In this document: piece by piece, positions 1 through 64,000 of the stretch | How positions within the stretch are numbered: position 1 is the first letter of the stretch | Layout of the letters: every line of letters begins with the position of its first letter | NCBI RefSeq assembly: GCF_014905095.1 | Contig: NZ_CP041165.1 | Coordinates: 1,302,001-1,366,000 of the forward strand | DNA length: 64,000 nucleotides | Source of the DNA: Sulfurimonas marina | GTDB lineage: Bacteria; Campylobacterota; Campylobacteria; Campylobacterales; Sulfurimonadaceae | Direction of reading: 5' to 3' | The notes under the pieces: generated by a model | Told to the model about the DNA's origin: nothing | Seen by the model: the letters and a program-made list of their open reading frames with translations, nothing else | Databases searched by the model: none | Translations under genes and position numbers: made by a program

Positions 1-162
1 CTCATTCGATAGTTCTAATGTTCTATCATAACCATTTGAAAGTTCTTCAATCCTTTCTTGATAAATATCTAAGCCTATAACTTCATATTTACTTGAAAAA
101 GCATGCGCCAAAGGTAAACCAACATAACCTAAACCAACTAAACATATTTTTTTATTTAACAT
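1..162 (-). CDS. UDP-sugar 6-dehydrogenase, N-terminal part (WbpO/TviB type)
   Basis: Only the first 54 codons are inside the window; the rest lies to the left. The translation starts MLNKKICLVGLGYVGLPLAH, a Rossmann dinucleotide-binding motif of the UDP-glucose/GDP-mannose dehydrogenase family, followed by GLDI and GYDRTLEL. The latter resembles the WbpO/TviB subgroup, which oxidises UDP-GlcNAc or UDP-GalNAc to the uronic acid. The start codon is the ATG at 160-162. It lies 26 bp downstream of glmS on the same strand, so uronic acid supply for the surface polysaccharide is a reasonable inference. The exact substrate cannot be decided from this fragment. Confidence 0.8.
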   Translation of the reverse strand, partial: MLNKKICLVGLGYVGLPLAHAFSSKYEVIGLDIYQERIEELSNGYDRTLELSNE

Positions 163-188
163 CTTTATCTAAAACCTCTTTTTTTAAT

Positions 189-2000
189 TTATTCAACCGT
201 GACAGACTTTGCCAAGTTTCTTGGCATATCTACATCATTTTCCAGTTTTATTGCTATCTCCATAGCAAGTAACTGTGTAGCTGTCATCATTTCATAGAAC
301 TCTAACATGTAATGATTACACTTTGGTAGCACTATAAAATCATCTGCTTTATCGTACATGTATGAGCTAACGCAACATATCGTAGAGTCTCTTGCACCCA
401 ACTCTTCCATATTACTCTTTGTTTTCTCAAAGAGTAAATTCTCACTTAAGAGCGCTATGGTAAAAAGTTCCGGGTCTGCTAAAGCTATGGGACCATGTTT
501 CATCTCCCCAGCAGGGTAGCCTTCAGCATGTAGGTAACTAATCTCTTTAAGTTTAAGTGCACCTTCTAGTGCTAACGGGTAGAACACATCTCTTCCTATA
601 AAGAAAAATCCATGCCCATGCAAGTAACGCTTTGCTAGACGTTTTGTTTTTTCATGAATTGCATCTTTAATAACAGTTACATTCGGTACTTCTCTAAGAG
701 TATGAAGCTCATTTTGTAACTCTTTTGTATCTAGACTCTTTTTAAATTGTGCAACATATAAACTTAACATCCATAGTACTGCTACTTGAGTTGCAAATGC
801 CTTTGTACTTGCCACACCTTTTTCTATTCCGGCACGAGTTAATATACTTGCATCACTTAAGCGTACTATGCTGGAATTATCTACATTACAAATACTAAGT
901 GTTTTAAGTCCTGCTTGTTTGGCCATTTTAAGAGCTTCTAATGTATCGGCAGTTTCACCACTTTGCGAGATCGCTAAAAAAAGTGTATCTTTTGTAAGTA
1001 ACGGCTCTTTATAACGAAATTCACTTGCAATCTCAACACTTGACTTTATCTTAGCAAGTCTCTCAAACAAGTAACTAGATGTTAGTGCTGCATGATAACT
1101 TGTTCCACATGCACACAACTTAATTTCACTTATACCGTCAAATAGATTTTCATCTAGTTCATCAAACTCTATTCCTGTATCAAGTACACGCCCACGAAGA
1201 GTATCTGCAAGAACATCTGCTTGTTCATAGATCTCTTTTTCCATAAAAAATCTATATCCCTCTTTTTGAGCAGAGAGCTTATCAGATGGAAGTTTTGCAT
1301 TTTGAAACTTGATCTGTTTTTCTGTGACTGATTCTATATGTACTTCATTTCTCGTTACATAACCAAATTCACCATCTTCAAAAAAGTGAACATCACTACA
1401 TTGTCCTAAAAGTGCAGCATCGGAAGACGCAAAATACTTTTCATCTCCTTTTAGCCCAAGAATTAATGGTGAACCTTTTTTTGCGAAGTAAATCGTCTCA
1501 GGATCAGAGTCAGTGATAAGTAAGATCGCATAAGCACCTTCTATTTCTGATAAAGCACTTTTAAATGCGTCATAATTGTTAGTATGATTTTTTTGATATT
1601 TTTCAAAAAGATGAACAAACACTTCAGTATCTGTTTGACTTACGAATGTAAAGCCATCTTTTTGAAGTACAGTTTTAAGTTCCTGATAATTTTCTATGAT
1701 TCCATTATGAACTATGTACGTATCTGAACCATAATGAGGATGAGCATTTTCTTCTGTAGGTTTTCCATGTGTAGCCCAACGTGTATGCCCTATTCCTACA
1801 CTAAATTCATTTAATGAAAGTTGTGTAGTCTTCTCTTTTAAGTTCTCAAGTTTTCCAACTGCTTTAAATATATGTCGATCTTTATTATTTAGTACTGCTA
1901 TACCGGCAGAATCATATCCACGATATTCTAATTCTGCTAATCCGTTTAACAAGATACCTTTTGTATTTTGACATCCTAAATGTCCAACTATTCCACACAA
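189..2000 (-). CDS. glmS: glutamine-fructose-6-phosphate aminotransferase (isomerizing)
   Basis: GlmS makes glucosamine-6-phosphate from fructose-6-phosphate and glutamine, the first step to UDP-GlcNAc in the cytoplasm. At 603 residues it has the usual length. Cys2 in MCGIVGHLG is the N-terminal nucleophile of the glutaminase domain, with GHTRWATHG and HNGIIENY in that domain. Two SIS domains follow (AISQSGETADT; the HAEGYPAGEMKHGP loop), and the C-terminus MPRNLAKSVTVE is the classical GlmS end. It sits downstream of the capsule export genes after a 215 bp gap, so it probably has its own promoter. UDP-GlcNAc is also the substrate of the PglF-like dehydratase further upstream. Confidence 0.97.
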   Translation of the reverse strand: MCGIVGHLGCQNTKGILLNGLAELEYRGYDSAGIAVLNNKDRHIFKAVGKLENLKEKTTQLSLNEFSVGIGHTRWATHGKPTEENAHPHYGSDTYIVHNGIIENYQELKTVLQKDGFTFVSQTDTEVFVHLFEKYQKNHTNNYDAFKSALSEIEGAYAILLITDSDPETIYFAKKGSPLILGLKGDEKYFASSDAALLGQCSDVHFFEDGEFGYVTRNEVHIESVTEKQIKFQNAKLPSDKLSAQKEGYRFFMEKEIYEQADVLADTLRGRVLDTGIEFDELDENLFDGISEIKLCACGTSYHAALTSSYLFERLAKIKSSVEIASEFRYKEPLLTKDTLFLAISQSGETADTLEALKMAKQAGLKTLSICNVDNSSIVRLSDASILTRAGIEKGVASTKAFATQVAVLWMLSLYVAQFKKSLDTKELQNELHTLREVPNVTVIKDAIHEKTKRLAKRYLHGHGFFFIGRDVFYPLALEGALKLKEISYLHAEGYPAGEMKHGPIALADPELFTIALLSENLLFEKTKSNMEELGARDSTICCVSSYMYDKADDFIVLPKCNHYMLEFYEMMTATQLLAMEIAIKLENDVDMPRNLAKSVTVE

Positions 2001-2215
2001 TTTATTTAACTTCCTAAAATTATCTAATTATTATCTTTTAATGAAACTTTACTACACTTTGGTTACGATTTGGTATCACAAAAAAGTGTTTTTTTAGTGT
2101 TCTTTTCAATTTTATAAATATCTTTATACTTATAACTAAAATTTCTACCTAAATAAAACTTTATAATGATATATCAAAAACTATTACAATCTGCTTATAT
2201 TATTAAAAATTGTTA

Positions 2216-3829
2216 TTAATATCTAAGAACAACTGCCGCACCTACAGCGATTTGGTAGACTATCTGTGTTATGTCTTTGATCACTTGTAAATATTTAGTA
2301 TCTACTTTACCCATTACAAGTATGGCATCACCAGGTTTTACACTGTAACTTTCACCAAATGAACTTGATGGATCATAGCTTACTACCTGACCATTTTTCT
2401 TGATAATAAGAACATTATCAGTATTTGCTCTAAAACTGTACCCACCACATGAATTTATGTATTCTTCAAAGCTCATTCCATCTACATAGCTTTGTGCACC
2501 AGGTAACATAACTTCCCCCTGAACTATAACCATATGGCTTTTTTTCGGAATGTAGATCTCATCTCCATCTTCTAATGTTATAAGAGAGAGATTTGTATCT
2601 TTGTTGATCACTACTTTCCCTTTAAGTTCTACTTGTTTTGCACGCTCAATGAAGTTCATAACAAGTTGTGATTCTTGTGCTCTTATGGTAGCTTCTTCAC
2701 TACTCATAGAACCCGTTGTAAGTGTTTTTGCTTCTAAATCGTTAAGTTGTGCATCGAGTAGTTTTTTTTGCTCTTCGGCTATGCTTTTTCTATAGAGCTG
2801 AAACGAGTCCATATCTGAAAGTATAGAAGGCTTAATCTTTTCAAATACTTCACCAAGAGTTGAACCTTTTGGAACAACAATATTATGAAGACTCAAATGC
2901 TCTCCACTAATTTTAACAGCTATACTTTTTGCATTATGATCTGGTAGAAACTCTACAACTTCGCCGCTATGCACTGTAAAATGTTCATTTCCTTTAATAC
3001 TATGAATACTTACACTTTGTTCATTTTCCTGATTCCATTTAGTTACGGTAAAATTTGTAGCTGTAGGATTTGGAAGTGCAGCTTTTAGAAGTTCACTAAG
3101 CTCAATGCTAGCACCTTTCATTTCAAATCTGTAAGGGCGTTTTACATCACCGTTGATTTCAACATAGTTTTTTACACTCTCTACATTAACAACATCGCCT
3201 GTTTGAAACTGAAACAGGTCTAGCTTCCCATTAAGTAAAAAATTATATAGATCGACACTTTTTACAGTTTTATTGTCACGTAAAACTGTTATATTTCTAT
3301 AACTTCCAAACTCATTTTCTATTCCTCTAGCTTTATCTAAAAACTGTATGATTGAGTCAGATGAAAGTCCTTCGTAAAGTCCCGGTTTATTTACGGCACC
3401 CGTTACAAATACACTTACGGGCTGATAGTTTCCAAGATCGGCATACACATAGACATTTGTTTTAAATACACTTTTGATCTTACTTTGCAATGTACGTGAA
3501 AGCTCTTCGTTTTTCAGACCTACTAACTTGATAGTTCCCACTTTTGGTAAAAAGATGTTTCCTTGTGAATCAACTGGAATACTAGCATTAAAATCAAAAG
3601 CACCCCAAAGTCTGATGTTTACTACATCACCAATATTGATCAGATAGTTTGGATTGTAACGGTGCTGTTTATTTTGAGAAAAAGAACCGTTAAAAAGTCT
3701 GTTACCAAATACTTTCTTACTTTCCTGCATCATACTTACATTACTTTCTGTCTCTTTTGGAGCCACATCTAGCTCTACAGCTGCTAAACTTGTTAAAAGG
3801 ATTAAAATTGTTACTAATATTTTTTTCAT
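2216..3829 (-). CDS. kpsD: polysaccharide export outer-membrane protein (KpsD/Wza family)
   Basis: This is the likely outer-membrane/periplasmic channel of the capsule exporter. It has an N-terminal signal peptide (MKKILVTILILLTSLAAVE), then a polysaccharide export domain starting at NYLINIGDVVNIRLWGAF, and several SLBB-type repeats (VFVTGAVNKPGLYEG, VEINGDVKRPY, VIVQGEVMLPGA). At 537 residues it is close to E. coli KpsD and longer than Wza, with no lipobox cysteine, which favours KpsD. The start lies 3 bp after the KpsE-like gene, and kpsT and kpsM precede it, so this is a kpsMTED-type export operon. A C-terminal hydrophobic stretch (QIVYQIAVGAAVVLRY) may insert in the outer membrane. Confidence 0.88.
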   Translation of the reverse strand: MKKILVTILILLTSLAAVELDVAPKETESNVSMMQESKKVFGNRLFNGSFSQNKQHRYNPNYLINIGDVVNIRLWGAFDFNASIPVDSQGNIFLPKVGTIKLVGLKNEELSRTLQSKIKSVFKTNVYVYADLGNYQPVSVFVTGAVNKPGLYEGLSSDSIIQFLDKARGIENEFGSYRNITVLRDNKTVKSVDLYNFLLNGKLDLFQFQTGDVVNVESVKNYVEINGDVKRPYRFEMKGASIELSELLKAALPNPTATNFTVTKWNQENEQSVSIHSIKGNEHFTVHSGEVVEFLPDHNAKSIAVKISGEHLSLHNIVVPKGSTLGEVFEKIKPSILSDMDSFQLYRKSIAEEQKKLLDAQLNDLEAKTLTTGSMSSEEATIRAQESQLVMNFIERAKQVELKGKVVINKDTNLSLITLEDGDEIYIPKKSHMVIVQGEVMLPGAQSYVDGMSFEEYINSCGGYSFRANTDNVLIIKKNGQVVSYDPSSSFGESYSVKPGDAILVMGKVDTKYLQVIKDITQIVYQIAVGAAVVLRY

Positions 3830-3832
3830 TTT

Positions 3833-5098
3833 CTACTCTTTATGATCTTTAATTATCTGACTTAACATTGAAAATATACCATACATCAACAATGTAATGA
3901 TCAGTATCGTTATAAATGCTTTTGGTTTATTTGGATACGTATAACCGTCTGGAAGGTTAGGTTTACTTACAACACTAAGTGTCTTGTCGTTTTTTGCAAC
4001 ATCTATCTTTGTGGTTTCAAGCTGAATGAGAGCATTTTTATATACCTCAGTGTCAAACTCTAGTTGCATTTTTAATTTCTCATACGCTATAAGCACTTTG
4101 TTTAATGGGTTTTTTTCATTTCCAGTTAAACTTTTTTTAGTTTTTTCGATCGTCTGTTTAATTTGTATGATCTCATTTTTTAGATTCACAAGTTCAAAGT
4201 TATCTTCGTTAAGATAACTCTTTTTTGTAGCATACTCTATCTGTTTCTGTGTTAAACTTGCTTCAAGTTCTGCAATTATCCCGCTTGATGATATCGCTTC
4301 TGTAGTAGGATCTAGTAAAAGATGTTTATTCTGGTAGGCTTCAAGCTCTGCAGTTGAATGTTCCATCTTCTCTTTTGCTTTAGAAAACTCACCCTCTACA
4401 AAGGTTAACTGTTTTTTCGCTTTTTTTCTGTTGAACTCGTTGATCTGGTAGTCTACATTTTGTACTAAAAACTCTAAAATTTCTTGAGCTTTTTTGGGAT
4501 CAACATGAGCGAATGCCACACTTAAGATCCCTGAAACTTCATCATAGTACACAATAAGGTGTTTATTATAAAAATCTAATACCTCTTCTTGTGTTGCATC
4601 GTCTGATAGTCTCTCTACAAAATCTATAGCATCACTTTTATAATGTTCTGTCAAATGAAATTTTTGATCAACAAGTGTATATACATCAAGTGACTTCAAA
4701 TACTCCTCTACAATTTTCGAGTCTTGCAGTTGAGAAGAACTTCCCATTCCAAGAAGTGAAAGTCCCAATGTTGAAGTTGTAGGATTTTGATTCATATCTC
4801 GTACTATAAGTGCTGTTTTTGACTCGTAAAGTTCTGACTTTAAAAAGACTATATAAAAACTACTCAACAAAAATCCCACTAAAAATACTGAGCGTAATTT
4901 AAGCTTCGCATATCTAGCATTTAAAATGCTTTTTGTAATGTAGTCTTGATCGATCTGTTCGTACTCTTTATTAAGTCGCTCTATCATACCTAGTAAACCG
5001 TGACGTCTAATCCGAGCAAAGTTTTTTCGTAGAGTTCTGTGTTCTTCCTCTTTTTTTGTTTTTTCAAACCAAAATAGTTGTATAAGTTTTTTTATCAT
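3833..5098 (-). CDS. kpsE: capsule export inner-membrane protein (KpsE family)
   Basis: A polysaccharide co-polymerase/adaptor-type protein expected to link the KpsMT ABC transporter to the periplasmic channel. It is 421 residues long with a cytoplasmic N-terminus, one membrane segment around residues 70-88 (SVFLVGFLLSSFYIVFL), a long Lys/Glu-rich periplasmic coiled coil (about residues 225-370), and a second membrane segment near the C-terminus (AFITILIITLLMYGIFSM). A conserved Pro-rich stretch (SKPNLPDGYTYPNKPKAF) just before the last segment is typical of the PCP/KpsE family. It sits between kpsT (11 bp gap) and kpsD (3 bp gap). Confidence 0.86.
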   Translation of the reverse strand: MIKKLIQLFWFEKTKKEEEHRTLRKNFARIRRHGLLGMIERLNKEYEQIDQDYITKSILNARYAKLKLRSVFLVGFLLSSFYIVFLKSELYESKTALIVRDMNQNPTTSTLGLSLLGMGSSSQLQDSKIVEEYLKSLDVYTLVDQKFHLTEHYKSDAIDFVERLSDDATQEEVLDFYNKHLIVYYDEVSGILSVAFAHVDPKKAQEILEFLVQNVDYQINEFNRKKAKKQLTFVEGEFSKAKEKMEHSTAELEAYQNKHLLLDPTTEAISSSGIIAELEASLTQKQIEYATKKSYLNEDNFELVNLKNEIIQIKQTIEKTKKSLTGNEKNPLNKVLIAYEKLKMQLEFDTEVYKNALIQLETTKIDVAKNDKTLSVVSKPNLPDGYTYPNKPKAFITILIITLLMYGIFSMLSQIIKDHKE

Positions 5099-5109
5099 TT
5101 AAAATCTCT

Positions 5110-5772
5110 CTATTTATTTATCTTATTGTATGTAGTTATAGCATCATTTATATCATCACAATAGTGAATCTGTCCTTGATGTACAACTATCCCTGCATCG
5201 CAGATCTCTTTAAGTACCGGCATGGAGTGGCTCACCAACAGAACATTACAGTTCTCGATCTTTTTTCTTAATGCTTTTTTTGACTTCTCTTGAAAGTTTT
5301 TATCCCCAACTGAAAGTGTTTCATCTATAATTAGATAATCAAAATCAAAAACTAAACTCAGCCCGAAACTAAGACGCGATTTCATACCGCTAGAATATGT
5401 TTTGATCGGCATATCAAAATAGTCTCCAATCTCAGCAAAATCTTTAACAGACTCCACCGCTTCTTCAATCTCATATTCACTTTTTCCATAAATACGACAT
5501 ACAAACTTCACATTTTGGCGTCCTGTCATAGAACCTTGAAAACCACCTGCAAGCCCCATCGGCCAAGAGAAACTGTTCGTTGAACTTATTACCCCAGAAT
5601 TTGGAAAATCTATACCACCAAGCATTCGAAGCAGTGTTGACTTGCCCGCACCGTTACGCCCTAATATCCCTACATTTTTTCCTGAAGGAATTGTAATAGA
5701 AACATTGTTTAAAATGTACTTTTTTTCATGTTTTGTCTGAAAATATTTTGTAGCGTTGCGAAGTTCTATCAT
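5110..5772 (-). CDS. kpsT: capsule polysaccharide ABC transporter, ATP-binding subunit
   Basis: The cytoplasmic ATPase of the capsule exporter, 220 residues, the normal KpsT size. Walker A GRNGAGKST is at about 38-46, the signature region reads YSSGMKSRLSFG, and Walker B/catalytic Glu is FDYLIIDETLSVGD, whose wording is characteristic of KpsT/Wzt ATPases. The H-loop is VSHSM. It lacks the C-terminal carbohydrate-binding domain of Wzt, as in group 2 capsule systems. Its start overlaps the stop of kpsM by 4 bp (ATGA), so the two subunits are translationally coupled. Confidence 0.95.
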   Translation of the reverse strand: MIELRNATKYFQTKHEKKYILNNVSITIPSGKNVGILGRNGAGKSTLLRMLGGIDFPNSGVISSTNSFSWPMGLAGGFQGSMTGRQNVKFVCRIYGKSEYEIEEAVESVKDFAEIGDYFDMPIKTYSSGMKSRLSFGLSLVFDFDYLIIDETLSVGDKNFQEKSKKALRKKIENCNVLLVSHSMPVLKEICDAGIVVHQGQIHYCDDINDAITTYNKINK

Positions 5773-6548
5773 GAAGAGAGGATCCTTTTCTCACTTCTTA
5801 CATAAAAAAACAGTCCAATAAAAAGCGGTAAAATTGTCCAATACATCATATACTCATAATTAACATAATAGGTATCTAAAGTATTAAAATAGTAACCGTG
5901 AATCATCTCTATAAAATGAACAAGCGGGTTGTAAAGGATAATCTCTCTAAGTAACGGTGGCAGAGAATCTACCGTATACATAAGGGCAGATATAAAAAGC
6001 AACGGTGTCATGATTATATTCATCATTTTTCCAAAGGTTTCATAAAAGTAAGAAAATACGGCAGACATAAGCCCAAGTCCAAAACCAAAAATACAGAGCC
6101 AAATAACTGCCAACATCACCATATTGAAATCTTTGATGGCAATATCGTAGTCAAAATACCATCCTATCGCTAAAAATACAAGTGTAGCAATACTGCTCAC
6201 TAACATCTCTAAAACTACACGAGTTACAATAGTATCAAAAGGTTTTACCTGTCTATAGGCAAAAAGTGCCTGATTTGCTGAAAAAGCTCCTATAGAACTC
6301 TTAACAATGTTTCTCCAGAGAAAAAATGCTAAAAAACCTGTCGCCAAAAACACTGGAAAGTCAATCCCAGGCATCGAGTTTTCAGCAATAGCAGTTTTTA
6401 AACCGGCAAAAATTAGAACCATTAACATTGCATCAAAAATTGCCCAAAAATATCCCATCTTTTTAGTTCCAAAGCGAGTTTGTACCTCTCTTAAAAAAAG
6501 GGCAATAACAACCGACTTGAAAATAGCAAATGATGTTCTCTTTGTCAT
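5769..6548 (-). CDS. kpsM: capsule polysaccharide ABC transporter, permease
   Basis: An ABC-2 type permease of 259 residues with six predicted membrane segments, which moves lipid-linked capsule polysaccharide across the inner membrane with KpsT. The N-terminal motif LFLREVQTRFGTKKMGYFWA is the conserved cytoplasmic gate region of KpsM/Wzm, and NPLVHFIEMIHGYYF near the C-terminus is also typical. The upstream 50 bp gap holds a TATAAT-like element on the minus strand, but no convincing -35 was seen, so read-through from the methyltransferase gene is also possible. Confidence 0.94.
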   Translation of the reverse strand: MTKRTSFAIFKSVVIALFLREVQTRFGTKKMGYFWAIFDAMLMVLIFAGLKTAIAENSMPGIDFPVFLATGFLAFFLWRNIVKSSIGAFSANQALFAYRQVKPFDTIVTRVVLEMLVSSIATLVFLAIGWYFDYDIAIKDFNMVMLAVIWLCIFGFGLGLMSAVFSYFYETFGKMMNIIMTPLLFISALMYTVDSLPPLLREIILYNPLVHFIEMIHGYYFNTLDTYYVNYEYMMYWTILPLFIGLFFYVRSEKRILSS

Positions 6549-6598
6549 AGATACCTTAGTTGTTTAAATTAATAAAGTATTATTATAGTAAAAAAAGC

Positions 6599-7150
6599 TT
6601 AAGACTTTCTAGCCACAAGTGAGGCAACTCTCGTGTTTTCACCACGTAAATTAATGTCATCACGCTCTTCATAATAGATAATATCTAAACCTATAAAGGC
6701 ATGCAGAAGTTCATTTTTTCTCAGTAAAAACTCTGGATTTGAAGGGTTTTTAAAATCTCCGTGAGCTATAATAAAAGTCTCATAAATTAGTACTCCCTCA
6801 GGTTTGAGTGCATCTTTGATCTGTGGATGTAAACGTCTGCTTAGGAAGTTAATATTAACGATTAGATCGTAGTTTTCTAACTCAAGATTGTAAGTATCTA
6901 AATCGGTTTCAATTTTCTTGATCTTTTCATCTTCTTTGATCTGAGAGAGTGCATAGTCACTTATGTCTACCGCATCTACTTCAAATCCTTGCTCGTGCAT
7001 AAAATGAGTGTTACGCCCTATTCCGCAAGCTATATCTAAAGCTTTTCCAACATTCGCCTCTTTCATATACTTTTCTAAAAGAGGTTCTACACTGTGACGC
7101 ATAGGTTTTTCAACATGTCGTTTATTCCATCGCTCTTTATCTTCGATCAT
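6599..7150 (-). CDS. class I SAM-dependent methyltransferase (TehB-like)
   Basis: A 183-residue protein with a Rossmann methyltransferase core: motif I ALDIACGIGRNTHFM, an acidic residue in EVDAVDISDYAL, and LIVNINFLSRRLHPQI plus LKPEGVLIYETF after it. The layout resembles small TehB/UbiG-like methyltransferases acting on small molecules. The substrate is unknown. Its start overlaps the end of the GGDEF-EAL gene by 14 bp, so they share a transcript. Its place directly before kpsM could suggest a polysaccharide role, but nothing in the sequence shows this. Confidence 0.8.
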   Translation of the reverse strand: MIEDKERWNKRHVEKPMRHSVEPLLEKYMKEANVGKALDIACGIGRNTHFMHEQGFEVDAVDISDYALSQIKEDEKIKKIETDLDTYNLELENYDLIVNINFLSRRLHPQIKDALKPEGVLIYETFIIAHGDFKNPSNPEFLLRKNELLHAFIGLDIIYYEERDDINLRGENTRVASLVARKS

Positions 7151-9410
7151 AAAAGTCCTTTATATATCTAATCAACTGATCTTTTTTTAACGGTTTTGAG
7201 AAATGATACCCTTGAAAAATATCACATCCGTGTTCTTTAAGTACTTCCACTTGGGCTGCTGTCTCAGTTCCCTCACATACGATCTTAAACGAGAAGTTTT
7301 TCCCGATAGAGAATATGGTCTTTATCAAGGAGTTCTCAGTATTTTTCAGAACACCATCTACAAACTGTTTATCGATCTTAATTTCAGAGATCGGAAGCTT
7401 ATTTAAGATCGAGAGTGAAGAGTACCCCGTACCAAAGTCATCAAGAGAGATCTCGATCCCGTTTTCTCTTACTTTATTTAAGAGTGGAATTACATAGTTA
7501 AACTCTTCAATAGCCAAACTTTCGGTAATTTCAAGAGTAACATAGGTTTTATCTATCCCTATCTCAGAAATCGCATCTAAAAGTACCTCTAAAAACCCTG
7601 CTTCCATAAACTGTATAACAGATATATTTAACGAGATATGAAACTTATGTCCCGTCTCTTCCCAAATCTCTTTTATATCACGTAAAGATCTATTTATGAC
7701 CCATTCACCGATCTTTAAGATCATTCCGTTATCTTCGGCAACAGATATAAACTTGTCAGGCGGTACAAAGCCCAGCTTTTTGTTTTCCCATCTGATCAGA
7801 GCTTCTACGCCGTATATCTGCATATCTGAAGATATTTGCGGTTGATACATCATGTAAAATTCATCATTATCCAAAGCGTGTCTAAGCTGATGTTCTATAT
7901 CTGAATTTTCCATAGATTTTTGATACATCTCTTGGTTAAAGTACTTGTAGGAGTTACGCACTTTTTTTGCTTCATGCATAGCGATGTCTGCCATACTAAA
8001 AAGCTCATCAAGATTCACGGAATCGTATGGATATTTAGAGATCCCAATGCTCACTCCAAGACGAAATTCTAGTTCATCTACCGTACAAGGAGTTGATATC
8101 AGTTCAATAAGCTCATTATGATCGATCTTAGAAAAACTAAGGACGATAAACTCATCACCGCCGTGACGGATAATGATATCATCACTGTTAAAAAATTTAT
8201 TTAACTTCCGAGAGAGTCCTACAAGTACTTTATCTCCAACATGGTGACCAAAGCGATCATTGATATTTTTAAAATTGTCTATATCTAAAAATATCACTTC
8301 AAACTCTTTGTCTTTTAAACCTTCAATTACAGCAGTATCATTCCCTATATAATCCCTATTGTAGTGACCTGTTAAAGTGTCATGGTTCACTTTATAGATC
8401 AACTCTGCCTCTTTTTCCTTCTCTTTTCTTGCAATAGTTCTAAAGAAAAGAACAAAACTTATAATAATAAAGAAGTAAATAGTAAAAATTGACAATAAGT
8501 TGTCAAATACTACCGTGTTTACAAACGCTTGTTTTTGAGACACTACTACCCAGATCTTGTATTTTTGATTATAAGAGATCGATAAAAATATACTTTTATG
8601 ATTTGGCAGTTTTGTAGATGTATAATAGATCTTGCCATCTTTGATCTCGTCAATGCTTGAGATATGAAACTCTTTTTGTAAATTCTCCATAAGTACAGCA
8701 TAAGTGGTTTTCTTTAGGGGATTTTCATACATTTTCTTATAGTCAGAGTCGTGTTTATTGCTAAAATACATTCTATAATACTGATTATTTTTATCTAAAT
8801 CATGTACTAAAAGTATTGTTCTTTCATCATCTAAAGAGATACCGTTAAAAATATTGTTTTGCTTATTGTTTACAAGACCCGCGATCATAACTCCTAAAAC
8901 ATTTCCCTCATGATCACGTACAGCTTTTCTTACAGGGATAACCCAAGAGTTTAAAGGTGGGAAAAAATATGTACGCCCGACCACCATTCGATCGCTCTTT
9001 AAAGCTTTTTCAAATGTCGTTCTCACTGCATCGTTTGTTAAAATATTTGGTGTCTTTTTTATGTCGATATTTGCACTTGTTACTAAAAGGTTCCCTTTTG
9101 TATCTGTGAGTCCAAAGCCAATAACATATTTGGAATTTTCTAAAGCTTTTTGAAGAAGTTCTCTTGAATTCTCTTTATTTTTTAAGAGTTCAAAAGATAA
9201 AAGTTCTTGAGCCAATGTATCTAACAATACCTCATTTTGACTCAGTGTTGTATCTAAACTGTTATATAAAATTTTATTGTACGAAGATGTAAGAGTTTTA
9301 TTTGTTTCTAAAATTGCGTTATATCTAAGATAAGCGATATATAGAAAGACTATTGAGATAAATGAAAATAGTATAAAGAACAATGACCATATATTTTTAA
9401 TTTTTTTCAT
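7137..9410 (-). CDS. membrane Cache-GGDEF-EAL protein (c-di-GMP turnover)
   Basis: A 757-residue sensor. TM1 is at residues 10-28, followed by a periplasmic Cache-like domain (about 30-295) and TM2 around 304-323. The GGDEF domain keeps the intact motif RHGGDEF (GGDEF at 417-421), so cyclase activity is possible. The EAL domain keeps GVEALIRW (EAL at 536-538) and DDFGTGYSSL, so phosphodiesterase activity is also possible. Which activity dominates cannot be told. The Cache domain suggests regulation by an extracellular small molecule. It overlaps the downstream methyltransferase and follows the polyamine gene nspC by 22 bp. Confidence 0.92.
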   Translation of the reverse strand: MKKIKNIWSLFFILFSFISIVFLYIAYLRYNAILETNKTLTSSYNKILYNSLDTTLSQNEVLLDTLAQELLSFELLKNKENSRELLQKALENSKYVIGFGLTDTKGNLLVTSANIDIKKTPNILTNDAVRTTFEKALKSDRMVVGRTYFFPPLNSWVIPVRKAVRDHEGNVLGVMIAGLVNNKQNNIFNGISLDDERTILLVHDLDKNNQYYRMYFSNKHDSDYKKMYENPLKKTTYAVLMENLQKEFHISSIDEIKDGKIYYTSTKLPNHKSIFLSISYNQKYKIWVVVSQKQAFVNTVVFDNLLSIFTIYFFIIISFVLFFRTIARKEKEKEAELIYKVNHDTLTGHYNRDYIGNDTAVIEGLKDKEFEVIFLDIDNFKNINDRFGHHVGDKVLVGLSRKLNKFFNSDDIIIRHGGDEFIVLSFSKIDHNELIELISTPCTVDELEFRLGVSIGISKYPYDSVNLDELFSMADIAMHEAKKVRNSYKYFNQEMYQKSMENSDIEHQLRHALDNDEFYMMYQPQISSDMQIYGVEALIRWENKKLGFVPPDKFISVAEDNGMILKIGEWVINRSLRDIKEIWEETGHKFHISLNISVIQFMEAGFLEVLLDAISEIGIDKTYVTLEITESLAIEEFNYVIPLLNKVRENGIEISLDDFGTGYSSLSILNKLPISEIKIDKQFVDGVLKNTENSLIKTIFSIGKNFSFKIVCEGTETAAQVEVLKEHGCDIFQGYHFSKPLKKDQLIRYIKDFYDRR

Positions 9411-9432
9411 AATATCTTACTTTGTCACTATT

Positions 9433-10599
9433 TTATGACAATCGCCCTTTATAATCATCGTATCCGAACTGTTTAATAACTTCTATCGTACCATCTTTTC
9501 TTTTAATTGCCAATGATGGCAAAGCTATTCCGTTGAAAGTTGTATTTTTCACAAAAGTATAGTGTATTTGATCTTCAAAAATTATTTTATCACCAATCTT
9601 TAACGGTTCATCAAAAGAGTAATCCCCCATAATATCACCTGCAAGACAAGTATTTCCACCCATTCTATATGTGTAAGGCTTTTCACCCGCTTCACCGCTG
9701 CCTCTTACATCTGCACGATAAGGCATCGCTAAAGTGTCCGGCATATGAGCCTCGGCTGACGTATCTAAAATAGCTACATCCATACCGTTGTGAAATGTAT
9801 CTAAGACTGTTGAAACAAGATATCCAGTTTGCCAACCGACAGCTTCACCTGGTTCTAGATAAACATCAATATTGTTATATTTTTTCTTAAATTCTTTGAT
9901 TAACCAAATAAGTTTTTCAACATCATAATCTTTTCTAGTAATATGATGTCCTCCTCCGAAGTTTACATACTTTAAATTTTTAAAATATTTTCCAAACTTT
10001 TCCTCAAAAGAGAGTAAAACCTCTTCAAGTGCATCAGCATCTTGCTCACATAAGGCATGGAAATTCAGCCCGTCAAGGTGTTCAAGTATACTCTCATCAA
10101 AGTTTGCAAGTGTTGTTCCAAGGCGTGAATAAAGACCGCAAGGGTTATATATATCCACCGGAGAGGATGAAACTTCAGGATTAAGACGTAAAGAGATTTC
10201 GATATTCGGATTTATCTCTTTGACTTTTAAAACAAATCTTTTTAATTGATTTGGAGAATTAAACACTATGTGATCAGAGATTTGTGCAATCTCTTCAATA
10301 TCTTCATCTTTAAAAGCTGGTGAGTATGTATGCACTTCTGCTTTTTCGTTGTGTCTGCAAAACTCTTCACGAGCCAGTTTTGCTTCGTGTAAACCGCTTG
10401 CAGTACACCCTTGTAAATATTTTGCAACAAGGTCAAAAGTAGACCACATAGCAAAACCTTTAAGTGCTAAAATAATTTTTGCACCGCTTTCTTCTTGTAC
10501 ATACTCAAGTAGTTTTAGATTTTTCTCTAATAACTCCTCTTCACATACATATGCCGGTGTAGGTATATCTCTCAACTTAGATCCCTTTCTAATCTTCAA
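9433..10599 (-). CDS. nspC: carboxynorspermidine/carboxyspermidine decarboxylase
   Basis: NspC decarboxylates carboxy(nor)spermidine in the alternative spermidine route used by Campylobacterota. It is a fold-III PLP enzyme of 388 residues: PTPAYVCEEELL at the N-terminus, the PLP lysine at about K47 in LALKGFAMWST, LNFHALCEQ, EPGEAVGWQTGY, and the family-specific DTSAEAHMPDTLAMPYR and GGNTCLAGD. Its substrate would come from the dehydrogenase at 11438-12622 two genes upstream. The start overlaps the end of the HDOD gene by 11 bp, so the HDOD protein is embedded in the polyamine operon. Confidence 0.94.
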   Translation of the reverse strand: MKIRKGSKLRDIPTPAYVCEEELLEKNLKLLEYVQEESGAKIILALKGFAMWSTFDLVAKYLQGCTASGLHEAKLAREEFCRHNEKAEVHTYSPAFKDEDIEEIAQISDHIVFNSPNQLKRFVLKVKEINPNIEISLRLNPEVSSSPVDIYNPCGLYSRLGTTLANFDESILEHLDGLNFHALCEQDADALEEVLLSFEEKFGKYFKNLKYVNFGGGHHITRKDYDVEKLIWLIKEFKKKYNNIDVYLEPGEAVGWQTGYLVSTVLDTFHNGMDVAILDTSAEAHMPDTLAMPYRADVRGSGEAGEKPYTYRMGGNTCLAGDIMGDYSFDEPLKIGDKIIFEDQIHYTFVKNTTFNGIALPSLAIKRKDGTIEVIKQFGYDDYKGRLS

Positions 10600-11434
10600 T
10601 ACTTAAACTTAGATATTCTGTCTGTAATCTATGTGCCGTATGTTCAAAGTATCTATGGTCATACCCCATCTCTTCAACAAGCTTCACACTTTTTGAAATA
10701 GAGTCTTCGGTTAAAACCTCTTTGACATTAATGGCTGTGCGGACTATGTTAAGGGCCTTAATAAATTCACAAATTTTTTTATCATTTTGAGAGCACTCTT
10801 GCTCATTAAGTCCTTCTAAAATTTTAATATATAGTCCATCCAGATTCCAGTGCTCAAACAACTTTGCCGAGATGTAGTAACTTGTTACTCCTAAAAGTTC
10901 CCGTTCATACTCATCTGAATTGTCACACTCATTAAAGCCTTCACGGAACTCACTTGTATACTCACTCTCTATAACCTCATGTGCTAAGATGAGTTTTCCA
11001 CCCTCCATAATAAGAGCCAGCGATGATAAAAAGCCTGCTTCTTGAATATCAATTTGAGAAAACCACTGTAACATTAATGCACTTTGCAAGTGACACAGTT
11101 CATTAAACTGCTCATTCGTAAGGTTGTAAACACTCATATCAGCTTTTACATTGTTTAACAAAGCGTAGTGGATCACTAAAACTATAATCTTTCTTGCCCC
11201 TAGCAGTGTAATTGCCAAAGTAATAGATGAAATTTTATTTTTAAATCCGTAATACGGAGAGTTGATCATCTTTAAAATATTTGCCGTTAACATAGCATCT
11301 GACTCTATCGCCTTAGACAACTTTACTATATCGATATCTCTGGTATTACTGTTATAAACAGCTTCTATCTCATCGGCTATCGAAGAAAGTGAAGGGAGAG
11401 TTTCAATCTTTTGTGCTATGTCGGCAAAAGTCAT
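10589..11434 (-). CDS. HDOD domain protein
   Basis: 281 residues carrying an HDOD domain over most of the length: LPSLSSIADEIEAVYN, SDAMLTANILKMINSPYYG, and ISSITLAITLLGARKI are the hallmark helices. HDOD proteins are non-catalytic relatives of HD phosphohydrolases and usually act in signalling or stress regulation. No GGDEF, EAL or receiver domain is attached. It lies between the two polyamine genes, 3 bp after the dehydrogenase gene and overlapping nspC, so it is co-transcribed with them. A role in polyamine control is only an inference from position. Confidence 0.88.
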   Translation of the reverse strand: MTFADIAQKIETLPSLSSIADEIEAVYNSNTRDIDIVKLSKAIESDAMLTANILKMINSPYYGFKNKISSITLAITLLGARKIIVLVIHYALLNNVKADMSVYNLTNEQFNELCHLQSALMLQWFSQIDIQEAGFLSSLALIMEGGKLILAHEVIESEYTSEFREGFNECDNSDEYERELLGVTSYYISAKLFEHWNLDGLYIKILEGLNEQECSQNDKKICEFIKALNIVRTAINVKEVLTEDSISKSVKLVEEMGYDHRYFEHTAHRLQTEYLSLSIED

Positions 11435-11437
11435 AAC

Positions 11438-12622
11438 TTACACTTCCAGCTCTTTAACTTTCCAAGGAAGTCCTTGTTTGTTCATCTCTTCCATAAACGG
11501 ATCGGGATCAAGCTGTTCCATATTAAACACACCTGTACCACTCCAAATCTCTTCTAACATCAATTTTGCACCAATCATTGCAGGAACTCCGGTTGTATAT
11601 GAAACTCCCTGAGAAAGTACCTCTTTATAGCACTCTTCGTGATCTTTTACTTGGTAGATATAGATTTTTTTCTTCACACCGTCTTTGAGCCCTTCAGCAA
11701 CAATACCGATGTTTGTTTTCCCTTTAGTTCTAGGACCAAGAGATGCTGGATCTGGCAGCAATGTTTTTAAGAACTCGATCGGAATAATTTTTTGCCCTTG
11801 GTGTTCAACAGGCTCAATCCCTAGCATACCAACATTTTGAAGCACTTCCATATGTTTTAAATAACTTTGTCCAAATGTCATAAAGAAACGGATACGTTTT
11901 AAACCTTTAATATTTTGTACAAGCGATTCCATCTCTTCATGGTAAAGAAGATAAGAGTCTTTCGGCCCTACTTCAGGATAATCCCAAACTTGCATAATCT
12001 CCATAGGCTCAGTTTCTATCCACTCACCGTTTTCCCAGTAACGCCCTTTAGCACTTACTTCACGAAGGTTAATCTCTGGGTTGAAGTTTGTAGCAAACGG
12101 ATATCCGTGATCACCTGCATTACAATCTAAAATGTCAATGTAGTGGATCTCGTCAAAATAATGCTTTTGCGCATATGCACAAAATACGTTTGTAGCGCCA
12201 GGATCAAAGCCACTTCCAAGCAGTCCCATAATTCCGGCTTCTTTAAATTTATCATCTCTAGCCCACTGCTCTTTATACTCAAACTTAGCTTCATCAGGAT
12301 GTTCATAGTTTGCAGTATCTAAATACGGTGTATTTGTAGCTATACATGCATCCATAATAGTTAAATCTTGATACGGTAATGCCACGTTAATAACAATATC
12401 GGCACCAACTTGTTTTATAAACTCAATAAGCTCATTAGTATTATCAGCATCAATACTTGCTGTCTCAATAGTTACATTTTTGATTTCTAAAGCGATCTCA
12501 TCACACTTAGATTTTGTACGGCTTGCAAGGATGATTTTTCCAAATACATCAGCATTCATTGCACATTTATGCGCAACAACTCTTCCTACTCCACCGGCAC
12601 CAATAATCAATGTTGTATTCAT
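11438..12622 (-). CDS. carboxynorspermidine/carboxyspermidine dehydrogenase (saccharopine dehydrogenase family)
   Basis: 394 residues with an N-terminal NAD(P)-binding Rossmann motif (LIIGAGGVGRVVAHKC) and the saccharopine dehydrogenase family signature GIMGLLGSGFDPGATNVF. The protein is expected to condense putrescine or diaminopropane with aspartate semialdehyde into carboxyspermidine or carboxynorspermidine, which NspC then decarboxylates. The pairing with nspC in one operon is what separates this from a lysine-pathway enzyme. It begins a run after a 53 bp gap downstream of dgkA. Confidence 0.9.
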   Translation of the reverse strand: MNTTLIIGAGGVGRVVAHKCAMNADVFGKIILASRTKSKCDEIALEIKNVTIETASIDADNTNELIEFIKQVGADIVINVALPYQDLTIMDACIATNTPYLDTANYEHPDEAKFEYKEQWARDDKFKEAGIMGLLGSGFDPGATNVFCAYAQKHYFDEIHYIDILDCNAGDHGYPFATNFNPEINLREVSAKGRYWENGEWIETEPMEIMQVWDYPEVGPKDSYLLYHEEMESLVQNIKGLKRIRFFMTFGQSYLKHMEVLQNVGMLGIEPVEHQGQKIIPIEFLKTLLPDPASLGPRTKGKTNIGIVAEGLKDGVKKKIYIYQVKDHEECYKEVLSQGVSYTTGVPAMIGAKLMLEEIWSGTGVFNMEQLDPDPFMEEMNKQGLPWKVKELEV

Positions 12623-12675
12623 TGCAGTGTTCTCCTATATTTTGTACTGATATTTTAGCACATGAAATATTAAGT

Positions 12676-13053
12676 TTAGACCATCTTAAATGCGATCAGC
12701 AGGACAAAAATCCAAATCATGCCCGTCACAATTAAACTGAGCAGAACAAGTGTAGCCCCGACATCTTTTGCTTTTTTTGCCATGATGTGATAGTCAAGTG
12801 TTACAAGATCTACAACTCTCTCGATCGCAGAGTTTGCTACCTCTGAAGCAACCGGTATAAATAAAGAGATAAATAAAATAGCCGAATATGTAAAATCTAT
12901 CGGCAATACCCATGCGATTATCCCCATACTAAAAAGCATTAAAAGCTGCCACTTAAATGATGTTTCATGTTTTACGATATCTACAAACCCTTCAAGTGCA
13001 TATTTACCGTTTCTAAAAAGATTATGTTTCGGTTTATTTAATTCCATATTCAT
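12676..13053 (-). CDS. dgkA: diacylglycerol kinase
   Basis: A 125-residue, three-helix integral membrane kinase that turns diacylglycerol into phosphatidic acid. The signature EVANSAIERVVDLVTLDYH contains the conserved E-x2-N-(S/T)-A-I-E-x3-D pattern of the family, followed by AKDVGATLVLLSLI. Its start lies within the last 20 bp of the MFS-PlsC gene upstream. The neighbour makes phosphatidic acid from lysophosphatidate, so this pair forms a small phospholipid recycling unit. Confidence 0.95.
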   Translation of the reverse strand: MNMELNKPKHNLFRNGKYALEGFVDIVKHETSFKWQLLMLFSMGIIAWVLPIDFTYSAILFISLFIPVASEVANSAIERVVDLVTLDYHIMAKKAKDVGATLVLLSLIVTGMIWIFVLLIAFKMV

Positions 13054-14878
13054 CCTTCATCTGTTTTATTCTCTTTTCTAATTCATTTGCTTTTATATTT
13101 TTAGAAAGAGGTGTTCCAAACACCACTTTCACAGTACGTCTTGAAAAAAAACCATTGTGTTGGTTTGGTGTTTTATTTTTTGCAAATTTGCTGCCAAACA
13201 TACCATCTATGAAAAAAGGAACGACATAACCATCATAGCCACCGTCTATCAGCTCAAACCCTTTTTGAAAAGTTGTTATATCGGTGTTTTTTGCTATGGC
13301 ACCTTCAGGAAAAACAGCCACTATTCTTCCACGCTTTAACCTTCGAGAAGCTTCTTTAAATGCATCTTTAAATGCACGAGAAGAAAGAGGTATCACCTCC
13401 CCTTTTTTGAGTACCGGTTGTAACCACTTGATCGAATAGATATCTTTATCCATCATATAGTTTATTTTTCGTCTGATCGGTAACTGTAAAAGAGCCCAAT
13501 CAACCCAGCTAACATGATTTCCAAGAAGTAAGACACCTTTTTCGTCTTGTATATTTTCCAGCCCTTCATACTCCAGTTTATATCTAAGCGATAAAAGTAT
13601 TCCTACAAAATTCCAAAATATCTCAACCAAATACTCTGAAAATATCGTATAGATAAGATAAACTCCTACAACGCCCATCACATAGAACAACAGCTCCCCA
13701 TTCATCCCAAAATATGCAAAAAAAGTTGTCAACACTAAAAAAGAGAACATAAAAATATTTTGAACAAAATTACTTGCTGCTAAGATAACCCCTAGATGTA
13801 CATTGGAAGAGAGGTATTGAATACGAGCGTTTAACGGTACAAGTAAAAAAGCGGCAAAAATACCAAAAGCTGTAAACATAAAGGCAATAATTCCCATAGA
13901 GTGTACAAAAGGTACTAAAAATACGATCACCGTAATAAAAAATGCACCAATTCCTGTTAAACCTAAGTTAATATGGTACTTTGAGAATTTTGCCGCTATG
14001 ATCGAGCCAAGCACAATGCCGATTCCCGCTAAAGCCATTACACCCTGTACATAGATCGTGTTTGTAATTCCAAGCTCTGTTTTTGCATACTCTCCAAATA
14101 CCGCTAAAACAACTTGTGAAATCGACCAAAAAAGGCTTAATGATATGATCGCATGTAGAATCTCTTTTTTTCTTGTGATCGCTTTGATATTTTTCTTAAG
14201 GTATATACCTTTTAAATATCTTTTAAACGCAAACTTCCTACTGCTTGCCTGTGTCTGTGTATTTGGCAGTTTAAAGGTTAAAAACCATTCTATCGTCATA
14301 CCAAGTACCAAAAACCACCCTAAAGGTGCGATCGCACGTAAGATCTCCTCTTTCGTTTTCAGATCATCTGAGTAAAGAGATTCAAAAAAGATAGTATATG
14401 TGATGATTCCACTTAAAATGGCAACGGTTGTAGTTGCTTGAACGGCAGCATTTCCACTGCTTATGAACTTTACCCCAACCAACTCTTTAATATATCCGTA
14501 TTTTGCCGGAGAATAAATAGCACTCTGAAGAGCCAATAAAAATGTCATAGCAAATGCAAACAAAAACCAGCCCTGATAATAGGCGTATGTAATTAGCAGA
14601 GTAAGGATCACTCCAAAAAGTGCCGAATACTGCATAACTTTACTTTTTGCAAATCGATCAGCTAAAAATCCCGACGGAGAAAAAACTAAAATAAAAGGAA
14701 ATAAGATCAATGCATTTACAATTGCCGTAAGCATGATCTGTGTTGAGCCGTCATAGATTTTAAAAATTGTATTTTGAACTATGATCTTATGTCCAAGATC
14801 GGTAAAAGCATTGAGAAAAACTACAAAAATATAGTTAATCATCCCCGTAATAGCGAATATTTTCTCTTTTTTATTCAT
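13034..14878 (-). CDS. MFS transporter-acyltransferase fusion (LplT-like + PlsC-like)
   Basis: 614 residues in two parts. Residues 1 to about 415 form a 12-helix major facilitator domain resembling the lysophospholipid transporter LplT (FSPSGFLADRFAKSK, SPAKYGYIKELV). Residues about 430-614 form a 1-acylglycerol-phosphate acyltransferase domain with the H-x4-D motif in NHVSWVDWALLQ (about 453) and FPEGAIAK (about 523). Unlike the LplT-Aas pair of E. coli, no acyl-ACP synthetase domain is present. A role in lysophospholipid import and re-acylation is likely. Its start overlaps the stop of the DUF695/RraB gene by one base (TAATG). Confidence 0.9.
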   Translation of the reverse strand: MNKKEKIFAITGMINYIFVVFLNAFTDLGHKIIVQNTIFKIYDGSTQIMLTAIVNALILFPFILVFSPSGFLADRFAKSKVMQYSALFGVILTLLITYAYYQGWFLFAFAMTFLLALQSAIYSPAKYGYIKELVGVKFISSGNAAVQATTTVAILSGIITYTIFFESLYSDDLKTKEEILRAIAPLGWFLVLGMTIEWFLTFKLPNTQTQASSRKFAFKRYLKGIYLKKNIKAITRKKEILHAIISLSLFWSISQVVLAVFGEYAKTELGITNTIYVQGVMALAGIGIVLGSIIAAKFSKYHINLGLTGIGAFFITVIVFLVPFVHSMGIIAFMFTAFGIFAAFLLVPLNARIQYLSSNVHLGVILAASNFVQNIFMFSFLVLTTFFAYFGMNGELLFYVMGVVGVYLIYTIFSEYLVEIFWNFVGILLSLRYKLEYEGLENIQDEKGVLLLGNHVSWVDWALLQLPIRRKINYMMDKDIYSIKWLQPVLKKGEVIPLSSRAFKDAFKEASRRLKRGRIVAVFPEGAIAKNTDITTFQKGFELIDGGYDGYVVPFFIDGMFGSKFAKNKTPNQHNGFFSRRTVKVVFGTPLSKNIKANELEKRIKQMKDEYGIK

Positions 14879-15603
14879 TAATCTTCTAATAAATCATTCG
14901 CAAGAGTAGTACTCCACCCTTCATAATGACCGTAATCTTTTTGTAAACTTTCATAAATAGTTTCTACAACTTCATCCACAACTTCAGGTAAGAGTTGGTG
15001 TGTTTTGACAAGTGCGACACCGTTTTCAAAATCCTCAGAATCGATATCATCTTTATACTCAAAACCCTCAAGCGATAAATTTTTCACGTAACGCTCTCTT
15101 TGCGTTGGAGTATCAAAATAAACATAATGTTCTACAGGACGTGCAATAGTAAGATCATCATCTTCATCTATTAACATCTCTAAAACATCTCTGCTTTGAA
15201 TATGGTGAGATTCAAGTTCCGTCGGATACAGATTATGATTGTAAAAATCCCATTTGCTGTCTCTTACAACATTTGCTTCGTAAGGGTATTCTAGTGAACT
15301 TAGGATCGATGAAACTTTATTGCTTAAAGATTTAGAATCTTTTGAATAAAAATAAAGTTCCGTCCAACCATCAACTACCCTGCTTCCTACATATTTTGCC
15401 GCATCATCATGCTAAATACTCATGATAATAGATGCTTTTGTATCTAAAAACTCTTCATACTCCTCTTGTGCTTTATCTTCTAAGTCAAACTTGATAAACA
15501 CACTAAAAAGCCACGAATATTTCTGAGAGTACGCAAATGCATTTAAATTCACTTCCGTGTATATTTTTTGTCCGTCTTCTTGTTTATAATATTGTTGTGT
15601 CAT
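14878..15603 (-). pseudogene. DUF695 + RraB-like protein interrupted by an in-frame amber codon
   Basis: Two open pieces, 15412-15603 (63 residues, DUF695-like: YYKQEDGQKIYTEVNLNAF) and 14878-15177 (99 residues from an internal Met, RraB-like: TPTQRERYVKNLSLEGFEYK), lie in the same reading frame. The 78 codons between them are open and read on naturally (HDDAAKYVGSRVVDGWTELY and onward), so the only defect is one TAG at 15412-15414. The whole would be about 241 residues, matching DUF695-RraB proteins. The start ATG at 15601-15603 overlaps the stop of the PglF-like gene. Either a nonsense mutation or a base-calling error explains this. The RraB domain of other bacteria inhibits RNase E; the role here is unknown. 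Confidence 0.82.
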
Positions 15604-17351
15604 ATCTTTCCATTTTGATGATTAAACTCCGGCACTATCTCTTTTAATTTTGCCAATTGTTCTTTTGTAGTTATCAATTCATTAATATCATCTGTTAATT
15701 TTTCAATATTATACTCTGTTTTGCCCGCAACCGTAATAGATTCGTACTCTGTTTTTGTATCACTATCGTTAATTAAGAGCTCTTCATAAAGTTTTTCGCC
15801 AGGTCTAAGTCCGGAAAACTCAATTTTAATATCTTCCCTACCACTGAGTTCAATCATCTTTTTAGCTAGATCAACAATTTTAATAGGTTCACCCATATCA
15901 AGTATAAAGATCTCTCCACCTTTACCGATACTTGCAGCCTGTAAAACCAATTCACATGCTTCTGGGATAAGCATAAAATATCTCGTAATATCAGGATGTG
16001 TTACGGTAATAGGACCACCTTTTTCTATTTGTGATTTAAACTTCGGAATAACACTTCCACTACTTCCAAGTACATTTCCAAAGCGAACTGCGACTATTTC
16101 TGTAGAATTACTTTTACAGTTCTGGGCATAAAGTTCACAAATACGTTTTGTAGTCCCCATCACATTCGCTGGACGAACTGCCTTATCTGTAGATATAAGA
16201 ACAAACTTCTTAACATTATGCTTGATCGCACAATCGATCGAATTTTTTGTCCCAATAATATTATTTATAATTGCTTCACGGACATTCTCTTCAACCAAAG
16301 GCACATGCTTATATGCGGCTGCATGGATTACTATATCGGGCTTATAGTGTTCAAATGTTTTATCAAGTAATTCTTTGTCCACAACAGACTGCATAACAAT
16401 TTCTGGATTATAGCTTGAGAGCTCTTCAGCAATTTGATAGAGATTAAACTCACTATGATCTAGCAGTATTAACTTACTAGCTCCATAAGAGCTACATTGT
16501 CTACTTATCTCACTTCCAATACTACCGCCGGCACCGGTAATAAGAACTTTTTTATTTTTAATAAAAGCCTCAATAGCACCTTTGTCTAAATCTTTTGGAT
16601 GGCGTGCTAAAAGATCTTCAACAGAGATATCTTTTAATTGTTGAGAGAGTGATTGACTGTTTAATATTTCATCTAAAGAGGGTAAAATTTTTACCGAATG
16701 AAAAGAGTGGTGAAAACGATTATAAATTTTTTGCATTACATCTTTTGGAGCACTTGGCATTGCAACAATTAACAAGTCATATTTTTTAGCAGGTAGTTTA
16801 GCCTCCAACTCTTTAGGTGAAAGAATTTGGATTCCATCTATACTTCTTCCCTGTACCACCTCATCATCATCACAGAAATAAGTAACTTTATATTTAGTAT
16901 TACGAAACTCTTCTTCTATTTTAATACCGGCTTTTCCTGCACCGTAGATAACTAATGTTTTTGTTTTAGCTACATGACTTCTATTGACTATATAATAATA
17001 AACATACATTAAGAAGCTTATAGTAACTAAATACGTCATCGCTTCACTTAACATAAATGCTATACGAATCTCTCCGTAAAAAATAGGCATATATATAACA
17101 AGTGGTACTAATACTACAATACTTTTTAGTAAAAACGTCTTCTGGGTTGCTTTAGACCAAGAGAGAGAATAGTCTTTATATACAAAAAATGAAGCGATTA
17201 TTCTCAAAATAATAACAATACTAATAATTTGCCAGTTAATTGTTTGATGGAATATAAAAAAAGTCCATACAAAAGTAATAATTGTAAATGTTATAATAAT
17301 TAGAACATTGAGAATTCTTTTATCTAAAATCATATTAATCCAAACTATCAA
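15600..17351 (-). CDS. pglF: UDP-GlcNAc 4,6-dehydratase (PglF/CapD family, membrane type)
   Basis: 583 residues: four N-terminal membrane segments (about 1-110), a first Rossmann-like domain (TLVIYGAGKAGIKIEEEF), and the catalytic SDR domain with ITGAGGSIGSEISRQ, HAAAYKHVPLVEEN and STDKAVRPANVMGTTKR. This is the architecture of PglF, which makes UDP-4-keto-6-deoxy-GlcNAc from UDP-GlcNAc. PglE- and PglC-like genes sit immediately upstream in the operon (16 bp overlap with PglE), so the product probably enters a bacillosamine pathway. The substitution of Met for Tyr at the catalytic site in this family was not checked in detail. Confidence 0.93.
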   Translation of the reverse strand: MIVWINMILDKRILNVLIIITFTIITFVWTFFIFHQTINWQIISIVIILRIIASFFVYKDYSLSWSKATQKTFLLKSIVVLVPLVIYMPIFYGEIRIAFMLSEAMTYLVTISFLMYVYYYIVNRSHVAKTKTLVIYGAGKAGIKIEEEFRNTKYKVTYFCDDDEVVQGRSIDGIQILSPKELEAKLPAKKYDLLIVAMPSAPKDVMQKIYNRFHHSFHSVKILPSLDEILNSQSLSQQLKDISVEDLLARHPKDLDKGAIEAFIKNKKVLITGAGGSIGSEISRQCSSYGASKLILLDHSEFNLYQIAEELSSYNPEIVMQSVVDKELLDKTFEHYKPDIVIHAAAYKHVPLVEENVREAIINNIIGTKNSIDCAIKHNVKKFVLISTDKAVRPANVMGTTKRICELYAQNCKSNSTEIVAVRFGNVLGSSGSVIPKFKSQIEKGGPITVTHPDITRYFMLIPEACELVLQAASIGKGGEIFILDMGEPIKIVDLAKKMIELSGREDIKIEFSGLRPGEKLYEELLINDSDTKTEYESITVAGKTEYNIEKLTDDINELITTKEQLAKLKEIVPEFNHQNGKI

Positions 17352-18447
17352 TTATCGTTTTACATATCATCTCTACATCATCTCTTGTCATTGTTGTACT
17401 ACTAGCTAAACATAAACCCTGAGAGAACAATTTTTCACTTGTACCATCTACTATACATTTTGCATCCTCAAATAGTTTTTGTATATGCATAGGTTTCCAT
17501 AATGGTCTGCTTTCTACATTTATTTTATCCAATGCCTGCATCACCTTATTATAATCACTTTTACTAAATGTTAATGCAGTGAGCCACCTATTTCCTCTAC
17601 TATTTGAGAGTTCAGGCATAAATATTATTTCATCTATATTCGATAGATACTCTTCATACCAGCCAAAGATCTCTCTTTTTTTAGCTACACGTTCTTCAAT
17701 AACTTCCATCTGAGCAACGCCTATAGCTGCTAAAACATTACTCATACGATAATTGTAACCGTACTCTTCATGTTCATAGTGAATAAAGTCCTCTTTTGCT
17801 TGTGTAGAATAAAACTTTGCTTTTTCTATCCATTTGGCATTGTTACTGACTAACATACCACCACCTGATGTAGTCAAAATTTTATTACCGTTAAAACTAT
17901 AAATTCCAAAATCTCCAAAAGTACCCGTATGTTTTCCGTTATACGTTGCACCTAAACTCTCAGCTGCATCTTCTATAAGGTACACACCATGTAAATTACA
18001 GATATCAGCTATCTTTTCTATATCGGCACACATCCCGTATAAGTGTGTTACGATTAAAGCTTTAGGTTTTTTCTCACATGTACATAAATATTTATTTAAC
18101 AACTTTGGTGATAAATTCCAACTATCATTATCACTATCTATAAATATAGGATTTGCTCTTTGATACAAAATAGCATTCACTGAACCGATAAATGTAAATG
18201 TAGATGCTAAAACATCATCCCCTTCTTTAATTCCAAGAACTCTTAAGGCTAAATGTATAGCAGCTGTTCCACTGACAACTGCAAGTGCATTTTTCACTCC
18301 AGTATAATTTTTTATACTCTCTTCAAACTTATTTACATACTCACCAAGTGGAGCGATGTAGTTACTTTCAAAAACTTTTTCAATATATTTTAGTTCATTG
18401 CCACTCATATGCGGCGCACTTAAAAAAATTCTCTTATTTTTCATCAA
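17335..18447 (-). CDS. pglE: UDP-4-amino-4,6-dideoxy-GlcNAc aminotransferase (PglE-like)
   Basis: A DegT/DnrJ/EryC1 PLP aminotransferase of 370 residues. The PLP lysine is in GIYSFNGNKILTTSGGG, where the SFNGNK wording matches PglE. Other markers are LIEDAAESLGATYNGKHTGTFG and YNYRMSNVLAAIGVAQ. The enzyme would convert the PglF product into UDP-4-amino-4,6-dideoxy-GlcNAc. It overlaps the acetyltransferase gene upstream by 14 bp and pglF downstream by 17 bp, so the three steps of UDP-diNAc-bacillosamine formation are translationally linked. Confidence 0.92.
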   Translation of the reverse strand: MMKNKRIFLSAPHMSGNELKYIEKVFESNYIAPLGEYVNKFEESIKNYTGVKNALAVVSGTAAIHLALRVLGIKEGDDVLASTFTFIGSVNAILYQRANPIFIDSDNDSWNLSPKLLNKYLCTCEKKPKALIVTHLYGMCADIEKIADICNLHGVYLIEDAAESLGATYNGKHTGTFGDFGIYSFNGNKILTTSGGGMLVSNNAKWIEKAKFYSTQAKEDFIHYEHEEYGYNYRMSNVLAAIGVAQMEVIEERVAKKREIFGWYEEYLSNIDEIIFMPELSNSRGNRWLTALTFSKSDYNKVMQALDKINVESRPLWKPMHIQKLFEDAKCIVDGTSEKLFSQGLCLASSTTMTRDDVEMICKTIIDSLD

Positions 18448-18847
18448 TATTTCTCACCACTTTTGCAGGTACTCCAAATGCTATTACATTATCAGGAATA
18501 TCGCTGTTTACTAAACTATGTGCACCTATAATCGAATTCTCACCAACAGTTACACCCGGTAAAATAGTTGAATGACTTCCTATTTTAGAGTTTTTCTTTA
18601 AAAGAACTTTACCCTGCTTATTATCTATAGTTGAGATTGAGTAGAGTGAACAATGCGATCCTATCTGTACCTCATCTTCGATCACTACACCATATTTTGC
18701 ATTGATATAACTAAATGCACCTATATCTGTTTTATAGCCTAATGTAAGTCCATCTTTATTTTGAACAACCCAATTATATTTTGTAGGTTTACCCTCTTCA
18801 ATTTCAGGAAACTTCCAGTTATCAAATCGATTTTCCATATTATACAC
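18434..18847 (-). CDS. left-handed beta-helix acetyltransferase (position of pglD)
   Basis: A 137-residue hexapeptide-repeat protein ([58 protein letters not shown]), ending in [18 protein letters not shown] as in WbbJ/MaaA-type O- or N-acetyltransferases. It stands where pglD stands in pgl clusters and could acetylate the C4 amine of the PglE product. However, it lacks the roughly 60-residue N-terminal Rossmann-like domain of PglD (about 200 residues) and is nearer to sugar N-acetyltransferases of the WlbB/FdtC kind. It overlaps the PglC-like gene by 8 bp. Confidence 0.8.
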
Positions 18848-19430
18848 TTCCCTTAAACTTTTCCATCGTTACATGTGATGATGAACTGATATCGCTTCTT
18901 TTTAGAACTTTTAAAAATGTCATCCACAATATTTTCATATCTAACCAAAAAGATTGATGCTCTACATACCATACATCATACTCAAATTTTTGCTCCCATG
19001 ATATAGCATTTCTACCGTTTACTTGTGCCCATCCCGTAATGCCTGGCTTCACATCATGCCGTTTTTTTTGTTGTTCATTATAAAGGTCTAGATATTCTAT
19101 AAGAAGTGGCCTAGGTCCAACAAAACTCATCTCACCTTTTAAAACGTTCAAAAGTTGAGGCAATTCATCCAAGCTAGTAGTTCTTATAAATTTTCCTAAA
19201 CCTACCAATCTTTGTTTATCTGGTAATAAGTCTCCATTTTGATCTTTTTCATTTGTCATTGTACGAAACTTATATATACTAAATATCTTTTCTTTATATC
19301 CGGGTCTTTTTTGTCTAAATAATATAGGTCGTCCCATATTTAGCCAAATAAGCAGGCTTATAACGATGTAAAGAGGTGAAAAAAGTATGATCAAAATAAA
19401 AGCCAATAAAAAATCAAATAAACGTTTCAT
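18840..19430 (-). CDS. pglC: initiating phosphoglycosyl transferase (PglC-like)
   Basis: A 196-residue monotopic phosphoglycosyl transferase, the small PglC type rather than the large WbaP/WcaJ type. It has one N-terminal membrane hairpin ([20 protein letters not shown]), the catalytic Asp-Glu pair in [13 protein letters not shown], and [14 protein letters not shown] and [14 protein letters not shown]. It should move a phospho-sugar, probably diNAc-bacillosamine given the neighbouring PglF/E genes, from UDP to undecaprenyl phosphate. That would make it the starter enzyme for the repeat unit assembled by the downstream glycosyltransferases. It overlaps the PglA-like gene by 17 bp. Confidence 0.93.
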
Positions 19431-20559
19431 AATACTCCATATATTGTTCTACTATTTTTCTAACATCAAACTCATTCTGAGCTTTCTGCAATGCTTTTTT
19501 CCCCATCTCTACTCTTAAGTCTTTATCTTTAAACAATATCTCTATTTTCTCGGCTAGTATATTTGAATTTCTAACTGGTACCAAAAATCCATTCATACCA
19601 TCTTCTACAACATCTTTACATCCAAAAGTATTTGTCGTTACCAGAGGCTTTGACATAGAGCTTGCTTCCATTAATGTAGCCGGTAACCCTTCTCTGTAGC
19701 TTGGTAAAACATAGATGTCACTTATAGCCGTTATATCAACAATATCATCTCTATGTCCTAACCATTTTACAACTCCATTTTGCAAGAACTCAGTACTTGC
19801 GCAAGAATGATTACCCTCATCTGTTCCGCCAACTAACAAAAACTCGATATCACTATATTTAGCTTTTAAGCTATTTGCTGCTTCATAATACTCTTTTATA
19901 CCTTTATCCCAAATAGCTCTTGCCACCATTAACACAACTGTTTTGTTTTCTAAACTTAGCTTTTTGCGAATATCTAGAAGTATAGCTTGAGAATAGTTAT
20001 CCATAGAAAATTTTTGTGTGTCGATCCCTACACTTTTAATGATCTTGACTTTCTCTTTTTTTATTATATGTTTTTTTAGCATATAATCCGGATCACTTGT
20101 GTTAACAAATACACAACCATCAGATAATTTAAAAGCTTTTTTGTAAAGTCTCTCCATAATATTTCTGACTATAATATTTTTCATACTATTATTAATATAA
20201 AAAGACCCGAGCCCTTCTACTAAATTTAGTACGATTGGTATACCGGCTTTTTTAGCTGCGAAAGTACCATATATATTTGGTTTTGCAGTAAAAGTATGTA
20301 AAACATCTATTTTTAAATTTTTTATAGCATGATAAATATTATCAATCGACTTTTTTTCAGAAAACGGGTTGAGCCCTTTCCTATCGATTGCATAGTTTAT
20401 TACTTCACAACCTATATCTTTTAAAGCTTTATTTTTATCCCCTTTTGGACATATAGCATATACTTTATGACCTTTTTTCAAAAGCTCTTTCATAATAGGT
20501 GTTCTAAAGAGATAAAGGTTCAAGTCCAAGTGTGAAAGGAAAGCAAATCGTTTTTTCAT
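19414..20559 (-). CDS. pglA: GT4 glycosyltransferase (PglA-like)
   Basis: A GT-B family 4 glycosyltransferase of 381 residues. The wording is very close to what is known of Campylobacter Pgl[67 protein letters not shown] and [17 protein letters not shown], the last holding the E-x7-E motif. PglA adds GalNAc to undecaprenyl-PP-diNAcBac, which fits the adjacent PglC-like gene. Donor specificity here is inferred. It starts 1 bp after the GT2 gene upstream. Confidence 0.88.
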
Positions 20560-20560
20560 T

Positions 20561-21355
20561 TTAGTTTTTTCCTAAAAAGTTCTTTACAACTCTTCTAATC
20601 AGTTTCATTGTAATAAAAATGATTAAGAATACATAGTTCAGGCTTTTCAAGTTTCCTTGTTTCCAAAACTTTTTTAAACTAAAAAGTTCCCCTTTATACA
20701 TACCAAACATATTGCCGGATAACCCTGAATCACCATATGCTCTTTTATGTAGTCTGACCAGTTTTGGCTCTACAATTAAATATAAATCTGTTATTAATGA
20801 GGCCCGTAGCCATAAATCGTTATCTTCTGAATACTTCATATGTGTATCAAAGCCACCTAAATTCAAAAACAGTTCTTTTTTTATAACTACTCCGGGTGTT
20901 GAAAATTGTGTCTTTATTAATAATTCTTGAAAAGTAAATCTCTTAAGAACTATATTTGAGTTTTCATTATAATTAAATTCACTATATTGATATGTAGAAC
21001 CTAAAAAATTCAAATTATTTTCTTTTATTAGCTTCATTTGAATACTAAGCTTGTCTTTATGCCATGTATCGTCACTATCTAAGAATGCTATATAATCACC
21101 TACAGCATTAGATACACCTAAATTTCTTGCTTTTGAAGGCCCCCTATTTTCTTGATATATATACTTATAGTTTAAATCATAAATCTCAAAAAAATCTTCT
21201 ATAAGCTTTTTAGTACGATCGGTACTTCCGTCATCAATAATTACAACTTCATAATTTTTATACGATTGAGATGCTACAGAGAGCAGTGTTCTTGTAATAG
21301 TTTTTTCAGAATTAAAGCACGGAATAACTATTGAAATCATGATTTTATTTTCCAA
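20561..21355 (-). CDS. GT2 glycosyltransferase
   Basis: A family 2 GT-A glycosyltransferase (IVIPCFNSEKTITRTLLSV, VVIIDDGSTDRTKKL, YIAFLDSDDTWHKDKL with the metal-binding DSD). It has 264 residues from a TTG at 21355, overlapping the upstream gene, or 259 from ATG at 21340, which lies just past the upstream stop; the ATG seems the better start (MISIVIPCFNS is the usual GT2 beginning). C-terminal residues are hydrophobic, suggesting membrane association. Acceptor and donor are unknown. It belongs to the repeat-unit assembly genes. Confidence 0.88.
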   Translation of the reverse strand: MENKIMISIVIPCFNSEKTITRTLLSVASQSYKNYEVVIIDDGSTDRTKKLIEDFFEIYDLNYKYIYQENRGPSKARNLGVSNAVGDYIAFLDSDDTWHKDKLSIQMKLIKENNLNFLGSTYQYSEFNYNENSNIVLKRFTFQELLIKTQFSTPGVVIKKELFLNLGGFDTHMKYSEDNDLWLRASLITDLYLIVEPKLVRLHKRAYGDSGLSGNMFGMYKGELFSLKKFWKQGNLKSLNYVFLIIFITMKLIRRVVKNFLGKN

Positions 21356-22241
21356 ATAAAATCCTAATCAAATTAATAAGTTTAATAGTAACAGGTACCT
21401 GTTTTAAACATCGAAACTTCTCTACAGTTTTATCTTTAAAAATAGTTTTGATCATAAAATATGAAAACTGTTCAAGTTCAAAATCATTTAACAAGTTCAT
21501 CTTGTTCTTATATTTTTCAAAAACTCTATCTAACTGCTCATAGTTCATTCTTATATAATGTTTAGATAAAGCTAATGCATGCTTATAGTTTATACTTTGT
21601 TTTGATAAAGAATCATCTAAGTGTCTATACTTGAATAAAAACTCATCTGCATTTGAAATATTTGCATTATTTTCTGCAAACCTAATCCACAAAGCGTAAT
21701 CCTCAGCTTTATTGAAAATCGTTTCTCCATAAAATAATTTATGTAAAATTAAAAATTCTTTTTTTATCATTACAGAACCATGTGCAAATGGAACTGAACG
21801 TGATAAGACCATGTTATTAAAATCACTTTTACAAGATACAACACGTGCAGACAAATATTTACATTGTTTATCTACAATAAAAAAATGGCATCCACAAATA
21901 TCTAACTTCTCTGTTTCCATAAGTTGAATCTGTTTTTCAAATCTTTGTGGCAAACTTATATCATCTGCATCCATCCTAGCAAGATATTTTCCTTTTGCTT
22001 TTTTAATACCTTCGTTAAGACTCTCAACAAGTCCTTTATTTTCTCTGCTTATTAATACTATTCTCTCATCTTGATTTTTATATTTTTCTATAATCTCCAA
22101 GCTTTTATCTGTTGAACCATCATTAATTACGATAAATTCAAAATCTCTATATGTTTGACTAAGAATACTTTGAATTGCTTCATCAAGATATTTTTCGGCA
22201 TTATATACAGGCATTATTACCGATATAGTAAATTGAGTCAT
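21345..22241 (-). CDS. GT2 glycosyltransferase
   Basis: A 298-residue family 2 glycosyltransferase with SVIMPVYNAEKYLDEAIQSI, FIVINDGSTDKSLEII, LARMDADDISLPQRFEKQ (metal-binding DAD) and a C-terminal extension rich in Lys and aromatic residues. The wording resembles glycosyltransferases that add rhamnose, galactose or GlcNAc in O-antigen loci; the sugar cannot be read from the sequence. It overlaps the 480-residue gene upstream by 4 bp (ATGA) and belongs to the same operon. Confidence 0.9.
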   Translation of the reverse strand: MTQFTISVIMPVYNAEKYLDEAIQSILSQTYRDFEFIVINDGSTDKSLEIIEKYKNQDERIVLISRENKGLVESLNEGIKKAKGKYLARMDADDISLPQRFEKQIQLMETEKLDICGCHFFIVDKQCKYLSARVVSCKSDFNNMVLSRSVPFAHGSVMIKKEFLILHKLFYGETIFNKAEDYALWIRFAENNANISNADEFLFKYRHLDDSLSKQSINYKHALALSKHYIRMNYEQLDRVFEKYKNKMNLLNDFELEQFSYFMIKTIFKDKTVEKFRCLKQVPVTIKLINLIRILFGK

Positions 22242-23680
22242 TTTTTTATTGCCTTATAGATTTTCTTAGTTAGTTCATACAATCTTATGTCTGTCAAAAA
22301 CTTTATCAAGATAGCTTTAATTTTTATCTTACCATAATACAGACTTTGTTTCCACTTATTAATAAAGGTTTTAAACCCTTTATTCTCCATTAGAACTTCC
22401 ATCATCTTGCAATCACTTTTATCTTGTTCCTCAGCCCGGTTTTTTTTCATTTTATAAAGCTGAGTGAACGATATAAATTTCAAATCATTAAAATAAAAAT
22501 AGTTTTTAGGATTATAGATCAACTCTAACTTTTTGTTATTGTAATACTCCAGTTCATCATTGTTATATTTTAATTCTTTTTTATCATCTACAAAGTAGTC
22601 TATATCTCCTGATTCTCTTAATCCATAAACAGATAAAATAACACTATTGTTTAATACTATATTCTCTACGTTAAGTTTATTTTGCACCATAAAATCTTTA
22701 AACTTAGTAAGATTTGTATGGGTATCTAGATATTTATTTGGCTTGGCATTGTTTAAGAAATGGATACTGTTGTTATTAAAAACCATATTTACTACTCTTA
22801 TAGCTTCCTCTTTAGTATCTGTAATATGTATAGAGTGTTTTCCGACATTGAAAACATCCCGTATTTTATCTTTTATCCTTAAAACTTCATCCAAACTATC
22901 AGCTTGAAAAGCTATTACCCTAACTGGTTCAAAACTTTTAAAACACTCTAACAATTTACCTTGTGAGCCTTTAAAGTCGTTTTCTACACTTCCTAGCCAC
23001 TTTTCACCGTAATATATCTGAGAAAGTAAATTATGCGCACCATTAGGCGTGAGTTTTATCTCTTTTCTATAGACTATATTTGGTATTATTTCCTCGATCT
23101 CTTTGTCGTAACCTTGCGCGGTAGGCCATACAAAAGCTACATGTATATTATCTGCATACTCTACAAATTTTGTCGCTGCTATATCTAGCGCCTCATCCGG
23201 TACATTTCGACTATAAAAAAATTTGTAGTCATATATATGATCAGCCGTATTTATATTGACACACTTTAGCTTCTTATTAAGATAAATAGCACTAGCAACT
23301 CTATGGGCGCCATTTGCTATAGAACCATTTTTAGACAGTGGTATAACTGTTTTACTACTATCAAATCCATTACACTTAATATCTTCAAAGATGTTATGAA
23401 AATCTTCTATAAATCTATCTAAACTATTTTTATCTGCATTGCCAGGTTCTGTAAATTTACCGAGACTAAAAGCCCTAATATGTTCCGTATAGATCTCTTT
23501 AGCAAATTTTACATCTCTATCAATCATTTCAAGATACAAAACTTTAAAAGCCAAATCGAATCTTGTATTCGTTAAAAGGTTTTTAGCATCTATATCTTTA
23601 AGTTCATATTTATCTTGAACTAAATCTTTGTCAAAATGAGATTCCAATAACCTCTTTAATTCAAACTTATTGACTTTCAT
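22238..23680 (-). CDS. capsule-locus protein with ParB-like and nucleotidyltransferase-like parts
   Basis: 480 residues that I cannot assign to a named family. Around residues 108-135 there is PLSKNGSIANGAHRVASAIY, which resembles the catalytic loop of ParB/sulfiredoxin-like domains (G-x-H-R). Around 350-370, ILSVYGLRESGDIDYFVDD resembles the G-(S/G)-x-D-x-D core of nucleotidyltransferase-fold proteins, followed by ISFTQLYKMKKNRAEEQDKSD, common after that fold. The C-terminus is basic and hydrophobic (membrane contact?). It overlaps its neighbours on both sides (4 bp each), so it is part of the polysaccharide operon. A role in decorating the polysaccharide is inference. Confidence 0.6.
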   Translation of the reverse strand: MKVNKFELKRLLESHFDKDLVQDKYELKDIDAKNLLTNTRFDLAFKVLYLEMIDRDVKFAKEIYTEHIRAFSLGKFTEPGNADKNSLDRFIEDFHNIFEDIKCNGFDSSKTVIPLSKNGSIANGAHRVASAIYLNKKLKCVNINTADHIYDYKFFYSRNVPDEALDIAATKFVEYADNIHVAFVWPTAQGYDKEIEEIIPNIVYRKEIKLTPNGAHNLLSQIYYGEKWLGSVENDFKGSQGKLLECFKSFEPVRVIAFQADSLDEVLRIKDKIRDVFNVGKHSIHITDTKEEAIRVVNMVFNNNSIHFLNNAKPNKYLDTHTNLTKFKDFMVQNKLNVENIVLNNSVILSVYGLRESGDIDYFVDDKKELKYNNDELEYYNNKKLELIYNPKNYFYFNDLKFISFTQLYKMKKNRAEEQDKSDCKMMEVLMENKGFKTFINKWKQSLYYGKIKIKAILIKFLTDIRLYELTKKIYKAIKK

Positions 23681-24409
23681 CTAACAATCTTTTTTACAAT
23701 ACTTTTCAACCACTGAGGCATAATTTTAAGTATCCAGTTTGGAGTATAATTCATAATGCTTATGAAATTAGGCGTTTTGTAAGTGTACCCTTCTCGAATG
23801 TTTTGATCTAGTAAAGCAAAAAAAAGTTTATTTTTTGGTACATTAATATCTAAAGGAACACTAAAATTGTAATGGTTGTTTTTCATAAAACAGTTAAGTA
23901 AATTGGCTATATACTGTTCATTCTCTATAGAATTTATGTCGTAATCCTTAATATTTAAAGATTTTGCCAAACTATAAAATCTTGTTTTATATACTTCCTT
24001 TACTTCATATTTTTGTATTTTTGAATGATAGATTAAACTATAAAAATAATCTTCATCACCCATTCTAGGGACTCCGTCTGATGTATACTTTTTATTTTCC
24101 AACATTCTATATTGCCATAGTTTATCATAGTACCCATCTCCTAAAAACCTAATATCAAAATGCACAACTTTTATTATCAATAATAGTCTCATATGAAGCT
24201 ATTCCCCATGATCTTTTTTTTAACTTCATTGTTTTTGTAAAATGTTCTAAGTCTTCACACAAAACATCTACATCCTTATCATTTCCAAAAAAGTCATTAG
24301 GTAAATACTCAAAATTTCTTAATACAAGCCAATTACATTTGTTATTTGCAACCTCTATAAACTCTTGAAAACTTTGCCAATAGTTGTAAATATTTTGATC
24401 AGTATGCAT
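23677..24409 (-). pseudogene. nucleotidyltransferase-like capsule protein, split by a +1 frameshift
   Basis: Two open frames belong together: 24155-24409 (84 residues, WLVLRNFEYLPNDFFGNDKD, DVDVLCEDLEHF) and 23677-24192 (171 residues, VVHFDIRFLGDGYYDKLWQY and onward). They overlap in different frames at about 24167-24172, where the coding strand reads AATAAAAGTT. Removing one A from the A4 run gives a continuous protein (YETIIDNKVVHFDIRFLGDG) of about 243 residues. The D-x-D pattern in GNDKDVDVL suggests a nucleotidyltransferase fold, similar to the end of its 480-residue neighbour. Either a real mutation or an A-run sequencing error. Confidence 0.75.
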
Positions 24410-25433
24410 TAAATTCTCTTTTGATAGATTTTTTCTATTTCATCCATGAACTTTATTGTTCTTTGCTTATATGTATGCTCAGTTCTTGCTTTTTCTCAAC
24501 AGATAATGTTCTTATGTTTTCTCTCTCTTTGTCATTATTTAAATAGTACTTTATTAAGAGTGCAGCTTCATCCACACTACTGTAGCAAACTATATTTTTG
24601 CCAATGTCAAAATAGTCTTCCAAACTTGGTACATATTCTGTTATTTCAAATCCACCACGCACTGGTATTTCAAATATTCTCGCTTTTGTTTGACTTATAT
24701 TTTTAGAACCCGATCGAATTAAAGACTTAAAAAAACTCAATATATTTTTAGGATGATGCAGTAGATATCTTATATCATAACTTATACTATTAGATATATT
24801 CAAGTTTATTTTACTTTTAAGCATAATGTCATTCATTTGTTCATAAGTGATTCTACCATTTAACCATCCACTACCAAAACACTCCACTATTATGCCTTTT
24901 TTCTTCAGTTCATCTACAAACCATTTTCTAAATAGATTTGCTCCACCAATAAAACTAACATCATATTTATATTCTATATTTTCAAAATCATTAAAATTCT
25001 CAAATGAAGCATGCTGGCTTCTAATAACATTATTTTGTCCTATTGCTTTATATTTTTCAATACTAAATTTATCTGTAGTTATACAAACATCAAAATAAGG
25101 GGCATATTTACTGGTAAAAGTTTCAAATCTCCATTGATCGTCTCCAAACCAATTTACTAAAAAAAACTCTTTTTTTAAAGTTTGAAGTGTTTCAAATTGT
25201 ACTTCAAATTTAAAAATTTTAAAAAATATCATATCTGGATTATAATCATGTGCTTTGTTTAATATTGCTTCTTGTAATTTTTCATTTGTTTCATAATCAT
25301 CTAACCATATATTTTCAACTTCGTATCCAATCTCTTTTAACATATCAGAATGAGCTTTTTTATTCAAAGCCTCTCCGAGCTCTTTTTTACCATAGCTATA
25401 TTTAAGACCAATAAAAAGTATTTTTTTAATCAT
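24409..25433 (-). pseudogene. CgeB-like glycosyltransferase, C-terminus shifted by a lost A
   Basis: The uninterrupted frame (24453-25433, 326 residues) is a CgeB/DUF3880-type GT-B glycosyltransferase: FFKIFKFEVQFETLQTLKKE, LVNWFGDDQWRFE, VSFIGGANLFRKWFVDEL, and KARIFEIPVRGGFEITEYVP. It ends oddly in EKKQELSIHISKEQ. Adding one A to the A5 run near 24497-24501 restores the expected family ending EKKARTEHTYKQRTIKFM and moves the stop to 24409-24411, where TAA overlaps the next ATG (TAATG). That neat coupling argues the longer frame is the true gene, here shifted by mutation or by a base-calling error. Acceptor and donor are unknown. Confidence 0.78.
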
Positions 25434-26455
25434 TTAAGTTTTTCCTCAAATAACACCGATGAAATTTTTTGAGCAAAACCTTTCCCTTGAAACTGAAAAG
25501 ACTTCTCACTATTTAAGTATTTCTCTATATTTTCTAAATATCGCATATATTCTTCATTACTCATATTTTTTATAAATTTATAAAGTTCTTCATATGATGT
25601 GAAATCTCTAAAATCGATAAAACACTCTTTTGGTACATAATCCAAAATATTATTAGCACCCCAGTATACAGGTACACATCCAGCAAAAAAACTATCAAAT
25701 ATTTTTTCAGTGATATATCCTGGTATATCTTTTGCATTTTCATAACAGATAGAGAACCTATACTTTTCCATAGTCTCTTTTTTATTATCTACGGTGCCTT
25801 TATATGATCGATAAGACTGTCCTGTGATTTTTGCAAAAAGCTCTGGAAAGTATGGTATACGATTAAAAGCTCTTATAAAAATAGGTCCACTAAATCTATA
25901 CTTATCCCAGCCTATACCATAGAGATCAAAATCGTTCGGATGATTTTTCTCAAACCATCTTATAGCTTCTACTCTTTTACTATATAATTCAAGCGGATGA
26001 CTTACTTTTTTATTTCCGGCAATCAATGTACACAATTTTTCTTTTTTTGATAAGTTCTTATTGATATTTTTTGGAAATAGATGAGAGAAATTTAATTTAA
26101 AATACTTTATATCATCAACTAATTCATCATGCCAAGTAAATATCTTACTAAAATATTTATGTTTATCTTTTATATAGTTGTCAGATCGAATTATCTCGCT
26201 TTCTCTTAAAACTAAATATGAATTTTTGACCTTATCATTGTCAGGCAACCTATTTGGCATATCAAAGTAAAATATTAATTCTGAATCTTCTATACTATTT
26301 ATATCATTTGTAGATAAATCAAAGTTATATTTCCGTAGTTCTTTTCTTAATTCAATATATTTATTAAAGATATTATCTCTATTTTGCTCATTATCTTTAT
26401 CAAAAATTACATTTTTTTGCTGATAACTGGGAACAACAATACAAGCTTTTTTCAT
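25430..26455 (-). CDS. GT10 alpha-1,3-fucosyltransferase-like glycosyltransferase
   Basis: 341 residues. The C-terminal half holds the GT10 donor-binding signature: RFSICYENAKDIPGYITEKI then FAGCVPVYWGANNILDYVP. The N-terminal half contains LIFYFDMPNRLPDN and SYLVLRESEIIRSDNY. GT10 enzymes use GDP-L-fucose, and the same operon encodes GDP-sugar synthesis; because that pathway appears to lead to GDP-colitose, colitose (3,6-dideoxy-L-galactose) could be the transferred sugar instead. It overlaps the CgeB-like gene by 4 bp and the flippase by 4 bp. Confidence 0.88.
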   Translation of the reverse strand: MKKACIVVPSYQQKNVIFDKDNEQNRDNIFNKYIELRKELRKYNFDLSTNDINSIEDSELIFYFDMPNRLPDNDKVKNSYLVLRESEIIRSDNYIKDKHKYFSKIFTWHDELVDDIKYFKLNFSHLFPKNINKNLSKKEKLCTLIAGNKKVSHPLELYSKRVEAIRWFEKNHPNDFDLYGIGWDKYRFSGPIFIRAFNRIPYFPELFAKITGQSYRSYKGTVDNKKETMEKYRFSICYENAKDIPGYITEKIFDSFFAGCVPVYWGANNILDYVPKECFIDFRDFTSYEELYKFIKNMSNEEYMRYLENIEKYLNSEKSFQFQGKGFAQKISSVLFEEKLK

Positions 26456-27888
26456 CTAATCTTTCCTAAAATTCTTTTTTGTGCTACAAGATATATTAAA
26501 AATAAAAAGTATACCCCACTCGTAGTCATCATCAAAATATTTTGCAAAAAAGTGTGACTGTTTTGTATAAATATATTTAGCAATAGTGGCGATGCTAAAA
26601 TCAATGACTTTATAATATTTGTAAAATCTATCTTTATATCAAGCAGTTTTTTCATATTTCTATATAATAATAAAAATATCACTCCATTTGCTATCGCAAT
26701 AAAAAAGGGGATCATCCAAAGTTTTTCAGACATATCAAAAAAATAAAGTGATCCAATAGTAAAAATAAATCCTATACTGTAAGGTAATATTGTAGTATTT
26801 GTTTTAACCTCTGATTGAGACACCATATACACGAGATTCGTCATAACTCTAAAAAATTCTATTATCGCTCCAAACATAGCATAAATATATGCTTCGTAAA
26901 ATTTCTCTGCGACTAATAGATTTGTAAGATAAGGTGATAAAAGTATCACAAAAACTGCCAAAATAATATAAATAGGTATCATATAGCTTACAAGTTCATT
27001 CCATGCTTTTGACCTATTCTCTTTAGTGGCATGAGTTATTTGTCTTAGGTATATTGGATTGTAAAATTGAGTTGCAAGACTTTCAACTGCACTAAATATC
27101 GCTCCAGAAACAGCAAGACCAACAGCTATAAAAGCAAGTACTTCGAGAGAATACTTCGCTTCTATTATAAATCTATATGATTGGTTCTGTCCCCATTGTA
27201 AGAATAGAGTTAGAGTTACAGGTATGATAAAGATAGCTATCTTTTTTATATACTTTTTTTGAAAAGCATATTTTACTCTTTGAAGTGAAAAACTATTGTT
27301 TTTTACCACAAACTTATATAAACCTATAGAAAAAATAAATTGAGCTATAGCTAAACCATAGAGCCAGCCCATACCAGACTTATCAATGAAATTTACAATA
27401 ATAAGAGATAGTACTAAACCTAGTACTAATGTAGAAACCATATTGATAGTAAATTTAACTCTATCTCCTAAACTATTTACTGCACCAATAAGAACTCCAT
27501 GTGTTCCTGCTACAAGGGCTATAAATATGAATAACAAAAAGGTACTTAAATTATAATATTTACCATAACCAAATATTTGATACACTCCAAAAGCAATAAA
27601 AAGTGAAAATACTATAGCACTAACTCTTAAAAATAAAAGTACATTTGTGGCATTGAGTAAATTTTTGCTATGCTCCCAAGCAATTAAATGTCTTCCATAG
27701 TATTGACCCAATGGATTTAAAAAAGCAAAATTAAAAAGTGTAAGGATAGTAAGAAGTAAATAATAATTACCCACTTCTTCTTCACTAAGCAGTGTTGTCA
27801 ATATTTTGATAGAGATTAATGCAATAATAACTTGTAAAACTTTCCCTATACCTAAAATAATCAGGTCTTTTTTAAATGAGCTTATAAT
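26452..27888 (-). CDS. wzx: Wzx-type polysaccharide flippase without a canonical start codon
   Basis: An MATE/MOP-superfamily flippase of about 478 residues with 12-14 membrane segments, expected to turn undecaprenyl-linked repeat units to the periplasm. A TTG at 27799-27801 gives 449 residues but cuts the first helix. The frame upstream is open and encodes a natural N-terminus (SSFKKDLIILGIGKVLQVII), reaching the previous gene's stop at 27882-27884. It contains no ATG, GTG or TTG there: the likely initiator position (27886-27888) reads ATT, preceded by AGAGG. Start codon loss, an ATT start, or a sequence error are the options. Confidence 0.82.
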   Translation of the reverse strand: MISSFKKDLIILGIGKVLQVIIALISIKILTTLLSEEEVGNYYLLLTILTLFNFAFLNPLGQYYGRHLIAWEHSKNLLNATNVLLFLRVSAIVFSLFIAFGVYQIFGYGKYYNLSTFLLFIFIALVAGTHGVLIGAVNSLGDRVKFTINMVSTLVLGLVLSLIIVNFIDKSGMGWLYGLAIAQFIFSIGLYKFVVKNNSFSLQRVKYAFQKKYIKKIAIFIIPVTLTLFLQWGQNQSYRFIIEAKYSLEVLAFIAVGLAVSGAIFSAVESLATQFYNPIYLRQITHATKENRSKAWNELVSYMIPIYIILAVFVILLSPYLTNLLVAEKFYEAYIYAMFGAIIEFFRVMTNLVYMVSQSEVKTNTTILPYSIGFIFTIGSLYFFDMSEKLWMIPFFIAIANGVIFLLLYRNMKKLLDIKIDFTNIIKSLILASPLLLNIFIQNSHTFLQNILMMTTSGVYFLFLIYLVAQKRILGKIR

Positions 27889-29045
27889 AATACCTCTGAC
27901 AAATATCTAATTTCTTCTTCCAAACCAACCTGATGATTTCCTACAAATAATCCATTTTGATGAAGATAATCTGCATTTTTTAATTCATTGTGAATTGTAT
28001 AGTCAAAATACTTCATAACTTCATTACGCGTAAAGTTTCCTGTAACTATTGGTCTACAGTCGATATTATTTTCTTGCAGCTTTTTAACAATATCTTCTCT
28101 CTTTAGCTTTGATTCCGGTTTAATAATTAATGAAAATCCAAACCATGAACTACTATCTATATCTTTTTGAATCATAATGTCAGGATGATTTTCAAAAAGC
28201 TCTACAAACAACTTCGCATTTTCTCTTCTAGTTTTTAAAAAGTTTGGCAATTTTTTAAGTTGTTCTATTCCTACTGCACCACTCATCTCTACAGGTCTTA
28301 CATTATAACCGGGAAGTACGAAACGGAATGATTCTTCAAACCAATCATCACTTTTAGTACACACTTTATTTTCTTTTGGAAGATTTCTAGTCCATCCATG
28401 AGCTCTCATTGATAAAAGAACATGGTAAAGTTCTTCATCATCTGTTACGACAAAGCCACCTTCCATTGTTGCCATATGATGAGAAAAGAAAGTTGAGAAA
28501 GTCCCCATAACACCGAATGTACCGGTTTGTTTTCCTTTATATTCTGCACCCATAGATTCACAGTTATCTTCTAAAATAAAAATATCTTTATCTTCTATAA
28601 TTCCATAGATTGCATCAAAATCATTCGGATTTCCAAGAAGGTTCACTGTCATAATCATTTTTGTATCATCAGTTATAGCAGATGATAAAGCTTCTAAATC
28701 ATAGTTTAATGTTTCTAAGTCAATGTCAACAAACTTTAATTTAAGTCCATACTGTTGGAGTGGAAAGTATGTAGTTGACCATGAAACTGCCGGAACTATA
28801 ACTTCGTCCCCTCTTTTTAACTTTGGATTTTTTGTATAAAAAAGTGAAGCAGTTGCTATTAGATTTGCAGTAGAACCTGAACTGACCATTACAGCATATT
28901 TACTTCCCGTAAATTTACAAAAATCCTTTTCAAATTGGGCTACACTCTCACCCATTGTATACATATCTCTATTAATAACAGATTGAATAGCTGCTAATTC
29001 TTTTTCATTCCATGTTGAAGATGCTAATGGATAACTATTTACCAT
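27882..29045 (-). CDS. colD: GDP-4-keto-6-deoxy-D-mannose 3-dehydratase (ColD-like)
   Basis: A 387-residue DegT-fold PLP protein in which the Schiff-base lysine is replaced by histidine: TFSTFFSHHMATMEGGFVVT (His189/190). This replacement is diagnostic of PLP-dependent sugar 3-dehydratases such as ColD, and the length equals E. coli ColD. Other markers are LEDNCESMGAEYKGKQTGTFG and RAHGWTRNLP. It removes the C3 hydroxyl of the Gmd product, leading to GDP-colitose. Gmd and a reductase/epimerase sit directly upstream (11 bp overlap). GDP-perosamine synthase is excluded because that enzyme keeps Lys. Confidence 0.9.
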   Translation of the reverse strand: MVNSYPLASSTWNEKELAAIQSVINRDMYTMGESVAQFEKDFCKFTGSKYAVMVSSGSTANLIATASLFYTKNPKLKRGDEVIVPAVSWSTTYFPLQQYGLKLKFVDIDLETLNYDLEALSSAITDDTKMIMTVNLLGNPNDFDAIYGIIEDKDIFILEDNCESMGAEYKGKQTGTFGVMGTFSTFFSHHMATMEGGFVVTDDEELYHVLLSMRAHGWTRNLPKENKVCTKSDDWFEESFRFVLPGYNVRPVEMSGAVGIEQLKKLPNFLKTRRENAKLFVELFENHPDIMIQKDIDSSSWFGFSLIIKPESKLKREDIVKKLQENNIDCRPIVTGNFTRNEVMKYFDYTIHNELKNADYLHQNGLFVGNHQVGLEEEIRYLSEVLL

Positions 29046-29967
29046 TTAATACCTCGTTTATAAAATATTTATATGTTTTCTCTATTCCATCTTGTAAAGA
29101 TGTTTTATATTTCCAGCCAAATTTTTGTAATTTGGTATCATCTATAAGTTTTTGTTTCATACCGACAGGCTTACTTAAATCGTGAATAAATTTTCCTTCA
29201 AATCCAATTACATCTGCAATAGCCTGGTAATATTCGTTAATAGTATAATCATGTCCAAGACCTACATTAATATTTTGTGGCATAGATTCAAAATTTTCAA
29301 TCGCATAGTATATAAAGTCAGCTAAATCTTGAGCATACATAAACTCACGTCTTGCTTTACCGTCACCCCAAATATCTATTTCATCTAAGTTATTCTGTTT
29401 TGCTTCATATATTTTTTTTATAACTGCCGGAAGCATATGGGAATGTTTTGGATCAAATTTATCATATCTACCATAAAGATTACAAGGGATAATCGTTTTA
29501 TATTGACACTCTTGATGTTCTCTATTTATATATTCGCAAAGTCTTGTTGAAGTTACTTTTGCTATAGCATAACCTTCATTTGTCGGTTCAAGCTCCCCCA
29601 GTAAAATCAATTCTTCACTTAAAGGATTTTGAGCGTTTCTTGGATACATACAAGAACTACTCATATTGACAAACTTTTTTATACCGGCTTCGTATGCACC
29701 CATAATAATATTTAAACCCATTTGAGTATTCTGGACTAGGAAATCTACAGGGTGTGCCATATTTGCTTGAATACCACCAACTCTTCCTGCACAATGAATT
29801 ACAATGTCTGGTTGATGTTTAAGTATGTAAGAGTCAACAGAGCTTCTATCTAATAGATTAAGCTCTTTACTTGATGGAGTTAAAAGCATATAGTTTTTTG
29901 ATTTTTCAAACTCAACTATATTTCTTCCAACCATTCCATTAGCACCTGTTACAAGTATTTTTTTCAA
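29035..29967 (-). CDS. GDP-L-fucose synthase-family epimerase/reductase (Fcl or ColC)
   Basis: A 310-residue extended SDR protein: KKILVTGANGMVGRNIVEF at the N-terminus, HCAGRVGGIQANMAHPVDF, MSSSCMYPRNAQNPLSE, and the Y-x3-K pair in GYAIAKVTS. This is the WcaG/Fcl family, 3,5-epimerase/4-reductases acting on GDP-4-keto-6-deoxymannose. Next to a ColD-like gene, the homologous ColC (5-epimerase/4-reductase giving GDP-L-colitose) is as likely; the two cannot be separated by eye. It lies 9 bp downstream of gmd. Confidence 0.9.
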   Translation of the reverse strand: MKKILVTGANGMVGRNIVEFEKSKNYMLLTPSSKELNLLDRSSVDSYILKHQPDIVIHCAGRVGGIQANMAHPVDFLVQNTQMGLNIIMGAYEAGIKKFVNMSSSCMYPRNAQNPLSEELILLGELEPTNEGYAIAKVTSTRLCEYINREHQECQYKTIIPCNLYGRYDKFDPKHSHMLPAVIKKIYEAKQNNLDEIDIWGDGKARREFMYAQDLADFIYYAIENFESMPQNINVGLGHDYTINEYYQAIADVIGFEGKFIHDLSKPVGMKQKLIDDTKLQKFGWKYKTSLQDGIEKTYKYFINEVLNGK

Positions 29968-29976
29968 ATTACTTCC

Positions 29977-31122
29977 TTACTCAAAATAATTCATAATTGT
30001 GTATCCGCCATCTTTTAAGTATTGGTCTTTTGTCATTAACTTTAAATCTGATTTCATCATATCATTCACTAAATCTTGTAAATTGTATTCTCTATTCCAA
30101 CCTAATTTTTGTTCCGCTTTTGTAGGATCTCCTAAAAGTAAATCAACTTCAGTAGGTCTAAAATATCTAGGATCTACTACCACTATTTCTTGACCAATAG
30201 ATAAATGAGTCAAATCTAAACTTAATGCTTTTGTTTTTTCTTCATTAAAACTTTCAATGATACCTTTTTCATCTATACCTTCACCTTCAAACCTTAAGTT
30301 AACTCCTGCATATGCAAATGCAAATTTTACGAAGTCACGAACTGCTGTAGTCTGCCCAGTTGCAATTACCCAATCTTCCGGTTCATCAGCTTGCAGAATC
30401 ATCCACATCATTCTTACATAGTCTTTTGCATGTCCCCAGTCACGTTTAGCATCAAGATTTCCAAGAAAAAGTTTATCTTGAAGTCCTAAAGCTATTTTTG
30501 ATGCTGCACGAGTAATTTTTCTTGTTACAAATGTTTCACCACGTACCGGTGATTCATGATTAAAGAGAATTCCATTACAAGCAAACATTCCATAAGCTTC
30601 ACGGTAATTTACTGTAATCCAGTAAGCATACATTTTTGCTACTGCATAAGGAGATCGTGGATAAAATGGTGTTGTTTCGCTTTGAGGAGTTTCTTGAACT
30701 TTTCCATAAAGTTCAGAAGTAGATGCTTGATATATTTTTGTTTTTTTCTCAAAACCTAGTAATTTTACTGCTTCAAGGATTCTAAGTGTTCCTGTTCCGT
30801 CAGCATTGGCTACATATTCAGGTGTTTCAAATGAAACATGTACATGAGACATTGCTGCAAGATTATAAATCTCATCAGGTTGCGTTTCTTGAATAATACG
30901 AGTTAAGTTCATAGAGTCTGTCATATCACCATAATGAAGATGAAGCTTTACATCTTTTTCATGTAGATCTTGGTAAAGATGATCTATACGATCCGTATTA
31001 AATAAAGAACTTCTTCTTTTTATACCATGAACAATATAACCCTTTTTAAGTAAAAACTCCGCTAAATATGAACCATCTTGACCTGTAATTCCCGTTATTA
31101 ATGCTACTTTTTGTTGTGACAT
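29977..31122 (-). CDS. gmd: GDP-mannose 4,6-dehydratase
   Basis: 381 residues of an extended SDR enzyme: [20 protein letters not shown] (NADP binding), [45 protein letters not shown] and the catalytic Y-x3-K in [33 protein letters not shown] is also a Gmd signature. It makes GDP-4-keto-6-deoxy-D-mannose from GDP-mannose, which manC just upstream supplies. It sits 4 bp after the Gmm-like gene and 9 bp before the Fcl/ColC gene. Confidence 0.97.
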
Positions 31123-31126
31123 ATAT

Positions 31127-31576
31127 CTAAATTTCTCCTTTAGTAAAATAATCTTTTACATATTGATGTACTTCATTGCTTTGAAGTAATTCTTCTACAC
31201 TAAACCATTTATAATTATTGTGCTGTTCTATAGGCAGATTGACAAGTTTTTCTTTCATTTCAAGTAAATATCCATGATTTACATAATGTGTAGAAACACT
31301 TTCAAAAATACTATCGTCATAGAAATGTTCAAATACACCAATATATTTTGGTTTCTGACATAATTCAATACCTAATTCATTTTGAGCAATTCTTTTCATT
31401 GCATCTTGAAACTTTTCATTTTTTTTTACAATACCACCCATTGTAAAATAATAATTCTGGGCAGGTTTATTCACTCTTTTTCCAAGTAATACTTTATTAT
31501 GAGATTGCACAATGAAATCTATAGAAACTAAAGGTGTATGTTTAATAATTATTTTAAATTCTCTATCAGGAATCAT
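31127..31576 (-). CDS. gmm: GDP-mannose mannosyl hydrolase-like Nudix protein
   Basis: A 149-residue Nudix protein of the Gmm/WcaH (NudD) subgroup. It has [20 protein letters not shown] and the altered Nudix box [26 protein letters not shown]; as in known GDP-mannose hydrolases, the usual REUXEE glutamates are not all present. The enzyme hydrolyses GDP-mannose/GDP-glucose and could tune the GDP-mannose pool. Its position between manC and gmd is the same as in colanic acid and colitose O-antigen clusters. It abuts manC with no gap. Confidence 0.9.
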
Positions 31577-32944
31577 TTAATCTCTTTTATAATCATCATC
31601 TAGACGAACTATATCATCTTCACCTGTATACTCACCGACTTGAGCTTCTATAAGTATTAAAGGAAGTTTTCCATTATTAGAAAGTCTATGAATTTCACCT
31701 GCTTTTATATAAGTGCTTTCATTCGGGCGTACTAAAAACGTTTTATCTTCAACCTGAACTGTTGCAGTTCCACTTACAACTATCCAATGCTCATTTCTAT
31801 GGAAATGTTTTTGTAAAGAGAGTCTTTTTCCCGGTTTTACTAGAATTTTCTTTATTTTATATCCAATAGAATCTTCTAAAATAGTATATGTACCCCATGG
31901 ACGATAACCTGTAAGGTGTATATTATGAAGTTCAGAATTTTTTCTAACTTCCTCTACAACTTTTTTAACTTTTTGTGAGGAACCTTTTTTACTAATAAGT
32001 AATGCATCTCCCGTATCTACAATAATAGTATCTTCAATATCTACTGTCGCTATTTTTCTTTGATCTCCGTGGATTAAATTGTTTTTACTATCAATTGCAA
32101 CATGATTTTCATTAACAGTGTTGCCGTTTTCATCTTTTGGAAGCTCTTCATATAGAGCATCAAAACTTCCAAGATCTGACCAGTCTATATCTGATGCTAT
32201 TACTTTTACTTTGTCAGATTTTTCCATAACGGCATAGTCTATAGAATCTTCAGGAATATTTAACATATCTTCATGTTTAATTCTAATCATCCCGTGATTG
32301 TTGACATTTTTATATGCCTGCATTGATCCATTATAAATTTCAGGTGAATATTTTTTAAGTTCTTCCAAAAAAACACCAGCCTTAAACATAAACATTCCAC
32401 TATTCCAATAGTAATTTCCAGCTGCTAAATAATTGGTTGCCGTTTGTTCATCAGGTTTTTCGTGGAAGGCTTTTACATCTTCATTAAGTGCTTCAATATA
32501 TCCAAAACCTGTTTCAGCAAATGTTGGAGTTATACCAAATGTTACAAGATTATCTTCTTGTGCAAGTTCCTTCGCTCTTGAAATTACTTTTTGATACTCT
32601 ACTTCATTTTTAATTAAATGGTCTGATGGAGTTACTAAGACTGTCTCATTTGGGTCTAATGCCCAACAAGCCAAAGCAATAGCTGGAGCTGTATTTCTAC
32701 CTATAGGTTCTAAAAGATATTTATTATTAACTTGTTTTAACTCTTCAAGCTGATCAATTGCAAGGAAATATTGTTCAGCATTTGAGACTATAAATTGAGA
32801 TTCACATACTTTAGAGTTTCTTTGAACTGTTAATTGAAAAAGGGATTGTTCGTTAAATAACTTTACAAACTGTTTTGGCATAAGTGTACGACTTATCGGC
32901 CAAAGTCTTGTACCGTTACCTCCACATAAAATTATGTTAGTCAT
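31577..32944 (-). CDS. manC: mannose-1-phosphate guanylyltransferase / mannose-6-phosphate isomerase
   Basis: A bifunctional type II PMI/GMP of 455 residues. The guanylyltransferase domain has LCGGNGTRLWPISRTLMPKQ, EPIGRNTAPAIALAC, FGITPTFAETGFGYIE and FHEKPD; the C-terminal cupin isomerase domain has YRPWGTYTILEDS, KRLSLQKHFHRNEHWIVVSG and a cupin His pair. It makes GDP-mannose for the Gmd-ColD branch. It is the first gene of the long minus-strand polysaccharide run. No manB (phosphomannomutase) gene is visible in the window. Confidence 0.96.
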   Translation of the reverse strand: MTNIILCGGNGTRLWPISRTLMPKQFVKLFNEQSLFQLTVQRNSKVCESQFIVSNAEQYFLAIDQLEELKQVNNKYLLEPIGRNTAPAIALACWALDPNETVLVTPSDHLIKNEVEYQKVISRAKELAQEDNLVTFGITPTFAETGFGYIEALNEDVKAFHEKPDEQTATNYLAAGNYYWNSGMFMFKAGVFLEELKKYSPEIYNGSMQAYKNVNNHGMIRIKHEDMLNIPEDSIDYAVMEKSDKVKVIASDIDWSDLGSFDALYEELPKDENGNTVNENHVAIDSKNNLIHGDQRKIATVDIEDTIIVDTGDALLISKKGSSQKVKKVVEEVRKNSELHNIHLTGYRPWGTYTILEDSIGYKIKKILVKPGKRLSLQKHFHRNEHWIVVSGTATVQVEDKTFLVRPNESTYIKAGEIHRLSNNGKLPLILIEAQVGEYTGEDDIVRLDDDYKRD

Positions 32945-32974
32945 AAACTGTATCCTTATTGTTTAATGAAATTG

Positions 32975-32980
32975 ATTATA
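32975..32980 (-). promoter_or_regulatory. possible -10 box of the manC operon
   Basis: The minus strand reads TATAAT 31 bp upstream of the manC start codon, within the 77 bp gap to the DNA ligase gene. No good -35 box was found at 17 bp. The gap and the change in function make a promoter here plausible, but it is unproven. Confidence 0.3.
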
Positions 32981-33021
32981 TTTTGTTTCAACTTCAATCT
33001 CTCTTAGAATTACCCTAAACA

Positions 33022-33834
33022 CTACTGCTTTCTAAGTCTAAGAAACACTGGAAACCTGGGAATTCCATTTTTCGTCAAGCCATAATATTTAAAAGTCACC
33101 ACTGTCCCTATCTCTGGTGGATTTTCTCTTTGAAAATCATCCAGTCCACTTCCTAAATATATAACTTTACCGTTTTCTAGTTGACACGTTAAAGAGCCCA
33201 CTTTTTGACTATACTTTCCCTTCCCCTGTTTATAACCTATAACTTTACATTCAGTATCATCAAAACTTTTTACTTTGAGGGATTTATTTGTTCTTTTGGC
33301 TATATATGGAGCATTTAGTTCTCGGATCACTACCCCTTCACCACCTTTTTCTTCGACTTCTTTAAGAAAATTTCTAAGATGATTTTTATTTTTACATTTG
33401 ATCTGTTTTATCATTCGGATCGTAGTTTCTGGATGTGTTTTGAGATAGTTTTGTAATATGTTAATTCTTTGTAAAAGTCCACCTTTTTGATAGGGTACTT
33501 CAAATATATTATAAGTTATCTGTTTCCATCCTTTATGGGGAGTTTTTTGTGAAGTGATAGAGCTAATATTTTCAAAATCATCTCTTTTACTCCAGAGTTC
33601 CCCATCGATCGCAAAAGGTGGAAAGTCTTTTGTAAACTCTTTTGGAGCAAAAAATTCCTTACCACCTCTTGAGATTAGTTTTTCTCCATCCCAATACGCT
33701 CTTACCCCATCAAGTTTTTCACTCATTAACCAACCCGAAACATCCATACTTTCATCATACTTTTGAAGCAGTAAAAGCTCAGGTTTTACAGCATATAAAA
33801 ATAACGGTAGAAGAAGGAGGTATAGATATCTCAT
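33022..33834 (-). CDS. ATP-dependent DNA ligase with signal peptide (LigE-like)
   Basis: A minimal ATP-dependent DNA ligase of 270 residues. The adenylated lysine is in MSEKLDGVRAYWDG, with AIDGELW, EGVVIREL and KVKSFDDTECKVIGY (nucleotidyltransferase motifs III-V); the C-terminal OB domain runs to the end. The N-terminus MRYLYLLLLPLFLYAVK is a signal peptide, as known for the LigE type of periplasmic ligases in Campylobacterota, Haemophilus and Neisseria. A role in repairing incoming DNA during natural transformation has been proposed for that group. It starts 2 bp after ribBA. Confidence 0.9.
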   Translation of the reverse strand: MRYLYLLLLPLFLYAVKPELLLLQKYDESMDVSGWLMSEKLDGVRAYWDGEKLISRGGKEFFAPKEFTKDFPPFAIDGELWSKRDDFENISSITSQKTPHKGWKQITYNIFEVPYQKGGLLQRINILQNYLKTHPETTIRMIKQIKCKNKNHLRNFLKEVEEKGGEGVVIRELNAPYIAKRTNKSLKVKSFDDTECKVIGYKQGKGKYSQKVGSLTCQLENGKVIYLGSGLDDFQRENPPEIGTVVTFKYYGLTKNGIPRFPVFLRLRKQ

Positions 33835-33836
33835 TA

Positions 33837-34865
33837 CTATACTGTTATAAGCTCATTAACCTCAAGTCCAAAACCACTGAGTCCTACAAAATCTGTTTTT
33901 TTCATTGACGTAATTAAGTTCATTTTAGAGATTCCAAAATGTTTAATGATCTGCGCACCGATTCCAAACTCTTTTGGAGCTGAGTTGTCTTGGTGATGTG
34001 TCTTGTTTATAAATACTAAAAGCCCGCTATTTTGCTTTAAATACTCTATAGAATGAATCAAGTGATTGTATTTATCTTGATTCAGCAGTAACTCACAGTC
34101 TGGGACTACATTATGTACCCTTACATTTGCGATCTCTTTAGGATTGTAAAATGAGATTGCTGTATGGTTAATCCCATCATGATCAGCAAATGTATGACGA
34201 CTTACTTTTACCCCAAAAAACTCTACCTCTTCAACATGTAACTCTTTTACAAGTGATTCGTTTGCCAAACGATACTCTACAAGGTCAGAAATAAATACTG
34301 TATGAAGATTATGTTCTTTTGCAAAAATATCAAGATCATCACGTCTAGCCATTGTACCGTCTTCTTTAATGATCTCACAAATAACACCTGCTTCACTCAG
34401 ACCTGCTAAACGACAAAGATCAACTGAACCTTCCGTGTGCCCTGTTCTTACTAATGTACCACCCTCTTTTGCAATAAGTGGGAAAATGTGTCCAGGGCGT
34501 ACTAGCTCTTCACTCTTTGAAATTGGATTTGCTAGTATTTTGATCGTATCGTCTCTCTCTTTGGCAGATATACCTGTTGTTGCGGTAGTAGCATCTACTG
34601 AAACAGTGAATGCCGTTTCATATGACGAAGTATTTGAACTGACCATAGGATTCAGTTCAAGTCTATTAGCAATTTGTCTTGAAAGTGCTACACATATAAG
34701 GCCGCGTGCGTGTGTAGCCATAAAGTTTACATGTTCTGGTGTCGAAAATGCTGCAGCATAAACTAAGTCGCCTTCATTCTCCCTATCTTCGTCATCACAC
34801 ATGATGACCATATTTCCTTTCTTTATCTCTTCTATAGCTTTTAAAACTCTATCAATTGGTGTCAT
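33837..34865 (-). CDS. ribBA: 3,4-dihydroxy-2-butanone 4-phosphate synthase with a degenerate GTP cyclohydrolase II domain
   Basis: 342 residues. The N-terminal ~200 form the RibB domain: VIMCDDEDRENEGDLVYAA, HARGLICVALS, RPGHIFPLIAKEGG and RTGHTEGSVDLCRLAG, with the catalytic acidic loop and H-T-E-x-S-V-D. The C-terminal half is related to RibA, but I do not find the zinc-binding Cys-x2-G-x8-C-x-C pattern, so cyclohydrolase activity is unlikely. The Helicobacter RibBA enzyme is similarly monofunctional. RibB provides the four-carbon unit of riboflavin. It faces the divergent tRNA cluster. Confidence 0.92.
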   Translation of the reverse strand: MTPIDRVLKAIEEIKKGNMVIMCDDEDRENEGDLVYAAAFSTPEHVNFMATHARGLICVALSRQIANRLELNPMVSSNTSSYETAFTVSVDATTATTGISAKERDDTIKILANPISKSEELVRPGHIFPLIAKEGGTLVRTGHTEGSVDLCRLAGLSEAGVICEIIKEDGTMARRDDLDIFAKEHNLHTVFISDLVEYRLANESLVKELHVEEVEFFGVKVSRHTFADHDGINHTAISFYNPKEIANVRVHNVVPDCELLLNQDKYNHLIHSIEYLKQNSGLLVFINKTHHQDNSAPKEFGIGAQIIKHFGISKMNLITSMKKTDFVGLSGFGLEVNELITV

Positions 34866-34955
34866 TATATCTCTTTTTATTTTGTTACATATATTATATA
34901 AAATTATTGATTAATTGTAGTTCAAAAAGAAATTTGAAATTTTTTCAAAAAACTC

Positions 34956-34984
34956 TTGACATAGAAAAAAAAATCGTCTATAAT
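34956..34984 (+). promoter_or_regulatory. sigma-70 promoter of the tRNA cluster
   Basis: A textbook promoter: TTGACA at 34956-34961, a 17 bp spacer, and TATAAT at 34979-34984. It lies 36 bp before tRNA-fMet, the gene the transcript reaches first, so it should drive the tRNA cluster. The start of transcription would be at about 34991. Confidence 0.85.
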
Positions 34985-35020
34985 TCCGCCTACAAAGACA
35001 AACAGAAGTCTTTGAAACAC

Positions 35021-35097
<77 letters not shown>

Positions 35098-35127
35098 AAC
35101 TAAACTTTCGCATACATATTAATATAT

Positions 35128-35202
35128 TGGGGTATCGCCAAGCGGTAAGGCCTCGGTTTTTGGTACCGATATTCGGGGGTTCGAATCCCTCTACCCCATC
35201 CA
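35128..35202 (+). tRNA. tRNA-Gln (TTG), first copy
   Basis: A 75 nt cloverleaf with encoded CCA: acceptor TGGGGTA/TACCCCA, anticodon loop TTTTGGT (anticodon TTG, glutamine), T arm GGTTCGAATCC. It lies 30 bp after tRNA-fMet and probably shares its promoter. The 72 nt body is identical to the second copy at 35246-35317. Confidence 0.96.
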
Positions 35203-35245
35203 CCCACACAAATAAACTTCAAAACAAACTAATTTTTTTAAATAT

Positions 35246-35317
35246 TGGGGTATCGCCAAGCGGTAAGGCCTCGGTTTTTGGTACCGATATTCGGGGGTTC
35301 GAATCCCTCTACCCCAT
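35246..35317 (+). tRNA. tRNA-Gln (TTG), second copy without encoded CCA
   Basis: A 72 nt body identical to the first copy, but the bases after the discriminator T are AAT instead of CCA. A CCA-adding enzyme would be needed to mature it. Its last 16 bases (35302-35317) recur at 59572-59587, followed there by CCA, so this copy appears to be the attL end of a genomic island whose entry replaced the tRNA 3' end. Confidence 0.93.
35302..35317 (+). repeat. attL core of the tRNA-Gln island
   Basis: AATCCCTCTACCCCAT at the 3' end of the second tRNA-Gln equals 59572-59587. The next ~90 bases on the island side hold several TGTCAG/CTGACA hexamers (about 35367-35408), as expected of integrase arm sites. 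The first tRNA-Gln carries the same core at 35184-35199, so the left border could also lie there. Confidence 0.65.
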
Positions 35318-35473
35318 AATTGTCTTTCAATACATTGAATTTAATTCAACATAATTGATTTAACAACTGTCAGCTGATTTTATAGGATTTTTACTGACAA
35401 TTCCACTGACACTTTCAATACAAATAAAATATAACTATAAAATAAATCAAAAATATTTAGATAAACTAATAAT

Positions 35474-37216
35474 ATGAAATCAAATACCTTAGATTATTAC
35501 AATAAAAATGCTTCAAACCTCTATGAACGCTATAATTCAGCAGATATGACCAAAGTTCATAAAGTACTTGATAAGCATATTAACGGTTCCGATAAAGTAC
35601 TCGATATTGGATTTGGATCAGGACGTGATCTTTTACATCTAAAACGCAGAGGTATCACAGGATGGGGTGTAGACGGTTCTAAATCATTTATAAATCTATT
35701 TACTGCAGACTACCAATCTTTTAAAGAAAGAATATTTCACTCTGTTTTACCATCACTGAATTTATCAGATGAATTCAAAGAATTTTTCAGTGTTATATAT
35801 TCAATTGCAACATGGATGCACTTGCCAAAAGAGGAGCACTTTGAAGCGATACTAAATATAAAAAAGTATTTAAAGCCCGGCGGAAAAGTAATAATCAGTT
35901 ATTCAATTACGACTAGAGAGAACGACCCTCGTTATTTTGAAGATATAAATCAGGAACAACTGTCTCTTTTATTTGAAACTTTCGGCTTTAGTTTAGTAGA
36001 AACCACAACCTCTGCAGACGGTCTTGGTAGAAATAACATAACTTGGATTACACAAGTATTTCAGTATACAGACATTTCTAAAAAAGGTATTGATCAGATA
36101 GAGTCAATACTCTCTCAAGATTCAAAAGACTCAACATATAAATTTGCACTACTCAGGTCTTTTGCTCAGATAGCTTCATCACCGTTAAACAGGTTTGCAT
36201 CATTTAAAGAAGGATATGTTTTTTTCCCTATAGGTATGATAGTTGAAAAATGGATTGAAGCTTATTGGAAACTAATGGAAAACACAACATTTATCCCCCA
36301 GAGAAACGGTGAGGAAAAGTCTGCCAAAAAACTGGCATTCAGAAAAACACTGGAAAATGCGATAGATACTTATAATACAAAGAATAAAAACAATTCATAT
36401 TATTCATTTTACAATGAATTTCAAAATGGAATAGCTAGTAACACTGAAGAATATGATATCGTTAGAAATTTAGTAAATACGATAATTAATACAATTATCA
36501 GCGGACCAGTAAAATACTCGGGAAGCTCATTTGATGACCAGAGTTTTTTTATTGTCGGCAACGGTGCAAAAAGTTTTCCTAAAAAGAATTTGTCAATCAA
36601 TCCAAAATCCCTCATAGACAGCTGTACAACTATTGGTATAAAACAGGATGCTTATTATGAACTCTACAGATACGGTTCATGGATAGAAGACTCTATTACA
36701 CTTAGATGGGCTAGATTTACTGAAAACTTGTCTAAAATCAGCGGTTCAAACATATCTTCTGGAGATATAGTTACACTTCTTTCAAAAGATTATGAAGTGA
36801 AACGGGATACACAGTTAGCTAGAAAAATATATGACAAGTATAAGAAAGAACATGGAGAACTCAGATCTGTATGGAGTTCAGACAAGATATCTTCATATGA
36901 AGTTGACCATGTATTGCCATATTCAATATATTCAAATAATGATTTATGGAATCTTCTTCCTGCTTCAAAACAGGAAAACAATACCAAGAGTGATAAGCTG
37001 GTAAGTAGTGAGCTATTACATAAACAAAAAAATCAGATCATTACTTACTGGGAATATGTTAAAGACAATGCCCCTGACAGATTTGAGCATGAGATATACA
37101 GCTCTTTTAATTTAGATCCAATATCTGAGAGCTGGAAAGACAAATTGATTTTAGCTGTGTCTGAACAATTAGAGATTACTTCTTCAATCAGAGGATTAAA
37201 AAGATGGAGTATTTAA
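35474..37216 (+). CDS. SAM methyltransferase fused to an HNH nuclease domain
   Basis: 580 residues in three parts. Residues 1-190 are a class I methyltransferase: motif I KVLDIGFGSGRDLLHL (D44-G50), GWGVDGSK, and YSIATWMHLPKEEHFEAIL; it lacks the (D/N)PP(Y/F) motif of DNA amino-methyltransferases. Residues 200-470 are of unknown fold (MIVEKWIEAYWKLM, LAFRKTLENAIDTYNT). Residues 476-510 form an HNH nuclease: YEVDHVLPYSIYSNNDLWNL then N-x2-K-S-D-K. No partner gene overlaps it. It is the first gene inside the island. A defence role is inference; no specificity subunit or methylation target can be read. Confidence 0.8.
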   Translation: MKSNTLDYYNKNASNLYERYNSADMTKVHKVLDKHINGSDKVLDIGFGSGRDLLHLKRRGITGWGVDGSKSFINLFTADYQSFKERIFHSVLPSLNLSDEFKEFFSVIYSIATWMHLPKEEHFEAILNIKKYLKPGGKVIISYSITTRENDPRYFEDINQEQLSLLFETFGFSLVETTTSADGLGRNNITWITQVFQYTDISKKGIDQIESILSQDSKDSTYKFALLRSFAQIASSPLNRFASFKEGYVFFPIGMIVEKWIEAYWKLMENTTFIPQRNGEEKSAKKLAFRKTLENAIDTYNTKNKNNSYYSFYNEFQNGIASNTEEYDIVRNLVNTIINTIISGPVKYSGSSFDDQSFFIVGNGAKSFPKKNLSINPKSLIDSCTTIGIKQDAYYELYRYGSWIEDSITLRWARFTENLSKISGSNISSGDIVTLLSKDYEVKRDTQLARKIYDKYKKEHGELRSVWSSDKISSYEVDHVLPYSIYSNNDLWNLLPASKQENNTKSDKLVSSELLHKQKNQIITYWEYVKDNAPDRFEHEIYSSFNLDPISESWKDKLILAVSEQLEITSSIRGLKRWSI

Positions 37217-37326
37217 TTTTATACTAAACTAACTCCTATCTTTCCTTTTTCAGTCATCAATGCTTAGCACCTTAATTTTCGGTAAATATTGATTAAGTAA
37301 ACATACTTTAAAGAGACTTATCTATA

Positions 37327-39640
37327 TTATTTATCATTATTTTCAACCTTTTGCATATAAATTTTACATAATACTTGCCGATAATTTTTGTCATTTTTTG
37401 AGTTATACCATTGAACAATATAGTCTATTTCAACTTTCTCTTTTAGCTGATAGCCATTTTGAAGTTTTTCATATATTTTATTAGACAATTTATCTTCTTT
37501 ATCTGAAGTGGATGGCTTTGCCAATCTTGCTATTTTCACATGATCTTTATAAATTTCAAAACCAAATCTATTTTGAACTATTTGACATTTATCTCCCGCT
37601 TGCGGACCAACTCTTTTTATTCCATCGGCTGAATATTTATCTGAAAGTGCGATATCCCCTAGTCCCATAAGAAAGACAACCCTATTTGGTTCTTCATCAA
37701 ATTGAGTATACTGAAAATTATTCGTACAATAATGATGTAAAGAATCGAACATATGATTTTTAGTATGGATATGCAAACTATTTTTTGCCCTTGTCATAGC
37801 GACATACAATAACCTTTTATCGTAATCGTTTTGAATAAAATCTTGTTCTATTCCTATATAAACACTATCAAACTCTTTCCCTTTTGCCTTGTGCATTGTA
37901 GAAACTAGTACATTTGCTTTTGTATACTCAAACTCCTCAAACTCTATCTCTTTTAAATACTCTTCAAACAAAGAGGTAAAATGATCAGGATTCGTCTGCA
38001 TCTCCTCTTCGTACTGGTGCATAAACTTCTCGATCACTTTATCTGCTAGTTTATAGTTCTTAGAGTTTTTATAGGCCTTATCAAAATAGTTTTTTGCATC
38101 TGTAAGCGTACTTGTCTTCCAATACTCTAAAAACTCCTGTAGTTCTATCAAGTTCCCCAGACTAAAACCATCTTTGGAGGTGATGTACTTAACATTTATG
38201 CCACTGTTTAGAAGCTCCGAGAAGATTGTTAAAACATCTTCATTGTTTCTCATCAATACCGCTATAGTTTCTGAATCATCTTTTTGCACACCTCTTACTA
38301 TGTTTTGAATAAAACTTCTGTTCTGATAATGAGTTATATTTATTTCCCCATCATCTCCCGCTTTTGGTAAAAGAGGCTCAAGTTTCAGTTTATTTGGGAT
38401 TAGTTCTCTGTATCTATTGGAGAAATCGACAATATTTTTTTTACTTCTATAGTTGGTCAGTAACGAGTACTGCGTAAACTGAAAGTTTTTCTCCTCATCA
38501 AACTCTTTAAAATCTTTTTGAAACTGATTTATATAGCGTATATCTGCACTATCTGCACCAAAGTTATTTATACACTGATCGTCATCTCCTACCGCAATTA
38601 TCTTTTTATCTTTTGCCATTTGCGAGTATATGGCTTGTATAAACCTATATGTTTTTGCACCGACATCTTGATACTCATCGAGTACTAGCATCTGAATATA
38701 GGGGAGTTCTATATCCCCGTTTTCAAGTAATCTTGTAGCTTCTTCAATTACATTGTATAAAGAGATGTTTTCGTTATCTAGTTTTTTCCCTAGTAGGTTT
38801 ATCGCAAAAGAGTGAAAGGTAAAGATCTTCATCTCATATATTTGATTGCCTATAAGTTTATGGAGTCTGTCTCTAAACTCCGCAACTGCCACCCTTGAGT
38901 GTGCAAGCATTAAAAAGTACTCAGGTTTATTGTTCTCAATAGTTACTAGGGAAGCTATCTTATGCACTAAAGTTTTTGTTTTTCCACTCCCCGGACCTGC
39001 TAACACCATTATAGAATCACTCTTATCATCTTCAAATATCTGTTTTTGCTCATTATTGAGATCGTAGATAATCTCTTTGAGCCGCTCCTGAGTTACTGGC
39101 AGTTTTATATGTTTCTCATCAAACTTGTATCGCTTTTTAAATTTTGCATACTCCATCCCAAAGTAGTCTTTTACAAACTCTGACGTTTTCCCCCATCCAT
39201 CTTTGATCAACCTCTCTATAAAACTGATCTGAATATGGATCGACTCTATCTTTCTTTCATAATAGGGCTTTAAACTCTTGTTGTAATGATCTCTTTTTCT
39301 GTATGGGGTATTCTCTTGAATATTCTCTTTTTTAGTGATCTTATACGCTTGGTAATATATAAGCCTTCCACGTCTGAGTGCAAAACTCGTTTTAAGCAGT
39401 TCGTGAAGATAGACCAAAGAGTGATGAAATCCCTCTAATGAGATCTTTTTCTTATCTCCGTCAAACTTTATTTTGAGTTTATTGGTTGAGATCTCAAGCT
39501 CCGCTTCATCTTTGTTTTCCAACTGCTCCAACAAAGCCTCAATAATAAACTTACAAGTTTCCTCGCGCACCTGTATCATATGCTCTAGCTGTTTAAAATA
39601 TTTTCTGTTGATCTCATAGTAAGGATGGAATTTTGGTTCC
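37327..39640 (-). CDS. UvrD/Rep-type superfamily I helicase, N-terminally truncated
   Basis: An SF1 helicase: Walker A AGPGSGKTKTLVHK, LDEYQDVG (motif II), GDDDQCINNFG (III), LLTNYRSKKNI (IV), VSTMHKAKGKEFD (V) and YVAMTRAKNSL (VI). An ATG at 39577-39579 gives 750 residues, but the frame stays open to a TAA at 39641-39643 and reads sensibly (KFHPYYEINRKYFKQLEH) with no start codon. The N-terminal 170 residues and the C-terminus (GDIALSDKYSADGIKRVGPQ) resemble the second half of large RecQ-UvrD fusion helicases. The first half is absent here, so this is probably a remnant, though the motifs are intact. Confidence 0.75.
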
Positions 39641-40130
39641 TTTTATGGTTGTACAGATATTTCCATAAATTCTTACTTTTGGAGCAAATCTTACTGTTAA
39701 AAATCTTGCTCTAAAAAGACTTGGGTTATTGAACATGCTCCAAAAAGAACTATTTGATGAACAACTTGGAAGTGAATACAAAAATTACTTTATGTATTAA
39801 CAAGTACCATAGAAAAATTATTTAAATAGTTCCAAAAAGATTTAATATATTTTTCATCAATACCTTCATTTTCTAAATCCTCTAAAAGTATTTTATATGA
39901 GGCAAGCCAAATGTATCTTCCATTTGCATTGATTCTAAACCTTGCATGTCTAGCGACCATTTTAGAGACACCTCTTGTTTGTTCAAAGTAATTTGCTCAT
40001 CCGCTGTCAATAATCATAGTTCATTAGATTTGATTAAAGTGAATTATACAAAAGATTATCCAAGACAAAGAACTTTACAAAAATTATAGAAGTTCAAATT
40101 TTAACGAGCTATAAGAATATTCTTTTCATA
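39641..40130. other. 490 bp without an intact gene; decayed coding remnants
   Basis: Between the helicase stop codon and norF. It holds a plus-strand open fragment (39669-39800, 43 residues, GANLTVKNLALKRLGLLN, not recognised), a minus-strand truncated-haemoglobin tail (39790-39996), and an AT-rich 12 bp palindrome (AAGAATATTCTT) at about 40113-40124 just after norF, which could be a weak terminator. The mixture of broken pieces suggests deletions at this junction of the island. Confidence 0.6.
39790..39996 (-). pseudogene. C-terminal remnant of a truncated haemoglobin (group II-like)
   Basis: Open on the minus strand for 68 codons after a TGA: NYFEQTRGVSKMVARHARFR, then INANGRYIWLASYKILLEDL and FWNYLNNFSMVLVNT. 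The R-H-x2-F-x-I then W pattern followed by a last helix of this kind is what is seen in the E-H helices of group II truncated globins. The first half (helices A-D) is missing and no frame upstream supplies it. A globin beside a nitric oxide reductase operon is a sensible association. Identification rests on pattern memory and is not certain. Confidence 0.5.
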
Positions 40131-40391
40131 TTAAGATTGTTCGGGAAGATAATAAGCGATAAAAATTAATAATAAAATGATTACTAACCAAAGTATAGGA
40201 ATGCTACGATATCTCCAATCAACATCTTTAAGTCCCATAAAATAATCGATAACTAATTCTCCCTTGATGAAAATACTTATAAGAAGTATGATAAAGATAC
40301 TGATATTTGATAACTCAAATTTTCCTATTAAAAAAGAGGCAAGAGAAAGTAATAATAAATTTATCCATATCACATCAACAGTTCGTTTCAT
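40131..40391 (-). CDS. norF: cytochrome oxidase subunit IV-like membrane protein (NorF-like)
   Basis: A small 86-residue protein with three predicted membrane helices (VIWINLLLLSLASFLIG, ISIFIILLISIFIKGELVID, RSIPILWLVIILLLIFIAYY). The middle region FIKGELVIDYFMGLKDVDWR matches the prokaryotic subunit IV family, whose members K-G-x2-I-x2-x-F-M-x-L are called NorF in nor operons. It is the last gene of the nor operon, 9 bp after norE. NorF and NorE aid full NO reductase activity in denitrifiers but are not catalytic. Confidence 0.82.
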   Translation of the reverse strand: MKRTVDVIWINLLLLSLASFLIGKFELSNISIFIILLISIFIKGELVIDYFMGLKDVDWRYRSIPILWLVIILLLIFIAYYLPEQS

Positions 40392-40400
40392 TTCTGCCCT

Positions 40401-40997
40401 TTATCGAATTATATACACAAGTGAAAATAAAACAATCCACAATAAATCTATTAAATGCCAATAAGATGCACCTGTTTCTAGTCCACTGCATTCATTAGAA
40501 GTATAACTATAAAGTTTTGTTTGTTTGAAGATAGCGATGAGAATTACAATACCTAAACAAACATGCATAAAATGAAACATTGTCAACAATAAATAGAACA
40601 TAAAAAAAGTGTTTGTACTAAGAGTGATACCATGTTCAAATAAATTTGAGAATTCTAGTAATTTATTGATTAAAAAAATACTACCAAATCCTATTGCTGA
40701 GAACAACCATTTCGAAGCAATCTCGTTGGCTTTTTTTATTGTTAGTGTTTTATCTTTTATATTTTGAATAGCTTTAACAATAAAATAACTACTGGTGAGC
40801 AATAAAAGAGTATCAATAAAACCAGAATTTTTATCTAATAAAAGCTGTGAATTATTGAACATATCGACATTCAGTCTACGTGAAAAAGCATATCCTATAA
40901 AAAAAAGTCCAAAAGTTATTAGCTCAATATAGATCACAATCCAAATAGCAAAATCTCCTGGAGGATACTGTTTTTTAATAGCCTTAGATTGAATCAT
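40401..40997 (-). CDS. norE: cytochrome c oxidase subunit III-like protein NorE
   Basis: 198 residues, five or six membrane segments, of the heme-copper oxidase subunit III family: PPGDFAIWIVIYIELITFGL at the start (typical NorE start with G-x-x-x-W-x-x-x-x-x-E-x-x-x-F), MFYLLLTMFHFMHVCLGIVI, and GLETGASYWHLIDLLWIVLF at the end. It is part of norCBDQEF, 1 bp after norQ. Confidence 0.9.
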   Translation of the reverse strand: MIQSKAIKKQYPPGDFAIWIVIYIELITFGLFFIGYAFSRRLNVDMFNNSQLLLDKNSGFIDTLLLLTSSYFIVKAIQNIKDKTLTIKKANEIASKWLFSAIGFGSIFLINKLLEFSNLFEHGITLSTNTFFMFYLLLTMFHFMHVCLGIVILIAIFKQTKLYSYTSNECSGLETGASYWHLIDLLWIVLFSLVYIIR

Positions 40998-40998
40998 T

Positions 40999-41781
40999 TT
41001 AACTCTTTGGAAAATGTAAAGATATTACTTTTTCAAGTACTGCGAGAAGATCATGATCATCGCTAAGAGATTCAACCAAACAATGAATACAAGCCTGATA
41101 CGGTGTGAACCCTCCCGTAATTAGTTTGGCCGCATACACAAGTAGTCTTGTAGAAACTACTTCTTGAATATCACTGTCGTCTAGTTGACGAATTTCTCCC
41201 GCAATCATGACAAGTTTTTGTGCAAGTTGCTCAGAAATTCCACTCTCTTTTATAATGATTTCTTGTTCTACTTTTTGGTCTGGATAGCTAAAACTTAATG
41301 AAATAAATCTCTGTTTAGTACTGGGCTTCATTCCTTTTAAAATATTTTGATATCCAGGATTGTAGGAAACCACTAACATAAAATCGGGATGAGCTTCTAT
41401 GGTTTCGCCTGTTCTGTCTATAGACAGACTACGACGATAATCAGCAAGTGAATGCAAAACTACAGTAGTGTCTTTTCTTGCTTCTATAATCTCATCAAGA
41501 TAGCATATACCACCATTTCGTACAGCTTTTGTCAGTGGTCCATCTTGCCAATAGGTACCATTTTCATCTATTAAATGTCGGCCAATTAGATCTGCTGCAC
41601 TAAGATCATCATGACATACAACGGTATATACATCACGTTTTAGCTCTTCTCCCATTGCTTCAATAAAACGTGTTTTTCCACAACCTGTAGGCCCTTTTAT
41701 CAAGACAGGCAGATTCATTGATGCAGCAGCTTTGAAAAGTTCCACTTCATTTGTTTGAGGTAAATAGTAAATTTTAGACAT
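40999..41781 (-). CDS. norQ: MoxR-type AAA+ ATPase NorQ
   Basis: A 260-residue AAA+ ATPase: PVLIKGPTGCGKTRFIEAMG (Walker A), GGICYLDEIIEARKDTTVVL (Walker B), and sensor SYNPGYQN. NorQ/CbbQ proteins work with the VWA protein NorD to insert or activate metal in NorB, probably the non-heme iron. The gene order here is norD-norQ, 1 bp apart, rather than the norQ-norD order common in Proteobacteria. Confidence 0.94.
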   Translation of the reverse strand: MSKIYYLPQTNEVELFKAAASMNLPVLIKGPTGCGKTRFIEAMGEELKRDVYTVVCHDDLSAADLIGRHLIDENGTYWQDGPLTKAVRNGGICYLDEIIEARKDTTVVLHSLADYRRSLSIDRTGETIEAHPDFMLVVSYNPGYQNILKGMKPSTKQRFISLSFSYPDQKVEQEIIIKESGISEQLAQKLVMIAGEIRQLDDSDIQEVVSTRLLVYAAKLITGGFTPYQACIHCLVESLSDDHDLLAVLEKVISLHFPKS

Positions 41782-41782
41782 A

Positions 41783-43525
41783 TTAATTTCCTTTTGTTAA
41801 ATTCATATAGATTTCTGGTAGCACTTTAGGAAGTTTTTTAGGGTCACGAATAAGTGCATATCCATTTTTACCAAAAAGATATGGCAAGTAATCTTTGGCA
41901 TCAGTATCAATCGTGATACAAAAAGGGATAATTCCTTTTTTCTTTGCTTCTTCTATCGCTTTTTTAGTATCCTCAATACCGTATCGTCCATCATACCTGT
42001 CGACATCGTTTGGTTTGCCATCGCTCAGAATAAGTAATAATTTATTTTGGCTTTGTTGTTGATTTAAAATTTTGCTACTTTCCCTTACAGCAGCTCCCAT
42101 TCGAGTGTAATAGCCAGGCTTTATTGCTTCTATACGTCCTCGTATTAAATCATTGTAATTCTCTTTAAAATTCTTGATAACGTGAAAATTAACCTTCGTA
42201 TTTTTTACGGATGAAAAGGTATATATAGAAAACTGATCTTTGAGTTTATATAGTGATTCTGCAAATACCATAAGAGAATCTTTGATCATATCAATAACAC
42301 GTATTTCTTGAGTAATTCCAGCTTCTGTTGAGAGGGATACATCTGCTAGTATCAGTGTTGACATGTTTCTTGTATATTTCTCATAACTCTCAAAAAACTT
42401 TTGAGAATAATTTGATTGATTTTTATCACTTTTATAATCAATCCATGTATTGATATTGATATCATCTCCATAAGGAAGATAATTTCTTTTTATACGATCA
42501 AGATGGATTAAATCAAGTTCGTTTTGAATTTTTTTCATTGTCTTGATAAGTCTCTGTGGTAGTTTAATTGGTCCTACATTTAGAGTAACATGAGGTTGAA
42601 TGAGAACATATTTTTCTAAATAAGACTTTTTTTTGTAATCCCATTCATCTATCAGAATACCTTTTCCAAGGGGATATTCTATGAGCTCATTGCCTTTAAT
42701 GTCGAGATCCATTTTGACTCTTGCTGAGAGATTCGGATCTTTTTGTCCTAGAGTTATTTCATCTAACTCTTCAGCATTATAAATTGCATCTTCATCGTAG
42801 CTATCATTTTCTTGTCTATCTACACTTACTTGCTCCATAAAACTTAATACAGACTCTGGTAAAAACAATAAGAGTCCGTCCGTTTCTTTTGTATCATCAA
42901 TCTGATTAGCCTTTTTTTTCATTGTTAATGTATCACGTTTATGTTGCTTATTTTCTGTAGCATTTACTTCATCTTCAATATCAAAGTCAAGTGATTTCCC
43001 ACTATTGGCCATAGATGGATATATCCATAAAGGATTCGGATACTGAGGATCTGATAATTGTGGATAGTTTTGTGTCAAAAACTTTTGTGCATATTTATAA
43101 AAATCTCCAAAACCAAAATATTTTTTTAAAAGTAAATTAGTTGTAATTATATTTTCTTCGACAATATTTTGATTATTAACATTGATATGACTTATCATTG
43201 CTACAAGCCAATAGTAATGTATTTCATTATATTTTTTTGATGGGAAGTAGGCTAGTGAAGCAGGAAGGTATATACCTTTTTCATCCTGCCAAGCAAGATG
43301 AAAAGTTTTTCCTGCTCCTGAAATTTGTTCAAGAAACGTTCGAGTAGTTTTGATACTTCTTTTGTCAGTAATATATATATCTTTAGTTTTGTCACCTCCT
43401 AAAATATGATAAAAAAGTTTTAACGGTCTACTCTTGTGGGTAAAAAATATCTGCTCATCTTCATATAGATGAGAGACTTTTTTTGTTATAAAACTGTTCC
43501 AGAGTTTACCGACTTTTTCATCCAT
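41783..43525 (-). CDS. norD: VWA-domain NO reductase activation protein NorD
   Basis: 580 residues. A C-terminal von Willebrand A domain holds the MIDAS motif in TLILADVSLSTEAG (D-x-S-x-S), YYTRMGAAVRESSKIL and LLILSDGKPNDVDRYDGRYG. The N-terminal two thirds is the poorly conserved NorD region. It partners NorQ in maturing the NO reductase. It lies 1 bp downstream of norB and 1 bp upstream of norQ. Confidence 0.93.
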   Translation of the reverse strand: MDEKVGKLWNSFITKKVSHLYEDEQIFFTHKSRPLKLFYHILGGDKTKDIYITDKRSIKTTRTFLEQISGAGKTFHLAWQDEKGIYLPASLAYFPSKKYNEIHYYWLVAMISHINVNNQNIVEENIITTNLLLKKYFGFGDFYKYAQKFLTQNYPQLSDPQYPNPLWIYPSMANSGKSLDFDIEDEVNATENKQHKRDTLTMKKKANQIDDTKETDGLLLFLPESVLSFMEQVSVDRQENDSYDEDAIYNAEELDEITLGQKDPNLSARVKMDLDIKGNELIEYPLGKGILIDEWDYKKKSYLEKYVLIQPHVTLNVGPIKLPQRLIKTMKKIQNELDLIHLDRIKRNYLPYGDDININTWIDYKSDKNQSNYSQKFFESYEKYTRNMSTLILADVSLSTEAGITQEIRVIDMIKDSLMVFAESLYKLKDQFSIYTFSSVKNTKVNFHVIKNFKENYNDLIRGRIEAIKPGYYTRMGAAVRESSKILNQQQSQNKLLLILSDGKPNDVDRYDGRYGIEDTKKAIEEAKKKGIIPFCITIDTDAKDYLPYLFGKNGYALIRDPKKLPKVLPEIYMNLTKGN

Positions 43526-43526
43526 G

Positions 43527-44918
<1,392 letters not shown>

Positions 44919-45365
44919 TTATCCTTGAATATTTGGTGGCCATTCTTGATTGTTCACTTTGGAAGTCCAAATCAAGAAATCAGCAAGATTATCTATCTGC
45001 TCAGGAGTCAAATGAAATTGAGGCATTTTTCTTCTATCTGGAACGTCTAACGGTTGTGCTGCCATCCATCCTGATAAATACTCTTTAAATGTTTTTTCAT
45101 CACCTGCACCCAAACGTTTATACGCATTTCCTAATTCTGGTGCATAGTAAGCTCCTTCACCCATGAGAGTATGACAACCGATACAGTCATTGTCTTCCCA
45201 AACCTTTTTACCTAGAGCTACGGATTTAGTCATTGTATTTTCATGACTTAACTTTGGTATTTGATTGACAGTGTCAAAGGTAAGTCCTGTAAATACCAAA
45301 ATAGCGAAAAGGCCACCACCAAAGTAAATGTTTCTGGCCATATTTTTCGTTATACGCTCACTCAT
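44919..45365 (-). CDS. norC: nitric oxide reductase, cytochrome c subunit
   Basis: 148 residues, an N-terminal membrane anchor (IYFGGGLFAILVFTGLTFDT) and a periplasmic cytochrome c domain with CIGCHTLMGEGAYYAPELGN; the distal Met is likely in RKMPQFHLTPEQ. The last part DFLIWTSKVNNQEWPPN is typical NorC. A strong ribosome-binding site (AAGGAG) precedes the ATG. It is the first gene of the operon; the paired inverted motifs at 45384-45405 and 45429-45450 lie just upstream. Confidence 0.97.
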   Translation of the reverse strand: MSERITKNMARNIYFGGGLFAILVFTGLTFDTVNQIPKLSHENTMTKSVALGKKVWEDNDCIGCHTLMGEGAYYAPELGNAYKRLGAGDEKTFKEYLSGWMAAQPLDVPDRRKMPQFHLTPEQIDNLADFLIWTSKVNNQEWPPNIQG

Positions 45366-45383
45366 TTTTAACTCCTTATTTAA

Positions 45384-45450
45384 ATTCTACCTATGAGTAG
45401 TAATTGGAATCCTAACAAGAAAATATTTAATTACTACTTAAAGGTAGAAT
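45384..45450 (-). promoter_or_regulatory. norC operator pair (candidate Rrf2/NO-responsive sites)
   Basis: Two 22 bp motifs in opposite orientation, at 45384-45405 (core CTACCTATGAGTAG) and 45429-45450 (core CTACTTAAAGGTAG), 45 bp apart start to start. Each core is itself a rough palindrome CTAC-N6-GTAG. The same pair, same spacing and same 19 bp distance to the start codon, lies before the haemerythrin gene. The encoded Rrf2 regulator is the best candidate to bind; a promoter -10 box between them was not clear. Confidence 0.65.
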
Positions 45451-45527
45451 ATAAATATTTGAATGTGAAACTTTTTTATTTAAACTTTTCAAATTAAACA
45501 ATATATTTGGTATGCTGCAACAAGATG

Positions 45528-45543
45528 TAATGGTTAACCATTA
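45528..45543. promoter_or_regulatory. 16 bp perfect palindrome
   Basis: TAATGGTTAACCATTA reads the same on both strands. It lies about 160 bp upstream of norC and 150 bp beyond the end of the cupin gene. It may be a regulator site or a weak cruciform; no other copy was noticed. Confidence 0.5.
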
Positions 45544-45691
45544 TTAATTTAAATAAAAATGGTAATGTATCGGAATTCAGTAAGTTCCCATAAATAAGTA
45601 CTTTTGTATATTGTTTTATCGTTTAAATGAACTATAACAAAGAGGTTATTATGGGTTTTGAATATTATTGAAAATTGCTATGAATAAGATG

Positions 45692-46054
45692 TCAAAAAGT
45701 CCTATGGCTTGGAATATTTTCTACAAGCGAAAAGACTCTTTGCTCGGAATCATGTTTTGAAAGCGTAAGGCGTATTACACTATCTTCAAGTGCTTCTAAG
45801 GAGTGTGGTACCTTGGCGTTAAAATAAACCATATCCCCATTGTTTAACTCTTTACTTTCTTCTAAAGAATCAATACGTACTCTGCCTTTGATGATTAGAA
45901 TCGTTATGGCATCGGGAGCTGTATGTTCTTGCATTACACTGTCTTTTGCCATGCAGATACGTATCTCTTTGGAAAAAGATGTTTCGGATAGCTTATCTAT
46001 TTGCACTTTTTTTTCACTAGTGCTAACGTTTAAAAAAGAGACTATATCCATCAT
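45692..46054 (-). CDS. single-domain cupin protein
   Basis: 120 residues with a conserved beta-barrel core: MQEHTAPDAITILIIKGRVR, LNNGDMVYFNAKVPHSLEAL. The metal His pattern is reduced (H in QEHTAP and H in VPHSL). Small cupins of this sort occur with haemerythrin-like genes under anaerobic or NO control. Its start overlaps the haemerythrin gene by 4 bp (ATGA), so the two are one operon. The function is unknown. Confidence 0.82.
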   Translation of the reverse strand: MMDIVSFLNVSTSEKKVQIDKLSETSFSKEIRICMAKDSVMQEHTAPDAITILIIKGRVRIDSLEESKELNNGDMVYFNAKVPHSLEALEDSVIRLTLSKHDSEQRVFSLVENIPSHRTF

Positions 46055-46461
46055 ATATCCTTTTTTGACATAGCAATGAACTGTGCTGTCACAGTATCCA
46101 TACTAGAGATATGTTGATGTAGCCATGCTGGTATATCTGAGGTCAAATATTCCTCTAAAATAGAGTTGTCTTTTTTATTTCGCCAATCTAAAATAACATA
46201 TTGAAATTCTGTTAATACACGGTCATGCTCATGCTTGTGCATTCTGAATGCAGGGAAATTAATTTCTTGCATGAGACGTTCTTCATTTGCAAAATGTTCA
46301 CGAGTATGGTCTAATAGTAAGTCTACAGCCACATTTATCTGCTCTGGTGGTGCACTATTTTCAAGTAAATTCTCAATATTATTAAGTAGTTCTACTTCTT
46401 CAGCATGAACAGCATTCATTTCATCATAGGCAACTTTTGGAATCAGTGTTAAATCAATCAT
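46051..46461 (-). CDS. bacteriohaemerythrin
   Basis: 136 residues, a four-helix non-heme diiron protein. The iron-binding pattern is present: an early His (NAVHAEEVELL), HTREHFANEERLM (H-x4-E type), FRMHKHEHDRVL and WLHQHISSMDTVTAQF. Such proteins bind O2 or NO; in Campylobacterota they help against oxidative or nitrosative stress. It forms an operon with the cupin gene and is divergent from the Rrf2 regulator gene. Its promoter is nearly identical to that of norC, so joint control is likely. Confidence 0.92.
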   Translation of the reverse strand: MIDLTLIPKVAYDEMNAVHAEEVELLNNIENLLENSAPPEQINVAVDLLLDHTREHFANEERLMQEINFPAFRMHKHEHDRVLTEFQYVILDWRNKKDNSILEEYLTSDIPAWLHQHISSMDTVTAQFIAMSKKDI

Positions 46462-46479
46462 TTTAAACTCCTTATTTAA

Positions 46480-46546
46480 ATACTACCTTTTAGTGGTAAT
46501 TATAATGCTAACAGGAAAATATTTAATTACTACTTAAAGGTAGAAT
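46480..46546 (-). promoter_or_regulatory. haemerythrin/rrf2 operator pair (second copy)
   Basis: Motifs at 46480-46501 (core CTACCTTTTAGTGG) and 46525-46546 (core CTACTTAAAGGTAG, identical to the norC copy) in inverted orientation and with the same spacing. Located between the divergent haemerythrin and Rrf2 genes, so the regulator could also control itself. About 85 bp around the pair is repeated at norC. Confidence 0.65.
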
Positions 46547-46592
46547 TAAATATTTTTTTATTAAACTATGATAATTAAATTGGAGAATAGAA

Positions 46593-47015
46593 ATGCAACT
46601 ACACAATACAACACAATATGCTATAAGAATTTTAAGTTATCTGACTCAACAAGAAGGTGATAGTGTAAATTATTTACTGAGCGCTAAAGAGATAGCAGAA
46701 AGATTGGAAATACCATATAAATTTTTAACAAAAATTATGGGTGAACTTACTAAAGCAGGTTTTGTTACGTCAATAAGAGGACGAGAAGGTGGATATGAGC
46801 TAAAAAAATCTGCATCAGAAATAAAAATATCAGATATATTAGATGTTTTTAATGATCCTTTACATGAAGAACAATGTATATTAGGAATTGGCTTTTGTAA
46901 TAAAGTAAATAAATGTGCTTTACATGATCAATGGATGCAACCTAAAACTTTAATTGAACAAATGTTTAAAGAGACTACGTTGGAACAGATCGCCAACCAA
47001 GGAACTAAGGTATGA
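46593..47015 (+). CDS. Rrf2-family Fe-S transcriptional regulator (NsrR-like)
   Basis: 140 residues: N-terminal winged helix (YAIRILSYLTQQEGDSVNYL, AKEIAERLEIPYKFLTKIMG, TSIRGREGGYELKKSASEIK) and three Cys in EEQCILGIGFCNKVNKCALH, spaced C-x6-C-x5-C. These are the Fe-S ligands in NsrR/IscR. NsrR senses nitric oxide by damage to its cluster. The gene stands next to NO genes (haemerythrin, nor, NnrS) and overlaps nnrS (4 bp, ATGA). The spacing differs slightly from NsrR and IscR as known (C-x5/7-C-x5-C), so the exact sensor type is open. Confidence 0.9.
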   Translation: MQLHNTTQYAIRILSYLTQQEGDSVNYLLSAKEIAERLEIPYKFLTKIMGELTKAGFVTSIRGREGGYELKKSASEIKISDILDVFNDPLHEEQCILGIGFCNKVNKCALHDQWMQPKTLIEQMFKETTLEQIANQGTKV

Positions 47016-48163
47016 TAAAAGAAAACTATTTTTTATCGCAGCCCCATCAACCATTTTTTCTTTCAGGAACGGTGTGGGCAGTGATTTCAATGTTGTTCTT
47101 TGCATTGATGTATCATGGAGTGTTTACATTAAATATTTCTCCGATATTTTTCCATGTATACACAATGTTTTTTATGATCTTTACACCTTTTTTTATTGGT
47201 TTTCTATTTACTACTTTTCCCCGTTTTTGCCAAAGTTCTGTTATAGAAAGAAAGGTTTATATACGTATTTTTTCTTTTTTACAATTTGGCAGTATTCTAT
47301 TTATCATCGGAGCTTTTACTAATCCTATTCTTGTAAATGCATCTATCCTAGTAATATTTTTTTCAGATATACTTGTTGTGATTGAGTTGCAAAAGATATA
47401 TAATGAAGGGCATACTTCTAGAGCAAGTAGTGATACTTTATGGATTCTAATAGGATTTTATATGGGTCTTTTTACACATGCTCTTTTCTTAGTAGATAGC
47501 AATCTTTCAATCTTTCAATATGATCTCAATATATTTAATATTGCAGCTACTATAGGCTTTTGGAACTATCTTATTTTTATCGCTTTTACAGTTGCTCAAA
47601 GAATGGTTCCATTCTTTAGTCATGTTACTGTCGAAAAAAGACGCGGATTTAATACAGTCGTTTTTAGCGGATTATTGTTGCATACAGTTTTTTCAATTAC
47701 TGCCTTACAATTTCCACAAATGATTATCGACGTTGTATTAGGTATTTATATTTTCGTTGAGTTGCGTCGATGGAAATTTGACACATTACAATCACCTGCA
47801 ATTTTATGGATATTACATCTAGCTCTTTATTGGGTACCTATAGCTTTAATCGTAAGTATTATTTCTATAAACTTTTTGTCATTACATGTAATGGCAATAG
47901 GGTTTTTAACAACTATACTGATAGGTTTTGGAACACGTGTAACACTTGGACATTCAGGACAAGCACCTCATGCAGATCGTTATGTGACAAATCTTTTTTA
48001 TTTTGTTCAGGTTATCGTAGTTTTAAGAGCTGCTTACTCTCTCTTTATAGATAAACTTTGGCTTTTTGATGCAGCTGCAACAGCATGGATGATTCTTTAT
48101 ATACTTTGGATAGGACGATATGGGTCTGTGTTATTAAATGGCAAAAAGATAGGGAGTTCTTAA
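47012..48163 (+). CDS. nnrS: NnrS family membrane protein
   Basis: 383 residues with about 11-12 membrane segments and many conserved His/Asn: FLSQPHQPFFLSGTVWAVIS, LFTTFPRF, GFWNYLIFIAFTVAQRMVPF, LTTILIGFGTRVTLGHSGQA. NnrS is a heme- and copper-containing membrane protein known to be linked with denitrification and protection from NO. It begins inside the regulator gene (4 bp overlap) and its stop overlaps the next start (TAATG at 48161-48165), so all three are co-translated. Confidence 0.93.
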   Translation: MIKENYFLSQPHQPFFLSGTVWAVISMLFFALMYHGVFTLNISPIFFHVYTMFFMIFTPFFIGFLFTTFPRFCQSSVIERKVYIRIFSFLQFGSILFIIGAFTNPILVNASILVIFFSDILVVIELQKIYNEGHTSRASSDTLWILIGFYMGLFTHALFLVDSNLSIFQYDLNIFNIAATIGFWNYLIFIAFTVAQRMVPFFSHVTVEKRRGFNTVVFSGLLLHTVFSITALQFPQMIIDVVLGIYIFVELRRWKFDTLQSPAILWILHLALYWVPIALIVSIISINFLSLHVMAIGFLTTILIGFGTRVTLGHSGQAPHADRYVTNLFYFVQVIVVLRAAYSLFIDKLWLFDAAATAWMILYILWIGRYGSVLLNGKKIGSS

Positions 48164-48582
48164 TGTTGTACCTTATTGCGAAACTTATTCATATTTTTTC
48201 TGTTCTTATTTATGGAGGTTTTTTATTTACAGATAATCTTATTTTAATGAGAATGCAAAAAACATTATCCACACAAAAATATGCAGAGGTAAGATCATAC
48301 TTTAAAGAGTTTACAAAAGTGTTGGTTCCAAAAGCTTTAATCTTAGTGGTTTTGAGTGGTATATATCTTTTTTATGTCAATTTTGGAGAGATATCTGCAG
48401 ATGGACTTTCAAACTTCCAAGTTTTACTTATACTAAAGGCTTTTCTTGCTTCATGGTTAGGACTAAGAGGAGTTCTACAAGTATTTTTTAATATTCAGCC
48501 TTTGATCTTTAAGAGCCATAAATTACCATTTATTTTAGTGATTTTTATCGTTATCCTTTCGCAAGTAATGTGGCATGTGTAA
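48163..48582 (+). CDS. four-helix membrane protein of unknown function
   Basis: 139 residues from the ATG at 48163-48165, which overlaps the nnrS stop; an earlier in-frame ATG at 48085 would overlap nnrS by 79 bp and is unlikely. Four membrane segments are visible (LIAKLIHIFSVLIYGGFLFT, VLVPKALILVVLSGIYLFYV, LLILKAFLASWLGLRGVLQV, LPFILVIFIVILSQVMWHV), with a conserved-looking His in the first. It resembles the DUF2269/CopD-like small heme membrane proteins often next to nnrS. The function is unknown. Confidence 0.75.
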   Translation: MLYLIAKLIHIFSVLIYGGFLFTDNLILMRMQKTLSTQKYAEVRSYFKEFTKVLVPKALILVVLSGIYLFYVNFGEISADGLSNFQVLLILKAFLASWLGLRGVLQVFFNIQPLIFKSHKLPFILVIFIVILSQVMWHV

Positions 48583-48591
48583 AAAAAAAAT

Positions 48592-49122
48592 ATGAAGAAA
48601 TTTTTTAAACAGTTTAAAAAAATAAATACCGAACCTCTTGAAAAATCAAATATGATCTGGTCTTGGATCGGTTCTTTTTTGGGGATTTTCACGATTGTAG
48701 TAGTACATAACGGTATTCTAGGTGATAATGATCTTAATTTAGTCATTGGATCTTTTGGAGCAAGTGCAGTTTTAGTATATGGTGCTATACATTCACCCTT
48801 GTCTCAGCCAAGAAACTTAATAGGTGGACATGTTTTATCTGCTATTATAGGTGTTATATCCTATAAAGTCTTTCACGATCACTTGCTTTTTGCAGCTGCT
48901 TTTGCTGTTTCAACATCAATACTTGCAATGCAACTCAGTTTAACTTTACACCCTCCGGGAGGGGCAACTGCATTGATTGCTGTTTTAGGGAGCGAGAAGA
49001 TCCATGAGCTAGGCTTTTTGTATGTTCTCTACCCTGTTTTTACAGGGGCAGTGATTTTATTCTTTATTGCATTACTTGTTAATAACATCTCCAAACATAG
49101 AAGTTATCCAAATCGCGATTAA
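48592..49122 (+). CDS. HPP family membrane protein
   Basis: 176 residues with four to five membrane segments and the family signature in LSLTLHPPGGATALIAVLGS, plus HSPLSQPRNLIGGHVLSAII. HPP proteins of plastids and cyanobacteria transport nitrite, so export or import of nitrite beside an NO detoxification module is plausible, though not shown by the sequence. It runs head-on into the RND permease gene; the two stop codons overlap by 4 bp (49119-49122). Confidence 0.85.
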   Translation: MKKFFKQFKKINTEPLEKSNMIWSWIGSFLGIFTIVVVHNGILGDNDLNLVIGSFGASAVLVYGAIHSPLSQPRNLIGGHVLSAIIGVISYKVFHDHLLFAAAFAVSTSILAMQLSLTLHPPGGATALIAVLGSEKIHELGFLYVLYPVFTGAVILFFIALLVNNISKHRSYPNRD

Positions 49123-52100
49123 GCCTTCTTTGAATTTTTCATACTTAGTATAAAAAGTAAAGGGATGAAAAGTAACGTTAAAAATGTCCCAACAATCAAA
49201 CCTCCGATCACCACTGCCGCTAAAGGTGCTAAACGTTCAATCCCTATAGCCCACCCAAAAGCTACAGGAACCATCCCTACGCTTACACTTATTGCCGTCA
49301 TTAAGACGGGACGAGTTCTTACTTTGATACTCTCAATCATTGCCTCTTGAGCATCTGCACCATCTTTAAGTTTTTCAGATGCAAAATGTATTAGGAGAAT
49401 TGCATTATTTACTATTACACCAGCAAGGAGAATAAATCCAACCATCGCACTCATAGAACTATGATAATCAAATATCAGAAGTATCCACGATGCACCTGCA
49501 ACTGTTAATGGAATAGAAAATATAATCATCAACGGTATTTTTACAGAGTTGAATAAAGGAATCATAATAAGAAAAATCAACACTATTCCGATAGCTACAC
49601 TTTTTATAATCCTAATAGATGAATCATTAAACTGTTCGATATCTCCTGAGTGTTTCATTGTTATTCCTTCTGGTAAAACAATATCCCGAGAAGCCTCTGC
49701 AAAGTTTTCCATTAGTCTCGAAATACTCTGTGCCTTTCTAAAGCCAAATATATCGATTGTATAAGAAAGTCCTTCTCTAGTAATGATATTGGGCTGATAC
49801 ACCTCTTTAATTTTAGCTACAGCATTTAGAGGAATCTCACCCAGAGGTGTTTGTATCAATAGACTCTCAATTTTTTTAGGAGAATTTATCTGATCGTTTT
49901 GTACCCATATACGCACAGGTAAAGAGAGTTTGTTTTTTTTATCAAATGTCGAGACTACAGCTCCACGTAAAACTGATTGAAGTGAACGTGTAATTTGCTG
50001 ATTTGAGATCCCGAAATTAAGTGCTTTTAGAGTATCAATCTCTAATTCATAAGTTTTCATATCCATATGCCAACTCAAAGATGATGTCACTATTCCCTGT
50101 GTACGATTCATTGCTGCTTCATATTCCTGTGCTTTTTTATACAACTCTTCAAAGTCATCACCATAAAGAGTTACATCAATGTTAGCCTTGATACTTGCCA
50201 TTGCTGTTGCACCTGCATCGCTAATCTCTAAGGTTTTGATCCCCTCAAGTTTTGAAATTTGACGCTTTAGTCTCTCCTCTATTTCCCAAATTGAGTTAGA
50301 TCTTTCAAATCTGTTAATATAATTTGCCAATATCAAAATATCGTTAGCTCCACCGCCACTGCCAATGCTCAACACTCCCGCTTCTGAACCGATAGATGCT
50401 GATGTAGAAATGATTTGTCCATTATCTTTTAAAATTTTTTCAATCTCTACAACTATCTCTTTTGATTTATCGATACTGATATTTGGTGTTGTTGCTATTT
50501 TGATTTTGATAGAACCAGTATCCATCGCAGGCATCAACTCTTTTCCAACAAGAGGCATAACCACTTTTACACTTACAAAGAAAAGTGCCAAGAGTAAAAC
50601 AATATAACCAGTAAATACCCATCTGCTTTTTAGTGCCAGTACAACTGCCTGTGTAAAAAATCCACTAAAGGCATTGTTTATTGCATCACTTACTATTTGA
50701 AATTTTTTTTCCAAATAGATGATCAAAGGAGTATTTATCTTTAAAATATATTTTGAAATGAGCGGCACCAAAGTGATCGAAATGATATAAGAAGCGGTTA
50801 ACGCCAGTAATAAAGTAGTAATAAGCGGTCCAAAAATTGTCTGAGGATAATCCCCTACAAATAAAATAGGAAAAAGTGCTATCATCGTTGTAAGCGTCCC
50901 TGAAAAATCGGCAAACATAATTTCGGTAGTTCCATCTTCTACAGCTTTTTCCATACTCTCATGAAGGTTTTCATAATGTCTTTGAATATTTTCTACTACA
51001 ACCACGGTATCGTCAAGCAAGAGTCCCAGGGCTAAAATAATTGCTGTTAGCGTAATGATGTTGAACTCTAAGCCAAATAACCACATCAGTGCGATTGTAG
51101 AGAGATATACGACTGGAATCGTTAGCAGTACAACCAATATCTGTCTAAAAGAAGCCAAAAATATAAATACTACAATTGTTGACATTATGATCGCATCTCG
51201 AAGTGATTCAAGCATGTTTTGATTACTTTGTACGATTGTAGTTTTTTGTGTATCTGTAATCTCAAAACTAAGTTCCGGATATCGTTTTTTTAATACTTTT
51301 AGTTCATCTTCTACTTGTTCAATCGTTTTTACAACATCAGCATCTAAATTTCTTTGTACCGCTAGAGCGATACTGTCTTTAGAGTTTCCTCTGTAAAGTG
51401 CATTGTTTGTATTGTGCGTAAAAGAGATTTTTGCAATATCTTTTAGTCTGATATTGGGCTTTACTTCCAAATTCTCAAGCTTATAAAGGGCATCTGCTTT
51501 ATTTGTACTTTTTAGAAGTACTCTGTTTTTTTGATCTTGAATATTTCCAATCGCAAAGTCTTGGTTATTAGCCTTTATAATCTCTACTATCTCATTGGTA
51601 CTGACATGCAAAGCATTGATTTTATTGATATCCAAAATTATCTGCAACTCTTTTGTATAACCGCCAAATATATCTACATTGGCTACACCTTTGATCTTTA
51701 ATATATCACTTTTTATATCATCCTCTATTAGCTCACGTAAGTCAATCATAGAAAAAGTACTCGAACTAATTCCAATTGTAATAATAGGAGCTGTAGCTGC
51801 TGAAATTTTATGAATCTGCGGTTCTTTTATATCTTGAGGCAATTGTGACTTTAGTTTATCTATAGTATTGGATACATCGAGTGCAGCATCATTTAGATCT
51901 TTTTCATATTCAAATTCAGCTCTAACTACAGTTACTTCATCAATTGTTGTAGAGGATACTTTACGAATATAATCGATCGTGTATAACTCTTTTTCGACAG
52001 GAATGGCGATATGTGCCGCCATATCTTTTGCAGAGCTTCCAGGTTGCACAAGAACTACTGCAATTTCTGGTCTATTTGAGTTTGGAAAGAGTTTTTGATC

Positions 52101-52202
52101 GAGTTTAAAATAACCATTAATACCTAAAAATACAAACAGAGCTAAAAATGAGTATATAAAATAGGGACGGTTTAATATTACATGAACAATTTTCTTAATC
52201 AT
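49119..52202 (-). CDS. RND efflux pump inner-membrane permease
   Basis: 1027 residues, the AcrB/HAE size, with 12 membrane segments and two large periplasmic loops. Visible markers are LDDTVVVVENIQRHYENL and the GVIVNNAILLIHFASEKLKD region, PVVYLSTIALMWLFGLEFN, and IMPLVGKELMPAMDTGSIKI-like wording at the start of the second half. The proton relay Asp pair (DD in LLLDD) is present. The metal-efflux Met/Glu motifs of CusA were not seen, so organic or lipophilic substrates are more probable. It is downstream of an adaptor (4 bp overlap). Confidence 0.92.
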   Translation of the reverse strand: MIKKIVHVILNRPYFIYSFLALFVFLGINGYFKLDQKLFPNSNRPEIAVVLVQPGSSAKDMAAHIAIPVEKELYTIDYIRKVSSTTIDEVTVVRAEFEYEKDLNDAALDVSNTIDKLKSQLPQDIKEPQIHKISAATAPIITIGISSSTFSMIDLRELIEDDIKSDILKIKGVANVDIFGGYTKELQIILDINKINALHVSTNEIVEIIKANNQDFAIGNIQDQKNRVLLKSTNKADALYKLENLEVKPNIRLKDIAKISFTHNTNNALYRGNSKDSIALAVQRNLDADVVKTIEQVEDELKVLKKRYPELSFEITDTQKTTIVQSNQNMLESLRDAIIMSTIVVFIFLASFRQILVVLLTIPVVYLSTIALMWLFGLEFNIITLTAIILALGLLLDDTVVVVENIQRHYENLHESMEKAVEDGTTEIMFADFSGTLTTMIALFPILFVGDYPQTIFGPLITTLLLALTASYIISITLVPLISKYILKINTPLIIYLEKKFQIVSDAINNAFSGFFTQAVVLALKSRWVFTGYIVLLLALFFVSVKVVMPLVGKELMPAMDTGSIKIKIATTPNISIDKSKEIVVEIEKILKDNGQIISTSASIGSEAGVLSIGSGGGANDILILANYINRFERSNSIWEIEERLKRQISKLEGIKTLEISDAGATAMASIKANIDVTLYGDDFEELYKKAQEYEAAMNRTQGIVTSSLSWHMDMKTYELEIDTLKALNFGISNQQITRSLQSVLRGAVVSTFDKKNKLSLPVRIWVQNDQINSPKKIESLLIQTPLGEIPLNAVAKIKEVYQPNIITREGLSYTIDIFGFRKAQSISRLMENFAEASRDIVLPEGITMKHSGDIEQFNDSSIRIIKSVAIGIVLIFLIMIPLFNSVKIPLMIIFSIPLTVAGASWILLIFDYHSSMSAMVGFILLAGVIVNNAILLIHFASEKLKDGADAQEAMIESIKVRTRPVLMTAISVSVGMVPVAFGWAIGIERLAPLAAVVIGGLIVGTFLTLLFIPLLFILSMKNSKKA

Positions 52203-53113
52203 TTTATATCTACCTCAATTGATATTAAAGAGTTATATGTAAAATCTAAAGGCTTATCCAACGAGATCTCTGCTACTTTTAGATATCTTTGTGCACTTGG
52301 ATAGATTATCCCGATACTACCAATCTTACCCCCTTTAAAATATACATCTTGCCCATCTTTTATCAAGTCGTTAGCATAAGTAAAAGTAAGTTTTTGTTTG
52401 TGTGACAATAAAGATAAAACAGGCTTATTCCCTTGTGTCAGATCCCCTTGCGATAAGTACAAGCTTTCCACTATCCCATCAAAGGGTGCATATATCGAAT
52501 AGTATTTTTCTAAACTTTTCTTCGAACTTAAAAGTGCTTCTTGTGACTTCAGAGCAAGTTTGTTAGATTCGATTTGGTCTAATGTTGAAAGATATTTTGA
52601 ATTTTTTTGCTCATAAACTATTTCAGAGATAGTTAGCTGATCTAGCGAGATCCCTCCTGCTTGAAATATCTTTTTATTGCTTTTGTATGTTTTAAAAGCT
52701 TGCTGCATGTCAAGTTTCTGAAATGCTACCGTTTTTTCCAATGCAGAGATATTTCTCTTTGCAGCCTGAACACTGTAATCTAACTGCTTTAAGGAGTTTT
52801 GGTATTCACCTGCATCAATAGAAACTAAGATCTGACCTTTTTTTACCCTCTGATTCTCTTTTACATATATTTTTTCTATATATCCTGATATTTTCGTACT
52901 AAGCTTTGGATTTTTTTGTGCTGCAACTTTTGCTGTAAAAATCTCATTATCTGTTTTACTCTTTTGAGTTTCCATATTCATTGGGATATGTTTGTGGATG
53001 TATGCAGTCGCCTCCTCTTGAAATTCTTTTTTCTTTGAATTGATCAAAATAAAACCGCCTGCGATCAGAATCAGTAAAAAGATCAATATAGTTATTTTTT
53101 TTGTGAATGTCAT
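52199..53113 (-). CDS. RND membrane fusion protein (periplasmic adaptor)
   Basis: 304 residues: an N-terminal membrane anchor (ITILIFLLILIAGGFILIN), a lipoyl domain (YIEKIYVKENQRVKKGQILV, and IYAPFDGIVESLYLSQGDLT), a helical hairpin between, and a beta-barrel domain. The short length and lack of a long C-terminal domain suggest a reduced MFP. It links the RND permease to the TolC-like protein encoded 3 bp upstream. Confidence 0.93.
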   Translation of the reverse strand: MTFTKKITILIFLLILIAGGFILINSKKKEFQEEATAYIHKHIPMNMETQKSKTDNEIFTAKVAAQKNPKLSTKISGYIEKIYVKENQRVKKGQILVSIDAGEYQNSLKQLDYSVQAAKRNISALEKTVAFQKLDMQQAFKTYKSNKKIFQAGGISLDQLTISEIVYEQKNSKYLSTLDQIESNKLALKSQEALLSSKKSLEKYYSIYAPFDGIVESLYLSQGDLTQGNKPVLSLLSHKQKLTFTYANDLIKDGQDVYFKGGKIGSIGIIYPSAQRYLKVAEISLDKPLDFTYNSLISIEVDIK

Positions 53114-53116
53114 AGC

Positions 53117-54352
53117 TTATTCCTTTGTTAAAAATGCTAAATAAAATTGAGACTCTAAAAGTTTATACTTCGCCTCGATAAATTTTGATTGGCTAAGTGT
53201 CTCATCGGCACTTGCAAACAACAGATCGTTGATACTGCTTTGCCCTTCATTATATTTGAGAGCTTCTATCTCTCTAATTTTTGTTGCGACTAGTGTTTGT
53301 GATTTGCTTGATCGTACAAGTTGCTGATTTTGAAGTACCTTTTCTTTAGCCTCATATATCCTATTTTCATACTCTAATATCGATTGTTTTGATTCTATAG
53401 TACTTTTAATTTTCTCTATTCTTGCAAGCTCTACACCATCCTCACGAGCACCAAAATCAAATATTTTCCATTGTAGATTTACCGCTGCACTTGAAACATT
53501 CTCTTTATTCCCATCACCGTAATTATCGATATAGCTTGCTTGGAAATTTATCTGTGGATAGTATGAGCTATAGGTGTTTTTATATGCTTTATTAGTTTTT
53601 TCAAGCTTATAATGTGTCATTTTTATAGAGGGAAGGTTCTCCAGCGTATAGCTTGGTTCCATGACTGAAAGTTCTACTTCTTCAAGTGTATTAATAGGCT
53701 TAAAACTGCCATATATAATGAGACTTAGTTTTGACTTTGAGATATTTATCTTTGTTTGCAGTAGAGTGATTTGATCTTCTATATTATGTATTTGAGACTC
53801 TATTTTTAAAATATCCAACTGCGGTTTTTTCCCATACACTACACTTTCATTTACAATGACTTTTAGGTGTTGTAGTGCTTTTTTGTATTCATTTTGCGAA
53901 GATAGTATCTTTTGCAATGACAGGATATTAAGATAAATAGATTGTGTTATATATATCTGTTCATTTTGTGTAAAATTTTCTTTGGCCTTTGCGATCGAAA
54001 CAGAGAGTTTTTCCATCTCTGTTTCGTTCAATGTTCTCATCCCGTTAAAAAGATTTACCTTATATGCAACTCCGACACTCGTTATAGCATCACTTGTAGC
54101 TATGGAGCTTGTGATAGGTGGAGTGATCGGCTCCAATGTTCTTCCCTCGCTATACTTTGCAAAACTGGCAAGAAGATCAACTGAACCAAAATAGGAAGAT
54201 CTTTTTTTTGAAAGTTTACTTTGGCTGGCACTTGTATTTTGTTGGGCTATCTGAATATTCAAGTTGTTACTCTTTAATTCTTCTATAGCCTCTTCAAGAG
54301 TTAAAGCAGAGAGTGAGAGTTGAATGACCACTAATAAGAGAACGTAACGCAT
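53117..54352 (-). CDS. TolC-like outer membrane factor
   Basis: 411 residues with a signal peptide (MRYVLLLVVIQLSLSA), then ALTLEEAIEELKSNNLNIQIA and the repeated helical barrel with LQWKIFDFGAREDGVELARI and YNEGQSSINDLLFASADETL, all standard for the outer membrane efflux protein family. It completes the tripartite pump with the two downstream genes. The start abuts the cytochrome gene stop (1 bp overlap). Confidence 0.93.
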   Translation of the reverse strand: MRYVLLLVVIQLSLSALTLEEAIEELKSNNLNIQIAQQNTSASQSKLSKKRSSYFGSVDLLASFAKYSEGRTLEPITPPITSSIATSDAITSVGVAYKVNLFNGMRTLNETEMEKLSVSIAKAKENFTQNEQIYITQSIYLNILSLQKILSSQNEYKKALQHLKVIVNESVVYGKKPQLDILKIESQIHNIEDQITLLQTKINISKSKLSLIIYGSFKPINTLEEVELSVMEPSYTLENLPSIKMTHYKLEKTNKAYKNTYSSYYPQINFQASYIDNYGDGNKENVSSAAVNLQWKIFDFGAREDGVELARIEKIKSTIESKQSILEYENRIYEAKEKVLQNQQLVRSSKSQTLVATKIREIEALKYNEGQSSINDLLFASADETLSQSKFIEAKYKLLESQFYLAFLTKE

Positions 54353-54792
54353 TATTCAGACTCAAAATTTGTAAATCTGTGTGTTGCAAAGCTTTCATGA
54401 CATCGAACACATTGGTTAATCATACTTGAATAACTCTTCATAACATTTTCTCTGTCTTCAAACTCTGCAAATGATGCCAAGTCTTGAGCAGTTTCATGAA
54501 ACTCATGATCAAACTCCATAAACTTTGTTGAAAGCTTCTGGTTAATCTCCTGTTTTTGTTCAGGCTTGATTTCCTGTTTTAAAATATAACTGTGTTGAAT
54601 TTTTTTAGCAGTTTCACCTAGTGTTTTATAATCGTTTGAAACAATCGCATAAAGCATATCATCCATTCCAGATTTTATAAACTGCATCTCTTGAGACAAA
54701 AGTGCTCTCAATTCATCTGATAAGTTTGTACTTGCTTTATCGTTAGCATATAAGCTTATTCCTATCATTGCTATAAATAGAATTTTCTTCAT
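54352..54792 (-). CDS. periplasmic cytochrome c'-like protein
   Basis: 146 residues: signal peptide (MKKILFIAMIGISLYA), a helical body, and a single heme-binding CVRCHESF close to the C-terminus (about residues 131-135). C-terminal CxxCH on a four-helix body is the hallmark of class II cytochromes c (cytochrome c'), known for binding NO. It is the first gene of the efflux operon, so electron transfer or gas binding may be tied to the pump's regulation. The fold is inferred only from length and motif position. Confidence 0.8.
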   Translation of the reverse strand: MKKILFIAMIGISLYANDKASTNLSDELRALLSQEMQFIKSGMDDMLYAIVSNDYKTLGETAKKIQHSYILKQEIKPEQKQEINQKLSTKFMEFDHEFHETAQDLASFAEFEDRENVMKSYSSMINQCVRCHESFATHRFTNFESE

Positions 54793-54843
54793 ATTTCAAT
54801 TCCTATTTGGATTCTTTATTTTCAAAATCCTAAAAAATGAGTG

Positions 54844-54858
54844 TTAATAAAGTATTAA
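54844..54858. promoter_or_regulatory. inverted repeat between efflux operon and two-component genes
   Basis: TTAATAAAGTATTAA (6 bp arms, 3 bp centre) in the 115 bp divergent region, with a related half site CATTAAC at about 54880-54886. Its place suggests binding of the adjacent OmpR-type regulator to control both directions. The AT-rich composition makes this tentative. Confidence 0.45.
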
Positions 54859-54907
54859 TGTTCCTACATATAAATACTTCATTAACAAAACATTTTTACA
54901 ATACTGT

Positions 54908-55564
54908 ATGAAAAAAATATTATTAGTAGAAGATGACACTGTTTTAGGGGAAACCATAGTTGATATTTTAGAAGATGAAAACTACTATGACATTACATGG
55001 GTAAAAGATGGGAAAAAAGCTTTAGATAAAAGTTTTGAGCATCAATATGATCTGTACTTGTTCGATATTAATGTACCCTTTATCAATGGTCTGGAACTTT
55101 TAAATGATCTTCGAAAAAGCGGTGATAAAACACCTGCCATATTTATTACTGCCAAAGTTGATATAGAAAGTTTTGAAAAAGGTTTTGAAGTTGGTGCGGA
55201 TGATTATATTCGTAAGCCGTTTCATATGAGGGAATTACTAGTTAGAATTAACAAGCAGATCCAAAAAAGCTTCTTATCACACAATACACAGGTACATTAT
55301 AAAGATATATCGTACAATATAGAAAGTAAGATCGTTACAAAAGATGGGGATACAGAACACTTAACACCTACGGAATTAAAAATTCTCGAACTGTTTCTCA
55401 AAAATACTGGACGGGTAATCACAAAAGATGAAATCTTGGATTTTACACATGATGGCGGACTTGGAAGTGATTCTTCCTTGCGTGTTCAAATCTCACGACT
55501 AAAAAAACTTGGATTAGATATAACAAATATTAGAGCAATAGGATACAGATGTGAAAAACCATGA
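54908..55564 (+). CDS. OmpR-family response regulator
   Basis: 218 residues. The receiver domain has LLVEDDTVLGETI, phospho-acceptor D53 in LYLFDINVPF, and FITAK with K in the active site; the C-terminal winged-helix domain includes LTPTELKILELFLKNTGRVI and LRVQISRLKKLGLDITNIRA, IGYRCE. It is divergent from the cytochrome/RND operon, which it probably controls. The downstream kinase starts inside this gene (14 bp overlap). Confidence 0.95.
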   Translation: MKKILLVEDDTVLGETIVDILEDENYYDITWVKDGKKALDKSFEHQYDLYLFDINVPFINGLELLNDLRKSGDKTPAIFITAKVDIESFEKGFEVGADDYIRKPFHMRELLVRINKQIQKSFLSHNTQVHYKDISYNIESKIVTKDGDTEHLTPTELKILELFLKNTGRVITKDEILDFTHDGGLGSDSSLRVQISRLKKLGLDITNIRAIGYRCEKP

Positions 55565-56612
55565 AAAATCTTCTTTAATCAAGTTCACACTTATTTATTT
55601 CCTTACTACTGGATTTTTTGTAATTGTATTAGGGTACCTCTATTTTTACCAACAAAAACATCTCATTCTAAAACAAACTGCTACAGATATGTTTCAATAC
55701 TCAGAATTATTGGCTAAAACAGATTTTCAACATCTTCAAAAAGGCTTTTCATACAGTTTGGAAAAAAATCAGAAAGTGGCATTTGAATTCCCTCAAAAGA
55801 TAGGAAAAGACTATGTGAAAGCATTTCCAATAGCAAAGAAAGAGGGTTATATAGTTATATATAAAGATGCAAAAGAGATAGATGATGCAATAGACAAAGT
55901 TAAAATTTTCACTATCTCTTTACAAGTTGCTTTATTAATTATTCTTTTAGTATTGAGCTACTTTTTAGCTAAACAAGCTCTGCGTCCAATGAAAGATGTG
56001 ATTACCCATTTAGATAGATTTGTACTTGACCTTATTCATGATCTCAACACACCAGCGACTTCTATCCTGCTAAATACAAACCTCCTGATGGAATATGAAA
56101 ACGATCCTAAAAAACAAAAAAGACTCAATAGAATAGTTCTGGGTGCTGATACAATCAGTTCACTTTATAAAAATCTCGAGCTATTACTTGATCACAAACT
56201 TGAAAAAGAGACAGTAGACCTTACCCTGCTATTAGAACATAAAGTGGATGATTTTCAGTTACTCTATCCAAAGATCACTTTTAATGTCACTGTAGATAAA
56301 AATACACAACTTTTTACAAATAAGAAAGCTATCTCAAGGATACTAGACAATCTGCTTGTTAATGCCTGCAAATATGCCAATGAAGAGAACCCTAAAATAT
56401 GGATCAATTTTGCAGATGATTGTCTTAGTATTGAAGATAATGGTAAAGGGGTAAAGTATCCAGAAAAAGTTTTTGAGAGAAGCTATAAAGAAAATGACCT
56501 AGGACATGGGATTGGAATGCATATTGTTCATAGACTATGTAATAGCTTGAACATATCAATTCTTATCTCTTCAAAAGAAGAAATAGGAACTAAAGTTACA
56601 TTATGTTTTTAG
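55551..56612 (+). CDS. membrane sensor histidine kinase
   Basis: 353 residues from a GTG at 55551 (no in-frame ATG nearby). Two membrane segments (about 10-31 and 119-140) flank a short periplasmic domain of roughly 85 residues. H-box is LDLIHDLNTPATSILLNTN (His163, unusual HDLNTP rather than HELKTP), N-box ILDNLLVNACKYA, G1 IEDNGKGV, G2 GHGIGMHIVHRL. No HAMP domain is obvious. It pairs with the overlapping response regulator gene; the signal is unknown. Confidence 0.93.
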   Translation: MKNHEKSSLIKFTLIYFLTTGFFVIVLGYLYFYQQKHLILKQTATDMFQYSELLAKTDFQHLQKGFSYSLEKNQKVAFEFPQKIGKDYVKAFPIAKKEGYIVIYKDAKEIDDAIDKVKIFTISLQVALLIILLVLSYFLAKQALRPMKDVITHLDRFVLDLIHDLNTPATSILLNTNLLMEYENDPKKQKRLNRIVLGADTISSLYKNLELLLDHKLEKETVDLTLLLEHKVDDFQLLYPKITFNVTVDKNTQLFTNKKAISRILDNLLVNACKYANEENPKIWINFADDCLSIEDNGKGVKYPEKVFERSYKENDLGHGIGMHIVHRLCNSLNISILISSKEEIGTKVTLCF

Positions 56613-56690
56613 TATTGTGGAATATTCCCCTGAGTCAGACGAATATTAACTCAAGAATCTCTTATTTTTGGAACATAGAGAGCAATTGAA

Positions 56691-58048
56691 GGGAGCGTTA
56701 GAAATTTTGTGTCAGTCCGATAGAATAAAATATTCTAAAGGATTAACACATGAACACACAGTTCGATCTAAATGAAGCCCTTGAACAAATTAAGGCAGGT
56801 GCAAAAATAGAAGGTAAAGATGGAGTCCTTGCTCCACTTATCAAACAACTCACCCAAGCAGCTCTTGAAGCAGAGCTTGAATCCCACTTATCTACAGAAA
56901 TACTAAACAGAAAGAACGGTAAATCCTCCAAGACCATGAAAAGCAGTGTCGGAGAATTCGATCTGGATGTTCCAAGAGACCGTAACGGTTCTTTTGAACC
57001 ACAGCTGATCAAGAAACATCAGACACATATGTCAGACCATATTGAACAGAAGATTCTTTCTTTGTATGCCCTTGGCAACAGTTATTCACAAATATCTGAG
57101 CATATTGAAGAACTTTATGGTGTTTCCTTTTCAAAGGCTACCATCAGTGCTGTAACAGACAAGGTAATACCATTACTCAAAGAGTGGCAACAAAGACCAT
57201 TAGAGAGTATCTACCCCTTTGTATGGCTCGATGCCATACACTACAGGATCAAAGAGAATGGCAAATATGTAGCCAAAGCCATTTATACAATACTTGGTGT
57301 CAAACTTGATGGCAGGAAAGAGATACTGGGCCTTTATCTTTCAGAAAGTGAAGGAGCCAACTTCTGGCTGCAGGTGCTTACTGATCTGAATAATCGTGGT
57401 GTAGAAGATATACTCATTGCTTCAGTAGATGGTCTCAAAGGATTTCCTGAAGCTATTAATGCTATATTCCCTAAAACAGAAGTACAGCTATGTATCGTAC
57501 ATCAGATCAGAAACTCTCTTAAGTATGTTGCTTCCAAAAATCAAAAGGAATTCATGAAAGACCTTAAACTGATCTATCAGGCAATCTCCAAAGAAGCTGC
57601 CGAACTGGAACTTGATAGGCTTGAAGAGAAGTGGGGAACGAAATATCCGATTGTGATACAGTCATGGAGAACCAAATGGGAGAATCTCTCCACCTATTTC
57701 AAATACCCCGAAGACATCAGACGTATTATCTATACAACCAATATCATAGAGTCGGTGCATAGACAGTTCAGAAAACTGACCAAGACCAAAGGTGCATTCC
57801 CTAATGAAAATAGCCTGCTAAAACTGCTTTTTATGGGAATACAGAATGCCCAAAAGAAATGGACGATGCCAATGCGGAACTGGAGCCTTACCGTCTCTCA
57901 GCTGTCTATATTTTTTGAGGGAAGAATCAACACATATTTGGATATCTAAGTTGATTTGTTTTTTATTATGATTATGAAATAATAATAAGATAGAACATGT
58001 TAAAAAAAGGCCAGAACTCGGAAATGCATCTCAAAATTTATGCTTCCC
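56691..58048 (+). mobile_element. IS256-family insertion sequence
   Basis: About 1.36 kb with a single transposase gene. The left end begins GGGAGCGTTAGAAATTTTGT at 56691; the right end (58026-58048) read on the other strand begins GGGAAGCATAAATTTTGAGA, an imperfect terminal inverted repeat of about 25 bp. I could not find a convincing 8-9 bp target duplication next to these ends. The exact ends are uncertain by some bases. Confidence 0.75.
56750..57949 (+). CDS. IS256-family transposase
   Basis: 399 residues, full length for the family. The DDE catalytic residues lie in FVWLDAIHYRIKENG, IASVDGLKGFPEAINAIFP and IIYTTNIIESVHRQFRKLTK (E in the last), with VQLCIVHQIRNSLKYV between them. The N-terminal part has the typical ESHLSTEILNRKNGKSSKTM. 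It appears intact, so the element may still be mobile. Codon use looks somewhat less AT-rich than neighbouring genes. Confidence 0.96.
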   Translation: MNTQFDLNEALEQIKAGAKIEGKDGVLAPLIKQLTQAALEAELESHLSTEILNRKNGKSSKTMKSSVGEFDLDVPRDRNGSFEPQLIKKHQTHMSDHIEQKILSLYALGNSYSQISEHIEELYGVSFSKATISAVTDKVIPLLKEWQQRPLESIYPFVWLDAIHYRIKENGKYVAKAIYTILGVKLDGRKEILGLYLSESEGANFWLQVLTDLNNRGVEDILIASVDGLKGFPEAINAIFPKTEVQLCIVHQIRNSLKYVASKNQKEFMKDLKLIYQAISKEAAELELDRLEEKWGTKYPIVIQSWRTKWENLSTYFKYPEDIRRIIYTTNIIESVHRQFRKLTKTKGAFPNENSLLKLLFMGIQNAQKKWTMPMRNWSLTVSQLSIFFEGRINTYLDI

Positions 58049-58130
58049 TCCAATCTGATTTCCTATTCAGCGGAACATTATGTTCTGCTGTCTATAGGAG
58101 TGAATAAATGGTTATGTTAGGTAATGAGAT

Positions 58131-58589
58131 ATGACGATTCTAAAAGATTCAATAGAAATTAAAGCATCACCAGAGACCATATTTAATGCTTTAATCTGGG
58201 TATTTTCTACCTCGGAGAACTTTAAAACATGGCATAAAGATCACGTAAGATGCCAATGGCTTAAAGGCAATGCATTTGAAGTCGGGTCAGTGCTCTATGT
58301 AGAGGAATATCTACATGGAAAACTACATAAACTAAAGTTTAAGAGCATCCGTTTAGAGCCAAACAGAAAAGTGGAATTTAGACTACTATTCCCTGCATCA
58401 CTAATTTGCCCAGGAGGGGCATTCACCATAGAACAAAAAGACAAAAGTTCTGTCTTTAGTGCCACTTTATCTTTCAGAATGAGTTGGGTATTCTCAATGT
58501 TTTTCAGAGATAGAGTTAAAGCAATAAAAAAACATATGAAAGAAGAAGGAGAGAATCTAAAAACAATTTTAGAAAAAGATAGGATCTAG
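58131..58589 (+). CDS. SRPBCC-family protein
   Basis: 152 residues of the START/Bet v1-like fold: DSIEIKASPETIFNALIWVF at the start, NFKTWHKDHVRCQW in the middle, then VGSVLYVEEYLHGKLHKLKF and repeated beta strands. Such proteins bind hydrophobic ligands; no specific ligand can be told. It lies just after the IS element and runs convergent to mntP. The start choice ATG at 58131 is weakly supported. Confidence 0.75.
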   Translation: MTILKDSIEIKASPETIFNALIWVFSTSENFKTWHKDHVRCQWLKGNAFEVGSVLYVEEYLHGKLHKLKFKSIRLEPNRKVEFRLLFPASLICPGGAFTIEQKDKSSVFSATLSFRMSWVFSMFFRDRVKAIKKHMKEEGENLKTILEKDRI

Positions 58590-58656
58590 CTCATGAGAGG
58601 AGACCTTCTTGGGGAAGGACTACCCAATACTGATCTATCATTTCATTATTTTCTAT

Positions 58657-59211
58657 TTAATTTAAAAGGGTATGTTCTACAAGAATTTTCAAACCAATTG
58701 CAATTAATACAATACCTCCCAAAAGTTCCGCCTTACTTTCTAAATAGGCTCCGCCACGAGACCCGATCAATACACCTATATAGCTAAAAATAAAAGTAGT
58801 GAATCCGATTATCAGGACTGAAATAGTTATAGTTGTTTCCATTAGAGTTAATGTAAAGCCTGCTGCCATAGCATCAATACTGGTAGCAATAGCAAGTAAC
58901 AACAATACTTTGTTGGTAACTTGTGAAATCTCTTCTTCCACAGGTTCACCAAAGCTTTCATAGATCATTTTTAATCCAACTAATGTAAGCAAAATAAACG
59001 CAACCCAATGATCGATCGATGTAATAAAACTTGAAAGACCAACTCCTGCAAGATAACCAATCAGTGGCATAAAACCTTGAAAAAATCCAAAATATAATCC
59101 AGCTTTCAAGGCTAACGATCTGTTAAAAGTAGACTCTTTAGTCCCTAAACCAAGAGATACAGCAAAGGCATCCATGCTTAACGCAATTGCCAGAATAATT
59201 AGTTCAATCAT
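58657..59211 (-). CDS. mntP: manganese efflux pump MntP
   Basis: 184 residues, six membrane segments in two repeated halves of DUF204: ILAIALSMDAFAVSLGLGT and LLAIATSIDAMAAGFTLTL, each with the S-x-D-A motif essential in MntP. It exports Mn2+ across the inner membrane. No yybP-ykoY manganese riboswitch pattern was seen upstream. Its upstream region contains a piece resembling the promoter end of the IS256 element (59271-59315), which may supply a promoter. Confidence 0.93.
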   Translation of the reverse strand: MIELIILAIALSMDAFAVSLGLGTKESTFNRSLALKAGLYFGFFQGFMPLIGYLAGVGLSSFITSIDHWVAFILLTLVGLKMIYESFGEPVEEEISQVTNKVLLLLAIATSIDAMAAGFTLTLMETTITISVLIIGFTTFIFSYIGVLIGSRGGAYLESKAELLGGIVLIAIGLKILVEHTLLN

Positions 59212-59270
59212 ATATTATGATCCTTTTTGAATGAAATCATACACGAAATTTTAGTATTTTTAATGTTATA

Positions 59271-59315
59271 ATTTTATTCTACTATCGTGCCTGACACAAA
59301 ACTCTGAACAGTCTC
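59271..59315 (-). repeat. IS256 left-end-like fragment upstream of mntP
   Basis: On the minus strand it shares TTTTGTGTCAG, then CGATAG, then GAATAAAAT with the left end of the IS at 56705-56731, with small gaps between the blocks. The order is the same, with mntP where the transposase would be. It looks like a solo IS end left by an older insertion, possibly acting as a promoter. Confidence 0.55.
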
Positions 59316-59456
59316 TAAAAAATACTATTTTTTAAATAAATTTATTTTCTTGAAGTCCGTATTATTTGGATAAAGTGCTATGGAGTGAATGCAAATTCGT
59401 GCTCCCTCTCTGTCCGCCACTGTTTTTTTATTTCTAGCATTCAATCTATTCAAAAC

Positions 59457-59477
59457 TTTGGTGTCAATTTGGTGTCA
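59457..59477 (+). repeat. tandem TTTGGTGTCA repeats (candidate integrase arm sites)
   Basis: TTTGGTGTCA occurs at 59457-59466 and again at 59468-59477, 11 bp apart, about 95 bp inside the right att core. Similar TGTCAG/CTGACA words lie near the left border (about 35367-35408). Such arrays are typical arm-binding sites of tyrosine recombinases. Confidence 0.5.
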
Positions 59478-59571
59478 GTATATACCATTTATATACATTT
59501 CTACAATATTTATTAAATGTGAAAACTTCATATTTTAGGGTGTTTTAGAGGGTATAAGAGATTAACTATAA

Positions 59572-59590
59572 AATCCCTCTACCCCATCCA
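59572..59590 (+). repeat. attR: displaced 3' end of tRNA-Gln
   Basis: The last 19 nt of tRNA-Gln with its CCA (AATCCCTCTACCCCATCCA), equal to the first tRNA-Gln copy through CCA and to the second copy up to the discriminator base. No tRNA 5' part precedes it. It lies 9 bp before the end of the Mut7-C gene. Best read as the old tRNA 3' end pushed away by integration of the island. Confidence 0.8.
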
Positions 59591-59598
59591 CTACTTTT

Positions 59599-60057
59599 TT
59601 ATATTGATTCTATTGTATTCATCATACGTTTAAAATGACTTCCATGCCAGTAAACGCGTCCGCATTTGGAACAGACCTCAAAAAAATCAAAATACTTTAC
59701 TACCTTTTTAGGAAGTTGGTCCAAAATCTCTTTTTTATTAATCTCTTTAAGTGTTACATTACATAAAATACAACGAGGTTTTTCTCTTTTGTTTTTAATT
59801 AAAAAAGCTCTATTAAGTTCACGAAGCTGTTCAAGATGATTGATTGAATGCAGATAAAATGTGTTGGAAGTTTTATTTTCATGCAGCAACTTGTCACGCG
59901 TTAGGATTATACGTTCTTCTTGAGCTGATAATGCGATAAGTTCGTCATCATCAATAGAGTTAAAAAACAGGGTGTCAAATCCCATCATCCGTAAATATTT
60001 TGCCAACTTTCCTAAATGACAATCAGCAATAAACTTTAAACTTTTTGTTTTATTCAT
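59599..60057 (-). CDS. Mut7-C domain protein (PIN-like RNase with zinc ribbon)
   Basis: 152 residues from the ATG at 60055-60057; a longer frame to 60147 adds an unlikely hydrophobic leader. FIADCHLGKLAKYLRMMGFD, ILTRDKLLH are the acidic PIN-like nuclease core; a C-terminal zinc ribbon follows (CILCNVTL ... CSKCGRVYWHGSHFKRM). Members are common in archaea and bacteria; a role in RNA processing is assumed, not known. It is divergent from the permease gene. Confidence 0.88.
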   Translation of the reverse strand: MNKTKSLKFIADCHLGKLAKYLRMMGFDTLFFNSIDDDELIALSAQEERIILTRDKLLHENKTSNTFYLHSINHLEQLRELNRAFLIKNKREKPRCILCNVTLKEINKKEILDQLPKKVVKYFDFFEVCSKCGRVYWHGSHFKRMMNTIESI

Positions 60058-60159
60058 ATCTACATTATAGCGATTCAATTCAACGAAATAAATTTTTTTA
60101 AGAATTTCAATATAAACAATGCAATAAAATATTAGCAATACAATCAAAAAGAAGATAAC

Positions 60160-61365
60160 TTGCCCCTAAAAAGAGATATAACTTTACCTTTACTTGTTTT
60201 TTACGGATTAGGAAATATATTAGGTGCAGGGATATATGTACTCGTAGGTAAAGTAGCTTCTATATCAGGCTACTATGCTCCTCTATCTTTTATCATTGCC
60301 TGTATAGTTGTCTTTTTTACAGCACTTAGTTACAGTGAACTCTCATCTAGATTTCCATATAGTGCAGGAGAAGCTTTATATTCAAAAGAAGCCTTCAACT
60401 CAAATATTCTTTCTATTAGTATAGGTGCAATGATTGCACTGAGCGGGATATTATCCAGTGCAACTATTGTAAACGGTGTCAATGGATATATTTCCAATAT
60501 GATAGAGCTTCCCTCTTGGTTCATCTCTGTTTTTATAATTTTAATGTTATGTATAACAGCCATGATCGGTATTGCAAAATCTGTCAAAATTGCCGCCTTA
60601 CTTACTATTGCAGAACTTTTAGGGCTCTTTATAATTATCTATTTTGGATTGATAAACATTGAATTTACAACTATCCAGTACGAAAAATTTATTCCAAACT
60701 TTGAACTATCAAGCTTCTATATTATCTCGCTAGGTGCTTTTCTGGCCTTCTATGCCTTTATAGGATTTGAAGATATTGTCAATATCGCAGAAGAGGTCAA
60801 AACTCCGACGAAAACTTTGCCTAGAGCTATAATGCTCTCTTTACTTATTTCCACTCTATTGTATTTCTTAGTCGCATTAATATCTATTTTGGCAATAGAA
60901 CCAAAAGTTTTGTCAAACTCTCAAGCACCTTTAGCTGATGTATATGAAGCCTTAACAAATAATGAACCTTACTTATTAACTATCATCAGTTCACTTGCTG
61001 TTATAAACGGTGCATTGGTTCAAATCATCATGGTTTCAAGACTACTCTATGGAATGGCAAATAATAATCTCCTTCCAAAAATATTTTCAAGTATCAATGA
61101 AAAAACATCAACCCCGATTTTCTCAACAGTTGTTGCTTCTGTACTAGTGCTCATCTTTGCTTTGTGGCTTCCAATTATTACTCTGGCTAGTTTAACTAGT
61201 TTCTTTATCTTTATTATTTTTACTATAATGAATATCTCACTGATAAAGATCAAGCTACAACAAAAAAAGAGAGAAGAAAATATTATAAACTATCCATTAA
61301 TAGTACCTATCCTTGGGACAGTTATAAATCTTATTCTCTTGATAACTCAACTCAGTTCAATCTGA
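60160..61365 (+). CDS. APC-family amino acid permease
   Basis: 401 residues with 12 membrane segments, starting at a TTG (60160) with AAAGAAG before it. Core motifs of the amino acid-polyamine-organocation family are FYGLGNILGAGIYVLVGKVA, YSELSSRFPYSAGEALYSKE, and AFYAFIGFEDIVNIAEEVKT, then PTKTLPRAIMLSLLIST. Substrate is unknown; the motif set resembles cationic or branched amino acid carriers. Confidence 0.9.
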   Translation: MPLKRDITLPLLVFYGLGNILGAGIYVLVGKVASISGYYAPLSFIIACIVVFFTALSYSELSSRFPYSAGEALYSKEAFNSNILSISIGAMIALSGILSSATIVNGVNGYISNMIELPSWFISVFIILMLCITAMIGIAKSVKIAALLTIAELLGLFIIIYFGLINIEFTTIQYEKFIPNFELSSFYIISLGAFLAFYAFIGFEDIVNIAEEVKTPTKTLPRAIMLSLLISTLLYFLVALISILAIEPKVLSNSQAPLADVYEALTNNEPYLLTIISSLAVINGALVQIIMVSRLLYGMANNNLLPKIFSSINEKTSTPIFSTVVASVLVLIFALWLPIITLASLTSFFIFIIFTIMNISLIKIKLQQKKREENIINYPLIVPILGTVINLILLITQLSSI

Positions 61366-61372
61366 GCTATTT

Positions 61373-63043
61373 TCACTCTGAAATAACTTTATTTCTACCG
61401 TTCTTTTTCGCTTCATACAGTAATTTATCTGCTTCAGCATAAATTTTTTCAACTTGGGAGATATCGCTTGCATATCTAGATACTACCCCTACAGATACAG
61501 TTATATATCTACTCGCACTATTATGTTTATGCTCAATTTTTAAATTTTCTATATTTCCCCTAATCTCATTTGAAAACAAATCTGCTTTCTCTTTTGTTTC
61601 TACACTAAAAAGTATCCCAAATTCTTCACCGCCTAATCTAAAGCAATAATCATCACCTCTTTTGAGAGATTTTTTCAATGTTTTGGCAACTTTTATAAGT
61701 ACATCGTCACCCTTTTGATGTCCATATGTGTCGTTATACTCTTTAAAGTGATCTATGTCTAAAATTAAAAAAGAAACTAGTCCATTTTTACGTTTTGCAC
61801 TATTGATATACTTTGGAAACATCTCATTAAAATATCTTCTATTAAATATATCTGTTAAACCGTCTCTTATAGATATCTCTTCAATTCTTTTTTTATTTGT
61901 TATATCTTGTCTAACTGCTGTATATCCGACTTTTTTCCCTTCTTCATCATATACAGGTGTAATATTAGTATCAACCCAATAAGCTGAACCATCTTTTTTT
62001 CTATTTTTTATTTCCCCTTGCCATGTTCTTCCTCGCTCTAAGCTCTTCCATACCTCTTTATATATACTAGACGGCATATCCGGATGTCTGACAATATTAT
62101 GTGACTGACCTATCAACTCTTCTTTTGAATAACCACTGATCTTGCAAAAAGCTTCCGAGACATCGCTTATTTCTCCATGAAGGTCTGTAGATGATGTAAT
62201 CACATATTTATCGAGTATATTAAGGTATTGATTTATTTTTTTATCTGCTAGTTCCAATTCCCTGTTTTTATTTTCAATAAGCTGTATATCTTTATTAAAC
62301 TCTAAATATAAAAAATAGAGTGCTACACTGTAAGCAGAAAATCTTAAAATATGCCATAGCCACCACTGCATATCCCATAAAAGAGATGATGTAAATAATA
62401 CACCGGCAATTCCAAATAACATACAGTGTCCGGCAAATAATATTTCATCTAGCTTTTGTGTATTTATGTACTCTTTAACAAACTTGAGCGATGCTATAAA
62501 AAAACCCATTCCACCAACTATATTCAACCAATTTGAAACTCTACTAAACGATTTGTCTGAATTAATCATCTCGGGAACATATTCCGAAAAAACAATTGAC
62601 AATAGAGAAAAAAACAGAGCAAATACAATTGCTGAAGCTGGAACTAGCTTATATGTTTTTTGTGATGTTTTCTTTTGATTCATCCATACAAGCATAAAAA
62701 ATATACCACCAAAAAACACTGCAGTTGAGTGTAACCATACAAATAACTTTCCAGGCATCATAATGCCATGAAAAATATCTATAATCCCCATCGTTAACAG
62801 TGCTATTGTTGTATAGTTATAATGATTAAAAACAAGTTTGCTTTCATACTTTAAAAAAATAATTAAAGAGATAATAATAGCGATAGTTCCACCTGCTACT
62901 TCTAAAGCAGAATGGAGAGGAATATTTACAAAGTTCAGAGGGAAATATCTATTTAAAAGATAACCAAATAAAATAGGTAAAGCTATTGTGGTTACTACAG
63001 TGATAAAGATATTTCTTTTTAAATTGCCAAGCATTGGTTTCAT
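61373..63043 (-). CDS. membrane PAS-GGDEF diguanylate cyclase
   Basis: 556 residues: an N-terminal membrane sensor domain with about eight helices (MASE-like; NIPLHSALEVAGGTIAIIIS), then a PAS domain (about 275-385: LHGEISDVSEAFCKISGYSK, HPDMPSSIYKEVWKSL) and a GGDEF domain with intact FRLGGEEFGILF (GGEEF) and DIDHFKEYNDTYGHQKGD. It makes c-di-GMP in response to an unknown membrane or PAS-bound signal. No EAL domain. It is convergent with the permease gene. Confidence 0.93.
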   Translation of the reverse strand: MKPMLGNLKRNIFITVVTTIALPILFGYLLNRYFPLNFVNIPLHSALEVAGGTIAIIISLIIFLKYESKLVFNHYNYTTIALLTMGIIDIFHGIMMPGKLFVWLHSTAVFFGGIFFMLVWMNQKKTSQKTYKLVPASAIVFALFFSLLSIVFSEYVPEMINSDKSFSRVSNWLNIVGGMGFFIASLKFVKEYINTQKLDEILFAGHCMLFGIAGVLFTSSLLWDMQWWLWHILRFSAYSVALYFLYLEFNKDIQLIENKNRELELADKKINQYLNILDKYVITSSTDLHGEISDVSEAFCKISGYSKEELIGQSHNIVRHPDMPSSIYKEVWKSLERGRTWQGEIKNRKKDGSAYWVDTNITPVYDEEGKKVGYTAVRQDITNKKRIEEISIRDGLTDIFNRRYFNEMFPKYINSAKRKNGLVSFLILDIDHFKEYNDTYGHQKGDDVLIKVAKTLKKSLKRGDDYCFRLGGEEFGILFSVETKEKADLFSNEIRGNIENLKIEHKHNSASRYITVSVGVVSRYASDISQVEKIYAEADKLLYEAKKNGRNKVISE

Positions 63044-63146
63044 TATTAAACATCCACAATTTTATATACATAAAACGTATATATTTTGAAGATATGTCAA
63101 ATAGGGTTTTATTAATGCAGAGAATATCTCCCTACATTAAGATTTA

Positions 63147-63350
63147 CTATTTTGCCGTATCATCAGCCATAGTTTTAGAGTTGCCATTTTTACCACACTG
63201 ACAACCTGCACCACATTGACAAGGTTTTACACATTTACAATCAGGATTGTTACATACACCGCCAAAAGGACGAATTTCATTTGAACTGTTTGAACATCCC
63301 ATCATTAGCATTAAACCTAATACTGAAGTTACTTTTACAAATAATTTCAT
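63147..63350 (-). CDS. small Cys-rich lipoprotein
   Basis: 67 residues: signal sequence ending in a lipobox LMMGC (Cys19), then a body with eight more Cys in CNNPDCKCVKPCQCGAGCQC, a metallothionein-like pattern, and a Lys-rich tail. It should be anchored at the cell envelope. Metal binding is likely from the pattern. I do not recognise a named family. Confidence 0.75.
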   Translation of the reverse strand: MKLFVKVTSVLGLMLMMGCSNSSNEIRPFGGVCNNPDCKCVKPCQCGAGCQCGKNGNSKTMADDTAK

Positions 63351-63510
63351 TTATTTCTCCAAAATTAATTTGTAACATTATACAATAAAAACTTTTTGAA
63401 ATATGTGCTTCATAGCTTAAATATTAAGCTACTAAGATACAAGTATCTCTTTTACTTTTTTATATACTAAAAATTTATATAATACGCCTAAGATTAAAAT
63501 AGGATAGAAA

Positions 63511-63627
63511 ATGAACGATACAACAGACTTTACAACATTAACAATCAGAGTGGGAATTTTTTTAGTTATTGCAGGGATTTTTTTCTTTGTTTTAAGATCT
63601 AAAAAGGGAGGGGATAAAGAGAGCTAA
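63511..63627 (+). CDS. 38-residue single-helix membrane peptide
   Basis: A short frame with a good ribosome-binding site (AGGATAGAA, 1-2 bases before ATG): MNDTTDFTTLTIRVGIFLVI then AGIFFFVLRSKKGGDKES. One membrane helix and a positive C-terminus. It lies alone between the lipoprotein and the SorB-like gene on the opposite strand. Real translation is probable but not certain. Confidence 0.6.
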   Translation: MNDTTDFTTLTIRVGIFLVIAGIFFFVLRSKKGGDKES

Positions 63628-63637
63628 AAGCCTCTCT

Positions 63638-63946
63638 TTATTTTAACTTACCGTTACCGTAATGCTCAAATAGGTACTCAGTACAGATTTTTGCATCTTC
63701 ATCTGTAATTGGTGCTTTAAAGTGAGTGATCATTTTATCTACTTTTTTCGCCCAAAATTCTTTTGACTGTGGCCCTTGGTTAATCATATAACCAAAAGAG
63801 TGACACATAAGACAATTTGCCTGAATAGCATCAAAACCTTGACCCATCTTGATCTCATATGCTATGTAAGGAACTTCAACATCACCTTTTACTTGTGCAA
63901 AAAGTGAACCTACCGATAAAACTGCTAATAATAATATTTTTTTCAT
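63638..63946 (-). CDS. monoheme cytochrome c, SorB-like (sulfite dehydrogenase subunit)
   Basis: 102 residues with a signal peptide (MKKILLLAVLSVGSLFAQVK) and one heme site CLMCHSFGY; the wording INQGPQSKEFWAKKVDKMIT and HFKAPITDEDAKICTEYLFE matches the cytochrome subunit of sulfite:cytochrome c oxidoreductases. It would accept electrons from a molybdenum SorA subunit. The gene upstream on the same strand, of which only the end is present, is the natural candidate for SorA. Confidence 0.82.
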   Translation of the reverse strand: MKKILLLAVLSVGSLFAQVKGDVEVPYIAYEIKMGQGFDAIQANCLMCHSFGYMINQGPQSKEFWAKKVDKMITHFKAPITDEDAKICTEYLFEHYGNGKLK

Positions 63947-63955
63947 AACTTACCC

Positions 63956-64000
63956 TTACACCACTTCAACTGTTACTACATCGATACCGTTATATTTGTA
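63956..64000 (-). CDS. C-terminal end of the upstream gene (possibly SorA)
   Basis: Only the last 14 codons and a stop are in the window (YKYNGIDVVTVEVV). The gap to the SorB-like gene is 9 bp, so the two form an operon. The identity as the molybdopterin subunit SorA is inferred from this gene order alone. Confidence 0.4.
   Translation of the reverse strand, partial: YKYNGIDVVTVEVV

Follow-up and report, generated by a model that had tools for sequence, protein, structure and literature searches.

The published idea closest to the locus described here is PD-lambda-5, which the accessible portions of its report describe as a compact "RM+Abi" system of a prophage that includes a methyltransferase (MTase) (PMC9519451); the likeness is one of description. 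Surveys of Dnd and BREX systems, in the portions available, describe modification systems that have recruited HNH, HKD-SF2, and GmrSD effectors, and those portions hold no mention of the MTase treated below (PMC10853773, PMC12839542). The figure legends of the DefensePredictor paper name an MTase among the validated systems and give no detail (PMC13092281), so that one partner form of the present MTase may have been discovered before. No description of this MTase-HNH pair was found in the open literature, to which our search applied.

The locus lies in a 64,000-nucleotide stretch of the Sulfurimonas marina genome (the window). An earlier sequence-only reading had proposed that one 580-residue protein at this place joins an MTase to an HNH nuclease, and both the open reading frame coordinates and the Pfam domains agree with it. 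The gene is a single ATG-start open frame with exactly these coordinates (Table 1), and the opposite strand carries stop codons throughout. Methyltransf_23/11/25 matched residues 27–146 (best 2e-10) and HNH_4 (PF13395) matched residues 472–509 (2.8e-8), both above the Pfam cut-off, while residues 200–470 had no credible match in Pfam.

Table 1. Features of the MTase-HNH locus and its island (positions within the window).
Feature	Position	Strand	Basis or remark
Second tRNA-Gln	35246..35317	+	3' end 35302-35317, putative attL
MTase-HNH fusion gene, 580 aa	35474..37216	+	ORF, Pfam, homologues
MTase domain, residues 1-200	35474..36073	+	Pfam, alignments, predicted structure (pLDDT 94)
Middle region, residues 201-470, N-terminal part of HNH protein, YKFAL motif	36074..36883	+	Common to MTase-less HNH proteins
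HNH_4 nuclease core, residues 472-509, D478/H479/N502	36887..37000	+	Pfam, profile, SpCas9 alignment
UvrD-like ORF, 750 aa	37327..39579	-	Convergent with fusion; C-terminal half of giant RecQ-UvrD protein
16-nt repeat of tRNA-Gln 3' end	59572..59587	+	Putative attR, ~24.3-kb island

The MTase had been described as a small-molecule type with an intact motif I and no DPPY motif, and this description holds. Motif I reads VLDIGFGSGRD and is intact, and the whole 580-aa protein contains zero "PP" dipeptides; the fusion therefore lacks [DNS]PP[YFW], the motif IV of DNA MTases. Structure prediction, which had been suggested as a check, gave a confident model for the MTase (pLDDT 94) and a low-confidence one for the HNH half (pLDDT 43). 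By Pfam and the predicted structure, the domain has the Rossmann fold, motif I, and N-terminal lid helix of class I small-molecule SAM MTases. The top PDB matches to the model were RPA2492, phosphoethanolamine N-methyltransferases, TleD, toxoflavin MTase, METTL6, and similar enzymes, and no DNA MTase was among the 50 best. Judging from its motifs and predicted fold, the MTase is of the small-molecule type and not DNA-specific in appearance. Alignments gave a family signature consisting of Y9, GxGxGRD at 46–52, H116, G137, R153, and D182-xxx-R186-xxxx-W191. The family is sharply bounded: a search of 397 genomes from the phylum gave eight members scoring at least 195 bits, and the next, unrelated MTase scored 73 bits. 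A contig scan returned a sole match, a partial homologue in a Campylobacterales MAG whose MTase fragment is 57% identical.

The HNH nuclease, claimed to be intact, carries all of the residues named for it (D478, H479, N493, N502, N503, and D507). Its D478, H479, and N502 align with D839, H840, and N863, the catalytic residues of the SpCas9 HNH chain. Solved-structure matches by profile covered the HNH part only and were mainly Cas9. On these alignments the domain is a Cas9-type HNH with an intact D-H-N triad in a beta-beta-alpha-metal context, and nuclease activity is predicted.

Residues 200–580 occur as a unit without an MTase in cyanobacteria, Deinococcus, Hymenobacter, and one Campylobacterota genome (G258). 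Because the middle region is thus common to HNH proteins that lack an MTase, residues 200–470 are, by sequence comparison, the N-terminal part of the nuclease, and not a separate sensor joined to both domains. Across the HNH proteins, Y222, K223, and L226 (the YKFAL motif), W412, D478, H479, N493, and N502 (full-protein numbering) are invariant or nearly so. Just upstream of the MTase-less HNH gene of G258 is a short truncated ORF (L004, 1303–1464) with an N-terminal sequence that by eye resembles an HKD helicase. A conserved small HTH partner of the MTase-less HNH proteins was considered and rejected, the small upstream ORFs being mostly unrelated to one another.

A fusion at locus L106 of the same-genus genome G332 is 74% identical to that of the window. 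Between the two, dN is 0.17 and dS 1.30 overall, and dN is well below dS in the MTase, middle, and HNH segments alike, although this estimate of selection is rough because dS is saturated. In a tblastn search of plasmids, full-length fusions were found in eight records in which one place covered at least 80% of the query. They belong to Azospirillum, Pseudoalteromonas THAF3, Sphingobium, and Roseomonas (22–26% identity, E to 4e-47), that is, to Alpha- and Gammaproteobacterial plasmids. Split MTase and HNH operons are found in Campylobacterota, Acinetobacter, and Pseudoalteromonas. On these comparisons, the MTase-HNH fusion is a conserved arrangement and not a chance joining.

The fusion gene follows a tRNA-Met and two tRNA-Gln genes (35021–35317) and had been read as the first cargo gene of a tRNA-adjacent island. 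This is borne out by an exact repeat of the tRNA-Gln 3' end, AATCCCTCTACCCCAT, about 24.3 kb downstream (0.04 matches expected at no more than two mismatches), and by variation within the genus, in which ribB-tRNA-Met-Gln is kept and the downstream genes differ. Between the repeats lie the fusion, the UvrD half, a nor denitrification cluster, efflux and regulatory genes, and an IS256-type transposase (names from sequence reading); no integrase gene was found between them. The repeat at 59572 extends to 20 nt when it is matched to the tRNA-Gln copy at 35184, and CTGACA-type repeats near both island ends look like recombinase arm sites. The two tRNA-Gln genes form a tandem duplicate (35119–35317; 81 nt, 98% identical), which may have arisen as a side effect of integration. 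Next to related loci are type I R-M genes (L106), McrC-annotated genes (L036), HipAB with a relaxase (L108), and Dnd genes (L101). A survey of homologue neighbourhoods, which could have pointed to housekeeping roles, pointed instead mainly to mobile elements (plasmids and prophages) and to defence genes (type I R-M, Dnd, HipAB, and McrBC).

The sequence-only reading left out the adjacent helicase. The 750-aa UvrD-like ORF shows 61% identity over 767 aa to residues 878–1642 of a 1646-aa RecQ-UvrD protein encoded directly downstream of the L106 fusion, and homology to this giant reaches about 13 codons 5' of the ATG of the window ORF. The N-terminal half was not found in the genome of the window, where only an ordinary RecQ-like match was present. 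At L107 a homologue of the L106 giant directly precedes split MTase and HNH genes, and thus the giant adjoins MTase-HNH twice in the same-genus relative; the order and orientation of the UvrD half relative to the fusion in the window differ from those at L106. These 1.6-kaa giants (L106, 728–5668; L107, 2630–7420) have a RecQ-like helicase at ~275–620 and a UvrD helicase at ~1040–1500, and their N-terminal segment resembles by eye a DEDD exonuclease. The giant is present in about 20 other genomes out of 394, and at almost every further locus examined its close neighbours are unrelated. It is therefore separable from MTase-HNH and, by gene context, was recruited to its vicinity in this genus. 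That the giant is an obligatory third component found no support, in view of those mostly unrelated neighbours and its absence near the plasmid fusions. The segment at 39640–40020 is non-coding with ORF fragments, and 96 nt of it (39656–39750) are 74% identical to DNA upstream of the L106 fusion; judging from this identity, the match is a trace of rearrangement.

The same MTase family occurs with several kinds of partner, and the order of the MTase and effector genes varies between loci. An HNH protein is fused to it in the window, at L106, and on plasmids; lies downstream of it at the second G332 locus, in G006, Pseudoalteromonas HL-AS2, and Acinetobacter, and on viral contigs L093 and L095; and lies upstream of it at L087, L096, and L097 and in Roseomonas marmotae. 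An HKD(PLD)-SF2 helicase adjoins the MTase in Pseudoalteromonas CuT4-3, Aeromonas caviae, and L092, and is fused to it in Polaromonas W11N (585 aa); the HKD assignment was made by Pfam for CuT4-3 and, for the other three, by similarity to the CuT4-3 protein read by eye. The MTase is therefore fused to two unrelated nuclease types. An MTES_1575 REase-SF2 helicase is beside it in G125 and G341. In G210 (L101, 2338–9165) the MTase is followed by a GmrSD/DUF262 protein, DndC, a DndD-like ATPase, DndE, and a gene that reads from its sequence as Dam-like; the MTase is here a possible extra component of the Dnd cluster, judging from gene order. The MTases of HL-AS2 (HNH) and CuT4-3 (HKD-SF2) are 80% identical and grouped with 99/97 support, whereas their effectors differ. 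In the sampled Campylobacterota genomes, four of five HNH loci and seven of eight MTase loci were paired, and G040 has a solitary MTase; for L095-subtype HNH proteins on plasmids, the MTase was directly upstream in nine of 13 well-covered cases.

A protein of ~200 aa with two hydrophobic segments (two-TM protein) pairs with the MTase on seven viral contigs and in E. coli lambdoid prophages, where the pair is located between the integrase and the exo-bet-gam genes. Of 5426 complete E. coli genomes, 43 carried at least part of this pair. In an E. coli prophage (L158, 5001–6184) and in phage phi458 (L038, 2336–3519) the two genes form a two-gene unit beside the integrase and oriented against the early genes, a position typical for prophage-encoded accessory genes. 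The two-TM partner was not accepted as a SLATT protein, since Pfam gave no match and the sequence shows no more than its two hydrophobic segments. On this comparison of loci, the MTase is the constant part and the effectors are swappable. The suggestion that a nucleotide or tRNA might be sensed or modified by the protein ahead of the cut is accordingly too HNH-specific, because the MTase is reused with unrelated effectors including the two-TM protein.

What is established here at the level of sequence is the domain content, the integrity of the active site, the mobile context, and the repeated fusion or operonic pairing of a single MTase family to effectors of different kinds. Our preferred reading, which we hold tentatively and at somewhat less than an even chance, is that the fusion is a mobile-element or phage-conflict cassette combining a constant MTase and an exchangeable effector in one chain. 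The MTase would be a control subunit that binds SAM together with a cognate small molecule or nucleotide, or that methylates a partner; it would hold the effector inactive, or release it when infection changes the ligand, and the released HNH would then cut DNA. In one relative, the giant RecQ-UvrD protein beside MTase-HNH may act on the same DNA by unwinding or processing it, and the UvrD protein in the window may be non-essential because only its C-terminal half is kept there. The effector need not depend on the MTase, because MTase-less HNH homologues exist. We consider it possible, but doubtful, that a wider conflict-system family exists in bacteria and phages, in which the small-molecule-type MTase is the common sensor or controller of HNH, HKD/REase-helicase, GmrSD, and two-TM killing modules. 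If the MTase controls the effectors, its ~200-aa domain with the D-xxx-R-xxxx-W signature would be a handle for finding related cassettes, that of E. coli among them, whose present annotation is no more than "class I SAM-dependent methyltransferase."

The cassette could instead be a non-canonical R-M system, in which the MTase marks self DNA or its precursors by an unusual methylation, a partner gives specificity, and DNA is cut by the nuclease when it lacks, or when it carries, the mark. In favour of this, most of the partners are of restriction type (HNH, HKD-SF2 and REase-SF2 helicases, and GmrSD beside Dnd), and in R-M systems the M and R genes typically overlap or are closely fused. PD-lambda-5, likewise a methyltransferase-containing "RM+Abi" system, was cloned, according to the accessible portions of its report, in a host lacking the mrr region (PMC9519451). 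We nevertheless regard non-canonical R-M as unlikely. The MTase has neither motif IV nor a target-recognition domain and its fold matches are small-molecule MTases, the two-TM partner has no DNA to cut, and an HNH protein without the MTase is tolerated; simple DNA marking is also made less likely by the exchange of effectors, a membrane protein among them. If this were an unusual R-M system, the methylation would be made by something other than a canonical DNA MTase.

Overlapping two-gene operons on plasmids and prophages, with effectors that are potentially self-toxic, are also what a toxin-antitoxin or addiction module would look like, the MTase neutralizing a toxic nuclease or membrane protein and mainly stabilizing the plasmid or prophage, with no anti-phage function. 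Toxin and antitoxin in one chain, and the presence of type I R-M, Dnd, and McrBC genes nearby, fit defence better, however, and the effectors also occur without the MTase, so that we give addiction rather a small chance. Smaller still is that of a diffusible methylated signal, made by the MTase and activating the effector by analogy with CBASS or Pycsar. An enzyme that stays the same while its nuclease or membrane effectors are exchanged would suit it, but no signal-binding domain was recognized, HKD-SF2 and GmrSD are not known as signal-gated effectors, and fusion of the MTase to its effector would be needless, which is why control in cis is favoured. A chance joining of a housekeeping-type MTase with a homing-type HNH, conceivable given that class I MTases are common, is extremely improbable because independent fusions and pairs recur in several phyla and the gap of 195 versus 73 bits separates the family from other class I MTases.

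Compared with described systems, the fusion shares pieces with several. Within the PADLOC families searched, the matches were partial only, and NCBIfam gave generic matches only. The MTase domain matched Mad2 of MADS (PDLC04134; E 1e-12 to 1e-16), but over positions ~281–447 of 492, the MTase core alone; membership in MADS was rejected, as there was no full-length Mad2 and no other MADS model on the fusion or a neighbour. PDC-M01B of the candidate system PDC-M01 matched the HNH region (7e-7), and membership was rejected for want of a PDC-M01A match on the MTase or a neighbour. Free-standing HNH partners weakly matched PtuB of Septu, which was likewise rejected because PADLOC found no PtuA ATPase on the fusion or a neighbour, the partner being an MTase. 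Type IV HNH/GmrSD modification-dependent nucleases have similar HNH or DUF262 effectors, and the partners match PADLOC type IV and SspE/Orf5-like models; no SRA or EVE domain was recognized by Pfam, and the type IV nucleases differ in acting without a methyltransferase partner. Type II/IIG R-M systems also have a nuclease and a SAM methyltransferase in one chain or operon. In the fusion, however, the MTase is a bare 200-aa core without motif IV that folds like small-molecule MTases, and no target-recognition domain is linked to it, the middle region (for which fold prediction is of low confidence) going with the HNH. An ordinary type II/IIG assignment was rejected on these grounds, as the sequence-only reading had anticipated. 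To our knowledge, MTase control of interchangeable effectors would be a control logic known from no described defence system, and it may be categorically new; if the MTase does control the effectors, metabolite- or SAM-dependent control would be added to the known switches of bacterial immune effectors.

Follow-up and report, generated by a model that had tools for sequence, protein, structure and literature searches.

NsrR, an NO-sensing repressor of the Rrf2 family, is known from E. coli, Neisseria and Streptomyces; wild-type IscR carries its cluster cysteines at CX5CX5C spacing, and its operator differs from the CTAC-N6-GTAG site considered here. The NsrR operator consensus is given in an excerpt of PMC1274295 as gATGyAT-N5-ATrCATc, and a passage of PMC11500311 describes Asp8 as the fourth cluster ligand of Streptomyces NsrR, together with Cys93, Cys99 and Cys105. 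Denitrification genes of Campylobacterota are placed under Crp/Fnr control (Nss/NssR), with TTGA-N6-TCAA sites, in part of PMC11539149. Among the open-licence papers listed by our literature searches, none describes in its title or abstract opening an Rrf2 operator for nor genes in Campylobacterota.

The window, by which we mean the whole 64,000-nt stretch of DNA that was analysed, comes from the 2.26-Mb, single-contig genome of Sulfurimonas marina (Campylobacterota). Its genes of interest run in the order norQ, norD, norB, norC (minus strand), cupin, haemerythrin (Hr; minus strand), then rrf2, nnrS, a small membrane protein and an HPP-family protein (plus strand), with the following coordinates and best domain matches:

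40999-41781, minus strand: norQ, AAA protein with a CbbQ/NirQ/NorQ C-terminal domain (PF08406, 9e-29)
41783-43525, minus strand: norD, VWA domain (PF00092, 2.2e-8)
43527-44909, minus strand: norB, catalytic subunit (PF00115, 1.1e-68)
44919-45365, minus strand: norC, cytochrome c subunit of NO reductase, directly before norB (PF00034, 2e-12)
45692-46054, minus strand: cupin gene, overlapping the Hr stop and in the same operon as Hr (PF07883, 2.7e-7)
46051-46461, minus strand: Hr, single-domain haemerythrin (PF01814, 8.9e-11)
46593-47015, plus strand: rrf2, Rrf2-family regulator with CX6CX5CX2H (PF02082, 5.2e-31; TIGR00738, 116.7 bits against a cutoff of 73.3)
47012-48163, plus strand: nnrS, overlapping the end of rrf2 (PF05940, 1.6e-57)
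48592-49122, plus strand: HPP-family membrane protein (PF04982, 1.7e-58)

The HPP-family gene possibly belongs to the same operon as rrf2 and nnrS. A stretch of 244 bp (45448-45691) with no assigned function separates the norC promoter from the end of the cupin gene. Neither the genome nor the fetched loci gave a second strong match to it, on which ground its reading as a repeat or relic was rejected; it may contain rearrangement scars.

The first-pass annotation had described two promoters, one before norC and one before Hr, sharing some 85 nearly identical base pairs. Both are present: over the final 85 nt ahead of each start codon they match, ungapped, at 76 positions, and in a gapped alignment of the last 101 nt before the starts 87 of 100 positions agree. 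Within these segments we delineated the following elements:

45366-45466, minus strand: norC copy of the duplicated promoter segment (87/100 aligned positions equal to the Hr copy)
45387-45400, minus strand: norC proximal operator CTAC-N6-GTAG (CTACCTATGAGTAG on the plus strand), over the predicted transcription start
45409-45414, minus strand: norC -10 element TAGGAT, extended TGTTAGGAT, between both operators, at a position conserved in aligned norC promoters
45434-45447, minus strand: norC distal operator (CTACTTAAAGGTAG on the plus strand), covering the -35 position
46462-46562, minus strand: Hr copy of the duplicated promoter segment (87/100 aligned positions equal to the norC copy)
46483-46496, minus strand: Hr proximal operator (CTACCTTTTAGTGG on the plus strand), one mismatch (GTGG), by sequence match
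46505-46510, minus strand: Hr -10 element TAGCAT, TGTTAGCAT, by sequence and by analogy with norC promoters
46530-46543, minus strand: Hr distal operator (CTACTTAAAGGTAG on the plus strand), 49 nt before rrf2, by sequence match

Three of the four CTAC-N6-GTAG cores claimed for these promoters are exact, the proximal Hr core ending in GTGG, and the distal 22-mer is identical in both, as had been noted. The reported 45-bp spacing hinges on the 22-bp definition of the motif; from core to core it is 47 bp. The figure of 19 bp from proximal motif to start codon has to be corrected, the distance being 21 nt from core to ATG in both promoters and 17 nt from a 22-bp motif as positioned in this analysis. 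What carries over intact is the shared architecture of norC and Hr, with paired sites at the same distances from the start codon, and the observation that the CTAC-N6-GTAG site is unlike the known NsrR site.

The placement of these sites points to a particular promoter logic. In norC promoters aligned on the proximal site, a TAnnAT box, usually preceded by TG, occupies one fixed place in 34 of 43, at 14 to 9 nt upstream of that site's core. Transcription by a sigma-70 polymerase would accordingly begin at the margin of the proximal operator, with the distal operator lying over -35. Since operators over the transcription start and -35 suit a repressor, the conserved extended -10 box between them suggests repression. 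The Hr promoter has in addition gained a TATAAT about 5 nt downstream of TAGCAT, which may make it the stronger promoter, and its distal operator may also serve the divergent rrf2 promoter. An extension of the duplication beyond the distal operator into the rrf2 leader was rejected (90 of 500 shuffles attained its score of 17), as was the inverted orientation of the distal site as a mark of the Sulfurimonas marina lineage, this being found also in relatives such as L032, L035, L043, L050 and L052.

The operator had been thought lineage-specific; it is instead order-wide and old in the group. norC occurs in 27 of the 398 genomes of the order, and all 27 have at least one site (at most one mismatch) no more than 90 nt away from the norC start; the operator likewise precedes norC in named Sulfurimonas, Sulfurovum and Arcobacter records. 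The proximal site is found in 25 of the 27, and both sites stand in their standard places in 20. Departures from this layout comprise the absence of a distal site (G012, G071), truncation by a contig end (G374), a distal site with two mismatches (G337), an altered proximal site (G274, G257) and a shifted array of four sites (G428). A further locus, L029, also has no distal site, and Rrf2 adjoins norC both there and in G012. Three loci (L130, L131 and L132, from genomes G303, G345 and G427) display three operators before norC, in steps of about 45 bp (-124, -79, -34).

A larger set of norC upstream regions was assembled from two collections, whose loci partly overlap; only loci that agreed completely across 100 nt were combined. 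A norC match had to show at least 55% identity and begin at residue 1, which left 68 upstreams, 53 of them distinct. Both sites are present in 44 of these 53, at spacings of 44-47 bp (45 bp in 23, 46 in 11, 47 in 9 and 44 in one) and with the proximal core at -33 to -39; the consensus was derived from 43 of the 44. In L166 only 76 nt are available upstream of norC. Spacings of 44-47 bp correspond to no whole number of helical turns, which counts against the explanation favoured below.

By chance, pairs of this kind are very rare. Two sites 43-49 bp apart with at most one mismatch each are found in 45 of the 53 distinct norC upstreams, in one of 5300 dinucleotide shuffles of these upstreams and in none of 53 controls taken from within norC-norB, all but one of full length. 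The single motif is not enriched: CTAC-N6-GTAG occurs at 25 places in the genome against 64 for the reversed pattern, and sites with at most one mismatch number 10 in the window against 12.3 expected. The first-pass annotation had proposed a search of the genome and its relatives for such pairs; this search recovered the pair in 19 of the 398 genomes and no wider regulon in the own genome, where the extended motif with zero or one mismatch finds only the four known sites. A genome-wide regulon was likewise rejected at two mismatches, places with up to that number being no commoner than control (25/27 vs 42/39). Ten two-mismatch places (L107-L116) were inspected, nine of them inside ORFs and the tenth (L115) before a MarR gene.

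The product of the neighbouring rrf2 gene belongs to the Rrf2 family (PF02082, 108 bits against a cutoff of 30), and the TIGR00738 cutoff, which it passes, is also passed by 10 of 10 relatives scanned. The window protein and these ten relatives all fall well short of the equivalog cutoffs for NsrR, IscR, RirA and CymR. Against the NsrR equivalog NF008240 (PRK11014; cutoff 182) the window Rrf2 scores 57.2 bits and the ten relatives 31.6 to 59.5; its IscR scores are 79.9 against 207.55 bits (TIGR02010) and 50.2 against 275 (NF008110), and its RirA score of 64.4 bits is far below cutoff. Residues C95, C102, C108 and H111 are the same in all 66 aligned rows (56 close, among which the window is counted twice, as itself and as L054, and 10 intermediate), and CX6CX5CX2H is not present as a set in 16 distant Rrf2 rows. 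Position 8 is Gln in 51 and Lys in 5 of the close rows, never Asp, and Glu in 8, Gln in one and a gap in one of the intermediate rows.

This protein resembles NsrR in its family, in the three cysteines of the cluster loop, in the presence of operators at promoters and in its NO-handling neighbours (nor, nnrS and a haemerythrin-type di-iron protein). It differs in the paired CTAC-N6-GTAG operator, as against gATGyAT-N5-ATrCATc (PMC1274295, excerpt), in Gln, Glu or Lys in place of the ligand Asp8, and in the CX6CX5CX2H arrangement compared with the Cys93/99/105 spacing of Streptomyces NsrR (both PMC11500311, in the passage cited). The classical NsrR motif could be rejected at the norC and Hr promoters, with no match at up to two mismatches in 44914-46236 or 46254-47153, the stretches that hold both; the whole window has 14 such matches against 21.8 expected. 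The Rrf2 is therefore NsrR-like by its setting, but by test it is not NsrR.

A possible, though rather unlikely, alternative is that the protein does bind these operators and senses iron, oxygen or Fe-S status in the manner of IscR or RirA, and not NO itself. Its IscR and RirA equivalog scores do exceed that for NsrR, all of them lying far below cutoff, and NsrR Asp8 is Gln here. As in IscR, three cysteines are followed by CXXH in the aligned loop, and H111, which follows the third Cys, falls opposite the IscR His in an alignment to solved IscR, whose chains carry Ala at the cluster Cys positions. The CX6CX5C spacing, however, departs from the CX5CX5C of IscR, and the window Rrf2 lies beside nor genes; members of its group stand repeatedly beside norCB, the quinol NO reductase gene (qNor) and nnrS in the stretches read, which argues for NO as the signal.

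The first-pass annotation had pointed to this Rrf2 as the presumed regulator, and co-occurrence makes it the best candidate for control of the norC and Hr operators. A strict form of the pair was found at 23 places in 19 of the 398 genomes, compared with 7 genomes for a reversed control pattern. Seventeen of these places front norC, two front qNor (742 to 744 residues; L118, L129) and one fronts the window Hr; the other three, two in L117 and one in L119, adjoin Rrf2 relatives whose fetched stretch contains no nor gene. This Rrf2 is encoded, at E <=1e-20, by 47 of the 398 genomes, and these include every one of the 19; the hypergeometric probability of 5e-20 ignores relatedness and overstates the association, since related genomes are not independent. 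The rrf2 gene is usually divergent from the site-bearing norC, and linkage and function are partly confounded where Rrf2 adjoins the promoters. In G204, G337, G379 and G420 an Rrf2 47-48% identical lies past norQ and the norC site is kept, while G071 has norC with the proximal site only and no Rrf2 at E 1e-20. Rrf2 members beside qNor in L224, L226, L228 and L230 are accompanied by pairs or single sites, mostly with one mismatched, and some members have no nearby site (L227 in G280, L232 in G331, L225 in G177).

That the operators belong to another regulator, of the Nss/Dnr-type Crp/Fnr group or NorR, with the Rrf2 a mere neighbour, appears improbable. Control of denitrification and NO genes by Crp/Fnr proteins is described for this phylum (PMC11539149, in part), a Crp/Fnr gene adjoins Hr-cupin in relatives, and the norC site persists in genomes whose Rrf2 is not an immediate neighbour. 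Yet these regulators belong to another protein family with another site, TTGA-N6-TCAA, and CTAC-N6-GTAG resembles neither the Fnr site nor the NorR consensus GT-N7-AC (PMC1274295, excerpt). An Fnr box at the norC and Hr promoters was rejected, no TTGAY-N4-RTCAA match with at most one mismatch being found between 42430 and 52699 of the window. The operator pair also occurs beside the Rrf2 relatives of L117 and L119, in stretches free of nor genes.

How haemerythrin may have come under this operator is suggested by its relatives. A haemerythrin match is present in 67 of 228 genomes of the family, and the upstream comparison covers the 30 loci listed of these matches; among those 30, only the window has CTAC-N6-GTAG (at most one mismatch) in the 150 nt that precede Hr. 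Its six nearest Hr-cupin relatives among the loci listed (L136-L141) all carry TTGAY-N4-RTCAA about 50 nt before Hr and no CTAC site, and the window Hr (L135) has no such Fnr-type box. A divergent Crp/Fnr gene beside Hr-cupin was confirmed by Pfam in the two loci scanned (L137, L141) and matched by an alike ORF in L139 and L140; in L136 and L138 its start is seen only in the upstream stretch, with no called ORF. The distance between Hr and rrf2 (131 bp) matches that between norC and rrf2 in ten relatives (130-138 bp), so Hr occupies the position held by norC in those genomes. The two copies of the window agree at 29 of 33 positions of the spacer between the operators, whereas comparison with relatives' spacers of that length gives no more than 22 of 33, so duplication in the Sulfurimonas marina lineage fits better than convergence, even though the 87/100 agreement exceeds only modestly that reached with the best norC promoter of another species (80 of 97 to 98 aligned positions). 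The claim of lineage specificity thus stands for the extension to haemerythrin, in what was sampled, where the Hr copy looks new, and fails for the operator itself. We find it hard to regard the Hr copy as a bare by-product of local duplication with no regulatory role, as Hr occupying the norC place next to rrf2 and the proximal operator one base off the core might suggest, given that both operators, their spacing, the -10 box and the leader to the ATG are kept at 76/85 and that no Fnr-type box is left before Hr.

Taken together, the sequence data make it likely that the CTAC-N6-GTAG sites are operators of the neighbouring Rrf2, that this protein represses norC in an NsrR-like way, and that haemerythrin was captured by a promoter copy. 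The Rrf2 would act as an iron-sulfur repressor, with two dimers flanking the -10 box, one over -35 and one over the transcription start, and would keep norCBDQ off until nitric oxide damages its cluster. A copy of the norC promoter, placed before the Hr-cupin operon between norC and rrf2, would then have brought haemerythrin into the norC regulon and out of the Crp/Fnr control seen in relatives, so that the two would be expressed together. Haemerythrin and norC are thus probably two NO defences under one local repressor.

On balance, and with some reservation, we lean towards a broader reading: Campylobacterota may possess an NO-responsive subfamily of Rrf2 proteins that differs from NsrR (CX6CX5CX2H, no Asp8) and has its own paired operator around an extended -10 box. 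Several unrelated NO reductases would be under its control: cNor, qNor and perhaps a so far unrecognised heme-copper enzyme (L220/L221). In one lineage, duplication of a promoter would have transferred a haemerythrin operon to it from a Crp/Fnr regulator. If true, NO reductase would have a second, Rrf2-based control across the order, beside the Crp/Fnr control described in part of PMC11539149, through an operator that can be searched for in any genome. The group would also offer a test set for the effect of Fe-S ligand changes (no Asp8, CX6CX5CX2H) on NO sensing, as well as a clear natural example of a gene switching between two NO regulons by promoter duplication, and would link a single-domain haemerythrin to NO handling.

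Several smaller observations accompany these results. In the own genome, at about 1500 of L115, a near-palindromic TACTACTAATTAGTACTA lies just before the MarR gene, which is followed by a YceI gene. Beside members of the Rrf2 group, L220 (4108-6347, plus strand) and L221 (1089-3331, minus strand) contain a two-gene operon encoding a 195-196-residue protein with a weak CoxB-like stretch and a 551-residue COX1-family protein that scores far below every NCBIfam oxidase cutoff. An operator stands at -37 of the L220 operon and one with one mismatch at about -34 of the L221 operon; in both loci the operon may encode an unrecognised NO reductase. Finally, L117 (4010-4348, minus strand) and L119 (3735-4055, minus strand) encode, behind an operator pair and tail to tail with an Rrf2 relative, a protein of 106-112 residues with a signal-peptide-like start and no Pfam match, a candidate for a new NO-response protein.
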